DNA of 64,000 nt, from assembly GCA_021234155.1 (NCBI GenBank), contig JAJEKV010000011.1:11093045-11157044 (forward strand), given 5' to 3'. Positions 1-64,000 of the stretch are shown piece after piece. The notes under the pieces are model-generated. The model worked only from the letters and a program-made list of their open reading frames with translations, was not told the origin of the DNA and did no database searches. The DNA comes from Isoetes taiwanensis. Its lineage: Eukaryota; Streptophyta; Lycopodiopsida; Isoetales; Isoetaceae. A program made the position numbers and the translations under genes. Position 1 is the first letter of the stretch. Every line of letters begins with the position of its first letter.

Positions 1-924
1 CGACCCTTCTTCAAGGTAATGCGACTCCTTTTCAAGTTTCATTTTCAATATACTCTTCTTTAGAGGGCAATCATTTACCATATGGCCAACTTCATCACAA
101 CAATAGCATTTGATATTTTTGTTGGAGTATGAACTCCAATGTTCGCCTCTCCCTCTATTCGTACGGCCTCTTTCATGGCCTCTTCCTCGTTGAGGTTCTC
201 CTCGTTCTCCTCGTTGAGACTGATGAGATTGAGAATCAGTCTTGGCAGTACCTTCTTCTTGGTGTTGGAAATTTCTCCGATTTCCTCGACCCCTACTCCC
301 CCTACTTCTTGATTGTCTGAAATTTCTTCTTGATTGGCTGAAATTAACCTGCTCCGTTTGTTCCAAGATTTGTGATCTCAAAACTTTCTGCTGTAAGGCT
401 GCTGCAAGCTCTTCGAAGCTAGGCTCACTCTCCCGTGCTTGAAAAGCATCAAGGAAGTGCTCATATTCAGGTGCTCCTTGATATATAGCATTTAGGAGCT
501 CGGCCTCTTCGACTTCAACTCCAATAGAAGCCAATTGTGCAGCGATCTCTGTGATCTTCGCAATGAAGTCACTCACATCTTTACATTCTCTTAGCTTTAG
601 ACTGTTAAGCTGATTTCTTAACAGCTGCTTCCTTGTATGATTCTTGGTCTCATAGATTTGCTGAAATCTGCGCCAAGCTTCACTAGCACTTTTCACTCCA
701 AGTATGTGCCTTTGCATGGAATCATCCACTGCAAGTTTGATGAGCAGCAGGGCCTTTTTGTTCAACTCCTCCCATTTGTCATCTTCATTTTGGTCTTCAC
801 CAGCTACTACATCCCAAACTCCAGCAAGATCAAGTGCCAAAGTCATCTTCTCCTTCCAAATAGAGTAGTTCTTACCTTTAAGCAAGAACTTTTCATTCAT
901 GAACACCTTTTCCAGGCTGTCCAT
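1..924 (-). CDS. Copia (Ty1) retrotransposon gag, open at the left window edge
   Basis: Read on the minus strand from an ATG at 924-922, the frame is open without a stop to base 1 (308 codons). The N-terminal part has the plant Copia gag pattern: LKGKNYSIWKEKM near the start, then ALLLIKLAVDDSM and AWRRFQQIYE, then LKLRECKDVSDFIAKITEI. An Arg/Gly/Gln-rich stretch follows, and then a CCHC zinc knuckle (CYCCDEVGHMVNDC) read from about 116 down to 70. Gag packages the element RNA. The open frame, the nearby primer-binding site and the LTR suggest a fairly young insertion whose pol region lies outside the window. It sits just upstream of a NAGLU exon, so it may lie in an intron of that gene. Confidence 0.88.
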   Translation of the reverse strand, partial: MDSLEKVFMNEKFLLKGKNYSIWKEKMTLALDLAGVWDVVAGEDQNEDDKWEELNKKALLLIKLAVDDSMQRHILGVKSASEAWRRFQQIYETKNHTRKQLLRNQLNSLKLRECKDVSDFIAKITEIAAQLASIGVEVEEAELLNAIYQGAPEYEHFLDAFQARESEPSFEELAAALQQKVLRSQILEQTEQVNFSQSRRNFRQSRSRGSRGRGNRRNFQHQEEGTAKTDSQSHQSQRGERGEPQRGRGHERGRTNRGRGEHWSSYSNKNIKCYCCDEVGHMVNDCPLKKSILKMKLEKESHYLEEGS

Positions 925-1229
925 TGTAAAAAAAACACAAGCCTCTTCTAATCAAAGCCACAAATCTGCAAACCCCTACTCTATCTTCAACATGCAAGGC
1001 AATATGCAAGCTGCTGCAAGAAATCTTTCAGATTTTACACTCAAGGGCTGCTTTTAGCTTGGTTACCGCTGCATGCAACTCTCCATAACAGAAGAATGCT
1101 TAAGGATGCTTCTCTCTAGGCTCAAACAGAAGTTAGGGTTAAAATCTGCTCTGTTTTTCACAAGGCAGAAAAACCTTCTCAAAGTACTTCCTCTCCTACA
1201 CAGAATGAAGCTCCCAAGGATGGAACCTC

Positions 1230-1241
1230 GCTCTGATACCA
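1230..1241 (-). other. Primer-binding site of the Copia element (initiator tRNA-Met type)
   Basis: The minus strand reads TGGTATCAGAGC, the standard plant LTR-retrotransposon primer-binding site complementary to the 3' end of initiator tRNA-Met. It lies 2 bp inside the LTR and about 300 bp before the gag ATG, as expected for a minus-strand Copia element. Confidence 0.92.
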
Positions 1242-1243
1242 AA

Positions 1244-1514
1244 TGTTGAGTGGAGAAGATGATCTGAACTGCAAAACAGGAGACGCACCAAGTAACAAAG
1301 GAGGAGCAAGAAGCTTATGTATTACACTAACTCATGAGATGTACATATATATATGTGCCACGTCCTCATGTTGGGTGGCAAATAGGGAAAAAAAGGTAAA
1401 GAATGGGGGACCCATGGGCTAATATAAAATGTCCCATGGGGTACAACGTTAAGTTACAACGTTAAGTTACAATGACTTAACATGTTCAATATATCACATT
1501 ATACTAATCTAACA
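1244..1514 (-). mobile_element. LTR of the minus-strand Copia element (5' LTR)
   Basis: This segment begins TGTTGAG on the plus strand and ends CTAACA, so it has the TG...CA ends and short inverted termini typical of LTRs. It directly abuts the primer-binding site. It is about 271 bp long. It contains a tandem copy of ACAACGTTAAGTT near 1443-1470 and a TA-rich block near 1344-1352 that could be its TATA box on the minus strand. The partner LTR is outside the window, so the target-site duplication cannot be checked. Confidence 0.82.
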
Positions 1515-1835
1515 GGCTCCATGTATCTCCAGTTCTAGGACATTCTACCAAATTTCTCTAGTTAGAGCAAGCCATATCCTCTGACTGTAGGCTATAGATT
1601 TGATTTGGGTTTGGTAAGCCGGTTGGGATGCATTAAGAAATATAAAAACAGGCCCTATTGAAGGTTATTTGGCAAAAGAAGCTAATGCTTGCCTTCGTTG
1701 CTTTGGTTTTCTAACATTATGAATTATCAGATGTGGGAGCTTCACTTGTGATAACGCACATAGCATAACACCAAATGCCTTCTTCTACGCATGTAAGGTT
1801 GTTGCTGTTTTTTAACAACTTGGCTTTGCTTACAG

Positions 1836-2104
1836 CAAATAAGATGTGGAGCGGGCTTGTAAAAGATTATTATCTCCCAAGAGCAGCTTTGTATTTGGAG
1901 TTATTACAATCATCAATGGTTAATAGTACAGTCTTTCCTTTTCATTTATGGAGAGTGAAGTGGATCTCTTTGACAAACAGGTGGCAGAATGCCAAGGATA
2001 ATTATCCGACGATTTCAGAAGGCGATCCTATTCAAGTATCAAAATCAGTGTTTGACAAGTATGCTTATCTGGTGGAGGATGTTGAGCTGGATTTAGCTCG
2101 TTGA
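1836..2104 (+). CDS. Last exon of alpha-N-acetylglucosaminidase (NAGLU-like), partial gene
   Basis: A polypyrimidine tract and acceptor (GCTTACAG) precede an open segment that ends in TGA at 2102-2104. The translation contains NKMWSGLVKDYYLPRA, then FPFHLWRVKWISLTNRWQN, then GDPIQVSKSVFDKY. This matches the C-terminal part of plant NAGLU (glycoside hydrolase family 89), a vacuolar/lysosomal enzyme that removes terminal alpha-GlcNAc. No earlier exon is recognisable in the 320 bp between it and the Copia LTR. The rest of the gene is probably left of the Copia element, which would then sit in an intron. I see no lesion in this exon, but whether the gene is intact cannot be judged from here. Confidence 0.8.
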
Positions 2105-3040
2105 TGTGTTTGTAAACGGAAGCCCTGCATTTAAATGGGCGGATTACATATTTTGGGACTATACTTTGTATTTATTATTTATTCATTATTAAGATAACCA
2201 AGACTTGCCTGTAGCTAATGACGTGTGGTACTCTTTAACCCTGGTAAGCATTGAGTCAATCAAGTTCCTTTAGCTCTCTGTAGGGATATGTTCATGAAAT
2301 AGCTAACTGGAAAATCACAACCATCAAATCTTCACATATACTCGGGATATAAGCTACAAATGCTAAAACCCGCTCCACATGGTGCTAAAACCCATTGTAT
2401 GGTTCCCTTTTTTTTTAAAAAAGGGCAACCTAAAAATTGATGGCTTTTAACCTGAAAATGGCGGCTCCGCCGCATGGCATGTGTGGCCCTGTCGTCGGCG
2501 GCGACGCCTTGGAAATTACCCCTCAAAAAAAACCCTCGAGTGGGATTTTCTCGTGCGTAATGCACGTTTGGGCGAATTACGAATGGGATGTGGTAAATTG
2601 CGACTTTTGCTGCTCGAATTTGGTTGAAAAAGGGTTGGGTTTCTACTGTGGGTTTTATTCAAGATTCATGCTCAGATCGAGCCGAGTCGAGAATCAGGGC
2701 TTTTGGATGTTTGGATTCTGTTCTGGAATTTATGGCTCCAACTATGGCTATGGATTTTGCTCTTTTTGTTAAAAGCCAGCATCTAAAACTTGACTCGCTA
2801 TTGACAGTTTCGGCCAAACAACAAATGCGGCTTTGCATATCATTTTGGCAGCCACGAACCATTTTTTTTTTTCTGATTCGAATAACGCGGCGCTAAAATT
2901 ATTAGACATGGCAGCGCCTCTCCATGAAAATACGCTTTTTAAAATAGGCATTAACTATAAAAGGGCCCTTTCCTTTTGCACCATTCCTCGGCTTGGCCGA
3001 GGCCTCGCCTTGGTTTGAACAAAAGCAGACCTACCCATGT
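2105..3040. other. NAGLU 3' flank and unassigned DNA
   Basis: The first 100 bp are the likely 3' UTR of the NAGLU exon. From 2440 to 2960 the base composition becomes more GC-rich (GCGGCTCCGCCGCATGGC, GTCGTCGGCGGCGACG) and short frames are open on both strands, but none resembles a known protein. This may be part of an unrecognised transposon or a relic promoter. Confidence 0.4.
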
Positions 3041-3049
3041 ACTCTTATA

Positions 3050-3720
3050 ATTCCAATATCACCCATTAGGAGCTTACTCAACCTTGGCTTGGTCTCGGCC
3101 TTGGGTCGAGGGCTCGCCTTGGTCATACACACCTACTACCATATACAAAGTATCACCCATTGGGAGCTTATACACACCTATTACCAATTCCAAAGTAACA
3201 CCCATTAGGAGCTTACTCACACCTACTATCGATTCCAAAGTCTCACCCATTAGAAGCCGAGTCACACCTACTGTACTCAACATTCATTTGTCAATCTATA
3301 AGGAGCTTACTGCCATACACTGCCAATTCTAAAGTATCACCCATGAAGAGTTGACTCACACCTACTACCAATTTGAAAGTATCAAACATGAGGAGCTGAT
3401 TCATACCTACTACAATTTCAAAGTATCACCCATGTAGAGCTTATACACACCTACTACCACACCTATCAATTCCAAAGTATCATCCATTGGGAGCTTACTC
3501 ACACCTACTGCCAATTCCAAAGTTGCGCCTACTAATACCTACTACAATTTCAAAGTATCCTCCATGTAGAGCTTATACATATCTACTACCAACACCTCTC
3601 AATTCCAAAGTATCATCCATTGGCAGCTTACTCACACCTAGTGTCAATTCCAAAGGCAAAACTTTCTATTCTTGGACTGCGCTTGCACACCTACTGCCAA
3701 TTCCAAAGCATCACACATGA
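3050..3720 (+). repeat. Minisatellite, unit about 45-46 bp
   Basis: The motif CACACCTACTACCAATTCC followed by AAAGTATCACCCATTAGGAG and CTTACT recurs head to tail. The phrase CACACCTACT falls near 3128, 3173, 3219, 3264, 3357, 3447 and 3501. The units are diverged and some are partly deleted, so the array is old. Open frames on both strands here are simple translations of the repeat and not genes. Confidence 0.9.
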
Positions 3721-3769
3721 GAAAAGCATCGCCCAACATCTAATACTACTAATTCTAAACTTGGCTTTT

Positions 3770-4300
3770 GTAAAGTTTCAAAAAACTTTCTGTTTTTAGA
3801 CTGATGAGCTTATCCATAAAGATTGCTTGCTCATGAGCATCTAAGCATGTAGAACATTCTACTTTGCCTCTTTGCAATTTTTCAATAAACTTTTTATTTT
3901 TAGACTGACGTGCTTATCTATGAGCATCTAGAATATTTTAGAACTATCTAGACCATCCTATTTTGATTTTTTACAAAGTTTAAAAAAAACTTTCTATTTT
4001 TGGACTAAGGTGCTGGCCCATGAGCATCTGGAACATTCGAGAACATTCTATTTTGACTGTATGAGAAGTTTCAGAAAACATTCTATTTTTAGACTGAGGT
4101 GCTTACCATGAGCATCTAGAACATTCCATTATCTTCTATTTTGGCTCCTTGCAAAGTTCCAGAAAACTTTCCATTTTTAGATTGAGGTGCTTTCCTTGAA
4201 CATCTAGAGCATTCCAAAACACTCTATGTTGGCTCCTTGCAAAGTTTCAAAAAAAAAAAAAAAAATCTATTTTCAGATTGACATGGTTATCCATTATCCT
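3770..4300 (+). repeat. Second minisatellite, unit about 90 bp
   Basis: Five diverged units follow the first minisatellite directly. Each has ACTTTCTATTTTTAGACTGA, then ATGAGCATCTAGAACATTC, then TTGGCTCCTTGCAAAGTTTC. The ATGAGCATCT core falls near 3833, 3922, 4020, 4109 and 4196, giving an 88-98 bp period. The array ends in an A-tract near 4249-4265. Confidence 0.88.
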
Positions 4301-4569
4301 CTAGATCATTCCATTACATTCTATAAGATTTAAAAGATTCTAGAGCTATCCAGAACATTCTAGGACATCCTAAAGCATTTTTGAATTGATCAAGCCTCAC
4401 CCTTAACTGTATATAAACTTCCAATTATTTCAACAGACCAATGCTTGGCCTAGTGGTATTAGTGAAGACTTCGGGATGTCAGCTATGGTTAAGGCTTTGG
4501 CAGTCATGGGGTAGGCAAAAGGCTCAGCAACAACGCACATCCTTGGAGGCTTTGTATCAGAAACTTGAG

Positions 4570-5320
4570 GCTCCAGCCAACAGATGGTATATGTGAGAAT
4601 GAAATTTTGCTTATGATCGCGACTGATGAGACAGAGAGAGCCTCTCAAGCCAGGGTAAAGGCGGGTATCACCTGGCTGAAGGAAGGTGACACTAATTCCA
4701 AGACGTTCTTCAGGGCACCTCGACAAAAAAAAAATGCAATGTCGTCATTGAAGTTATCTGATGGCCAGACTCTTCAAGATCCTGCCGATATCAAGCAGTT
4801 TACGTTTGAGCATTCTCGCAATTCTTCCAAGAGAAGACATATCAGTTTGGTGATGCTATGGAGGAAGTCGTTATTAGCAAGGTCATATGAAAGGTGTTGG
4901 AGGCTAAACGACAGGAGTTACAACTGCCACTTACTAAGCAGGAGCTCCACGTGGCATGTCATGCATTGGCACCAAATAAATGCCCTGGTTTAGATGGGAT
5001 CCCTATAGAGTTTTTCCAAGAGTATTGGGAGTGGCTTGGAGACTTGGTGTGGCAGATGTAAGAGGACTTGATGCAGGTCGAGGCATTGGATTTCAAACTT
5101 AATGGGTTGCATATCATTAATTCCTAAAGTGAAAGAGCCTACGTCCATCTTTAATTGGCGTCCAATTACGTTGCTTTCTTCTGTATACAAAATAATAGCT
5201 AAAGCTCTATCTTTGAGAGTTCATCAACACGATGCAGTATGGCTTCATCCCGAGAAGATGTACTCTTTGCAAATGCATAGGTCGCCTATTCTACACGTTG
5301 TTTCAATGGAGCAATGATAT
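4570..5320 (+). pseudogene. LINE (non-LTR retrotransposon) reverse transcriptase fragment
   Basis: Three frames together give the N-terminal half of a plant L1-type reverse transcriptase: GITWLKEGDTNSKTFFRA, SLKLSDGQTLQDPADIKQFT, APNKCPGLDGIPIEFFQEYW, ISLIPKVKEPTSIFNWRPIT, then LLSSVYKIIAKALSLRVHQ. These match the region just before and through RT motifs 0-2. Several frameshifts and stops separate them, and the catalytic YADD motif is not present. It is a dead, truncated copy. Confidence 0.88.
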
Positions 5321-5535
5321 TGCCTTTAAGTCCCTTATTTGAAAAGAAAGTCAACAATGGATCAACAATATTGCTCAAGTCTTTTATTTGACCAAAAAGG
5401 GAAGTTAACAATAGACCAATGATATTAATAACTTCCAGGTTTTTATTTAACATTAAATTTTTTTGTAAAAGTAGAATCCTCAAAATGGACCAATGGTTTT
5501 GCTTTTGAGTCTTTATTTGTCCAAAATGTTCCAAC
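5305..5535 (+). repeat. Short degenerate tandem repeat downstream of the LINE fragment
   Basis: Four imperfect units share CAATGATATTG, then AAGTCTTTTATTTGACC, then AAAAGGAAGTTAACAATGG, with a period of roughly 50-70 bp. No coding content is recognised. Confidence 0.65.
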
Positions 5536-5539
5536 GTTT

Positions 5540-7850
5540 AGTAGCATGAGTGAGCATTAGATTTGAAGAAAGAACATTTGATAAATAGAATCAAGCACTC
5601 TACATGCTTGAACAGGTAGAATCATCTTGTGAATTTCTCAATTGCAATCTGTGAGCAACCTGGCCATGCAAGCAAAGCTAGAAAGTATAGCTAACTTGAC
5701 CTAATAAGCAAACCAAAGGCTGATTACCACTTGGTAAAATCAAAGCTTTCAGTTTCTAGCATTGAAAAGAGCACATTTCGATACACAACCTGTATTTAAC
5801 AGTCTCAAGAGTTGGATGTTGCGTTTGTTTGTTGTAAAGTTTGTTGGAACAAACATCTTGCATGGCAATGCTACAATGCAAAGCCTTCAAATGTCTATGT
5901 GAAATGTTAATCAAGAGACACAACCACACATTCATCACCATAAACATTCAAAATCTGGTGGAACTATTAAGAAAAGATGCAATCTAGCAAGACATTACTA
6001 AATATTGTATAATGCAATTGCCAATGTGGAATGTTTTAAGTACCACTTATCGTTTACCATATCCACTGAAATTGCATACATACATCTGATAACCTCAAAT
6101 ACTTCATCCATACTCATTTCATCACTAAGCTTACCACATCCCATCATCAATATATGTGCTATGCGGAAGAGGTGATCATCAGATTTGATATCATGGCCAT
6201 GTGGATGAACCATGACATTCACATTTTGCACCATATGTGCCACCATATATAGAGCATTTGTTAAGTTAAAATATTTAGAGCATTTGTTAAGATAAAATAT
6301 TGGATTGAGCGGTTATTGCAATTTGTTTGTGTTGAGAATTTTTCCTGGAATGTGAAGGTTTGCTTCTATGCGTCACTTGCTATATTGGAACTTTTTAGGT
6401 TCCGGACCACTTCTTGATTTGTGCACAAATGTAGAGATTGCTCAATGGAGTGCAAATGGAGTTAAAACTATCTAGCAAGCAACAACTTTTTTTTTTACTG
6501 ATCTTCTGTCCCCTGTTTTTTAGTAGAGGACCAAGCTCTGGTTATGGCGTCCATCTTTGATCAAGTAGCAATATGAAGGTCAGGTATGCATTGGTTGAAT
6601 AAAGAACTTAGTAGACTGATTCAATAAAGAACTTAATTCTGATCAATGCTTGCATAGAAGATATATTGAAACTTTGAACCGTAAAGAGACATGACTGGGT
6701 GTTGCATGCAAGCGGGGCTTTTTGGAAACTTTAGATGGCTGGGGCAGTACTGATATTGCTGGATATGCCACCATTATGTTCTGCCTAAATGCTACTGAGT
6801 GATCCCTACTTTTCAAACCATTATATAATTCCTTCTACCAAGTTTGATTACGGTCATCATTACATAGACATTTAGCACATAACCACATTTTTGATAACTA
6901 GAGCTTTAGACTATAGATAAATCAATGCTTGCTTGCTTCTATTACCAGTTAATGAATGCCCTGACATGAAGCTCGTTTGGAGCATGCTCTCCCTCTCACA
7001 GATGATATGACCTGATTGAAAATTGAAGTTGCATGCATTTAGCATGCTACTGCTGCTCAACAAGATGCTCCATACAAATGAACTCATCTTTACATGCTTA
7101 CTTTTTTTTTTTTTTTCAAATTTACAATTAGCATTTTGACTTAGTATGCTTTTGATTCCGATACCTTTACATTGGATTTGCGAATGAATTGTACAGGTCC
7201 TGGAGCATCGGATCCAATAGTGAGCTCTTTGGGTAAAAGCATGAAAGGCTGTGCATACATCGTACTGAATTGAAGAACAAATTTGTGCTTTTTTGGGGTA
7301 CATTTTAGGTGTATAGCGAGACACTCAGCTTTGTCATTTTGTAACAGATCTGCAATGATTGCGACATTGCCTGGTAGCTCTCCCGAAATTCTTGAGAAAC
7401 TGAATCGAACTTAATTTGAATGGATCTGTCCCCTCTTTCGAACCCCTTCCCACCTCCCCTTCTAGAATGAACACCAAATGAATTGCAAAAGTGACACATA
7501 TCAATCGAATCTACAAGAAATACAAATCAGTTTCAATCTGCACATGGAGGCAAGAATTTCACTAAAAGTGGTGGTTCTAAATGCAGATATTCTAATAAGC
7601 AGCATGTTGACAGATCAGTGGATTGCATTCTCGGCTGTTTACAAACACTTCGTTTAGATCAAATTGTAGCCTTTGGTGCTTGTTTGTTGCAAGATGGCGT
7701 GTTTTTTTTTTCCTTTTTTGAACCTGTAATTGACTATATACATTAATTGCACTTGCTACTATAGTGTCTGTGCATCCAAGGCAATCAATGGAGTATATCA
7801 AGCAAACAGAAAGACTTTTGATGATGTCAGTAGCTTGTGCAGGTCAGCAG
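5540..7850. other. Unassigned AT-rich DNA
   Basis: No conserved protein is recognised on either strand. Small frames at 5756-5947, 5998-6246 and 6911-7324 (minus) lack recognisable motifs and splice context. A 30-bp direct duplication (AGAGCATTTGTTAAG...) lies at 6250-6300. Confidence 0.4.
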
Positions 7851-7854
7851 TTTG

Positions 7855-9225
7855 CGAGAAATATGTGACAGATGAATGACATAAACTAAAATGTATCAAG
7901 GGTGAATATGATGAATGTGGAAGGAAGGTGTATTTTTACGTCGTGGAGTGAAGGAAATAGAAATTTGTTCAAAAGAGGAAGATAGAACATTCATTCGAGA
8001 TGTCGATTGGCAAGTGTATGCATATATCAATGAGCCTTCTAAAAAGGGTATATTTAAAAGGCTTAGACTAGTTGATCAGACAACATTTTTTTTATTAAAA
8101 AACATCATAACTTTATAGCACACTGCCAGAGCAAACAATTTAAAAAATGTATTGAGAAGCTCCCGGATAATAATGTGTTGTCTGTTGTTGACTTTGCAGA
8201 GAACTATACATTCCAGAAACAGAAGTGCAATCAAAGTACTGGAATCCTAATAGATTGCTATGTTGGTCCATATTTCAATTTCGAAAAAAGAAGGCAAGCA
8301 AAAAAAAAAGTGCATTTCTATGTTCCAAATGACAGGAACCATGACACTCATTTTGTACAGCATGCTTTTAAATTACATTTGGAGTAGCTTAAGAATAATA
8401 GAGGTAGCCACATAAACCTTCATTATATATGGTCGGATGGTTGTGCATCTCAATTCACATGGGCATGGGAGGGAATCTGCAGATACCATGTTGAAAACAA
8501 TGTTCGAGTGATATAAAATTTCTTTGGATCTGGCTATGGGAAAGGCACATATGATGGCGAGGCAGGTATATCAAAGTTGTGGATTTGAGAGCAAGCAAAG
8601 AAAACAAAATAGCATGCCAATGACAGGCGCAGAACAACTTGTGCAGTTTTAAGGACTAAGGACTCGATGTATGAGAGGATGTCTTGGGAGCTTGGAAAAA
8701 CTGATGTCAACAGGCCGTAAGCATTCAATTACAGGACTTACCTTGTACTTGCAAATATATTTTGTTCAATTATAAATCCAAATGACCTAACGAAGTTGCT
8801 ATGCAGACATTCCCGTGCTTCTGTGATGTTTGCATGAACTTTGATTGGCTAAATTGTGAGAACAAACAACATCGTGGTGAATGGTCCCTAAAGAGTTGGA
8901 GCCCACAGATCATAAGCTGAAAATGATTAGAATGTTTTGTATGCAAGTGACGATCTTGGTTTAGATGACACTATAGGAGTTTCAGATGTTTTTGTATCTT
9001 TTGCAGCATCTAACAATGTGGAAGGTGTTCTATACTATAATCTCATATGCACCAGGGAAAAGCATGTGTTGGAACAAGATTCAGTTGATGACTATGGAAA
9101 TGAGTACTATACACGCACTAATGTCATTGAAGGATGATATTATGAACTAATCTCAGGCTGCCACAATAAATATAAACTGCTTCCTTCAAAGAATGCTTTT
9201 GGTTACCTGCAAATTCCGTGATTGG
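7855..9225 (+). pseudogene. Decayed copy of an uncharacterised transposon-associated protein (DFAENY...SDG...GHGKG type)
   Basis: Across several frames the plus strand shows an ordered set of motifs. First comes a Cys-rich start (CIKGEYDECG). Then VVDFAENYTFQKQ near 8185, HDTHFVQHAFKLHLE near 8340, and WSDGCASQFTWAWEG near 8430. NFFGSGYGKGTYDGE follows near 8520, a Cys/His cluster TFPCFCDVC...CENKQHRGEW near 8810-8880, and a C-terminal stretch LDDTIGVSDVFVSFAASNNV...DYGNEYYTRTNVIEG near 8960-9135. This order is shared by a widespread, poorly described eukaryotic family that looks transposon-borne. From memory I regard its DFAENY/SDG/HGKG blocks as a possible catalytic core, but the function is not established. 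Multiple frameshifts and stops show that this copy is dead. Confidence 0.62.
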
Positions 9226-9229
9226 TGTT

Positions 9230-10057
9230 AGAATTTCATTCAATAAAAATAAAGCACAGGCTCAAGGGGACAATTACAACACTTCATTTGTCAGATGTTC
9301 ATGATTCATTGCTATCATAAATTCCAACAATTTTAGATGCCATGGACTAACTCAGATTTGTGAATCTGATATACATTCAATAGATCAATGTGCACATATA
9401 TACATCTAATATGCGTCTAATGTATATCTGTTGTACATCTCTGACATATTAAAATAAATTGTATAGCCAAAGTTGATCAGAATTGTATAAAATTTGATGC
9501 ATAAACATTGAATATCATTTGATCATATAAAAGATAACAATGAACAGATTTTCATGGACAAATGGTAGATATTTTTATATCGTGGCTATAAATATAACAC
9601 ATTTATACCACAAGCTTATGGCCTAAACAAAATGTTCAGCCAAGAGACTAAAGAGGTATCCTCCAAAGCAGTATTTCATACTACTGGAACTTCACGTCCA
9701 TTGGCAAACCAATGCATCCTACTTTTTCTACATCTTGTTCCAGGACAAGTGTTTTTTCCCAAGGGTTATGCAACAAGTGATATGTTGCTAATATAATTTA
9801 CATGGTCATTCATTGCTTAAAATTTCTATTGTCAACCCTTTCCTAAAGTCCAGGAAGTGCGGTATAGTAGCGATGACTGATCCCCAATCCTATGTACTTG
9901 TAGCTGGTGACCTTGGTTTGTATTAAATCTGGGTGCTCCAGAATTCTTTCCCTTAGAGAATTTAATAGCCTTTTGCAATTTAGTTCCTTCATCTACAAAG
10001 CAAATTGGAGTGATTAAATATATCTAAACAATCAATTTTATACGGATAAGAAAGAAG

Positions 10058-10095
<38 letters not shown>

Positions 10096-10540
10096 AAGTA
10101 CTCGGTTGCAAATTGAATAACAAAGTGATGTGATATATTCACAAATGGAGATAATGCACATCAGTTAAAGTCTATACCAGTAATAGGCCAATAAGAGGAT
10201 GGCAATTTCTCCATTCTCTGCTCCATATAATGATTGATTTTAGAAAGCAAATCACCAAAGTTATTGCCATAGTTCGCCAACAAAAACTGTTCAACTTGCT
10301 CGCATATTCCATCTGCTTCATTATTCATTGGGTGCCCTTTCACATAATATGTAGCATCTGCAGCAAGTTTGAAACCACTAAGTCAGAGAATGAGTTCCAT
10401 GATAAGCAATTTGTTGCCAGGTTCAACTGGTGTCCAAGAGAAAATTCATGTTTAGCTTCTTGCAGGACAGATTGACTTTGTATCTTTCATCATTGATTAG
10501 GACTATCTCAAGTAGTGGCAAAAAAGCCCCCTAATCCTAT
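9230..10540. other. Unassigned DNA with a long A-tract
   Basis: An uninterrupted A-run of more than 30 bases lies at about 10061-10094 and may be the tail of an old retroposon. A minus-strand 60-codon frame at 10161-10343 has no recognisable motif. Nothing else can be assigned. Confidence 0.4.
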
Positions 10541-10559
10541 GTATACATGTGGAACTGGG

Positions 10560-10990
10560 TCATGCCCTTCCCCCCTAAACGAGTCACTCGGGCACATTGT
10601 ATGCACCCAGAATGAATTCTCCTTGTCCTTGCAGTCAAAATAGCAGTAGCATATTCTATTTCTGCACTAGACATAGGAGTGGAGCTTTGCTTTTTTCATT
10701 TCCATGCCATTGTGGTCCTCCCAGAAACAATAAATATCCTGAAGTGGACTTTCTATAGTCAAGATCTCCACCCCAATCTGTATCACAATATGCTTCATCT
10801 TTAATCGTACCTTTAAGATATTTGAGAACTCTCTTCGTAGCAATCCAGTGCTCCTTTCCTGGATCATTATTGTATATTCTAAGCATGTTCTCCAAATATG
10901 CAATATCTGCTCTTGAATAGTTTGCAACATATGCCCAAGAACTAATGTATTTTGCGAGTAGAACAATCTTTGATTTTGAATCTTTTAAGC
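10560..10990 (-). pseudogene. Copia RT/RNase H fragment
   Basis: The minus strand reads RVLKYLKGTIKDEAYCDTDW, then GGDLDYRKSTSGYLLFLGG, then SAEIEYATA. These are the end of RT and the start of RNase H in Ty1-Copia pol, and the D of the CDTDW motif is RNase H-specific. The fragment is cut at 10990/10991 by a foldback MITE and has a frameshift near 10660. Confidence 0.85.
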
Positions 10991-11400
10991 ATTTTAACCT
11001 ATAACACAAACCATTACATTACACACCTTAAAATTAAATTCCCCCTTAAACCCCCTTTTGTTTGGGTGCATATTCACACGGGGGTGACGTAGGGCAGCGA
11101 GAGCCCCTGTAATTACGTTTGGCACGTACAAAATTAACACCATATAGTATATTGCTTGAAATCTTATTGTATTTTACAAATCTTATTATACAGTATAGCA
11201 AATTGTATACATCCATACCCCACAAACGAGGAACTTTGTGTATGGTGTAGATTAAGGAATAAGGGGTGAATATGCCTATCCAACAGCTCTCGTTGCCCGG
11301 AGTCACCCCCCGTGTGAATATGCACCCAAACAAAAGGGGGTTTAAGGGGGAATTTAATTTTAAGGTGTGTAATGTAATGGTTTGTGTTATAGGTTAAAAT
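10991..11400. mobile_element. 410-bp foldback MITE with about 100-bp terminal inverted repeats
   Basis: The first ~100 bp (ATTTTAACCTATAACACAAA... to ...CACGGGGGTGAC) are found almost perfectly inverted at 11296-11400 (GTCACCCCCCGTGTG... to ...GTTATAGGTTAAAAT). Only about 200 bp separate the arms. No transposase frame is present, so it is non-autonomous. The flanks do not show an obvious target duplication because both ends run into T/A-rich DNA. Near-identity of the arms suggests recent activity or gene conversion. Confidence 0.9.
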
Positions 11401-14030
11401 TTTTTTTGCCCCTTCGGGGCCAAAAACAAACATTACATCACACTTGGATGAGTTGATGAAAAATAGCAAATGAAATAGATACTTTGCGAGATATTAGAAG
11501 CAGCAAGCCTGGCGGAAGCTACTCAAGCCGCATCGTGCAAAACTATAGAAGCATACGTTATCCATAAAGTCTTAACATGCTGCCTTTCTGTCAAGGCTCT
11601 CATGGTTATAAGCATGACAACATCATATGTGTTTTGATTGCACGGCTCAAGAGAATCAAAACACATACATAAAGGAACACGCATGTAAACATCATGGAGC
11701 AAATATCCTCAAGCACATCATACAACATCAACATTTTTTGTTAGAGTACCGCCCATATCCTCTAAAAGTAAAGCCAACAAACTTTGTCTATAGAACACTC
11801 TTTTATTAAACACTCTTTTATTAAAGCTACTATGTTCAACATTGACCTACCTTGAAACCGTATAAAGATATAGTACAACATGCAATGACACTTATAAACG
11901 GTCTGTATGAAGGTTTTGACGCCAAAAATGGGCAAATGGCTTCTGCTTTGTGAAGATAGAAGGGCCAGCTATAGAAGGGCGATAGGTGAAAATATATTCC
12001 CAAAAGCCCTATTTAGAGAAGTCCTAGACTGGGAGCCTGCATCGCAAAAGCTTAGGTTACAAGTGCCGGTGCTGCTGCTCCTACATTGAAATAAGGAAAA
12101 ACTGGTTAATGATGCTGCAAAATAGCAGGCAGAAAAATTCTAACTAAAAGTTCATGGGAGCACACAAGCATACATATTCAGCTCTGCATAGAAGAAAATG
12201 CAGTAGCATCTCCTTTAGAACTCGTTGTTTCTTCAGAACTTGTTGCTGCAAAAAATTCAGAGGAAATAGCATTAGTAAATTGCATATGTTGCCAATAAAT
12301 AAATGAAATTGTAGAGCTGTGAATCCCAAGCCAACAACAATCAAATAACAATATGCTAGTACTAATCGCCTGGTCCATTGCTGAATAAAATTCCACCTGG
12401 ATTCATTTTTAGTACCTCAGAGACTGGCCAAGCTAATGGAAGAACAGTAATTTTGTTAATGGTTTATGGCTACCTGATCGTAAGTACTGGCCAATTGTAA
12501 CCATTGCCCTCTTGCTTTATACTATATCATACTGATTGAATACTACAACAGAAATTTACAGGGAGCAAGTCTCTATAGCTCACAACAGCATTTTCACTGC
12601 CATTATTGCCTTCCAGCTAGAAAAGCCAGAGCACACATTAATAAATGATTGTTGCATCTCACAAACTCCGGTTAGAGAAGTCCGCCTATAAAACTTCAGT
12701 CCACAACACTCTGAAGACGGTTCTGGCACCTTGCTTTTGAGCCTCACACCCACATCATGGATACTAGATATTGGATACTTACAGAAGAGATTCACCTCCA
12801 GGGTATCAGAAGCTTTTGAGCTTCCAGGGTCACCTTAGATATTAGACGAAATCTCAAACCACTTTCTGCTGTCTTCAATCCTTTTTCACCACTTCCATAA
12901 ATTCACCAGAGTGATTGTGTAAAAGCAGAAAGCGAAGGCCCATGCAAAGGCAATTTCAAATCCAACCTTCTATTTTGCATGCTCCATGCTGCCACAAGGT
13001 AAGGATTGCACAAATTGTATGTCAGGTCTAACTTATGCTCTTCTTATGAATAATATTCAAACAGAAAGAAGCTACAACAAACAAGAAGTACCTCACGTCA
13101 TGCTAAGCTCAAAAGAATAGTTCCCAATCCTCCTGCTGTTACTATTTTCTGAGTACAAAAACCTAGTAGCTCCAAATTTTGTTTGCACCTGGAAAGTTTT
13201 TGGTTATAAACCTTTGCCTCACAAACTTTTGAAGGAAAAATGGGAAAAACGTCAGAAGCTAGATGCCTTTTCAGAAAAGCCGCCATAACAAAGTCTACAC
13301 CGTTGTTTGTAAAACAAATGCAAAGGCAAATCATTGGAGGTGCAGAATGAAATCCGCTCTGTTTGCCTTCTTATTCTGTTTTTAACAATTCTTGTTCTCT
13401 ACTCTGTTTCAAATAAAAGGCGGTTGTCTTAACCCACCGCTGCCCACGTAATTTAAACACCATATCTGCAATTCTTTACTTTGATTCCGCCAGATCTTCC
13501 TTCTGATCCTGATCTGGTCGAAATAATGGAGTCCATTGTCGGATTTGAGCTTGCCATTGAAGGAAAGGATGAGCAGCAATTTTCTGGAGAAGCCATAATT
13601 TGCTGTAGGCCCTACATGGCCGTCTGCACACCTGCGCTCACAAAAAAAAAACAGGGGAAACAACCCTCTGCAGCTATGGTCGTGAATATCTAGCAAAGAA
13701 CTGCTGCTTCTGGACGCGACCGCTTCTTCACTGATAGCAACCAAAAACCCTAACCTCATGGTCCTCGATCTCCTTGCATGTAAAAGTTTCTTAGGAATAT
13801 AGTAGAGAACCCTAAAATATCAAAAATATTGCATGTTCCAAAGGATTAACCATTGAAAAATATGATGAAAATTTATTAGAGCGTATGCGCACTCTAGATG
13901 TATGCATTAGTATGTCCCATGAAATACGACAAACAATCATATGAAAACCATAGGGAAAAAGGTACAAAAATACAAGGGAAACCCCCTGTTATTATGCTAG
14001 ATATTTTCAATCTGCACTTTTTTAATCAAC
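11401..14030. other. Unassigned DNA
   Basis: Moderately open minus-strand stretches at 12580-12830, 13098-13334 and 13409-13759 have plausible protein-like composition but match no family I recognise. The plus-strand frame 13481-13693 overlaps the last of these. No repeat structure is evident. Confidence 0.35.
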
Positions 14031-14039
14031 CTCAGCTCC

Positions 14040-14182
14040 CCCCCCCCCCCCTTTTTTTTTTGAAGGTATGGCTGTTGGAACTTGCACCCGCCCATGTCTC
14101 CCACCTGATGGTAGTCAGTGGGTTTTGAACTCCGATGGGGATCATCCCAACCTAAGGCCTTACCACTAGACCACCATCGAGA
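14040..14182 (-). mobile_element. tRNA-derived SINE
   Basis: The minus strand begins near 14180. It has an RNA polymerase III A-box-like sequence TGGTCTAGTGG (complement of 14163-14173). About 30 bp later comes a B-box-like sequence GGAGTTCAAAACC (complement of 14121-14133), and the segment ends in an A-run followed by a G-run (plus-strand C/T-run 14040-14059). Box order and spacing fit a tRNA-derived SINE. It lies at the 3' edge of the Copia relic. Confidence 0.68.
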
Positions 14183-14189
14183 TGGGCTT

Positions 14190-17100
14190 CTTATTCCTTA
14201 TATTCTTATGAACTCAACCCCCAAGAATTTCTTTCATTCACCCAAATCTGTTACTTGGAATCTTCTGTTGAGTACATGTTTGCAATGTTCCAAAAATTTG
14301 ACTCCTTTTAACACCATTATATTGTCATCTATATAAAGAGCAATGATGCACACTCACTAGCCTGCTATTTATATAGATTGCCATCATTTCTAAGCTTGAA
14401 AAGCCTTGCTCTCTGAGATAATTATCCATGCATTTATATCACTCTCTAGGTGATTGTTTTAATCTATAAACTGCCCTATTTAACTTTTAAACCTTGTTAT
14501 TGCCTTCTTCAAAGTATTTGTTTCGTATAGATCTCTTCCTCTATTTAGCATTCAAAAATACAGCTTTCACGTTCATATGATGAATTTCCAGATCACATGC
14601 TTTGTAATACACAAGAGCATCCTAATGCTTTTCATCTTTACCAAAGATGAGATAGCTTCCAAATGGCTTGACCTCTTCTTTGGGAAAATTCTTGAGCAAC
14701 AAGACAAGCCTTATATTTAGGTGTTATAAAAGTTGGTTCTGTTTTGACTTTAAACAACCATTTATTACCAAAAATATTTCTATCTTTAGGCATATTTGCG
14801 AAATCCTATATATCAGTCGTTTTGAATGATGACATTTCATCTTGCATTACTTTCAACCACTTGTCTTTATTAGGAGCATTTAGTGCTTCAAAGTAACTTC
14901 TAGAAACACTTAAATCTGAATGCATTAAGACTTCAAATATGTTATGTACCTCACCTCTTTCTTCCTTGAATATTTTTGCTCTTTTCCTGCTCATCGCATC
15001 CATGTAGGTTAGCATTTACAGCAACATCCTCATGAAGGATTTGAGCTCCAGTTTTCCTCCTTCTTCTTGGCTGTTCAACATGCACTTTCTCTTCTTGAAT
15101 AAGTTCTAGTCGCCCCTGTACAATCTCATTATGCGCAGTAGTGTTGCTTGCTTCAGTCCAATCAGCTGCAAAATCTTCCATGTCATCAATATCAAATGTA
15201 ACCTTTGACTTAGAGGATAGTTCATCTTGTCTAAAGGGGCATCACCATGTAACTTGTCAAAAGCACGTGCATTAATAGGATGGTTTTTTAACCCTTTTCC
15301 ATATGTATACTAGGGGTCAAAGGGGTCATTGAATGTTTTTCTAGTTATAAATCCACTTTAAAAACACTATTATGTTTACTGCACTTTGGAATATTTGGAA
15401 ATCTAGAAATAGGATTGTGCATGGTAATAAAAAATTCTCTACTTTCTGGATCAAAATGTCATTTCAATTAGATCTAGAAGCTTATGGTACAGCTCATAAG
15501 TGTAAAGTTGCAGACTCCTATGACAGAAATTGGGATCACATTAGTAAATTTATTGGTGGTTATAACATTTTTGTTTCTCATCTTCAAGTTGTCAATTCTA
15601 ATGCACCCTTCTCTGATTTGTTTGAAAGAATATCTGGATTTCCTCAAAGGGGAGGGCAGCACTAAATTCGATACCATGCTGAGTTACCATGAAGCCAGCT
15701 TATACTGCAACAATACTAGAGTTGCAAACTTAAGGCCTCCAGGGCCAAATGCATCTCGGGATGACATTAAATTATATGAGGTCAGAAGCAACAGTAATGA
15801 AAGATCATGGGCTAAAATCTACTGCAGAGAGGTGATACAGATGTATTGTCTATTCAACTTTCTCTTCATGTACCATTTCTCCTTGACAGAAAGGCAGCTT
15901 GCCAGATACAGGGAGTTGTATTATTCACATAAAATGCTAGCTGATCTATATGGGTACACTGCTGCTTCTCATGGGAAAGGAAGATATTCACTCTCTCCTC
16001 ATGGAGAATGGATCAGAGTTCAATAGTTACAAGTTTGGCACAGATAAAGGCTTCTATTGGGTATATAACTCCATTTTTTATCAGATCACTAGCCAAGGCT
16101 CCTCTTCTGCCTAGTCCTTCATCCTACACTCCATCTTCACGACTTCACACTTCACCTCACTTTCTGAACTTGTGCCAGTTGCTTATGCTCAATAATTTGT
16201 CTTTTTCTTGCTTAACATTTTTGCTATTGCACTTGGATGGTAATCTTATGATGCAGGTTATTTTGAATCCATTCATGGAAATCAGAGGTCTTCAAAATCA
16301 CAGCTCTATCTCAAGGGGGCAAAGCAGTACTTCACACTTTTGTGATTGAATTATCTGAACTCTTTGATACTTATTATTGTTGTTAACTTTTTGTAACCTC
16401 GAATACCTACTAGAGGTTAAGTATATTTTGGCTGAAACTAATGTGGAAGTTCACACTCCCATTAGTAAGACAATTGTATGGCTTTAATTAATTAATGGAA
16501 AAAACATCTCTTACTTTCCAAAAAATAAATAAAAAAAAATAAATTCATACAAAAAGGTGTCAAATTTGCCTATCAGAAAAATGTATACTAGGGTTTTTTG
16601 TCTATCTATGCATGCATATGGTATATCTTATATAAAGGAGGTGGATCCCCCAAGATCTTGTCTTTCAATCCCTGATTCTTTGTTAACTCCAGCAAAGTCA
16701 TCATGCATATCTACCTTGGGAATGGCTTTATAATATTGCATTTCATCAAACAAAACATCTCAACTTACCATTATTTCTTTCTTCTTTAGATCATAAAGTT
16801 TATAGCTTTAGATTGCTCATCATATCGAATTAGATATGAGACGTATGCTTTGTCATCAAGCTTCTTTCTCAGCTCATTAGGCACATGAACAAATGCTATA
16901 TACGTAGCTATATGCTTTCAACCTATCATAGTTTAGTACCTTTGAAGACTAAAGCATCTAAGGCACAGTTCCTTTCATGTTTATTGAGGGTCATATATTC
17001 CATAAAAACATAGTTGCTTTTACTGCCTCTTCCCAAAGGGAGTTAGGCAAGCCAAAATATTTAAGCATACTTCTTATAACATCTAATATAGTATAATTCT

Positions 17101-18200
17101 TCCTTTCTCAAATGCCATTTGGCTGAGGTGAGTATTTACATGTTAGCTATCTCTTAATGCTATTGCTTTTGTAGTAATCACTAAATTCAATTCAGAGGTA
17201 ACTCACCTTCTCTATTCGAGCGTATATTTACTTTTTATTCCTGTTAACTGAAATTCATCTGCATATTGCTTTAAAGCCGCAAAAGCCAAGTCCGTTATTT
17301 CTAAGTAATATACCTTTGCCTTCTTGCTAAAGTCATCAATGAAGGTCGTTAAATACCTTTTACTTGAAACTGGTGACGTTTATCGGCCAAACAAATCAAT
17401 ATGTACGAGGTCCAATATTCTCCTTGCTCTTTTAAAAGATTCCTTAAATGGAAGTCTGTTGTGTTTTCCAAGTGTGCATCTTGCACTTTTAAATCATCAG
17501 TTTTGCATTCTTGATCATTTATCAGTCTCCTTTTAATTAACAACTCAACTATCTTGGAGTTTACATGGCACACCTCTCATGCTACGCTTTAATAGAACGA
17601 CATGTAGCAAGATTTACACTTGGTATGAATGATCTGCATGTAAACCAAAAAGATTTCCAACGCTTTTTCATGTGATAATTTTATTATTCTAAAAACACTT
17701 TACATTGCAAGTTTTCAAAGAGAACATTGTACCCAAGTTCTACTAAATGGGATATAGAAATCAAGTTTCTAAATAATCTAAGATCACAAAGAACATCCCC
17801 TAATTTGACTACTCTTTCTTCTAGGTCAAGTAATTCGAGCATTCTAGAATCTTCAATCTCTTGGGGTTCCTGGTGTTGTTGATTTGGGAAACTGCAAGAG
17901 TTAGAAACATGTCTGCCTCCACTTCCTTTGCGATCCTTGAGAATTTGAGAAGAGCAAGTTACTATCCCCTCAGCTCCTGAATCTATAATTATGAGCTTAT
18001 GATCATTCTTTTTTCTTTAAGTCAAAGAGCATAATTCAAATTCACATAACTCATCATCTTCATCTTGTTGATCTTCATCTCCTCTAGCTTTTGAGTAAGG
18101 TTTACTGTAGGATTTCCTTTAGCAGCACCTCTGCCCTTGTTAGCATAGCCTCCATGAGACCCTTCTCATCATATCTCTCTTCCGTTAGCTGAAGCCCATT
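14190..18200 (-). pseudogene. Degenerate Copia element (protease, integrase, RT), split by a LINE
   Basis: Read on the minus strand from 18200 downward, the pol order is recognisable. A protease (IIDSGAEGIVTCSS) lies near 17990 and an N-terminal integrase zone (FHLRNLLKEQGEYW) near 17450. Next come a catalytic-core piece (VTFIDDFSRKA-like, in shifted frames) near 17330 and an integrase C-terminal part (KNYTILDVIRSMLKYFGLPN, SLWEEAVKATMFLWN) near 17100-16990. RT follows as EALNAPNKDKWLKVMQDEM near 14860, FGNKWLFKVKTEP near 14770, and DLEIHHMNVKAVFLN near 14590. Many stops and frameshifts are present. A LINE insertion occupies 15316-16580. Confidence 0.85.
15303..16593 (+). mobile_element. 5'-truncated LINE with 13-bp target-site duplication
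   Basis: A 13-bp direct repeat, ATGTATACTAGGG, flanks the insertion at 15303-15315 and 16581-16593; the Copia relic continues on both sides. The first coding piece (ALWNIWKSRNRIVHGNKK) is typical of the 3' region of plant L1 elements near the RNase H-like domain. The insert ends in an A-rich tail (16512-16544), followed by 36 bp of further sequence before the repeat. RT itself is missing, as in common 5' truncation. Internal stops show it is dead. Confidence 0.88.
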
Positions 18201-18380
18201 TATGGCTAGAACGGTTTGCAGCCAAATGCCAGTTTATGCCTTGTTCAAGCCAATTATATCTAATCTAACATATATAATTATTGGTAAGATGCTTTCGTCC
18301 CGCAAAAGCAGGGGGTCTGCTTCTTGCTTACCACCCAAACATTAACACGCGGACTAGATTGCTTAAGCACAGCCAATCGT

Positions 18381-18543
18381 GGTATTTAACAACCACTGTC
18401 ATGTTTGAACCAGCATGAAATAAAAAAAACTCCGTGTTTTTTTTCTCTCAATGTGGTTTTAACATAACACTAAAAAATTCGTTAAGTCCACAAAAACCTT
18501 GTGTATTTTTTTTGTTCAAACATGACAGTGGTTGTTAAATACC
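18381..18543. mobile_element. 163-bp MITE with 30-bp perfect terminal inverted repeats
   Basis: GGTATTTAACAACCACTGTC followed by ATGTTTGAAC at 18381-18410 is exactly inverted at 18514-18543 (GTTCAAACATGACAGTGGTT...). The interior is about 100 bp and non-coding. No transposase. It lies at the edge of the Copia relic. Confidence 0.85.
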
Positions 18544-18742
18544 AGGATGACGAAGCCCAGCAATCGACACGCAGGTATTTTCTTTACCCTGTGCCATAAG
18601 AATGATATAGTGCCGACACGTGTGTGAAAAAAAAAATATTGAGGCAAGATGCATTTATGGCTTTGGTTTAAGGAGGCGATGCTTTTCTCTGTTCCGGAGC
18701 TTAAGGGGTTCTCTGTGGATCAATCACCCTCAGATATCAGAT

Positions 18743-18990
18743 ATGGAAGAAGGCGGCACCGTAACAATCCGACAAGCACCATTCTCTTTGTTAATCCTTG
18801 ACAGAAATGCAATCCAATATTGATATGCTATGTGCAGTCCAAGGCAGTCCCGGGTATGGTCCTGGTTTCCAAGGCAGTCCACCCCCCAGTTATGGGCCTG
18901 GTTATGGTGCCCCTGCTGGCTATGCTAAAGTTACACCAGGATATTATCCACCATCTGCATATGCTACCACACCACCTCCAACAGTCTACA
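18743..18990 (+). pseudogene. Exon-like Gly/Pro/Tyr-rich segment
   Basis: Residues GSPGYGPGFQGSPPPSYGPG and YGAPAGYAKVTPGYYPP are encoded in one frame from about 18840, and the frame stops at a good donor (ACAG|GTAGGT at 18991). The composition is that of a low-complexity tail as in some RNA-binding or membrane-trafficking proteins; I cannot name the family. An ATG at 18743 (MEEGGTVTIRQAPF) lies upstream in a different frame. It directly precedes a RanGAP relic, but no link between the two is evident. Confidence 0.35.
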
Positions 18991-19089
18991 GGTAGGTATG
19001 ATAAGGCTCTCTTCTCCCACTCAATGTTGACTTTAACATCCTGAACTTGAAAGCACTCAAGCGTTGCCTTTAGAGCAAGCAAAAATGCG

Positions 19090-19746
19090 GTTTCAAACAT
19101 GGCTGAGCATCCATCTGGTGAAAGCACACAATATGTATTTGCGTACAACATGTTTGGTCCAGAGGTAGCGGGTGTGTTAGGAAAAACACTAAGTCAGCAC
19201 CTGGAACTCACAGAGGTATATCTTAGTGATTTGGCCTTGGAACATGATGGCACCATACAGGTTTTGAAGGCTTTGGAGGAGGGAGCACCTAATCCTAAGG
19301 TGCTTGAACATGGAAATAATGAAGTAACAGAGGAGACAGTTCCTTATCTAGTCAGCTGCCTTTCTAAAAAGCCTTAATTGGAGAAGCTGAACTTGGCAGA
19401 AAATGAATTAAGAGATTCAGGTGCTGTTCTGGTTTGTGACGTCATTGTAGACAGCCATGAGAATTTGCGGGAGCTTGATCTGAGTGCAAACCTTCTCATT
19501 CAAATTGGCTTTTGCTGAACAGTGCATGCAGTAACAAACAAGAGAAACTTTACACTTTTGAATTTGGATTCAAACTGCATTTCTCAGCAACGTCTAGAGC
19601 TGGTTTATAAAAAGCTTCGTAGTGGCTGCAAGGGCATCTCTGTACTTGGCCCCTTAGAAGATGATGAAGTTGAGGATTTGGAAGCAAGCGAAGGTGATGT
19701 TGAAGGAAGTTCCATGGAGGAAAAACTAGGTGGTTTGTCTGTCTGA
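19090..19746 (+). pseudogene. RanGAP (Ran GTPase-activating protein) C-terminal pseudogene
   Basis: One continuous frame with in-frame stops at 19375-19377 (TAA) and 19516-19518 (TGA) encodes leucine-rich repeats: NMFGPEVAGVLGKTLSQ, LTEVYLSDLALEHDG, LEKLNLAENELRDSGAVLV, LRELDLSANLL, then FTLLNLDSNCIS. An acidic tail (LEDDEVEDLEASEGDVEGSS) ending in EEKLGGLSV follows. LRRs followed by an acidic tail are the hallmark of plant RanGAP, which stimulates Ran GTP hydrolysis at the nuclear envelope and cell plate. The WPP and first LRRs are missing. The reading frame has been kept while two stops arose, so it lost function recently or decayed by substitution. Plant RanGAP genes can be intronless, so a processed origin is not proven. 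Confidence 0.85.
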
Positions 19747-19749
19747 TAG

Positions 19750-22600
19750 TACAGTTGTGTTAAGCCATCCATCCATTATTCCAGTGCTCCATTTGTGGTT
19801 TCAAACACTTCATGGTTGCATCCCCAATATGGCTTTAGCACCTGAGTGCCTAAAAGCTGAACATAATTATACTTAAATTTGGTCCTCACATTCTGGAGAC
19901 AGGCATAGAATTTTGGTAGATAAGTTCATTTTATTTATGGTTCACATTGGAGATTTGAAGAGTACTGGAGGAAGAAGGAACATGAATAGGACTCCCACGC
20001 ACCATGTCCTTGAGTAAGTAATTACATTTTAGAAATGAGTTCATTTCAAGATCTGTCTATTCTCCAAGGTTATGAGGGCGGCGGGCTGCAACTAAGTCAG
20101 AGTTGTTTCCAATCAATAAAATATCATAAGCTTTTGATTGGTATGCTCCAGAGGTTTCTTTTTGGAAATGTATCTAAAATCTCTAGACCATGATACAATC
20201 CATGGTATGCTAACACTGCGAGGGAGGTACGTTAAAATGATCAGGGGCCAGCCTAGAAAACAACAGGAACGATGCGCATGACATGGTACAAATGGCCTTT
20301 ATGTGCTCAAATTTTTTATTCTGTCTTGCGAGCCAGCAAGGTACGGGTCTTTATAGATGAGTTATTCAACCATATATCCTCACCCTATGCTCTATTTCAA
20401 TATGATTCAATTTGTTGTTTACTGGGAAGTCCATTTGCACAATCGGATTAGAGATGAAGCCTCCCTGAATATGAACTACTCTGAATAAAGGACTGTTAAT
20501 TGAATTTATTTATGTAGCCATCTAAATTTAGAAAGAAAAAGTTGCAGAATCCATATGCATGCAATAGGCGATGCCATTCTATCTCTTTCGCTTCTTCTGT
20601 ATGCTCTAAACTCTAACTGGATACAGGCATGAGCGAGGGAGGTACGCTAAAATGATCAGGGGCCAGCCTAGAAAAAAGAAGAGCATCGTTGAAAGGAGCA
20701 TCCTTTCTTGAAGAGATGGATGAAAGAAGAGCAGCGAGAGACTGGAGACTTCAGACTGGAGGCTTGGAGGCTTGTTGCTTGAAGGGAAATCATTTCTTCT
20801 GTACTAATTATTGTCAAGGTTATGGCTCATTTTTGGTGCTTCAGCATTCTTGTTTGAGTTTAACATGTCGGTGTCAGTTGAAAGTCATGACAACCATTTG
20901 TGTTCATGAACAATCTTGCCATGACATGCTCGAATATGTTATGCAAGTTCCCTCTTTAGATTTGGCCAGGGGAATTGTATTGATCCTGAAAGGCATGCAT
21001 TCTTTTCTCTATTTCGGTGATTGAAATAGAAAAGGCTACGTTAGCTATAAACAGAACAATAGCAAAGGACTGCTACGTTAGCTATAAACAGAACAATAGC
21101 AAAGGACTGAAGTGTTAAGTGTGAAGTGTTAATGCTAACAGACTTGTTACTGTGGCTATTTCTAGTAATCTTCCAAAGATATCATTTAATAGCCCGTCCA
21201 GAAAGCTAGGTTCTATCCGCTTTGCTTGATCATGATGTCATCTCTTGTTCATCATCTACTGTACAGAGCTCAGCTTAATTATTATTCTTATTCTCAAAAC
21301 CAAGATAAATAGTCATTTTTTGGCAGAGCTCCGTGTTGATTCAGCAAGTCCAATTTGTTGCACTCTTATCAGCTGTGATATTGATGGTCTTCGCTGGTTG
21401 TGTCGTTGATGGTCTTCATAATGGTAGCTTGAAATGTTCTCCAGAGTTGTATCAGACTTTATGGTGTACTTACTTGTTCTTGTGATTCAAATGTATGTTA
21501 CTGGCACAACTGCGGTACTGGCTCTTTATGGAAGACAGTTTATATAAATCCTGAAAGATTGACTGTATTATTGACTTGAGACCATGGCCTTCAAACCTTA
21601 GGCTGACGTGGAAATTGGGGTTTGACCCCATCTTCTTTTTTGCTCTATGGCCAGAGTTTGAGGATATGGTATATCCTTTGGTATATTCTCTAGACCAACG
21701 GTCCAGATGAAGCAATTATATGAAATAAGGGATTGGTGGATAAGAATTATAATTAGAGATGCCCACCGCATCCACTTTAAAAGTGGGATGTATTCGTGGG
21801 GATTTTGTTGACAAAATGGATTGACCATCCTTGGAATATACCTCCTCCTAAAGTAGTATTCAGCATTTCCTAATAGATGATATGTAAAGGCATGACTTAA
21901 GAAAGCTACAAATGTTAAGAGTATGAAATGCAACTATCTCTTCTCTATACTATAACTATAAAGCGGGTGCGCAATGATTCGGGCATTCTCGCAGAAAGAA
22001 ATGTTGATGCATTCCAAAGTTGATGTGATTCATTAACGTTTGTTTTTGTTGTTAAATTTGTCTCAGTTGTTATTGTTGTTGTTTTTAAATTTGTCTCAAA
22101 GGAGTCTTACATTAAGTGGTTAAAAATAAATGGTTCATGAGAAAGCATTACTTTTAAATAATACATAAACAAAAAATTAGTATGCAAAACATATCTGGCA
22201 TTCCAAAAAATCTCACCAATGCAAAGTGTTCATCGGGATAATGACAATAGGCCTAATGTTAAACATGTACAAATGGGTTTATGGTCTTAGGCTTTCTACC
22301 AACTTGTTATATTTAATTCGTGAAAGAATTGATATATTGTTAAATTTGATGGTGTGCAGATGAGAATTTATAACATGTTCTAAAACTTTAAAACCCAAGA
22401 TCATAAAGCTTAAACTGAAAACATTATGTGTAGTTGAGAAATTATACGATGTGAAACCTTGTAAAGCTTAAACCCTATAGTCCCATATATTCATTGGGTT
22501 TAAATCTCCAAGTAGATCTTGCTCTTGTATTTCTATGGTTGTATACATTACATTGTAGTATGAGGAGTTGTAGTGCAAATCTATGTGGAGTCAATCTTGC
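19750..22600. other. Unassigned DNA with short direct repeats
   Basis: A 42-bp sequence (GCGAGGGAGGTACGTTAAAA...) at 20219-20260 recurs at 20633-20674, flanking about 370 bp. A 38-bp head-to-tail duplication (GCTACGTTAGCTATAAACAG...) lies at 21033-21108. A minus-strand 111-codon frame at 21598-21933 is not recognised. Confidence 0.45.
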
Positions 22601-22639
22601 AAGATTACACAACCAGAACTGGTGTTCAACAAGGGAAGG

Positions 22640-23241
22640 ATAAACTGATGCCCCCTATGTTTCCTTGGCTATGTCCTAAGTAGCTTCCAACCTTTTGGAA
22701 TATGGGGCTCAAGCAATCCAAGCCTTCCTCCAGCCCTTTTCCTCCTGCAAAGGCCATCAAGCCTAACACTGACGCAAATGTAGACGTCTCTGCCTATGAT
22801 ACTTCATCACAAAGTTGTTGAAGAAGCCTGCTTCTAAAGATGCCGAAATTCCTCAAACCAGGTATGTTCTAGCCCTAGAATCATGCAGTTTTTCATGCTT
22901 CAAATGTTCATGTTTTCAATTCTTATCTTTTTCAAAAATTTAAGTGTTTGTAAGTTCTTAAGTTAGTTTGCCTGATTATGTCTTGTATTTGTTGATCTAT
23001 TAGTGCTCCTATTGTTGGATGGCTACTAGTGCGGTCATTCAGAAAGAATACTCTAGTTACCCTAACCAAGACCACAATAGAAAGAGAAACCATTTAGACT
23101 TCTAGTCAAGCTTCGCTTCCAGCATATGTTAAGGTTTACATGGATGGTGTGCCTGTTGGAAGGAAAGCATATCTGAGAGTATATAATAGCTGTAAGAAGC
23201 TTTCCACAACAGCGAAGGAGATATTTTTGGTCTTCATTGTA
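22640..23241 (+). pseudogene. Aux/IAA transcriptional repressor pseudogene with retained intron
   Basis: Two exon-like blocks are joined by plausible splice sites (CCAG|GTATGT at 22861/22862 and ATTAG|TGCTCC at 23003/23004). The joined frame runs from KKPASKDAEIPQT into the domain II degron region (VGWLLVRSFRKNTL), then a spacer with a TAG stop, then domain III (YVKVYMDGVPVGRKAYLRVY). Aux/IAA proteins repress auxin response and are destroyed via the GWPPV degron; here the two prolines are leucines. Domain IV was not found. A one-base slip lies near 22822. The stop and missing domain IV indicate a pseudogene. Confidence 0.82.
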
Positions 23242-23244
23242 GGT

Positions 23245-24413
23245 ATATATCTTATTTCCTTTCCCACTTTCTCATTCATATGCCTGGCCCCAGACTAGTC
23301 AAAACATTATGTCATGGTATGGTATGGCACTTTACCACATAACGTTTAGAATACCCATATTGCAGCTCCAATAGATCTTCAAAAGGGCAAAGATATTTTT
23401 AAGGCTTCTATTCTTGAGCACGACATCCTTTTGGCACACTACAAATTAGCATATTTCAAAGAGGGAGATTCGCTTTCAAGGGATGATCCTGAGCTTTAGA
23501 TTTCTTTGCTTAGATGACATTTCCTTGCTTGGATGACTTGACAATGGCATGTTGAATTTCTTTTCTAGGCTAAAGTATGTGGAACACACTGGAGTTTGAA
23601 ACCATGCCACTAACAAACCACTATTAGTAGGTTACTAGCCATCAAGAAATTCTAGGTAGCTATCTAGGACATGGTAAGAATTAGACCACTCAATAATAAA
23701 CATGATACGGACGCCTCCATCTACAACACAGTTGCAAGAGTTCTTGCTTGATTCTTAGCTGGTAGGTAGACTGCAATAGTAGATTGTATATTTTCTAGGT
23801 AAAATATTGCTCTGTTTTTCCTGCTTGAATATGGTTGTTGCTTCCTGCTTAGATCATTTCAGATTACATAGTTGTATCCAGGATTTTAAAGAATTTATGA
23901 AGCTACATTTAAATTAAGAAAATCTTGATTTTTGGTCATATGTGAATCAGAAATAGAGTCTTGAGCGCTCTGCGACAAGCTCAAAATCCATAGGATTCTT
24001 GCCCTATTCAAAATGGGAGCAACTTATTCTGACTGATTTCTTTCATTCCAACCGCTTTTGAACCCTGTGTATTTGGAACTTTCTCCTATCCTTGAAGTTG
24101 ACAAATATTTTCACAGGTTTATATGCGTACTAGCCAAATACTCTGGAGCGTTCTGGGCCCAGTACAATAGATCAAGAGGGTTTCACATAGGTTTAGCCAT
24201 ACAATCTATGTGAGGGACCGAAAAGGGAGTTTTGTTAGGCTTGAACCATACATATAATCTTACCGGGTGGGGAAGGGGGGAGCAGGAGGGGGTTGTTTAG
24301 ATAATTTTAGTGTAATATGTGGCTGAAATGGTTTTTTTTTTTTTTTTTTTGGATTGCTATGGACCCTTTAAACGCATATGATGTACCCCCAAGATGATAG
24401 TTGGACACCCTCC

Positions 24414-24444
<31 letters not shown>

Positions 24445-25430
24445 TAGATGTCTTTTTGGGTGAATTGGAGTCCGCTTATGCCCACTTTTCAATCTCGAAC
24501 CTATAAACCAACATTATGGTCTTACTGGACAAATCAAAATCAGATTTGCATGGCCATTGCTCTATTTGCTTGCAAGAAATCCGTTGCTCTATGTACCGGC
24601 AAAACATCCACTTTCTAGGAACATTCTCAATGATCTCTTTCAATGATCTATTCTATTCTATTCTTTCAAAAATTGGAAAAGGCCGCAGAATTCTCTATGC
24701 TCTATTTTTCTTATGAGCTATTATGCTCTGCTACAGATATAGGAATTCATATGTATACGAAGAAACTTTTCTGTCCGTGCAGGGATGTAGTGCCACTCTT
24801 ACTTGCATGCCTTAGCTTGGACATATCCTCTAACATCAAATCTGGGGAAATAATAGGAACCGAAATAGAATCTGTGCAAAATCTCTAGATCTTGAGGAAA
24901 ATTAATTCTATGCTCCTGCTTGCTTCCTACGGTCCGCCATAGAGGGCAAAGAAAGAAAGCAAAAGGGGGACGAAAGTATTGTTCACCTGGGCTATTAACC
25001 AAGATGCGATGATCGACCGAATGCCATTTTGTGATGGAGGGGAATGCCACATGGCATCACCATATTAACACACAGATAAAAAACATCGACCCAAATACTA
25101 TATTGAACATCAATAATATATTAACCCAAATACCTAGAAGATCACACAAATCAAAATGATTCCAATAAAAAGACAAAATAAAAAGATGGCACAATAACAG
25201 GGCAAAGTTGAGTACACAATAAAAGGATAAAGTCGAGGAGCTATATGGAGGAGTAACAAGTGGTATAATTCAAGGTGCAGAAGGAACAAGAACTCTCATC
25301 AAGATACGAGCAAAACAAGACTTAATAAATTAGTTATCCACTACTGCAAAAAATGCAACCGGAATGAGGGAGACATGCAGGAGATGTTAAAGATGGAATG
25401 TCAGGTGGATAAGATATAGGCTCGATAGCA
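23245..25430. other. Unassigned DNA; inverted T/A runs
   Basis: Nothing coding is recognised. A T-run (about 24331-24350) and an A-run (about 24415-24438) extended by GGA/TCC form inverted arms around 65 bp. A short open piece near 23365-23500 (EHDILLAHYKLAYFKEGDS) ends in a stop and is not identified. Confidence 0.35.
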
Positions 25431-25439
25431 CGTGATAGG

Positions 25440-26135
25440 GTATGGGCCTTGTGCTAGCGAGCCAATTTAGGATGATGATTATGCTCCACATACAAAATGG
25501 GTCCAATTTGGTCAACAAACTCAAAAGCAACATCATAACCTTCGCAGTCAGCAATGATGAGAAACTTCATATGTGGAACAAGAGTCTCCGTTCCTTCCTC
25601 TACAACACAGAAGATGGGTTCTGAAATCGAGGGATTTACCAAAGAAAGACGTGAATACGAATCGACAAAGCATTTCTCGATTGCATAGAGAAACTTATAT
25701 TCTTGTTTCATAGAGTCACGCTTGAGGGATGGAATAATGCGTGAACCTTGCATTCGAACCTCACGCTTAAGCCTCAGACTGCTTGTTAATGGCATTCTGA
25801 GAAGTCAAATAATTTTACAAAGCTTGAATTTGGGTAGTCTGAAGTTAAATAGCTTGAAGCAATTGTTCATTAACATATAGAGGAGAAGAAACTAGATAGC
25901 ACTATTGAAACTCATTAAAGAAGAGGCATCATGGGATGTCCCAAAAGTGAAAGTCGGGAGTTCATAAGAAAGGGCAAGAGTTCGCCATTGGAGATGAAGG
26001 AATAGATGGAGGTGATTGAAAAGAAACTCGAGTATATTTAACTGGAGGAGGCTCTTTAGCAACTTGTTTCCCCTTACGTCCTTGGGTGGCAACATCAGTC
26101 ACAATTGAGGCACCAAATGAACGAGCCATCCTACC
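25440..26135 (-). pseudogene. Unidentified coding relic
   Basis: On the minus strand an ATG at about 26130 starts MARSFGASIVTDVATQGRKG, followed by a Pro/Ser-rich stretch. After frame breaks a 113-codon frame (25795-25454) contains YAIEKCFVDSYSRLSLVNPS and GPILYVEHNHHPK. The order (start, basic/proline-rich part, Gln-rich helix LLQAIQLQTTQIQALQ in a shifted frame) resembles gag-like proteins of plant elements. I do not recognise the family. Confidence 0.35.
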
Positions 26136-27046
26136 CACTAAAGGCAGAAGAGAACAAAGGCAAGAGAGACAAGAGGAACAAACAAGAGATGCAATGAGAA
26201 GATGGAGAATATAGGACCTAAATATTAAGGAACAGTATAAAATCCACAAAAATAGTGGATCTAAATAGGGACTCCCTAATAATTGAAAGGATAAAAGAGG
26301 ATAAACTCTACTAATAAAAGAAACCGACCAATCAGCTTTTATCCCCTTAGAATAAATGCCATATACAAAGAACAAACAAAAAATAGAAAAATGCTCGATT
26401 CTTTGCCCAAAACCTTAACTTAGAAGTTCAAAAAGCATACCTTGGTGGACAAGACTAAAAATAGAGGTTGAAAATGGCAGAGTCAAATATGCCAGACTGG
26501 AAACGTACATGATGGCTCGATTTTGTTTCAGGGGCCATGCGGATTGGATAGGATAGCAGTTTTCTGCAGGCAGATATAAGATTTTAAAATATGGAATAGA
26601 CTAAGGTTCTGAAATATGAAATATGGGGACTTGAACCTCTACCAAAAAAATCTAATGCCATAATAAGAATGCTTTGATAACATGATTGTTTCTTGTACTG
26701 GGTCTTTTTTTCTCTTTAACAACCCATTCAATTGTTTTTGTTTTAGGGGTATAATCTATAAGAGTCAGTTATATATCCAAATCAAATCCCTCTGGAACCC
26801 CCTCTTATTGTGCTCCACATGGAGTCATATTCAAGTTAATAATTTTTTTTTACAGCATAGCAATGATCAACGATTGCATTATAGCCCAATATGCTTTATA
26901 GTCCAGCAATCATGGGCATTTTTTAAAGTATTATATATGGAAATCTAACATCCATCCAGTAGGCTATGGCCTATAATACCTAATACATTAGAACTTACAC
27001 CCATTACTTTGAGGATTGTAAAAACCACCAATCAACACTTATACTA

Positions 27047-27291
27047 TACAAGAAACTTATCGCGGCGGCCAAGGCCGCCGCGAACGTTTCTCTTCCCCAA
27101 CTCGTCTCTTCAAATATTTTCGCTCTCAAATTTAAGGATTTGAATACGTTTGTTTGAACCATTTCAAATTCAAACCAAAAAATGGGTCTATTAACAATTC
27201 AAACCAATAAATGGGTCACGAAGTGCTTGACTGCCACGATAGATTCCACGCGACAATGATTGTCTCCCACCGCAATAATCTCTTATAGTAA
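27047..27291. mobile_element. Small MITE-like element with a GC-rich palindrome
   Basis: The left end (ACTATACAAGAAACTTATCG, then CGGCGGCCAAGGCCGCCGCG) and the inverted right end (ACTATAAGAGATTATTGCGG) are similar in inverted orientation about 245 bp apart. The palindrome GCGGCGGCCAAGGCCGCCGC recurs near 51884. The target-site duplication is unclear. Confidence 0.55.
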
Positions 27292-27475
27292 TTAGGTCTC
27301 AAGATAACTAACACATAATTCTTAGAGTGCTTTCCCATGGGCAGAAAATCTCCAGGTTTCCTGAAGGTCTAGTCTGCTATTCCGATGTTCCCATGAGCTA
27401 AGAACCTGAGTGGCCCGACGATTACTTTTGGACCTGGGCCTGACCTCATCCAGGTCCGTCCGTCCATGGGAAAGC

Positions 27476-27800
27476 GCCCTTATACACTTACAAATATTAA
27501 ACATGTAATTTACATATCTTGTGAGGTATGTGTTAAACCATGTCTTCTCTAGCCTTATACACTTACAAATATTAAACATGTAATTTACATATCTTCTGAC
27601 TATAGGATAGGATGCAGTTTATGCTTACACATTATTTACAAATGATTAAATATTGTAATTTACACGTGTGCGATACGTGTTAAACAATGTCTTTTGACTT
27701 ATGCTTACACATATTTACAAATAATTAAATATTATTATTTACATATGTGTGAGGGATGCGTTAAACGATGTCTTTTGCCACTATAGGATAGGATGCACAA
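27476..27800 (+). repeat. Tandem repeat, unit about 78-100 bp
   Basis: Four diverged units share TTACACATATTTACAAAT, ATTAAATATTGTAATTTACA, then GTGTTAAACAATGTCTT. The phrase ACTATAGGATAGGATGCA appears after two of them. Non-coding. Confidence 0.78.
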
Positions 27801-28103
27801 GTTGCAATACCTACATTCAAATTTGAGAGAGAGTTAGGATTTTCTAATGACATTTGCATATTTGATGTTTACAATTTTACATTTGTTTCCTCTAAGGTTT
27901 CTAAGCTTGTGTTATGTTTTATTTGTCATTTTCTGCTAGTCATCTTCGTGTAATTTTGGTATTGATCATCGGAGACGAAAAAAAAAGTAACGTTGTTTTA
28001 CTGTTCTTGAGCTACAGAACTGGTTGGTTTTAAAGGACCTAAAGACAATCTATCAGGAATTTTCTACAAAACGTTTGCAATGTTTTAGCCACTGGCGCTT
28101 CTA

Positions 28104-28209
28104 GTATTGTATGTGTTACTGACATTAAAGCTCGTGCTAAAGATGCAGACCTATAAAGTATTGTATGTGTTACTGACATTAAAGCCCGTGCTAAAGATGC
28201 AGACCTATA
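28104..28209 (+). repeat. 51-54-bp tandem duplication
   Basis: AGTATTGTATGTGTTACTGA... to ...GATGCAGACCTATAA occurs twice in a row with one or two differences (AGCTCG versus AGCCCG), so it is recent. It lies just beyond the 3' end of the aleurain pseudogene. Confidence 0.9.
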
Positions 28210-28249
28210 AGCATTTGTTGTTGCTTTTTTTGCTTTTGCATAATGCATT

Positions 28250-29560
28250 AGGTTTTGAAGACAGAGACATTACCACACATATTCTTCCCGAGCTCCAAGT
28301 GAAAGTAGCCATTGAGTCCCCATGATTCGCCCCATGAATTCTTTATAATCCAGTATGGCAAGCCAGGTCCCGCTCTGTTGTATCCCACAACCCTAACACA
28401 TCATGGTTCACATTACGCAATATAAAGGAAGAGAAATCAAATTTACACACTTATATCCAAACCTCGGTTTAAAAAGAGATCTACACTCTGAACTAGTATA
28501 CACACCGCCATCAGATAACATAAAATCGCCTCAGTAGCCTCATATGCTACACTCACCGGGTCTCTTCAAATCTACCGTGATCTATAAGCTCTTCTGAGCC
28601 CCGAATATTGCATGTCATTTATTCATTTGATGGTATTATAGAATAAAAATGAAGACGCTTTTACCGTTGTAATGTTGACAACATCATATACACTTGCACC
28701 AATAGAATTTCGAGAAAATTTGCGGTGCCCATCCAGCCCTGTGATATGGATATGCCTCCTCCGTGTCCAATCCACCATTGTATTTTATATACTCAAATGC
28801 TTGAGATGGCAAACCTCCATCACATCCAAAATTGTTAAAGTCACCAAAGACAGTCTACCAATTGTTGATAAAAGAACATGTTCTCCGGTTGCTTGTGTAT
28901 GAGCTGCCTCCAAAGCTCTGTTGTCTTTGCATGTCACTCATATGTTTTGGATGAAAACCTTATTGTTGTTTATAGTGTTTATGTACCGAATGTCCAACAA
29001 GAGCCACAATCACCTTGGTCCTTTCTGAGGGCTTACTATCTTATCGTCGCTACCAATCTTTCTAGATTATGGTGAACAATAACCTCTCATGTTAGAGGCA
29101 AGGAAACGGGAAAATAATTAGTGAATGTGTCTAACTTTGAATTGGTGCCGCAACATTAGACATTACATGATTTCCTTTTTGTATTTGAACAATCTTGAGA
29201 CTCAAATAGATGGGTTTTAGGAACTCCTCCCATGTCATATCAGCAAACTCTCGCCATCATATGCATAACATAGTAATGTTTACAACTTTACATTTTGTAT
29301 TAGGGTTTTCTTCATTCTTGAACAAACCACTTGTGAACAACCCCATTGCATCAAAGAAAAAAGTCAAAGCGGGTTTGAACGCACTGCTTATTGCAAGCAC
29401 ATAAGGAAGATTCCTACTATTTGTTTTCTCAATGAGCTCGGACTTCTCCGAAAGCAAAGAAAACGAGATTGAAGCTCCCCTTTTGAGGAATACATTTTTT
29501 TATACATGTGTAATTCAATGTTTTGATATGTGGATCGCCCGAGGAAATCCTTGATAAGTA
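28250..29560 (-). pseudogene. Aleurain-type papain cysteine protease pseudogene
   Basis: Minus-strand order follows plant aleurain (vacuolar cysteine protease). The prodomain reads SSKGELQSRF near 29480, SEKSELIEKTNSRNLPYVLAI near 29440-29400, and EEFLKTHLFESQDC near 29220-29180. The catalytic-Cys block is GDCGSCWTFGT near 29000. A 70-bp intron (GT at about 28989, AG near 28918) leads to ALEAAHTQATGEHV and QQLVDC near 28900-28850. Then [20 protein letters not shown] and [11 protein letters not shown] near 28830-28750, a block around the catalytic His (VNHDVL) near 28410, and [20 protein letters not shown] near 28340-28280. At least four frameshifts are needed to join these, so it is dead. Some introns persist, so it is not a processed copy. 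Confidence 0.88.
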
Positions 29561-29564
29561 TGCT

Positions 29565-30050
29565 TGGGTGGAGCATGTCTACTAGGGGTCTCTAGAGACA
29601 AATAAATCAAGAAAAGAATCATAGCTAAGCACTTGATTAGCCCACAGCCCTTAAAAATGATCCGCTCCAATCTTGCTACGACGTTTTTTTTGAGTTGAGG
29701 CCTTTTACCCGCTCTGAAGTGCCAAAGAAGTGACGTTGGAGCCTTTGAGGAAGTGCCACAGAGCCTAAAAAGCCCTTGAAGAAGCACCGGACCATATAGG
29801 CAAGAGGCGGAGCAGAAAGAAGCGCCATAGCAGCAGCTCGCGTTACAAATAATTGACGGAGGAGATAGTTTGAATAACACGTGTTATGTAAATAAAGAAC
29901 TAGATTGCGGCGCAGAAAAAATATGCACGACAAAAACAGAAAATAGAAATAGGAAGCTAACTTATATATGTGTAGATAGGTCTGAATTTCGAACCTATCT
30001 GATGAAACTTTAGCCCATACATATGGTGATCCACCAAGTAAGCACCACTG
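29565..30050. other. Unassigned DNA upstream of the protease pseudogene
   Basis: A minus-strand frame (29515-29880) is open, but its sequence does not resemble an aleurain signal peptide or propeptide start. Nothing else is seen. Confidence 0.35.
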
Positions 30051-30660
30051 GAAAAGAATCTAAAAATCAATCCACTAATTGTGGTAGATTGCTAGCTGCA
30101 AGTTGAATAACGTAAGGCCCAATCATGGACGTCGAACCGATGCGGCAACAAAACTCTACCGGAAAAATAGGTGAACTTGGATGTTAAAGGTTTGGATCCT
30201 TGGTAAAGACAATATATGCTGAAATATTTTTAGAACTACAACAATATTGGTGGAACTCAACAAAATCCGCGTTGGACGGATCAGTAAAAAACACATCAAC
30301 TTCCTCAATTGCGGTACTAACTACGATAGAACATTTCATAATAATCCACCTCCACCATAACCAAGGTAAGTACCGCGAGAAAATAATTTGAAAATGAACC
30401 CACTAATTATAGTAGACCCTTGGCTGCAAATCAAATAATATAAGGACCAATAATGGACATGGAATCGTTGCAGCAACAAAGCTCTACCAAAAAACGATTC
30501 TGGCTGAAAGATTGTTAGAATTACAGAATTACTAGTGTCTTTCAGGAAAATCTGTGTTGGACCAATCAATGAAAAACACATCAACCTCCTTAATTGTGAA
30601 AGTAATTGTTGTAGGAATATCTTAGAATAATCCATCTCCACCCTAAACAAAGGTTTGCTT
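30050..30660 (+). repeat. Diverged tandem duplication, unit about 320 bp
   Basis: The segment at about 30055-30365 (CCACTAATTGTGGTAGATTG ... AATAATCCACCTCCACCATA) is repeated at about 30386-30655 (CCACTAATTATAGTAGACCC ... AATAATCCATCTCCACCCTA) with many substitutions and small indels. No coding content is recognised. Confidence 0.82.
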
Positions 30661-32700
30661 CGAAACAAAAAATGTAATGTTTTTGATGGCCTATATTACT
30701 TAGTTATTTAGAAAGATTGAATCGATATTTTAGGATTGATAAATTTTAACATTCCTATAAAGTCCACAATGGGCCTAAGGTTGGGTTCACATGCAACCAT
30801 CGTCGGAGAGGGGCCCTGTTTTGCCCTGTGCTAATTGGCGATGGCAGGTGATGGTCCATGTATAAGGGTGAGCCTTTTTACACGAAGGTGAAGAGGAGGT
30901 TAACCCTCATCTCGAGCGGGTTAGGGGAGGGTTGACCTCCCTTAAACCTCGGTCCGAGGAGGTTCTTTTGTCACACTCTGCTTCACAGCTTCATAGACAA
31001 ATTGGAACTGGATGTAAAGGGCAAGGCAGTCTGATGCTTGCTCTTCTTGAATACTGTGGATCCTGAGAAAGAAATCAATGGTAATGGTTGGAGGAAAGCA
31101 GACTTCTTACATTGTAGACGAATCTGCATCATAAACGATTAAATCCAACCTTTCCTTCTCCTCTGCAGTTATGGCTTCTTCGCCGGAAAACAGAGAACCC
31201 AGCTTTCTTTGAAGTAATTTTAATTTTGGAGCTAAGCTGCGCTTTCTGAGCCTTCGAATTCCGGCTCCCTTGTTTCCAAATTTTCCTTCCTTTCTCGTGG
31301 CCTTGGAATTAAGCTGGGCTGTTAAAAGGCCTGCTATGTCTTAAGACAAGAACCAAATCATCAAAAGCAGTGATTGTGCCTCTAACAGAGAAGTAATTCC
31401 GTCATTCAGGAGTTTGCATGGACTCCAAAATCTTCCACCTAATGCTTGAATAGCTCTCCAAAACTTTGGATGCAAAACTGTATTATTTTTAGCTCTAAGA
31501 AAGGCTTTTCTGGCATGAACAGTCGGCTATGGCAGGAGGCTGGCGGTGTTTGTGTCTTTTCATACTATGATACAAGGCTTCGTTTTGGATAAGCATCGGA
31601 CCCAGACCCTGGAAACGTCCACACCCAGGAAACGTCCACAGAAGTTGTGTATGGGCAGGCTATGGCGGCGAAGGCAGAACGTGAAGGTACGAATATTCTT
31701 CTGTCAACGAATATCCGGGAAGTTATTACGATAATCACTCGAATATACTTGAAAAAGGAATATTCTAGAGGTTATGCGAAATAACCTCTCTGGATCCAAC
31801 GGTCGAGACTGGTTGGATTTGTAGAATCTCCAAGGACCGAGGCTTAGGGCGCCTTCACTGCATGTGAACATGCTCTAACGGACGGCATATGAAACAAGGG
31901 CATTTAGGGTCCATCTCCATTAGCGTATTTTACCGGAAATTCAGTGCCACATGGCACTTCCACCGGCACGTTTTGCCGTTCCCATTACTTTCACCCAACT
32001 GATTTCGAATGACATGGCACCGCATCCGGGACTTTTTTCAGATGCACCATCACTGCATCTGAAAAACTGAAGTGATCCTGGAGTTTGTCGTTTATGGCGT
32101 ATCAAAACTGGCGTTCAATCCTCTGCGTTCAATCCTCGATCACCGGAAGCCAACAGGTAAGAAAAGCGGGAGCAATGGAAACGTGGCACAGGGTTCAAAC
32201 GGGAATGGTGGCTTTTGCTGGTGCTGTAAATCGCTTACATGGCGCAGGTGGGAAACACAGGTGCCACCCTAATGGGGATCCGCCCTTAGCCCAAATCAAA
32301 CTAGGGGAAGACCCCCACCAACTATCACAGTCACCGGGCCAGAGAAAGCACAATACTTTTTAGTCTAGTTGATAAAGGAAGGAAGAGCAACATGACAAGT
32401 AGATAAACGGACCATAGCTACTTTAAGATAGTTGCACTAATACATTAAAGGTCCTTTATGAGTCCTGCGGCATCTCCATCTTCTTTTGTAATGTGGTACC
32501 ACACGACCACCACCCTCCTGATTTGAGCCTCATAATCTGTGCTGTAAATAACCTTGTCTGCAGAAGAATGGCTGAACATAATCTCTGTGTCAACATTTTT
32601 CCCAGCATTTCTGTCAGATGCTGGCAGCTTTGTAGACATCCGGCGGAAAGGTATCTATCTACAAATGCATCCTTTATTTTGTCCATGATCAGTTGAAACG
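30660..32700. other. Upstream region of the phototropin gene
   Basis: No gene is recognised. Short palindromes lie at 31943-31958 (AGTGCCA/TGGCACT) and 32034-32067 (CAGATGCA/TGCATCTG). The phototropin promoter and 5' UTR exons should lie here, but I see no convincing TATA box. Confidence 0.4.
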
Positions 32701-32778
32701 TAACTAACTCAGCTTAGTCAATCGTTTAAACACCTTTTTCCTGTTCCATTGTGCTCAGATTCTAGCTCAAGTTTCAAG

Positions 32779-32860
32779 GTAAGATTTTTTTGAGATTTCG
32801 GGGTTTTCAAATTTTTATGATTCTGCATTCTGAACTGAAGCCATGAAATTGAATTTGCAG
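32779..32860 (+). other. Phototropin 5' UTR intron
   Basis: TTTCAAG|GTAAGA at 32778/32779 and GAATTTGCAG at 32860 bound an 82-bp T-rich intron that ends 47 bp before the ATG. A leader intron close to the start codon is common in plants and often boosts expression. Confidence 0.7.
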
Positions 32861-32907
32861 GCTACATTGTGAAGCGTATATACCTTACCTTGTTTGATTC
32901 AAAAACA

Positions 32908-35900
32908 ATGGCTGCAGATTCAGCAGGCAGAGAAAAAGATCTACGTGCACTACTAGCACAGCTTGGCATAGAAAACCGTGTGCAAACACAATTGACAAGA
33001 GATGCTCGAGGTTCGCTTGAAGTGTTTGATCCAAGCAGAAAAACAATCAAGACAATTGCTGGCCCTTCATCTGTGCGTTTCGAAGAAAAATCAGAGAATC
33101 AAGATGAAGGAAACGTGGAATTACGAAAAAAAGAATTGGAAGACGATGAAAAGAATAGAAATCCTTCTAAAATTGAGAAAAAAATAGGGGCAGCAAAGGA
33201 AGTGGAAGCAGCGGCAAAAAGAGCTGCAGAATGGGGATTAATTTTGAAAGCAGATGCAGGTTTAACCACCATAACGGGCGTAGAAGCACGGCGTTCTAGA
33301 GAAGATAAGCCAAATAATGCCCTAGGAGCTTCAAGAACTTCTGGCGATTCGGATACTGGAAATGAAGTAGATGATTACAAGCGTATACCTCGATTATCCA
33401 AAGAACTGAAAGACGTCCTCTCTTCGTTTGAGCAAACGTTTGTCGTTGCAGATGCACTTGATCCAAACCATCCCGTTCTTTATGCAAGCGCGGGCTTCTT
33501 CACCATGACGGGCTATACTCCAAACCAAGTAATTGGAAAAAACTGGTTCGTTCTTGTCTAAACAAACTATTTCTTTTAATAGTGGCATGTAGCTACTTTA
33601 AAAAGACATGTGTTGCATTTGCAGAAGCAGTTGTAAATTTGCATCTCGGACTGATGAGTCTGCATGACTTTTTTTTCCCAAAGTTCAAGTCAAGAAGGCA
33701 TGTTGCATCAAAACTGATGAAAGTGCATGTGGAAGTATATTCAGTGTGGTCATGCTTATATTTACCATTCTGCTTGCATTTCTTTACAGCCGGTTTCTTC
33801 AGGGAGCCGATACAGACCCGGTTGAAGTTGCAAAGATCCGAGCTGCATTGAATGCAGGAGAACCTTTTTGTGGACGATTGCTTAACTACAAGAAGAATGG
33901 AACCGCATTCTGGAATCTTCTTACGGTGGCACCAATTAAAGACGAATCTGGAAAACTTTTAAAGTTCATTGGGTACGTGTTATGTCCATGAAGGCATTGG
34001 GGAGTATTGCATGCTTTTATGGAAGGATGAAGAGTGAAAGGTTTATTATCGTCTTCAGGAGTCTGCTTGTATCTATGAGACTAGAATGATCTATTTCCCA
34101 CATAAACACACTGTCCCATCTACCAGTTACTTAAGATGTTCATTTCTTTCATGTTTCAACGATGCAGTATGCTGGTTGAAGTAAGCAAATACACTGAAGG
34201 AGGGAAGGATAGAGCATTGCGTCCAAATGGTCTTTCAGAATCTCTTATCAAATATGATGGTAAACAGTTGAAAAAGAAAAGAGAATGTTTACTGACAGAT
34301 ATTCAAATCAAACTCATAAAAGGCCATGGAAATTACAAATGTGAATTACAGCACGGCAGAAGGACAAAGTAACTAGTTCACTTTCAGAACTATTGGATGA
34401 TGTTCAGGGCCTTTTTTCAACTAAGAAATCAAGAACAGGTATTTCTTAAGATTTTTGTGGAGGTTATAAGTTCTAAATTCCTACATTGTTTTCGGGGGAA
34501 ATGTCACCAAAGATTACAAGAGTGGGCTTAAGGAGATCTCTGAAGCTGCTCCTATTGTGAAAGAAGAGATGAAACGTGGTCGAAGACGTTCAGGTTTCTT
34601 CTCATTGTTTGGGTAATTGTAATTTCATTTTCCCTGCTAGAAGGCATTTATATCTGGCATTTTGATGCAATTAGATTAATTATTGATTGCTTTGTATTGG
34701 CAAGGAAGCCAAGCACCACCAAGTTTCCTGGTTTGGAAACACTTGATGAAGCTGATCATATGGAGCGTGTAAAGGAAGTGAGGAAAGGCATAGACTTAGC
34801 AACCACACTTGAACGTATTGAGAAGAATTTTGTAATTACAGATCCAAGGTTACCAGATAATCCTATAGTGAGTTCTATCTTCTCATCTTAGTGCTTTGTG
34901 CTTTCTGCATATGGCTGTATACGAAAGAAAGATTATATTAACATCTGGGGAAGATTGCTTGTGTGTATGAGACCAATTATTACATCAGTTCCTGAACAGC
35001 TAGGGGTTCATTGTGACCACCTAGAATTTACCCACCAAAAAAAAAAAGCACGTTAGAACTTTTAAGTAATTTTTGTCTTTTTCTTAGATGCTGGTCCAAG
35101 AATGATGGGTTTTGTTCTCTCCCTTAAATGACCGTTTATGCGTTTTTTTGCTGCCTGCTTTTTCTTTCTAGAGACTTCCAAGAGCGAGATTATAGACAAC
35201 AAGAAACAAAGAAAGGAAGAAAGAAGAAAAAAGAAAGAAAGAATTTAAATAACATCTGCTGCAGATCCATAGGGTTTTGAGGCCGCATACGTACAAAGTT
35301 TGGACCTGCTAGGAGATGATCCTCCTCAATGTAACTATGACAAAGGATAAAAAATCTTCAGCCTTGCAGGGATGGTCCCATTGATCACCCTAAAATAAGT
35401 CCTTATGTTAGCACTTGGTCCCCTTGTTTCCTATTAGACTTCCCCTTCAGCAATGACGACTTGTGTTTTTGCATTATTGATTATTTTATTCTTGTAAAAA
35501 CTGCTAATGTTTCTCCCTTGGGCTCAAAAGACTTCTTTTTCTCAGTGAGTCCTTGCTTATACCATCTCTTTGTCAGCACGGATGGTCTTTTAACAGTGAA
35601 GAAAGTTATCTCTGGTTGTCTTGGACCTTTTGTCCTCATCAGTTCTCCGTTTTTTTCTTTTTTTGGAATACGCTCCTTTGTTGTTTGGAGAGTTCATGAC
35701 TAATAGAGCCATGTATTTCTGCTTGATCTTCTGCAAGGTTGTTAGATCTGTAAAGAGGCAGGTTTATCTTCCAAAGTTGCACAATCAAATCAAGATCATG
35801 GGACGCTTTTTGTTCGCAATTAATATGCCTAGCCTCTCCATGGTGGGAAGGCACTCTAAATTGTCCTATTGAAAACCTCGCACTATTGGGCAGTCAACAT

Positions 35901-38900
35901 GTAAGTAGCCAGGTCTCACAATAAAGCCATGAGCAAAGCATTTGTCCAAATTCAATCTTCTTTCCGTGGGCAGCTTCGTGCGGCAGAGCTTAGCCAAGTG
36001 TTTGAGACATAAAGCTGCTCGAAGTGATGCAGAATAGATCTTGATCTGGGATATAGGAAGTTTAAAATCAATCTGATCATGATAAAATTGCTACCTGTAA
36101 CCTGACCATCTTGATTTTTCCCACTTTGGCAACTTCAGCATCTCTTCTTGTGTTAATGGTTCAATCTTCATCCATGAACAAGCGTGGGAATATTTGTAAA
36201 CCCCTCCTTCCTTTAAGACCCTGCAATGTTGCTGCTAATCGATAATTAGGGCCAGGCTGCCACATCCATTGTTTAATGCCAGAATCTGTAAATGCCACAA
36301 TCTTGAATATCCAAATTATTTTGGACGAATACTTTTGAAGGGCCTAGTTGATCTATACTTAGATTTGATAAGTGTTCATGTTTTTCCAATGTCCTTTGTT
36401 TTTCACGTTTTTTTTCTTGAGATGAGGGTGGCAGAGATAGTGGTTTTCACATCATCGACTTGTTCTGCTGGCTTTAACCACTTCCACCCACCATCTGTTG
36501 GTTTCTCCTTGTTTCTCCTTCACAACTGTCTTAATTTTTTGCAATTTGAGCTGGCTAATTTTGACATTGATATTCTTTTTCTCCTGTTTTGATATTTTTT
36601 CTCTTGAGATTTGCTCTATTTCTAGTCATGATATTCTTATAAATCATGGAAAGCAAGTGGTTATAGTCAGATTTTGAGATACGTTGCTGATGAATGGCCA
36701 AGCAAATTGAAATAGAATCTGTAGGTGTCCACGACTTCATCAGATCTGAGCAGCTCATTATGTTCTTTTGTGTGACAGCTAAAAACATTTTCCTTTTTGT
36801 TGATCTCCATAGAATTTTAAGTTCTCTCAGTTCTGGCAATTTACATGCATTTTTGCAGATATTTGCATCAGATTCTTTTTTGGAACTGACTGAGTATACA
36901 CGTGAAGAGATCCTGGGGAGAAATTGTCGGTAAGCATAACCCATGTCCCGATTTCTATATCTTTGGAAAGAGAAATATATACTTGAAGGTCCCTTGATCC
37001 TGGAATAGTGGAAACTTTGTATAAAAGAAAAAATTCCGTTAGTCCTAGGAGACCCCTTGTTCCTATAAAACTTTAGAGTGTAGTTATAGGTAATCTAACA
37101 CTTCAAATTTGCTTCCTCTCTTGGTAAACGACTAGCCTGAAACCTCCTGGAGCACCCAATACTTTGTAAGTATTGAAGCTTCTCGTTGTGTACGCTTAAA
37201 GTTTCAGTAGATCATGCTAAAGGTATTCTTGAACCAATTGTCGCAACTTTGGCCAAAATCTGCCAAAATATGCATGCATGGAAAACTACCAATTTGATCG
37301 TGCCCCTTAAAGGCCGGAGTACCTGTATTCTGACCAATCCAATATCTTTACTAACTGAATAAGTGCAGAGGTTATTAGTGCTCGACAGTGCTCTACGGAT
37401 TACTGAACTTGGTGCTTGCTCGCTGATTTAGTACAGTTGTTGCCACGGCTATAAGGTATACTGTGCTGTTGCTGCAACTACAATTGCAATTTCTTCACCT
37501 TCAAACTTGCTATAGAGGCTAGGATCTGCAGCAGAAAAGAACATACCCTTGATATTTGAGTTACGTTCGAGCACCTTCATCTTTGTTTTAGCCAACAATG
37601 ACTGAGCTTGGAATCTCTTAGCTTATGCTTTTCTCTTTAAATCCCTGTGGTTGAACCATGTACACCCTATTCTGTTGAACATTTAGAGAAGCAGATTTGG
37701 CATCTATTCCGTGCACTTTAACCCCTGTTAACCCACCAAAGCAAGGAGAGATGGTGTCCAAAGACAACAAGAACTGCTATAGATTCGATCTAATGCATGG
37801 CCTCAAGGACATTTGTCAAATGACTCTTGAAATGTGAGGTCCTCAAGGGCATTTGTCTTAAGTTCAAAGAAGAGTGGCCTGCGGTCAGCAGGAAGCTCAG
37901 GCTGGATGGGAAAAAAGCTCATCAAGGCATGAGCCTGATAGAAATCCACATGATTTTGGTGTATATATGTGAGAATCAGCTGGCTGAGATCTTCACTAAA
38001 CCTCTTCAAATGCATGCCACATATATATCTTAAGATTTGAACCTGTGAAGATCAAGAAGCTCAAACACACAGGGCAAGAAAATGATTAAAAGAAAGAGTC
38101 GACTACATGTTTTACAGGACGAGAATGTCCATAACAACCTTGTAACAAGTCCTAAAGTCTATCCGAACGGATCCACTAGTTACACAATGCATGCATGTGC
38201 AGGCAGATGCATAACATAAATCTGGTTTTTAACATCATTCTGCAAATGGCAGGTTTCTACAGGGACCTGGCACAGATGCTGAAACTGTGCAAGAGATACG
38301 TGATGCGATAAGAGAGCAGAAGAACATAACAGTGCAAATTTTAAATTATACAAAAAGTGGCAAGTTTTCGTCATCATACTTTTGTACTACTGTTATGAAT
38401 TTCTGTTAAAAGCATATAGCCCAAGTAGAATGAGCTGTATAAACCCATGCAACGTACCGTGCTAAGTTATCTCCTACAACCGGTCAAATAGTTGAGAACG
38501 GAGGGATATGCTAGTTTTTAAAGCTTTGAGATTGCTCAGCTCCTTTGGCTTTCAAATTGATTATCTCCCACCAGTTCTATGGGGTCTTTATTTCTTCTCT
38601 TAAATTATCTATTTATTTAGGTTGGTCCACACATATCTCATTTTCACATTTCATGTTTCAGGAAAGCCATTCTGGAACATATTTCATCTGCAGGCTATGC
38701 GAGATAGTAAGGTATATAAAATTGTTCTTCTTACATCTGAATTAAACAGTGCCTAGAATTTGCTGGTCAACCTATGCTCTCAAAGTGGTAGGAAGGCTGC
38801 GACTCTTGCAAGGTTGCAGCACTACTACTATTATTACATGCACTGTAGACTACCCTATCACTAGTGCATGCATTGAAAGCATACTTCGTGTAAATTCCCA

Positions 38901-41900
38901 CTTCTTTTCTCAAATCGAATTAACATTGTGATTTTATACTTCGTAGTGTTTTTTTCTGTGGGGACTATATGTGCTCGAACTAATAGTAAACTTAAAGCCC
39001 TGCCAGTTGATTGTGTTCCTCCGATGATCATAATATTGTTAGGTTATATTTTTCCTTCTAGTTTTAATTCTAACTCTAATGCTAACTTTTACGATCTATT
39101 TTGCAGGGAGAGCTGCAATACTTCATTGGTGTTCAACTGGATGGAAGTGCACATTTTGATCCGAATCGAAAACAAATTCCAAATCAAGTAGTGAACCAAA
39201 ATGCCCCATTGGTAAAAACTTGGAGCTTCACTCACATTTTTTGTTTTTCTCCTTGGATTTGAAGTTTATGTTGTCCACCTTGGAAAGAGTTCATTTTTTC
39301 TGCCTTCAATATAGCATGCAAAATTAATTTCAGTCTTCAGGTACAATCTACAGCAGTAAATGTTAATGAAGCATTGAAGGAGCTTCCAGATGCAAATATG
39401 GTTAGTATCTTCTTGGACTAATTCACTTCGTTGTAAAAGGTTGTTCCTTTACCATTTATATTCTGTCAAAGGAGTCATCTAAGAGTAGGACCTTAAGCTA
39501 ACGCCCAATTATATCCAAGCTTTACATTCACATGAGAATGCCTAATAGGGCCAGAGGATCCGAACCATAAGGCCAGCTAATGACAATGCTGCGTGCAATT
39601 ATGTGTGGGATCCTAAGAGCCATAAGTCTGAACTTGGATAACCAACAAGACCAAAAAAATCTTGAGATGAGTATACATGCAGATTTTATAACTGACAAAA
39701 CGTGGTTGGAAAAAGCATCATCTACTTTTCCTTTTCAAAGAATATAGGACAAGGGTGTTACATCTATCAGGTTTACATTACTACTAGTTGTTGATGCAGA
39801 GGCCTAATGATCTTTGGTTCCAATATTCAAAATCTGTAGTCCCCAAGCCTCACAAGCTACATTCGCCTTCCTGGAAGGCAATTGCTAAGGTAACTAAACT
39901 GCTAAATTTTATCTTCAATACGAAATAGTTTACAACTGTAACCGCGTAATGCTAATGCCATGTATATCTGTTATTACTGCGTTGTCTTGATAAGAAACTT
40001 CTTTTATATATGTCTTATGGAAGGTAATTTACGTACAAACATAAAGTGTCTTGATAATAAACTCGTCTTTTTTTTTTTCTTAAAAGATGATATTTAAATA
40101 TATGTTTAAATTCCTTGAACCCATTTATTTTTATGCATATCAGTTGAATATTTTAAACATTATGTTGTCCCTTAGGGATGTGATGGAAAAAATCATAATG
40201 GGAAACGATTTCGACATATCAAGCCTCTTGGTTCTGGTGATACTGGAATGTAAGTACTATAGATTGGACATGTCCAGTTGGTTAGAATGTAGGAACAGGG
40301 AGCTATAGCTTGCTAGTTCTTAAGGACCTAGAATTGTTTATTGGTATCTACTAGTCCCATTGGCCAATCTGGTCTTGGGGGCAATAAAATTCATAAAGCA
40401 TTTTTGTGATTACAATGGTGAAAGAACAATGTAGAAATTTAAATTCTCTACCACATGTCAAGACGTGGAATAGAACCTTGGAGCAGTTGGGATCACTAAG
40501 GATCAGCCCTTTTTGTTAGGTTGGTTGGTATTATGGGTTAAAATGTAAGAGAGGTTTGAGAAAGTACAATTAATAGTTAGGAGTTCTTGTTTCACATATG
40601 CAAAATTATCTTAAGTTGCCTTCTTTGCGCAATTACCTAACCATTGTAACCTTTGTTAAATCTCTAGTGTGCACTTGGTGGAACTTGATGGGGCAGGTGA
40701 AATGTTTGCTTTAAAAGCCATGAAGAAGGAATTGCTTTTGCAGCGTAACAAGGTCAATTTTGATATTTCTGATATATGTTTTGATTGTGTATAGAAATGT
40801 GGGTTCATATTTACTTCTATAGGGCGTACAATATCTTTCATTCAAACGTGAAGGTATTGATTGATTGGAAAGTTACAATTAAAATTGGATGACCAGTATA
40901 AGAGGACCAGGGCCTCCTTCTTCCCATTCATAAGATTAACAGTCCAAGCACAAGCAAAAGTCCCAAGTACTCCCAGATACAGCAGGTCAAAGAGTTACAA
41001 ATGACACAAGCTACTCAAATATTAATATTAAGACACGACAACAAGGTACAATCATTGTTCAAGTGATAAAACAATTTATAAGATCAGTGTCTTCTCTCAG
41101 GAGTTGCGAGTAATAAAACCCTTCATAAGATGAGCAGAATTTGTGTCCAATCTTTAACACACATTAGGTGCTATGGTTTGAAAAGGTTGGGATACTAGCA
41201 TGCGCCTGAGATCAAGTAACTCAACGTCACAGTGCTTGGAGTTACTTGAGTTGGATTTGAGCTTGGTATGGGCCTGAGTGCATTTGCCTTGGCTACAAAG
41301 GGTCTTTGAAGCTCATCCTGAATCCTCATCTTCTAAAAGGATTCACCTAATTGCCAATTATGTAGAGTTCCCCTCGCATTCACTCTCTCATCAACAACAA
41401 TGTGAAACTGGGTTCTGGTTCAATATGCTCTGCAAGTTGAATTCTAGAATGTTTTCGATATACACATTGGCGCACTAAGACCAGCCATGGGCCAAACTGC
41501 AACAGGTGAAATAGCACAAATTCTGGAAAAGCCAAGAGTAACCAGCCATATTACTCATTCTGATACACAAGTTTCTCCCTTTATGTCTATGTCAAATGCC
41601 TTTACAAGATGTTTCAATGCTAATGAATCTCATAACAGGTACATCGTGCATGTGCTGAAAGGGAGATATTAAACATGATGGACCATCCTTTTTTACCGAC
41701 ACTGTATGCCACTTTCCAGGTATTCTTCGTTAAAGTACAGTAGGGGCTGGGCTTGTCGAGTCAGCAAGCGTTATTTTTGGTTTTGAATGGTTGTACAGAT
41801 ATAGGAGCTGCTTGTTGTTGCTTCATCTATTGTGCATCATTTCTCGTTTATCTATGATATAAGATCATAGAACTAAAACAGATTACTTTCTGGTTTAGAC

Positions 41901-44900
41901 AACAGATCATATTTGTCTTATCACTGATTATTGTTCTGGAGGAGAGCTTTTTCATCTACTAGACAAGCAACCATCTAAAGTCTTTCAAGAAAAAGCAGCT
42001 CGGTATGTCTATTAATTATAGAACATTCTTAATAAAGTAGGCCCAAATGCTATCTTTCCTCATTAGTTTGGATATTTCCTTCAATTGGGAAGATGTAGAG
42101 TGGGCTGTTGCAGAGTTAGAAACAACCTTCTATGGCTAACAATTAGATATCCTTTTGTCTAGACTTTGTTCTTCTTTTTTGAAATTCGAAAAGGCACAGC
42201 TATATCTATTACTGGTATCAAATAACATTTTCAACTACAGATTTTACGCAGCTGAGGTAATGATTGCTCTGGAATATCTACATTACATGGGTAATGTACT
42301 CTTCCATGTCTACTCGTCTATGTGTCACAGATTTTTAGAATACTCTGATATGAAATTCTTAACCACACTTGTTACTGTAAGCCCCGAAACCCAAAGGCTC
42401 ATATTAAAAGTTTGCACATTAACGGGAGGCTTAGACTGGTGGTGAAGATAATATATGCCAACCTGCAAATTAAATGTGTAACATCGTCCATCAGCATTGT
42501 CCCAGAAGAGAGTTTGTTCAAATTTGCCAGGAAGAGAGATTTGTCTTTGCAAAGGGCAGTTGGTTGAACTGTGTTCGACGAACTGAAGGAGGGACCCAGA
42601 ATTTTTGCATGTTGACAGTTTGTCTCTATGAGAATTTGATGTATTCGTTAAGACACGATCTTACTCATGATAAGTCTTCTCCAAAGGATTCTGACTCAGC
42701 AACCATTATATTCTAATTTTCAACGAATGTCGTAGAAACTATTACATGAAAGATAGGAGCTGTGTGACGAGAGCTAAAAAAACTTGTTGACACAAATTCA
42801 ACAGCATTATCGTTGGTAAAAAATGTCTTTGATGCGAATTCGAGAAGCAGTTGAATGCTTTTGATGAGTTTTAAGATTAGTCGATTTATTTGGAACAATC
42901 AGTCCACATATTGAGATAATAGAGGCGAAAATCAGGTCGAGAAAGAAATGCTGCAGCTCCCTGTGCATTTTGAACTCATATGAATGTTGCAGTTGATAGT
43001 TCTTTACTTATCTTTTTCTTAGTGGTTATCTAAGTAATCTTAAACCTTATCATGAGAAAATACATCCTTAGTTGTGTCATTGGCACATAATGAAGAAAGA
43101 TAAAAAGGTGCCTCCACTTTTTATAATAGTTTTGGTTTAAGTTCTCGATCAAGTATTTGTTCAGAATAATAGACGCATTAACTGGTATTCACTGTCCAGG
43201 TGTTGTTTACAGAGACTTGAAACCTGAAAACATTCTTATTCAAAGTGATGGTCATGTGCAACTGACCGACTTTGATTTATCATTGTTAGCTCCTCCAAAT
43301 CCCCAAGTATGCCCTTTCTGCGACTCTTTTTTCCCTTTAAAAGCAATAACTATATTCAATGAGCAATGACAAAATACTGTTTTGAAGTCTTTTATAACAT
43401 AACATTAGTGCAAATAATGCAGTAAATAGCCAAGATTGAGAAAAGAATAACTTAAAATATATTACATGGACACGAAAGTTGTTATGATACACAATAGGTG
43501 GGGTTAGGATATTTTGTTTGCGCTCATCAATTTACTTTTTGTCTGTTAGGATGGAAATACTTCTGGAAAGTTGCATATAGTACTTTAAATGGGTTGATGA
43601 ATAAATTGTTTATGAAATGGATAATGGAAATTACACCTTACGCTGCCTTTAATCATTATCGAAGGATTTCCTTTACTGGGCCATTATAGCATGTTATTAC
43701 TAGCCAAGGAAATTATTAAGAATTTCATTCTGATATTATAATTAGCCTGATGATTTTGGAGCGAGTCCTGACTCTCTCTATAGACAGGACGTGAGTGTAT
43801 GAGCGGATGGCTCCTGCATAGGATCACTATTACTTACATTAATGTGTTGCATGTTTTCACTTTGTATCTATGCTCGAGCAATTTTTTGTGCAAGTTCAAA
43901 ATATAACAGCATTTTACTCGCCATCCTTTCCTTTTCCAAAGAAGTGATAATTGCAAAACAATAACAAGTTTCAAGGTTTATTTCCCCGAAAATGTTTATT
44001 GTTCTATTTTGTATTGTCTTCTGTACTTTTGTTTGTTGTTTACTCTTCTAGTTGTATCTACATAATAATCGTCTTTCTAATTCTTGTCCTAGGTAGTGCA
44101 CAGAAAGCCGAATGAGATAGGAAAGCATGCTACAATTCCAGCACCAACATTCTTTGCTGAACCCGTTGCAAGATCAAACTCATTTGTTGGTACAGAGGAG
44201 TACATTGCACCGGTAAGCTAGTTAGCAAATGATTTATTCTTTAGCACATTATCATTAGTCTACACGTACAAGTCTACATCGGTTAAAACAATGAACATCA
44301 TGCAGGAAGTGATAAGTGGATTGGGTCATAGTAGTGCGGTGGATTGGTGGGCATTAGGTACGTTACTGTTCAATTGTTGCAAAATGTTTTTTGTAATAAT
44401 GTCTCGCAATGAAATCTGTTCCCGTGCAATGGATTCAAATTAAATTGAAAGAAGCCAATCCAAACCGTTCGTTCATTCCTATCTACCAAAGAACTTGTCA
44501 TGTATCAGGGGCATAAAATCTTCTCCAATGCATGCATTCCTTTGCAAACTAGGGTTTTTATCTACACACAAATGCCTCGTTCATTCATTCAGCCTATAGT
44601 GGACAATTTAAGAATTGCATCAGCAAGGAAGCTATAGAGAGGTATCTTCTTATATTATAAGGTTTTAGTGTGTGTGGTTATAGAGGTATCTTCTTATAGT
44701 ATAAAGTTATAGTGTATGCGTAGGTGTCTTCAACCAAAATTTCATCTTGATCGTTGCTTCATTGTCAACCCAAGAATGTGAAATAAGATTGTAAATGCTT
44801 TAATTCATGGCCGAGATCCACTCGCTAAAATCCCACGGTCAAACGGGGAAAGGGAAAATGGAAAGGGCAGCATAAAAAGAGAGGGAAGAAAAAAAAAGGA

Positions 44901-47900
44901 GGGGAAAGGAAGGGGAAGAGGAAGAGGGAAAAAGTAGAAAATAGAAAAGGGAGGGAAAATAGGAAAATGGAAAAAAAGGGTAAAATGAAAAGAGGAGGGA
45001 GGAAAAATAGGAGGGGAAAATAAAGAATGAGAGGAATAAGAAAATGGAAAAAAGCAAACATGAATAAAAAAAAGGAAAAAGGAGAATAAACTAGGGAAAG
45101 GCAAAAAGGAAAGGGAAATAAGTTAAATGCATAGTTCAAAAGAATCTATCTTACATACGATTATCTTAGGGATCTAAGTATCTAAAAAATCTAACATTTT
45201 TTAAGATACTTTAGATATGTCACATAAATTTATAAATTAAAAATTCATAGCATTTAGAGCCAATAATAGATAATGACAAAATGTATTAGACAATTTGATA
45301 ACAAAGCAAGACATTTCCGAGCTTCCATATCTAAGTGCAGTGATAAGAAAAACCTTGAGGCTACATGTGGCAATTCCACTGCTACTGCCACACATGAACT
45401 TGCATCAGGCAAAACTAGCAGGCCATGACATTCCAGCAGAGAGCAAAATTTTAGTGAATGCAAAGTGGGACAGCTAAGAAGTGTTCAATCCTAACAGGTT
45501 CATGGATGGAAAAATTAGAGCAGGTGGAAATTGTAACGTTCCTAACCGACATGCCCTTAACCAACTGGGCAAAACTGCTTAGACATTTATGAGTAGTCGC
45601 TTCTATCCATTTATGCTAGTGTCTAGGGAACGCGACATCTAGATCTACTCGAGCGGCCTCCACGGGTCTGTTACACTAGAACCATGGTGTCCAAGACCAA
45701 GTCATGACCTACCGTTCAACGATATTACGGGTCATACTTGCCCCATGGAGAGTCGAACTCGAGCCATGCTTCGATACTAAATATACCGTTCCTAATCGAC
45801 ATGCCCTTAACCAACTGGGCAAAACCGTCTAGACGTTAATGAGTAGTGGCTTCTACCCATTTATGCTGGTGTCTTGGGGACGCGACACCCAGATCTACTC
45901 GAGCGGCCTCCATGGGTGCATTACGTAAATGATTTTAGGTTTTTGCCATTTGGAGTTGGAAGAAAAAGCTGTCGCTTTCCCAATCCTTTCTCTTGTTGTT
46001 GCCAGATTGGACTCAACCTTTGAGCTCCTGCGACAGACTAACAACAAAACTAACAGCAGACCATAATATTGCTTATCTTACTTCATTAGATCATCTTATT
46101 CCTCTTGGAGCAGTAATTTCGGCAGCATCTTTTTACAAACTAGCTAGTTTTTGTCCCACTGCCAACGAGCAGCCAAAGTGGAGGACATGTATAGGCTTTT
46201 AAGTTCTACCACGTCGGGGATCATCATCGTATACCCCTAGTAACCAACTTCCAAATATAAGTGACATTGTCAAGGTTTGAACCCATGACCAAATGAACAC
46301 TTATTTTTGGCATTACTAGGCCTATACCAACTCACCACACATCCGTTGGGCAAAACTTTGGCCATACATGCAAAGTGGGACAGCTAAGAAGTTCAATCCT
46401 AACAGGTTCATTGATGGAAAAATTAGAGCAGGTGGAAATTGTAACGTTCCTAACCGACATGCCCTTAACCAACTGGGCAAAACTGCTTAGACATTTATGA
46501 GTAGTCGCTTCTATCCATTTATGCTAGTGTCTAGGGAACGCGACATCTAGATCTACTCGAGCGGCCTCCACGGGTCTGTTACAATCTCTCCCACTAGAAC
46601 CATGGTGTCCAAGACCAAGTCATGACCTACCGTTCAACGATATTACGGGTCATACTTGCCCCATGGAGAGTCGAACTCGAGCCATGCTTTGATACTAAAT
46701 ATACCGTTCCTAATCGACATGCCTTAACCAACTGGGCAAAACCGTCTAGACGTTAATGAGTAGTGGCTTCTACCCATTTATGCTGGTGTCTTGGGGACGC
46801 GACACCCAGATCTACTCGAGCGGCCTCCATGGGTCTGTTACAGAAATGATTTTAGGTTTTTGCCATTTGGAGTTGGAAGAAAAAGCTGTCGCTTTCCCAA
46901 TCCTTTCTCTTGTTGTTGCCAGATTGGACTCAACCTTTGAGCTCCTGCGACAGACTAACAACAAAACTAACAGCAGACCATAATATTGCTTATCTTACTT
47001 CATTAGATCATCTTATTCCTCTTGGAGTTTCGGCAGCATCTTTTGCAATTTTAGGCAAGTTTGAAGCAGGACAAGGGTATTTGAGATCTGGCTGAATGTC
47101 GTGCTTCCCTATTTTGCTATGTATTTCCTTCCATGATGTTCAAACAAAACAAGGCAGCAATATCGAATCCTTCAGAGTGATTAAAAGCACAAAAATGAAG
47201 AGATTCGATCAATTCGAGTGCAGATTTGAGTGCCGCAGAGATGGCCACAAAGTCACGGAAGGGGAAAGGCACGAAAGGGGGAAAACCAATGTTTTTTTTT
47301 TTTTTTTTAAGTGCACGTATTTAACCAAAAAATACATCAAATATGGTACAACACGAATGTTTGGTAACCAGGTGTTAGATACGCGTATCTAACCATCTAT
47401 GGTCAAATGCATACAAAACCTTTATATCTAGCAATGTTGGGTATGGTTTGCTAGGAAAGAGGGTCGAATATAAACGACTTATAGCCTAGCAATGTTGGGC
47501 TTGGTTTCTAGTTATGTATATTTTATTTGAAAAAAGTTGATGCATAATTTCCCTCGCCAAATCGATCTATCTTTAAATACAAAGGATAATATAAATACTT
47601 TATTGTGGATCAAATATAAATACTTTATTGTGGATCAAGATGGAATAATTACGATGAAACCTATTTTTTCACCCATTTCATTCAATCAATGGTTTAAATT
47701 GAGACAATAGTTGTGTTGATCCACTATTGGCAAATTTATCTTTTTTATGATGGTGCACAATTTGGCCATGGTCCACTATTGGCCCCCTAATTTCTTCTTA
47801 ATATAAAAATGTGATTCAACAATCTCAGTTTCTTTTACTAAATGTTTTCAGGTATTCTTTTATATGAAATGTTGTATGGTCACACTCCATTTCGCGGAAA

Positions 47901-48720
47901 GAATAGACAGCGAATCTTTTCCAACATATTACATAAATCAATCGCTTTTTCGAACCATGTACCGGTAATTAAAGTTTTTCATTATTAAGTTGCTTTTAAC
48001 ATTGATATGAAAGTATATGACATTGATCTTGCTAGGTCGGCCATCTTAATCATATTCCGTGGGTGATTAATTTTGTTTTTGTTGCTACAATAATGTGGAT
48101 CTTTGGTCTTGTAGTTAAGATAACATTTGTGAAAGCCAACTCTTTTTTATCTTATTTCTTGTCTAATCAACTCGAAAAAGATTAATGGCTGAATGGTTGA
48201 GCTTTCCTACAACCTCCCAGACATTTCCTTTATGAGAGAGAGAGAGGGAATAAGCTATAGTTTTTGAACCGCTTAATTCTCACTCAGATGGTATTGCAGG
48301 TAAGTGTTGCTGCAAAAGAATTGATGCATGAGCTACTCCAGAAAGATCCTTCTAAAAGACTCGGATCACAGAATGGTGCCTACGACATTAAACAACATTC
48401 CTTTTTCAAAGGAATTAACTGGCCTTTACTTCGTAACACGGTCTTAACTCTCTCCCAATTTTTGATGACCTCTCATTCTTGTATATGCTATTAAATTGGT
48501 TTTCTATTCCCAGTGATTTATTATTTACCACTATCTTTAACAATTATGTTATCTTGTTGAACAAAGTTGATATGGGCTTGACAAACTATATGTTTTCTAG
48601 GTGCCTCCTAAGCTAGTGGTACCGCATAAAGAGATGGTGCATAAAATTGATGGCATGACTCAAGATGCACGATGGGTTGATGCTGAAAAGGACATATTTG
48701 GATCATCAGGGTTGTTCTAA
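32908..48720 (+). CDS. PHOT: Phototropin (LOV1-LOV2-AGC kinase blue-light receptor), 23 coding exons, 930 aa
   Basis: Blue-light receptor kinase of the plasma membrane controlling phototropism, chloroplast movement and stomata. Start ATG 32908 in a good context (AACAATGGCT); an upstream in-frame GTG is not used. Coding exons: 32908-33545, 33790-33972, 34168-34259, 34352-34438, 34513-34612, 34705-34867, 36859-36929, 38253-38359, 38662-38711, 39107-39211, 39341-39400, 39800-39889, 40176-40249, 40668-40752, 41639-41719, 41899-42002, 42241-42290, 43200-43306, 44093-44212, 44306-44357, 47852-47964, 48300-48440, 48601-48720. They sum to 2793 nt and every junction keeps phase. The exon 5 acceptor is the least certain (AG at 34470 is also open). 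Domain order: acidic/basic N-terminus, RAAEWGLIL motif, LOV1 (about 173-280), hinge with RRRS, LOV2 (about 405-512), J-alpha ([14 protein letters not shown]), kinase (about 594-886). Length is normal for the family. No lesion is seen; the oddity is Leu276 in LOV1. Confidence 0.95.
33421..34190 (+). other. LOV1 domain of the phototropin (exons 1-3)
   Basis: The domain runs from [20 protein letters not shown] through GKNCRFLQG to [11 protein letters not shown] and [15 protein letters not shown]. The adduct-forming cysteine is residue 213; its codon is split TG|C by intron 1 (donor 33546, acceptor ending 33789). The FMN-contacting Asn and Gln of NCRFLQ, the Asn of NYKK and the Asn of FWN are kept. 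The glutamine of the family motif FIGMQVEV, which hydrogen-bonds flavin N5/O4, is CTG (Leu276) at 34172-34174. LOV1 is thought to support dimerisation and modulate sensitivity rather than drive kinase activation. Confidence 0.93.
34868..36858 (+). other. Phototropin intron 6 (2.0 kb)
   Basis: It contains an A/G-rich stretch (35170-35250, runs of GAAAGAAAGAA type). A minus-strand coding-like piece at 35990-35870 ([20 protein letters not shown]) is vaguely like the zinc-binding region of LINE reverse transcriptases but is not assignable. Confidence 0.45.
37830..38045 (+). pseudogene. Copia RNase H C-terminal relic inside phototropin intron 7
   Basis: [20 protein letters not shown] followed by [12 protein letters not shown] is the C-terminal signature of Ty1-Copia pol (family form ...ENQLADIFTKPL). 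A stop follows soon after, as in the end of pol. No LTRs were recognised, so it is a fragment. Confidence 0.82.
38360..38661 (+). other. GC-AG intron in the phototropin gene (intron 8)
   Basis: To keep NYTKSG-KPFWN in frame the donor must be AGTG|GCAAGT at 38359/38360, paired with TTTCAG at 38661. GCAAGT is the usual extended consensus of the minor GC-AG class. All other introns of the gene are GT-AG. Confidence 0.85.
44840..45121 (+). repeat. Homopurine tract of about 280 bp
   Basis: The plus strand is almost entirely A and G (for example GGGAAAGGGAAAATGGAAAG and AGGAGGGAGGAAAAATAGGA), with a few scattered pyrimidines. Phe/Leu/Pro/Ser-rich minus-strand open frames here are artefacts of this composition. 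It lies in phototropin intron 20. Long purine-pyrimidine mirror tracts can form triplex DNA. Confidence 0.92.
45290..46060 (+). pseudogene. Cinnamate 4-hydroxylase (CYP73) fragment, copy 1, split by a TRIM element
   Basis: [20 protein letters not shown], then [20 protein letters not shown] and ILVNA, match the ExxR/PERF region of CYP73, the cytochrome P450 that 4-hydroxylates cinnamic acid in the phenylpropanoid pathway (the usual ETLR Glu is Lys here). A deletion then joins to [14 protein letters not shown], and after the TRIM insertion to [15 protein letters not shown] (haem-binding loop; the usual CPG is CRF). A stop at 45476-45478 and the deletion show it is dead. It lies in phototropin intron 20, same strand. 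Confidence 0.87.
45532..45925 (-). mobile_element. TRIM retrotransposon, copy 1
   Basis: Two about 144-bp direct repeats (45532-45675 and 45782-45925) with TGTAAC...GTTACA-type ends flank about 106 bp of non-coding DNA. On the minus strand the internal region starts with a tRNA-Met-type primer-binding site and ends in a purine tract. This copy has lost part of the purine tract (CTCTCCC missing after 45675), and its right end has mutated (TTACG). Confidence 0.85.
46200..46368 (-). mobile_element. tRNA-derived SINE-like segment
   Basis: On the minus strand a tRNA D-arm/A-box-like sequence (TGGTGAGTTGGTATAGG, near 46348-46332) is followed about 45 bp later by a B-box-like sequence (GGGTTCAAACC near 46285-46274), with a non-coding body to about 46200. 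This resembles the heads of plant SINEs. It lies between the two CYP73-TRIM copies. Confidence 0.55.
46373..47042 (+). pseudogene. CYP73 fragment plus TRIM, copy 2 (tandem duplicate)
   Basis: The block from TGCAAAGTGGGACAGCTAAG at about 45462 to the CGGCAGCATCTTTT region at about 46132 is repeated here with an offset of about 908 bp. It again encodes [13 protein letters not shown] | TRIM | [14 protein letters not shown], then in a shifted frame [17 protein letters not shown], a CYP73-like continuation. Neither copy is functional. Confidence 0.88.
46440..46842 (-). mobile_element. TRIM retrotransposon, copy 2 (best preserved)
   Basis: LTRs at 46440-46583 and 46700-46842 start/end TGTAAC/GTTACA. 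The target duplication GAAAT is intact at 46435-46439 and 46843-46847, and removing the element restores an uninterrupted CYP73 frame ([11 protein letters not shown]). On the minus strand the internal part begins with TAGTATCAAAGCATGG (primer-binding site like TGGTATCAGAGC) and ends with a purine tract AGTGGGAGAGAT next to the 3' LTR. No coding capacity. Total 403 bp. Confidence 0.93.
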
Positions 48721-50640
48721 CTCATCCTTTGAAATTCAAGGGAACATGCATATTATTATTTAAAAAAGACAAGATGCTAACGCATCAATGGGTCGCCCGT
48801 TGAAAGACCTGTTGATGCACAGTTGAGTCTGTATATTTGTATGGAGTGCATTTCATGTATTTACTGTGTAAAGAATCAATGCATTATACTTTCTTGGTGT
48901 ATCCAATGGTTAACCTAAACAAAATACATAAGGAAGCAATTGGACTTAGAAGCTTAAAATTGTAATCATTTGTTTGCATCACAGACTTACAGATCTTTGA
49001 GAACACGTCAAAATTATGACTTACAGATTTTCGAGAACATGTCAAAAATTGAATAGTGCATTGTACATGTATCTATAGGTATGCATTTGGACGTAATGCA
49101 AATTAAGATGCATTAATAAACAAACTTCCAGCAATAGAACTTTAACAATGCAATATAACGAGTCAAAATGCAAGCAAAGGCACATGGTAGGCATATTAAA
49201 AATGAATTTTAACTACAAGTAATAAGTCTAAAGTCCAATAGTTAAAGGTTAAAGTACAACATGTATAAATAGGTAAAGTAAAGCTTATTCCCTCCATTAC
49301 TATGTTGGAAATTGTCATGTTGTAACTTGGGGTTCTGGTTGAGTTAAATTCAATGCATGAACATATGGAGATATTGCATAGAGATGCAAACATGATGCAG
49401 AATAATCTGGCTAAGCCTTTATCTGCATATGTTATATTAAACCTAATTTAGTTCATGGATAATTTATGCTATGGTTCAATTATACATTTGGAATGCTCCA
49501 AGGAATACAGCCATTGAATAATTTAAATAGAAAGAGGATACGTGCTTAGGGATGTTTGGACCGAGTTCTGGGGGGAAGGAATTCTTGAATGTCGATTCGG
49601 CATAGCGGCCATATCGACAAAAATAAAAACAACTAGTATTCAAGGGTGTACACAACCTGCATAGTATTGGATAGAAATATTACTACAGTACTTTCATAGT
49701 TTTCAATATTACTGATTAAAAATAACACCTTGATTGAGTTTAATTGAGACTTGGAAATTGTTAAGTTCTATCATTATTGTGCTTGTAACTTAAATATTTC
49801 TATAGGAAAATTGTTCATAAGTATCAGAGCACAGGATTAAGCATGTCTACTAGATTTGGAGCTAACCTGTTTTATTAGGTTGAAAATTCATTCCTTGTAA
49901 CTAATAGTTGACTGCCAGTTCTATCTATAAAAATCTCAGACCAACTTGGAGCAGCAGGAAGAACAACATCGATCATGCGATAGAAATGTAAGAGAAGCGA
50001 TAAAAAACATGATTCAATAGACATGGCCCAAAAAAAAAAAACTAAATTCAAAAGGAGAAAGTAAGAACCCACAGAAGGATGACACTTTTAATCCAAAGAT
50101 CACTACAAAGGAGCAACATATCATATGGCACTACTGTGTGTTATGTTCTTTGTGAACTATTATATACTGCCACAAACTGAAATTGAATTCTACTATATCC
50201 ATGAGGATAAACAAACTGTTGAAACCAGATTCTACTATATGGAGATATCCAAACTGTGTGCTATGCCTTTAGCTTCAGAGGCAGAAACCCAATTGTCCTT
50301 TCGCGTGTACCTAGCTGATCTCTGAACAATATTGGTGATCTAACATGCGTAATTGGATTTGTTCCATGATATCTTAGGCCTTATATTTAAGATGTCATTT
50401 TGCATCTTTCATATGACAAATTACACTCGAGTCATCAAACCAACAACAATGGATTGTCTATTATCCTTCAATAACTTTTTTGTATCTTTAAAACATGTTG
50501 AATGGCCTAGAAGTATACCAGCAGTTATTCATCACCTTCAATCATTTAACGAAGGTAGTCATGGGCTTCATCCACCAGGCCTGCATGACTGCATGTAGTA
50601 AGGATAGCAAGATATATGATATTATTTGGCTTAATACCAT
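48721..50640. other. Phototropin 3' flank and unassigned DNA
   Basis: The first about 200 bp are the probable 3' UTR; T/A-rich signals near 48830-48895 (TTTGTA, AATCAA) could direct polyadenylation. Beyond that no coding or repeat structure is recognised. Confidence 0.4.
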
Positions 50641-51434
50641 CACATTTCATGCTTTCCCTGCAGTGTACAGCCAAGCTCACATTGTCATGTGCAATTATTG
50701 CATCTAGATTTCTAAGTGAGGCTTGGTCAGAAAGATGGGCTTACCTATGTCAAAATGATTTGGCTATGGAAAGCCAAATGAAAGATTTGGCTATGGAAAG
50801 ATTTGGCTATGTGCAAGCTCTGGAAAGCAGATGCTCTGATGCATGTTAAGCTGGCACACTATCAGCAGCAAGTCAATCCTAGGCTCACGAGAGGCCCACA
50901 CCAGTACTTGTACACCCAGTTGCCCATGAAGAAGCGCAGACTTATAGCTTCCATTCGCACGGGTGCACATCGCCTCTGCATTGAGACAGGGCGTTGGGCT
51001 CGGGAAGCACGAGAGCAAAGGCTTTGTCAGTGTTGCCACCAGGGCGCCATTGAGGATGAATGTCATGCCCTCCAGATCTGCCCAGCGTTTGCCCATATCC
51101 GAGAGCGGTATGTTCGATTACTAGTGCCTGGCCAACCGTTGCATGGGTTACTGAATACAGCGTCAGTGGGTTTGTTGGGGTCATACCTCCAGGAGGTTAT
51201 GGATGCATTCAGTTGTGTCCTCCGGGACAGTATTGAACTGTCTTATACAATTGTACAGTATGCCAGCATACTTATTACTGCTAAGGTTTTTCCCTCGAAA
51301 ACCCTTCGGGGCGGGGGTTTTTTAATCCTGTCAGTAATACGCTTGCTGCTCTCTTTTTGTTTGGGTCTCATAGGCCAGTCGGTCTCCGTGGACGCTAAAA
51401 AATCTATTCTATTCTATTCTATTCTATTCTATTC
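50640..51434 (+). pseudogene. LINE 3' end with Cys/His motif and (ATTCT)n tail
   Basis: A 217-codon frame starting near 50803 contains KKRRLIASIRTGAHRLCIET, then GRWAREAREQRLCQCCHQGA and IEDECHALQICPAF. This is the C-X2-C...H...C module found at the C-terminus of some LINE reverse transcriptases. The upstream part (50700-50800) has a duplicated GATTTGGCTATGGAAAG and is broken. The segment ends in six ATTCT units (51405-51434), a simple-repeat tail as seen on some non-LTR elements. No RT core is present, so it is 5'-truncated. Confidence 0.75.
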
Positions 51435-51837
51435 CACATCTCGGCCCATTGATTAAAACACAATTGCTACGAATCTGTCCCTTATAATACATGGGTAATG
51501 CTTTGGATATACCTCTTGCCCTTATATTACTGAGCAAGGAATATTTACTTAGCTTTACTAGATTTTCTATAGCTCTTTCACCTGGACCACTCCCTCGTGC
51601 TTGTACATAACACTTTGAAGCGACCAATGTTTTGCATCCAAGTTCTCAACAATGAACAGAAGACAAGAAAAAACTTGAAAGGAGAATAAAGACAGAAGAA
51701 AGAGAAATGAAGACAGAAGGAGAAGGAAATGGGAGAAGGAGAAGAGAATGGAAGCTAGAAGAAAGAAAACATAAGATAAAAAATAGAAGAGAAAAGGGTC
51801 AGAACTCATGAGTCAACCGAGAGAATAGAATAGAAAA

Positions 51838-51840
51838 TAA

Positions 51841-51872
<32 letters not shown>

Positions 51873-52245
51873 GAAACTTATCGTGGCGGCCAAGGCCGCC
51901 GCGAACATTTCTCTTTACCAACTTGGTGTCAGTTCTAAATCCACCTATTATGGTGTCAATTCAAACTGTAGCAGAAAAGAATGTATTTGAAAAAACTTGA
52001 ATGTTTGTTCATGACTTCATAAAAAAAAATCATTTTCATAATGCTCTCAAATTGCATTGCTCGAAGGTGCTTTGTAAGTGTCATTCTGGATGCTTGATCA
52101 ACAGGAATATTCCTCTTTAAGGTGAAATTTTTTGACTCAAACTGTAGCAGGAAAAGATGTAGTAAAAAAACCTAAATGTTCATTCTATGACCATTAAAAA
52201 AACAACATTTTTTGTACTATTCCCTCAAATTGCAAAGTATCATTC
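51838..52245 (+). repeat. (AAT)n microsatellite, palindrome module and diverged tandem repeat
   Basis: An AAT run (about 51838-51868) leads into CAAGAAACTTATCGTGGCGG followed by CCAAGGCCGCCGCGAACATT, a near copy of the end of the element at 27047. A repeat of about 180 bp then follows: TCAAACTGTAGCAG... at 51962 and again at about 52138. Confidence 0.65.
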
Positions 52246-53040
52246 TGGAACGGTTGCCATTATGCCCAGCATCAAGGCAAAACTCTCTGGATAGAGGCAA
52301 CACCCATTTATCCAACGCTCTACTTGATCAGACTGACCAAAACCTACGCAAAGCCTAACAAAATAGTAGCAAGGGAAAAGAGCTTACCCAAATTCGTTTA
52401 GACTCGGTTGCAATCCCTATTATGGCGACTATGACATCAAAAAAAAGTAAGAGCACCACAAATCAAGTTCCCAAATTTAGCAATCTTAATCCCTAGATGC
52501 CTAAAAACTGCCATAGCGAACTAATTGGAAGACCCGGCTAATTAAGCATTTATGCATCCTTGATGAAATAATACGCAAAGATAAAAACGCGACCAATGAT
52601 TCCACATAAAAGCAAGTCTATAGCTTTTGAATATGAAAAGAAGCATGCACCGTAATCTAAGAAACAGTATCATGGCATAAAACAAATAGCAGACACAACG
52701 ATCCTTCTTTAGTGACAATGAAGTCCATCATGGTTTAACAAACCACATTTGTTATCTGTTGAGCATTATATGAAAAATCACATGAGCCATATCCTGCACT
52801 GATTTTCTGCTATTTCAAAGTATGTTCTGGAATAAATCTTTTAAAATATATTTTGCCCTTCTTGTGCGCAAGAAATGCTTCATTTGTCCTTGAATGAAAT
52901 TTTGCCAAGATAAGAATATCTATAATAGCAAGGGGGTGTCTTTTCTGACAAAGAACATATTATTTAAACTCAACGTACATCTTATCAACTGCTTGACAAA
53001 AAAAGCAGCGCAGAGATCAGTAAAAACTTCATTTTAGCAT
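52245..53040. other. Unassigned DNA
   Basis: No coding or repeated structure recognised. If the exon at 53051-53493 belongs to a live gene, this is its next intron. Confidence 0.4.
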
Positions 53041-53050
53041 TAAACAGTAC

Positions 53051-53493
53051 CTTGAATGCCACATAGTTGTCTGTTTTGTGACCTTGTCTCCATGCTATGA
53101 TCTGATGGAGTTTTCAAGGGTGTATCTACATCAGCAACATCCATTTCTTTCACAGTTGTGCTCTGCTTTTCTTTAGGTGATGCATAGAATGATTCCAGCA
53201 ATTGCTTGCTTATTAAATGCCCTCTTTCATTCTGTCTTCTTCTTGACACCCCCCTCTGCCTTGGAGTTGAAGAAACCTCACTTTCATCACAAACGGAGCT
53301 CCTTGCATCAAAATCATTTGCTAAAATATCCCCATTTGGAGTAATCTTATTCAATGTTTCCATCTTGTTAACCTTTTCTTTAAGAATTTCCAGCTCCATT
53401 TCAAGAATATACTTTTCCCCTTTTGATTTAAACAACAGATCTTCCAACATAGCAATAGCCTCGCGATCATGTAATTCCAAGAGATTTTCCTCT
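53051..53493 (-). CDS. Internal exon of an unidentified coiled-coil protein
   Basis: On the minus strand a 443-nt segment is fully open and bounded by splice-like signals: an acceptor TTGCAG just above 53493 and a donor CAAG|GTACTG at 53051/53050. The product begins with a charged helix (LEDLLFKSKGEKYILEMELE, then ILKEKVNKME) with heptad-like hydrophobics. A Ser/Arg-rich low-complexity part follows (SSTPRQRGVSRRRQNERGHL, SMETRSQNRQ). Clean codon content over 147 codons supports a real exon. I do not recognise the family; a kinesin or other cytoskeleton-associated tail is possible. No partner exon was found nearby. Confidence 0.55.
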
Positions 53494-53499
53494 CTGCAA

Positions 53500-56083
53500 T
53501 CCAGATAGAATAATCTTAGAAATAAATGAAGCCAAACATCTGCTGAATCGTTCCCTGTTTCATGATTTAGGTTTATGCCCTATCAAGGCTCTTCATGAAA
53601 TGATTGCAAACTTGATTTTTCTTCTTAACCACAAGCCAGAAATTTGAGTAGTTTAAGAAAACTTTAAAAAGCTCCATACTTAACTCACCTATCGTATCAG
53701 CTCTGGCCCCTTCTTCAGCTCACTGCCTTTCTAGATAACGATAATTGCAACTGAGCAAGCTACAGATGGCCAAGTGCAATACCAAGTTCACTGAAGGAAA
53801 ATTCAACCCAACTGAGTACAAAGCTGGAACGAATACCCTATTATCCTGGGAAGAATTCCACAGCGAAATTTTGGGCAACACGATGGCCGGAGTTCTACAG
53901 TGGCATTTTGGGCAACAGTGCGGTGGAGTTCTGGGCAACAGAGCGGCCTCCATTTGCGGAGCAGACCAATTTTAGGGAGCTTGGTAGAATTAGGTTATCT
54001 GCTCTGCTCTGGGAATCAACCAGAGGGCTCTGTACTGCTCTACTCTGCTCTAAGCGAACTGAGGGCTCTGCTATGGGAATCAACCAAGCCTCTGTTTTGG
54101 GGCTTGTGAGCCATAAACATATGTGGCCAAAAAGCAAGCATGATAAGCTTCTGCAAATCCCATAATTGGTACAAATGAATAAAGCTCCAAGGATTGACAA
54201 AGGCGTAAGAAAAAATGTCTAAGCTCTTCAGAAACTACAGCCTAATAATTTTGAACACAGATTTGGTGAGGAACCTGCTGTTAATTGCATGCAAAGGCTG
54301 GCAGATTTAGAACTGCAATGCATGAGCCCAGTAGAATTCCATCTCCAGCCATGTCCACATTGGCGAGAATGTGCTTATGTTGATCCTGCAAACAATTTGA
54401 ACAAATAAAGCTACTGCGCCACATTTTCGCTCAAGTCTGGGTGAGCTCTCCAACAATTTTTTGCCCTGAACACAACTTATCGTCCGTAACTTTGTGCCTG
54501 GCCATCTCGCTGTACCTTGTAGCTTAGATTCATCACCTTATATCTTAGATCCAGAGAGCTAGGAGGCGCCGAAAGAAAGACGGATCTGCCATAGCCAGAG
54601 CAGAGCAAGGAATCAAAGACCCAGGAATTGCTTGCAAAGCAAGAACGAAAAAGAGGAAACCTGAGCAGGGCAGGATTGCTTGCTCTGCAGGGTTGCACGG
54701 CAAGAGAAAGGGACGTCAGTTTTTTTTAATTTTCATTTTTTTTTTTTCAAAAACACGTGTCGTGCTCACTCGTTTTCTTGAGACGGAAATATTACAATCA
54801 AACAAAAAAGGAAGCTTATTATAGCTGGTTTATATGTTGTGCATGGGACCAAAAGTCCATGGGACCCATACAATGGGCTAGTATGACCATTACTACTAGG
54901 ATCAAGAAAACCCCTGCCTCGGAATTTTTCAAGGGAAAAACCTTTGCGAAAATGATGATACTAGACAGATGAATGTTGATGGCTCAACAATTGAAGACGC
55001 TTATCTAGAGCGTCAAGTATGTGTAATGCCAAGTCGTGCACATATGGTGCTCTGGAAAATTGTGAAAGTTGAAAATGGAACGCGGCATAATGATTGCCGA
55101 GAGAGGGGATGGAGATGGATGATGACTATCTCAAGGATGTCATTGGTGGAGAGTGGCCCTCAAAAAAAGAGATAAGTCAGTCGAGGAGCCTAATATAGCA
55201 GCAAACCTTAACGTCACTGATGCCAATGCGAATCAACAGAAATAATAGACAATGAAGACGAAGAAACTGAGAGAGTAGAGGATATAGTGGAGACTGTGAA
55301 TGCTGCCAACCACCTCCAGTTGATAACAAACCACCTCCGCCTCCATCGTATCTAAAGATGCCAAAGCCAACTAGAGGCATGGCGAGCTAAGAGGCTTACA
55401 CCCTTAAACCTAATAGAATATGCAAGGAATATGGATAACTACAAGGAGTATAAGACCATATACGATAAGTGTTATAATACTATCAGGTCAATAGGGTGAG
55501 ATGGGTAGAGACGGGAGGTCCAGTGAAGCAGATGTTGAAACCGCCTTCAGAGTGGCCCATAGAGCTGAAAAGCCTGACACAGCATGGGAGAAACTCCATA
55601 CATTTGAGAGCCCTTTGCGAGATTCGACCTTACGAAACAAGCTCCAATTTCCTAATTCCATGAACAACCTTCCAAGAGCTCATTTGGGAAGTAATGTAGG
55701 ACTATCACAATAAGATGAGAGTAACCCATGACATGTTACTCGCCAACAAGAACATTAGAGGTTTGATGGGATCACTTAAGGGCCCAACCTTGATGCCAGC
55801 AAGGAAAACCCACAACCAATACCTATTTCGGCATGCACATGCTTTTTTTTATCCAGGCCTGAGACTCTGTTCCACCTGTCATTCATCCACAGGCTCGGCA
55901 AGATCTGCACCTAGAACTCAGGGTTGATGGGTTAAGGGGGGATTATTGCAACTCCATCGCACCTTGATTTATCGCCTAATTTTTTTTTCCCTCCATAAAA
56001 TTCTGTCCCCCTCTCTCGCACGTTATCTTAGAGCCATTCAATCTTCTCCAAGCTCTGCCCCCACAAGCTCTGTGAGGTATTCT
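53500..56083. other. Unassigned DNA
   Basis: Short direct repeats occur at 53870-53945 (GGAGTTCT...GGGCAACA) and 54000-54095 (GGGAATCAACCA). A plus-strand stretch 54820-55940 shows scattered protein-like pieces (DNKPPPPPSYLKMPKPTRGM near 55310; a 70-codon frame at 55501-55713) broken by stops; no family recognised. Confidence 0.35.
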
Positions 56084-56093
56084 TTACACAACA

Positions 56094-56510
56094 AGTGAAT
56101 GGACATTTAGCGACGTGGGGTTGCAACGTCTGTGTCAGGCGATGTCACATTTGACGTAACCAGGTCACATCAATGTCGCAAGTAGCCACGTCACCATGCG
56201 TACACGTCGAGTGCGATGTAGACTACAATGTCTGACTTGACACGGGCGACGTCTGCCACAACATCACTATGACGGGGCTATGTTTGCCATGCCAACTGGC
56301 ACGTCGGCGACGTCACGTCGCAGACAACGTGACATCACAATATCGAATAAACCACATGTCAGTACAGTACTTTGGAGCCATGTGGCACCAACGGGTGCGT
56401 GACGTGGCTAGTGACTGTTGATTCGATGTCAATGCGACGTTATTTCAAAACCATATATATGGTTTAACATCGCATGTGACGTATTTTGTTATAGCGACGT
56501 CTGTCACTTT
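56094..56510 (+). repeat. Left subterminal GACGTC-rich region of the transposon
   Basis: Short degenerate motifs such as GACGTC, GTCACGTC, GCGACGT and GATGTCAC recur in both orientations at 10-30 bp spacing. The dinucleotide CG is far more common here than in the surrounding DNA, consistent with methylatable binding repeats. Confidence 0.75.
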
Positions 56511-56659
56511 TTAATTTTTTGGGTGCCTTTTTTTTATCTGATGGTCATGAAAGTTTGTCCCTAAGCTAATTTGGATATTCCCGAGCCATATATGCAATCA
56601 AAATCACATTCCGGATTTAGCCAATCCTCTATTGTTACTACTTACAAATGTAAACGAGA

Positions 56660-56985
56660 TGTTTGAGCTTGGGGTGGCATGTTTGAGCCACGTGTCATGT
56701 TTGAGCCTGGATGACATATTTGAGCCTATGTGGCATGTTTGAGCCTAGGGGCTAGGTGGCATATTTGAGTCTAGGGCGTGTTCGATCCTAAGGGCAATGC
56801 TTGAGCTAGTGGCATGTTTCTGTCACGTCTCATGTTTTAGCATGGTCGCATATTTGAGCCTATGTGGCAAGTTTGAGCCTAGGACATGTTTGATCCTGGC
56901 GCATGTTCGACCCTAGGGCATGTTTGATCCTAGGGCATGTTCGACCCTAGGGCATGTTCAAATCTAGGGCATGTTCGAACCAAAT
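56660..56985 (+). repeat. GCATGTTTGAGCC-type minisatellite, array 1
   Basis: Units of roughly 17-22 bp built on GGCATGTTTGAGCCTAGG and GGCATGTTCGACCCTAGG repeat with small indels. The same family recurs at 57525-57790, 58078-58250, 59069-59225, 61850-62085, 62640-62885 and 63255-63420. The array translates to Met/Pro/Gly/Ser-rich short frames that are not genes. Confidence 0.9.
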
Positions 56986-57055
56986 GATGCAATATTATTC
57001 TTAATACAATTCTTGATATTCCTATCTTTACTCACATTTCTGTCTTGATCTTGCA

Positions 57056-57378
57056 GTTGCTTACACGACTGAAAGATGGTGGACACCGAGTCTTGAATGA
57101 CAAAGATGCTTGAAATTATAGAGGTCTTTTTATATGTTCTTGCGTATTCATTCTTCAGGTTTGATTTCCTTAGATGGCAGGACATGTTTACTTGAATTTC
57201 ATTTCTAGCTTTGTTTTTTAACCGGTTTCAAACTTATCCTATTTTGAAGTGTTTTGATTAGTTACAGAATTGATGGAAATACAAGTTCGTCGAAAAGGCA
57301 GAAATTGATCCAGGATTTTAACCTTGACAATTCCACGTCTTAATTTCCACTAGGACTGGAGGTCTAGGCATTGACTTG
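57056..57378 (+). pseudogene. Captured SNF2 helicase exon pair, copy 1
   Basis: Exon A (57056-57158, LLTRLKDGGHRV...KMLEIIE) and exon B (57268-57378, RIDGNTSSSKRQKLIQDFNL ... TRTGGLGIDL) come from the helicase C-terminal domain (motifs IV-V) of a SNF2-family chromatin remodeller. The pair is separated by an intron with good GT and CAG signals. Exon A has lost about 13 bp after HRV, and exon B has lost 7 bp near 57338, so both are frameshifted. Confidence 0.87.
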
Positions 57379-57867
57379 GTAAGTGCCAAAAAAAAAAAAA
57401 AAAAAAAAAAAAAAACAAGACACAAATAAAGAAAAAAAATAACGATGTTGGGCGCAAGGTCTGCTGTATATGTAATTTTTTGTTAACAGCCGACTGCGGA
57501 CACTATAGTATGCCAGTTTATGGTAGCTGGCATGTTTGATCTAGGTGGCATGTTTAAGCCACCTGTCATATTTGAGCCTAGGTGGCATGTTTGAACCTGT
57601 GTGGCATGTTTGAGCATAGGGCATGTTCGATCCTAGTGGCAATGCTTGAGCTGGTGGCATGTTTGTACCACGTGTCATGTTTGAGCCTGGTCGCATGTTT
57701 GAGCTTATGTGGCATGTTTGAGCCTATGGCATGTTTGAGCCTAGGGCATGTTTGACCCTAGGGCATGTTCGAATCTAGGGCATGTTCGAACCAAATGATG
57801 CAATATTATTTATAATACAATTCTTGATATTCCTATCTTTACTCATGTTTCTGCCTTGATCTTGAAG

Positions 57868-58076
57868 TTGCGTATGGTGGACACCGAGTCTTTTTGTTCT
57901 CTCAAATGACAAAGATGCTTGAAATTATAGAGGACTTTTTATATTTTCTTGCTTATTCATTCTTCAGGTTTGAAGTGTTTTGATTAACTGAATTGATGGA
58001 AATACAAGTTCGTCGAAAAGGCTGGAATTGATCCAAGATTTTAACCATCTTGACAATTCCATGTTCATCTTCTTAT
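57868..58076 (+). pseudogene. Captured SNF2 exon pair, copy 2
   Basis: Exon A (57868-57967) lost part of its start but keeps GGHRVFLFSQMTKMLEIIE. The intron is reduced to about 23 bp, too short to splice, with CTG in place of the CAG acceptor. Exon B (from 57991) is cut at about 58076 by the next minisatellite. Confidence 0.85.
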
Positions 58077-58249
58077 GTGCCACGTGTCATGTTTGAGCCT
58101 GGTCACATTTTTTAGCTTATGTGGCATGTTTTGAGCCTATGGTATGTTTAACCCTAGGGCATGTTCGACCCTAGGGGCATGTTCAACCATAGATGGCACA
58201 TATTTGAGCTGAGGGGCAATGCTTGAGCCTGGTGGCATGTTTGCAACTT

Positions 58250-58735
58250 GTTTTTTGCTTTGACTACAAAGATTGGAAGTACATGCAAGAAAAGTTTGAT
58301 TGAGATTAACCTTTTTCTTATAAACCTTCTTCCAGCAACCCACTGGCGTCATGTCTAGCCACCAGTGTCCAACCTTATGCTCCAGTCAACTAATAACAAT
58401 TCTGTAGGGGATAGCTTTGCTTCTCTATAATCATTTATCTTCATTCTAGCAGTCCTACTGCTTCTACTCTCAGTTCAGCGTAAGACCGTCTAGTCAAGGT
58501 CAACTAGGAGAAGCAATTTTCGCAGTAGCAAAAATGTTTGGGTTCATTCTGATGGGGCGATATAACAAGCTTGCACAGACGCTTTCTGCTCTGACTACAA
58601 TGACTGGAAGTACATGCAAGATAAACTTGATAGAGATGAACAATCTTCTTATAAACCTTCTTCAAGCAAGCAACAGAGTTGATTTCTAGCCATTAGTGTC
58701 CAGCCTTGTGCTCCAGTCAGGTTTATATATTATTT
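58250..58735 (+). repeat. Internal direct repeat of about 140 bp
   Basis: The segment 58250-58388 (GCTTTGACTACAAAGATTGG ... GCTCCAGTCAAC) recurs diverged at about 58583-58720 (GCTCTGACTACAATGACTGG ... GCTCCAGTCAGG). Both could encode DYNDWKYMQ, perhaps a further captured exon, but I do not recognise it. The whole block recurs at 63430-63900. Confidence 0.7.
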
Positions 58736-59284
58736 ATATATGTTTATGCACATGCGACATCTAGTCAACGTCGCATGCGACTTCTACTAGATGTAGCAGG
58801 GTCACGTCAAGGTCACGTCAAGGTCACGTCTGCATGGACGTCTGGGTCACGTTTGTGTCACGTCTATCTGCGTCACATGCGATGTCTGGACCACTGTCGC
58901 TTGCGACGTGTCTCTAGCAACGTCTAGGTCATGTCTGGGTCTCGTGGCCAGACATCACACAGATGTGACCCAGCATCGCTACAGACATCACTAATTGACC
59001 ATTTTGTTGTTGTGTTACAAGCCCAATGAGGTTTAAGCATTAAAGTCTTTATCATTTGATGTTTCTGTCACGTCTCATGTTTGAGTATGGTCGCATGTTT
59101 GAGCCTATGTGGCAAGCTTGAGCCTAGGGCATGTTTGATTCTTGCGCATGTTCGACCCTAGGGCATGTTTGATCCTAGGGCATGTTCGACCCTAGGGCAT
59201 GTTCAAATCTAGGGCATGTTCGAACCAAATGATGCAATATTATTCTTAATACCTTTACTCACATTTCTGATCTTGATCTTGCAG

Positions 59285-59604
59285 TTGCTTACACGACTTT
59301 GTTCTCCTTGAATGACAAAGATGCTTGAAATTATAGAGGACTTTTTATATGTTCTTGCTTATTCATTCTTCAGGTTTGATTTCTTAGATGGCAGGACATG
59401 TTTACCTGAATTTCATTTCTAGCTTTGTTTTTTAATCGGTTTCAAACTTATCCTATTTTGAAGTGTTTTGATTAGTTACAGAATTGACGGAAATACAAGT
59501 TCGTCGAAGAGGCAGAAATTGATCCAGGATTTTAACCTTGACAATTCCACGTTCATCTTCTTAATTTCCACTAGGACTGGAGGTCTAGGCATTACATTAA
59601 CTTG
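59285..59604 (+). pseudogene. Captured SNF2 exon pair, copy 3
   Basis: Exon A (59285-59373) has a deletion removing KDGGHRV. Exon B (59482-59604) is open from the acceptor to its end (RIDGNTSSSKRQKLIQDFNL), with a 5-bp insertion near GLGI and a GC donor (TTG|GCAAGT). The long A-tract begins about 30 bp after the exon. Confidence 0.85.
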
Positions 59605-59634
59605 GCAAGTGCCCCCCAACCCTTCCCCTCCCCC

Positions 59635-59665
<31 letters not shown>

Positions 59666-59670
<5 letters not shown>

Positions 59671-61703
59671 TAAATCGTCACTGAGACTTCCATCCTTAAT
59701 ACTCTTTGCAAGAATATCAAGTCTCGCAATTAGCAGCCCAAGAAAACATCACAGGTAATATTTTCTTGGCCAAGACTAGGCTTAGTTGTTTAAGATATCA
59801 AATACTTCAAATCATATTCTATGCCTATATTCTTTTTTCTGGAGACAATAAGTCAAAATCTTATATTCCATATCTTTCAATATTACTTTTTTCCGAAACA
59901 ATAAGCCAGAAACATGTATTCCATATGTTGCATTATGAAAAACACCTTATCATGTCTAAAGAGCATTCAAAGATAGCGGATGATTTATTTTTCGCATACA
60001 TCTCTTACATTTGCCATAGGCATCTAAATACATTTTCGTTGTAAAGCACCATCTCATTTAGAACATTCTTACTTGAAGTCTCGTAAATACCTCCAACCAT
60101 AAGCTTGAGAGAAAATAGAGAAATTCACCAAAGCATGGAGCAAGAAACCTGGTTACCTGCAGTGAACCAGCCAAAAATTAGCCTAAGAAGGGTAATTATG
60201 ACAGCACTGACAGGTAAGCTATAGGTTATCTTGGGTTATCCCCTTCACCATGCATAAAAGGCAACATGAACATGCAAAATTAATAAGAAAACCATCGATC
60301 CGGTCATACGCATTACCATCTAGCCGCATGTAAGTCTATAATCGATATGGCTATTTATGCAAAATTCAAAGTCTTTTGCACTGCCTAAACTTCAGGGAAT
60401 AATTTAGCCTTGTAGATCCTTGTAGATCTGGTTCTAAGAGCCCAAAGCTCAAAAAACATCAAACATTGGAAGTCCCTAAGGTATTAAACCAATCCTAGAT
60501 CAAATGGATCTAAGGTTGCTTTCTTCATATATAAAAAAATAAGAGCAACCAGCATTTTTCGATACATTATACCACAAACCCAATTATATATTTGCAAGAT
60601 ATCATCGCACACACCATCATTAGTTCAAGAGCAAAAGATCCCAAGGTATTAAGACTTGCGGATCTAGTTTTAAAAGCCCTCTTAGCTAAGCTTAAAGCTC
60701 AAAAGCATCAAATATTGGAAGTCCCTACAATCATAACCATTTTCCAGCAAGCGATACTCTATCAAATGAATCGAGGTTTATTTTCTTAAAATCAAAACTA
60801 AGAGCAAAGGCCAAAGCATTTTCAAGCATATTACAATAAAAACCCGTTATCTGTGTGTAGCATCCGCAAATAGCATAAAGAAATCAATAATCCTAAATAG
60901 AACCCGATTGTATTGCGCTCGGGGATAACTCCAGTTGACTCATTTGTTCATGGCCGAAGATATGCCTCGTTGCCTTCCTAATCTTCCGGGCCATAGCTCT
61001 AAAAATCTCGAATCCTTGTTGGCAGAATGATCAGACCGACCATGCCTTTGAACGAAATAGAGTGCAAGGAAAACCCTCTTCATAAAAATGGTGAAAGCCT
61101 GCTCTGTATTTTAACTCCCAGCTTGCTTGACAGATTGCCAGTGCTCATATATGTTAATGCCATCGGTTTGATGGTGGTTGGTTAGACGAATCCCTAGCCT
61201 ATGTATATCGGAAACCTAGAATCCATCTTTCGGAACCCTAGAATCCATCTTAGCTGTTCAAATCTTAGCTATTAGTCACAATGATACCCAAAAATAAAAC
61301 ATCCACATTACATAAGCTAAAGCTTTAACGTCTCCCAACTTTTCACAATTTATATGCTTCTTCATTTCTTCTTCGTATGGATATGCTTCTATCCTTTTAA
61401 CACTTATTTCTTTCTATGGTAGAACCAATATATTTACCTCTCTTTTCTTTGCAAGTCGCCATCCTTAGCTTTTTCTTTTTTCCAAGTGGTCATAAGACTA
61501 TAAGAGGTAAAGTATGTCACACATGTGCATGCAACAAAGCTTTTGCATAGGAAGTAGCAAGTGGCAACTTGCATGTAACGAGGACATGCCTTTTCCAAAA
61601 ATGCAACAAGGCTAATGCAACCTCAAATTTAAAGTACCAATATGAAATAACTCTTTTCCATATGTTAACATTTCTAACAAATAAATGTCTTTGTTATTTT
61701 TAC

Positions 61704-61734
<31 letters not shown>

Positions 61735-61735
61735 A
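59666..61735. other. 2-kb segment interrupting the second transposon copy
   Basis: It lies between two A-tracts (59636-59664 and 61707-61731), with matching transposon sequence on either side. A diverged internal duplication occurs: CATCAAACATTGGAAGTCCC near 60458 and CATCAAATATTGGAAGTCCC near 60705. No protein or terminal repeat is recognised, so the insertion type is unknown. Confidence 0.5.
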
Positions 61736-62162
61736 ACAAGACACAAATAAAGAAAAAATAATAACGATGCTGGGCGCAAGGTCTGGTGTATATGTAATTT
61801 TTTGTTAACAGCCGACTGCGGACACTATAGTATGCCAGTTTATGGTAGCTGGCATGTTTGACCTAGGTGGCATGTTTAAGCCACATGTCATGTTTGAGCC
61901 TAGGTGGCATGTTTGAACCTGTGTGGCATGTTTGAGCATAGGGCATGTTCGATCCTAGTGGCAATGCTTGAGCTGGTGGCATGTTTGTACCACGTGACAT
62001 GTTTGAGCCTGGTCGCATGTTTGAGCTTATGTGGCAGCCTAGGGCATTGACCCTACGGCATGTTCGAATCTAGGGCATGTTCGAACCAAATGATGCAATA
62101 TTATTTATAATACAATTCTTGATACTCCTATCTTTACTCATGTTTCTGCCTTGATTTTGCAG

Positions 62163-62499
62163 TGCGTCCAAGACTGAAAGATGGTGGACACCGAGTCTTT
62201 TTGTTCTCTCAAATGACAAAGATGCTTGAAATTATAGAGGACTTTTTATATTTTCTTGCTTATTCATTCTTCAGGTTTGATTCCCTAGATGATAGGATAT
62301 GTTTACCTGAATTTCATTTCTAGCTTTGTTTTTAACTGGTTTCAGGCTTATCCTATTTTGAAGTTTTTTGATTAACAGAATTGATGGAAATACAAGTTCG
62401 TCGAAAAGGTAGAAATTGATCCAAGATTTTAACCATCTTGACAATTCCATGTTCATCTTCTTAATTTCCACTAGGGTTGGAGGTCTAGGCATTAACTTG
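62163..62499 (+). pseudogene. Captured SNF2 exon pair, copy 4 (best preserved)
   Basis: Exon A (62163-62273) keeps PRLKDGGHRVFLFSQMTKM and LEIIEDFL, and exon B (62379-62499) keeps RIDGNTSSSKR and the VGGLGINL end. Both intron signals (TTCAG|GTTTGA and AACAG|A) are present. One base is missing at the start of exon A, and the exon B Gln/Phe region has small changes. Confidence 0.86.
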
Positions 62500-62960
62500 G
62501 TAAGTTCTTCCCCCAAAAAAAAAAAAAAAAAGAGAGAAAAAAACAATGTTGGGCGCAAGGTCTAATGTATATGTAATTTTCTGTTAACAGCCGACTGTGG
62601 ACACTGTCATCATTTATAGTATGCTGGTTTATGGTAGCTGGCATGTTTGACCTAGGTGGCATATTTGAGCCACATGTCATGTTTGAACTTGTGTGGCATA
62701 TTTGAGCATAGCGCATGTTCGATCCTAGTGGCAATGCTTGAGCTGGTGGCATGTTTGTGCCACGTGTCATGTTTGAGCCTGGTCGCATGTTTGAGCTTAT
62801 GTGGCATGTTTGAGCCTATGGCATGTTTGAGCCTAGGGCATGTTCGACCCTAGGGATTGTTCAAATCTAGGGCATGTTCGAACCAAATGATGCAGTATTA
62901 TTTTTTAATACAATTCTTGATATTCCTATCTTTACTCACGTTTCTGCCTTGATCTTGCAG

Positions 62961-63254
62961 TTGTGTCCACGACTGAAAGATGGTGGACACCGAGTCTTTT
63001 TGTTCTCTCAAATGACAAAGATGCATAGAGGACTTTTTATATTTTCTTACTTATTCATTCTTCAGGTTTAATTCCCTAGATGACAGGATATGTTTACCTG
63101 AATTTCATTTCTAGCTTTGTTTTTAACCGATTTCAGGCTTATCCTATTTTGAAGTGTTTTGATTAACTGAATTGATGGAAATACAAGTTCATCGAAAAGG
63201 CTGAAATTGATCCAAGATTTTAACCATCTTGACAATTCCATGTTCATCTTCTTA
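62961..63254 (+). pseudogene. Captured SNF2 exon pair, copy 5
   Basis: Exon A (62961-63065) is intact through FLFSQMTKM and then lacks 11 bp. Exon B (from 63170) has lost the acceptor (ACTG|A) and is cut at about 63254 by minisatellite, exactly as in copy 2. Copies 2 and 5 therefore share history. Confidence 0.85.
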
Positions 63255-63974
63255 TGGGCCACGTGTCATGTTTGAGCCTGGTCACATTTTTTAGCTTATG
63301 TGGCATGTTTGAGCCTATAGTATGTTTGACCCTAGGGCATTCGGCCCTAGGGGTATGTTCAACCCTAGATGGCACATGTTTGAGCCGAGGGGCAATGCTT
63401 GAGCCTGGTGGCATGTTTGCAACTTGTTTTTTGCTTTGACTACAAAGATTGGAAGTACATGCAAGAAAAGTTTGATGGAGATTAACCTTCTTCTTATAAA
63501 CCTTCTTCCAGCAAACCACTGGCGTCATGTCTAGCCACCAGTGTCCAACCTTATGCTCCAGTCAACTAATAACAATTTTGTAGTTGATAGCTTTGCTTCT
63601 CTATAATCATTTATCTTCATTCTAGCAGTCTTACTGCTTCTACTCTCAGTTCAGCGTAAGACCAAGTCTAGTCAAGGTCAACTAGGAGAAGCAATTTTCA
63701 CAATAGCAAAAATGTTTGGGTTCATTCTGATGGGGCGATATAACAAGCTTGCACAGACGCTTTCCGCTCTGACTACAATGACTGGAAGTACATGCAATAA
63801 AAATTTGATAGAGATGAACAATCTTCTTATAAACCTTCTTCAACCAACCAACAGACTTGATGTCTAGCCATTAGTGTCCAGCCCTATGCTCCAGTCAGGT
63901 TTATATATTATTTATATATGTTTATGCACATGCGACATCTAGTCAACGTCACATGCGACTTCTACTAGATGTCG

Positions 63975-64000
63975 CAGGGTCACGTCAAGGTCACGTCTGC
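63975..64000 (+). repeat. Start of right subterminal GGTCACGTC repeats, second transposon copy
   Basis: GGGTCACGTCAAGGTCACGT matches the right subterminal region at 58800-58830. The element end should lie about 200 bp beyond the window. Confidence 0.75.

What the first reader, a model, noticed from the sequence alone, without database searches (positions are those of the whole stretch)
34168..34180. Natural Gln-to-Leu substitution at the LOV1 flavin-sensing position of an otherwise intact phototropin
Exon 3 reads GGT ATG CTG GTT GAA where the family has FIGMQVEV (CAG). The replaced residue (Leu276) is the glutamine whose side-chain flip reports flavin reduction. Engineered Gln-to-Leu changes at the equivalent place in LOV domains are known to blue-shift absorption and weaken signal output. 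LOV2 keeps its glutamine (Gln507). LOV1 here may form the adduct but signal poorly, a possible natural separation of LOV1 and LOV2 roles. A single-base sequencing error (CTG for CAG) must be excluded.
Basis: partly seen in the sequence, partly recalled or inferred. Interest (0 to 1): 0.8.

Follow-up and report, generated by a model that had tools for sequence, protein, structure and literature searches.

The report
Phototropin LOV1 glutamine switched to leucine
In this plant's blue-light receptor the sensing glutamine of the first light-sensing domain is naturally a leucine; the change is real and inherited, and plants seem to have flipped this one position between the same two amino acids many times while the matching position in the second domain stayed the same.

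Summary
Window 34172-34174 reads CTG (Leu276) in a 23-exon, 930-codon phototropin gene (32908-48720, +) with both adduct cysteines, Gln507 in LOV2 and an intact kinase. Sequencing error is very unlikely: a second copy on another contig of the same genome also has CTG, and the two copies differ by 15 silent but only 7 amino-acid-changing codons (dN/dS 0.13). The genome matches Isoetes taiwanensis by assembly size. It also holds an older phototropin paralogue with the normal Gln. The window's protein groups with three Selaginella phototropins that also have Leu (89/93, not starred); the Gln paralogue groups with Selaginella Gln phototropins (97/96). The change probably predates the Isoetes-Selaginella split.

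The wider pattern is the main result. Among 279 homologues LOV1 is Gln in 244, Leu in 35, nothing else; LOV2 is Gln in 278 (one gap). The tree needs 22 Gln/Leu changes, 13 if only the best-supported branches count. I read LOV1-Leu as a working, slower, blue-shifted LOV domain (as shown by others for engineered LOV domains), with LOV2 left as the kinase switch. That effect is untested here; neutral drift between two tolerated residues is the main rival.

The parts
34172..34174 (+). CTG codon, Leu276, at the place of the N5-proximal glutamine of LOV1
   Evidence: read directly and by gene model; aligned to Gln of solved LOV1 domains
34168..34259 (+). exon 3 of the phototropin gene (end of LOV1)
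   Evidence: gene model, acceptor gatgcag, donor gtaaac
33790..33972 (+). exon 2, LOV1 core (RFLQG ... KFIG)
32908..33545 (+). exon 1, N-terminal part and start of LOV1; Cys213 codon is split between exons 1 and 2
   Evidence: start codon chosen by me, not confirmed by transcripts
34352..34867 (+). exons 4-6 (34352-34438, 34513-34612, 34705-34867): LOV1-LOV2 linker and start of LOV2
36859..39211 (+). exons 7-10 (36859-36929, 38253-38359, 38662-38711, 39107-39211): LOV2 with Cys444 and Gln507; intron 8 has a GC donor
39341..48720 (+). exons 11-23: linker after LOV2 and the kinase domain up to the stop codon
   Evidence: Pkinase E 2.7e-63, residues 596-880
32908..48720 (+). whole phototropin gene, 23 exons, 930 codons and stop
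   Evidence: a second copy with the same exon lengths found

Best explanation
The gene encodes a functional phototropin whose LOV1 is a natural glutamine-deficient (Leu) photosensor, while LOV2 keeps the canonical Cys/Gln machinery that controls the kinase. After an old duplication in the Isoetes/Selaginella lineage one paralogue changed Gln to Leu in LOV1 and kept it; the other stayed Gln. LOV1-Leu most likely still binds FMN and forms the cysteinyl adduct, absorbs a little further to the blue, reverts more slowly and passes on a weaker, water-relayed signal. LOV1's job is to modulate sensitivity and assembly of the receptor rather than to switch the kinase, and that job tolerates or exploits the change. 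The same Gln/Leu exchange arose many times in plant phototropins. SHOWN: sequence, intact gene, second copy, Gln paralogue, Leu in three Selaginella proteins, two-state recurrence in LOV1, invariance in LOV2. INFERRED: photochemistry, functional consequence, and that selection favours Leu in some lineages.
For: Intact 23-exon model with both cysteines and Gln507. Second copy with CTG; 22 codons differ, dN 0.0032, dS 0.0244. Old paralogue in the same genome reads ATG CAG GTT (Gln) with LOV1 Cys kept. Tree: Gln paralogue + Selaginella Gln 97/96; window + Selaginella Leu 89/93; window + Selaginella Gln p-AU 0.035; phots of this genome held together p-AU 0.036. Site 276: Q 244, L 35, nothing else, of 279; site 507: Q 278, one gap. 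On 227 dereplicated rows, column 276 left out of the tree: 22 changes, 13 if only branches with support of at least 0.99 are kept; 200 label shuffles gave 27-34, mean 32.2. LOV1 pocket positions stay conserved in the 36 Leu rows, e.g. Cys213 in 35 of 36. No LOV1-specific speed-up: Leu-only to Gln-only changes 140:108 in LOV1, 342:293 in kinase, p 0.49 for a difference. Engineered Gln-to-Leu LOV domains keep signalling, blue-shift and recover slowly (PMC9098866 passages). [quoted passage not shown]
Against: No photochemistry, expression or phenotype data for this protein. The grouping with the Selaginella Leu proteins is not starred (89/93, 93/93) and was absent when a desmid was the outgroup; window + Takakia (a moss) was not rejected (p-AU 0.138). 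The protein is divergent (end branch about 0.6), with 26 sites off the 95% consensus of the set, half of them after residue 590. Searches used Leu-bearing queries, so the share of Leu is inflated; alone gives 9 of 120. Five of 279 homologues have lost the LOV1 Cys to Ser, which favours weak constraint on LOV1 photochemistry. Leu rows tend to change slightly more than their Gln partners in the kinase too (21 pairs against 7), so Leu rows may be somewhat faster genes overall.
Confidence: 0.6

Rival explanations
1. Neutral drift within narrow limits: the LOV1 glutamine does little in phototropins, Leu is the only hydrophobic residue one base away from a Gln codon and fits the pocket, so Gln and Leu come and go without effect.
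For: LOV2 alone suffices for the kinase and phot1 LOV1 has a tenfold lower quantum efficiency than LOV2 (PMC8086140 section 4). LOV1 Cys itself is Ser in 5 of 279 homologues. Close relatives differ: almond P0236 Leu and Prunus brigantina P0215 Gln; two Hevea proteins 91% identical.
Against: Drift should also give His, Arg, Lys, Glu or Pro, which are equally one base from Gln codons; none is seen in 279. Leu is kept in Isoetes and in three Selaginella proteins, probably by common descent. The LOV1 pocket is conserved and LOV1 does not speed up relative to the kinase.
Confidence: 0.3
2. Splicing fidelity: the Gln codon CAG lies 5-7 bases inside exon 3 and makes an extra AG acceptor next to the real one; CTG removes it, and LOV1 tolerates the amino-acid change.
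For: In this genome the Gln paralogue has AG at that spot of exon 3 and both Leu copies lack it. By direct reading, the LOV2 Gln codon (CAA) lies further from its acceptor, about 25 bases into exon 10.
Against: CAA would cure the acceptor without changing the protein; no coding DNA of the other species was available to test it.
Confidence: 0.06
3. LOV1 has become a dead light sensor in this gene and serves only as a structural or dimerisation domain.
For: Models in which LOV1 acts by contact rather than photochemistry exist (PMC8086140 section 4). Other phototropins have lost the LOV1 Cys.
Against: Here Cys213 and the checked flavin-pocket residues are intact, and engineered Leu variants form the adduct.
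Confidence: 0.08
4. Sequencing or assembly error, or a pseudogene.
For: A single-base difference in one assembly is always suspect; no reads were seen.
Against: Second copy with the same CTG and independent differences; Leu in Selaginella and angiosperm proteins from separate sources; intact frame, dN/dS 0.13; the Isoetes taiwanensis assembly was polished with Illumina reads (PMC8566536 passages).
Confidence: 0.01

Closest known systems
Plant phototropins (phot1/phot2)
   Same: LOV1-LOV2-kinase layout, both adduct cysteines, LOV2 Gln, kinase motifs; the 120 phototropin-like proteins listed match at 50-68% identity over 55-97% of the query
   Different: Leu instead of Gln at the LOV1 N5-proximal site, shared with 35 of 279 homologues examined
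Natural glutamine-deficient LOV receptors (LOV-delta-Q), Dietler et al. 2022, PMC9098866
   Same: LOV domain with the conserved residues of that paper's filter but Leu for Gln; the paper reports about 350 such proteins, predominantly Leu and Ile (section 9)
   Different: Here the delta-Q domain is one of two LOV domains in a plant kinase beside an intact LOV2, and the family shows only Gln or Leu. Whether their list (Suppl. Data 3) holds plant LOV1 domains could not be read here.
Engineered AsLOV2 Q513L
   Same: Same substitution at the equivalent position; adduct formed, blue-shifted, about 22-fold slower recovery (PMC9098866 passages)
   Different: Engineered, in LOV2, isolated domain
Selaginella Leu-type phototropin (S. 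moellendorffii phototropin-1A, P0005)
   Same: Leu at the same site; groups with the window's protein in the trees
   Different: 68% identical over the tree columns; orthology not starred

Membership tests
Phototropin | tandem LOV1 and LOV2 domains, each with GXNCRFLQ and the adduct Cys | tested here: met
   GKNCRFLQG (Cys213) and GRNCRFLQG (Cys444)
Phototropin | C-terminal Ser/Thr kinase of the plant AGC type with DFD | tested here: met
   Pkinase E 2.7e-63; DFD and RDLKPEN read in the model; the AGC/DFD label is recalled
Phototropin | N5-proximal glutamine in LOV2 | tested here: met
   Gln507; 278 of 279 homologues have Gln, the other is a gap
Phototropin | N5-proximal glutamine in LOV1 (usual, not defining) | tested here: not met
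   Leu276; 35 of 279 homologues share this
Phototropin | blue-light-stimulated kinase activity | not testable with these tools
   needs protein
LOV-delta-Q receptor | at least 8 of 9 listed conserved LOV residues present, glutamine absent (filter of PMC9098866, section 22) | tested here: met
   G, N, C, R, F, L, Q of GKNCRFLQ plus Asn245 and Asn255 read in the window; Leu276. Positions matched to YtvA by motif and spacing, not by an alignment to YtvA
LOV-delta-Q receptor | adduct formation and a light response without Gln | not testable with these tools
   needs spectroscopy
Neochrome (phytochrome-phototropin chimera) | N-terminal phytochrome photosensory domains | tested here: inconclusive
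   Pfam finds only PAS/LOV and kinase domains in the 930-aa model, but exons further upstream were not sought systematically

The most novel reading that the evidence does not exclude
In land-plant phototropins the LOV1 active-site glutamine is a natural two-state tuning switch. Evolution has moved it between Gln and Leu at least 13-22 times in the sampled set and to nothing else, while the same residue in LOV2 is frozen. Leu sets LOV1 to a slower, blue-shifted, weaker mode that changes receptor sensitivity without touching the kinase switch.
Probability: 0.4. Interest if true: 0.78.

Novelty: new variant of a known kind. Interest (0 to 1): 0.62.

Why it matters
What LOV1 does in phototropins is named as an open question in the review PMC8086140 (passages). 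A recurrent, LOV1-only Gln/Leu exchange supplies many natural experiments: two Hevea proteins 91% identical with opposite states, almond P0236 against Prunus brigantina P0215 with no other LOV1 change scored on either side, and the two paralogues of this genome. Swapping one residue in LOV1 and reading sensitivity would test LOV1's role directly. [quoted passage not shown]

Tried and rejected
Alternative splicing as the source of Leu: introns 2 and 3 are only 195 and 92 bases (exon borders), I saw no second exon 3 when reading them, and an acceptor shift cannot give a substitution without a length change. Rejected for this window.

Placement: a first FastTree put the window with the Selaginella Leu proteins (0.998); the careful tree with Desmidium as outgroup did not; without Desmidium they joined at 93/93; FastTree put Desmidium, Selaginella Leu and the window together (0.986), which I read as possible long-branch attraction. 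I rely, which adds the Gln paralogue, and state its support as not starred.

LOV1 decay after loss of Gln: tested on 29 of the 34 Leu rows of the dereplicated tree, each with a Gln relative and an outgroup; the other five (window, three Selaginella, desmid) gave no pair. Pairs share some outgroups, and some outgroups are Leu, so they are not independent. LOV1 shows a slight excess in Leu rows (140:108, p 0.049; 15 pairs against 9), but so does the kinase (342:293, p 0.057; 21 pairs against 7) and LOV2 weakly (42:36; 13 against 10), so no LOV1-specific effect.

PHOT1 against PHOT2: 28 of 143 Leu in the clade that holds Arabidopsis and Amborella PHOT1, 0 of 21 in the clade around Amborella, Persea and Magnolia PHOT2 (Fisher p 0.026). 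The sampling favoured PHOT1 and the rows are related, so I do not claim it.

Pfam on seven other open frames of the window gave one hit-bearing frame, a copia gag at 1-951 minus. Paper searches for a report of the LOV1 Gln/Leu alternation showed none in their listings; most subscription papers are not in that library and Suppl. Data 3 of PMC9098866 could not be opened. Of the papers cited I saw: PMC9098866 sections 9, 12, 22 and passages; PMC4532919 abstract, section 10 and passages; PMC8086140 section 4 and passages; PMC6589663, PMC12951445 and PMC8566536 passages. PMC13167847 (abstract only) reports a three-residue deletion in Arabidopsis PHOT2 LOV1 that weakens chloroplast avoidance; it was not used in the argument. 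Structure prediction was not run.

Full report
WHAT IS THERE. A hand-built gene model joins 23 exons between 32908 and 48720 (+) into 930 codons and a stop. All 22 introns end in AG; 21 donors are GT and one (intron 8) is GC. Pfam finds two PAS/LOV stretches and a kinase (E 2.7e-63). Exon 3 (34168-34259) opens T ATG CTG GTT GAA, so residue 276 is Leu, coded by CTG at 34172-34174. LOV2 has Gln507. The LOV1 cysteine (213) is split between exons 1 and 2. phmmer against PDB sequences sets this Leu opposite the Gln of FIGMQVEV in the solved LOV1 domains 2z6c and 2z6d.

NOT AN ERROR, NOT A DEAD GENE. The window lies in a genome of 1,658,258,908 bases in 1110 contigs. The Isoetes taiwanensis assembly is reported as 1658.30 Mb in 204 scaffolds and 909 unscaffolded contigs (passages of PMC8566536), so that species is a strong inference, not a stated fact. 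The same genome holds a second copy on contig C1093 with an intact 930-codon frame and the same CTG. The copies differ at 22 codons, 15 silent and 7 amino-acid-changing; dN is 0.0032 and dS 0.0244, ratio 0.13, which is what purifying selection leaves. A third, older paralogue on C1052 reads ATG CAG GTT, that is Gln, and keeps the LOV1 cysteine and LOV2 Gln (its last exon is uncertain). Li et al. 2015 reported only one phototropin homologue for Isoetales, pending more data (PMC4532919 section 10), so two lineages here are an addition.

DESCENT. In a careful maximum-likelihood tree of 29 proteins with site 276 left out, the Gln paralogue groups with three Selaginella Gln phototropins (97/96), and the window's gene with three Selaginella phototropins that all carry Leu (89/93, below the starred threshold). 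Holding the window's gene with the Selaginella Gln genes, or with its own genome's Gln paralogue, is disfavoured (p-AU 0.035 and 0.036). The simplest reading is a duplication before Isoetes and Selaginella split, with one Gln-to-Leu change kept in one paralogue. Against full confidence: the window's branch is long, with a desmid as outgroup the Leu rows did not join, and the window with the moss Takakia was not rejected (p-AU 0.138).

THE WIDER PATTERN. Three protein searches (each listing its best 120) gave 280 different proteins; one (P0001, repeated domains, LOV1 Gln) was dropped. Of 279, LOV1 is Gln in 244 and Leu in 35 and nothing else, while LOV2 is Gln in 278 with one gap. Searches used queries with Leu and so inflate the share; alone gives 9 Leu of 120. 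By the names in the listings Leu occurs in Selaginella, many eudicots (among them Populus, Hevea, Vigna, Lupinus, Prunus dulcis, Fagus, Protea), one monocot (Phycella) and a desmid (Desmidium). On 227 dereplicated rows, column 276 excluded from the tree, parsimony needs 22 changes at 276 and none at 507. Keeping only branches with support of at least 0.90, 0.95 or 0.99 leaves 20, 18 or 13. Shuffled labels need 27-34, mean 32.2, so the state is partly inherited rather than scattered noise. Of 731 scored columns 115 hold exactly two residues. Of the 20 of these that change most (listed) nearly all are like-for-like exchanges (E/D, I/V, F/Y and similar); Q/L ranks third and is, by my reading, the least conservative of them. 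The count is a parsimony minimum on a FastTree topology and cannot tell gain from reversal.

IS LOV1-LEU STILL A LOV DOMAIN? In the 36 Leu rows (window included) ten checked LOV1 pocket positions stay close to the family. Cys213 is kept in 35 of 36, the desmid having Pro. Asn212, Arg214, Gln217, Asn245, Asn255, Leu257 and Gly274 are kept in all 36; Arg230 is Lys in 3, and Phe272 is Tyr in 5, as it is in 31 of 244 Gln rows (which residues count as pocket is recalled). Comparing 29 Leu rows with a Gln relative and an outgroup, changes on the Leu side against the Gln side were 140:108 in LOV1, 42:36 in LOV2 and 342:293 in the kinase. Leu rows are thus slightly faster throughout, with no LOV1-specific excess (p 0.49). 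LOV1 does not visibly decay after losing Gln.

HOW IT PROBABLY WORKS. In engineered AsLOV2 Q513L the adduct forms, the spectrum shifts to the blue, recovery is about 22-fold slower and the light-driven CD change has half the amplitude; the authors propose that water relays the signal (sections and passages of PMC9098866). [quoted passage not shown] Slower phototropin photocycles, made by LOV2 mutations, raised chloroplast-accumulation responses but reduced phototropism (passages of PMC6589663). I therefore infer that Leu276 makes LOV1 a slow, blue-shifted, weaker partner that tunes the receptor while LOV2 stays the switch. None of this was measured on this protein.

RIVALS. The main rival is drift: Gln unneeded in LOV1 and Leu the one hydrophobic one-step neighbour. 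Loss of the LOV1 cysteine to Ser in 5 of 279 homologues speaks for weak constraint. Strict two-state behaviour, retention in Isoetes and Selaginella and an unaltered pocket speak against it. A smaller possibility is that CAG, 5-7 bases inside exon 3, makes a competing splice acceptor that CTG removes.

NOVELTY. Natural LOV domains without the glutamine are known (about 350, predominantly Leu and Ile, PMC9098866 section 9). I found no report of a recurrent LOV1-only Gln/Leu alternation in plant phototropins in the listings of searches of the open-licence PMC library; the protein list of PMC9098866 could not be opened. I file the gene as a phototropin with a glutamine-deficient LOV1: a new variant of a known kind.

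Noticed in passing
homologues P0085, P0117, P0120, P0202, P0272: Five of 279 phototropin homologues (among them Hamamelis, Davidia and Synsepalum) have Ser instead of the adduct Cys in LOV1 (GRNSRFLQG), all five with LOV1 Gln kept: LOV1 adduct chemistry seems lost there.
   Followed up: partly
P0145 (Desmidium aptogonum): LOV1 has both Leu for Gln and Pro for the adduct Cys (GKNPRFLQG).
   Followed up: partly
L009, L010 (G000:C1052): A second, Gln-type phototropin lineage in this genome, in which window exons 4 and 5 were modelled as one exon; Isoetales had been reported with one phototropin.
   Followed up: yes
L002, L012, L013 (G000:C1093): Near-identical copy of the window's gene on another contig (93-98% over the six longest aligned stretches); the Isoetes genome paper mentions low-Ks pairs on separate scaffolds as possible recent segmental duplications. 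A second haplotype is not excluded.
   Followed up: partly
L004-L008: Further loci encode other LOV proteins (GHNCRFLQGPDTD or similar; a second LOV-like stretch in L004, L005, L007 and L008), perhaps a small expanded family.
   Followed up: no
window 45458-46133 and 46368-47044: Direct repeat of about 680 bases, 96% identical, inside intron 20 of the phototropin gene.
   Followed up: partly
window 38360-38661: Intron 8 has a GC donor in both Leu copies, while the Gln paralogue uses GT there.
   Followed up: partly
window 1-951 (-): Copia-type gag polyprotein fragment with a zinc knuckle.
   Followed up: no
window 50782-51453 (+): Open frame that looks to me like the end of a LINE-type element, with a (TTCTA)n-like tail; no Pfam hit.
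   Followed up: no
window 19051-19374 (+): Open frame that resembles part of a plant RanGAP (from memory); no Pfam hit.
   Followed up: no
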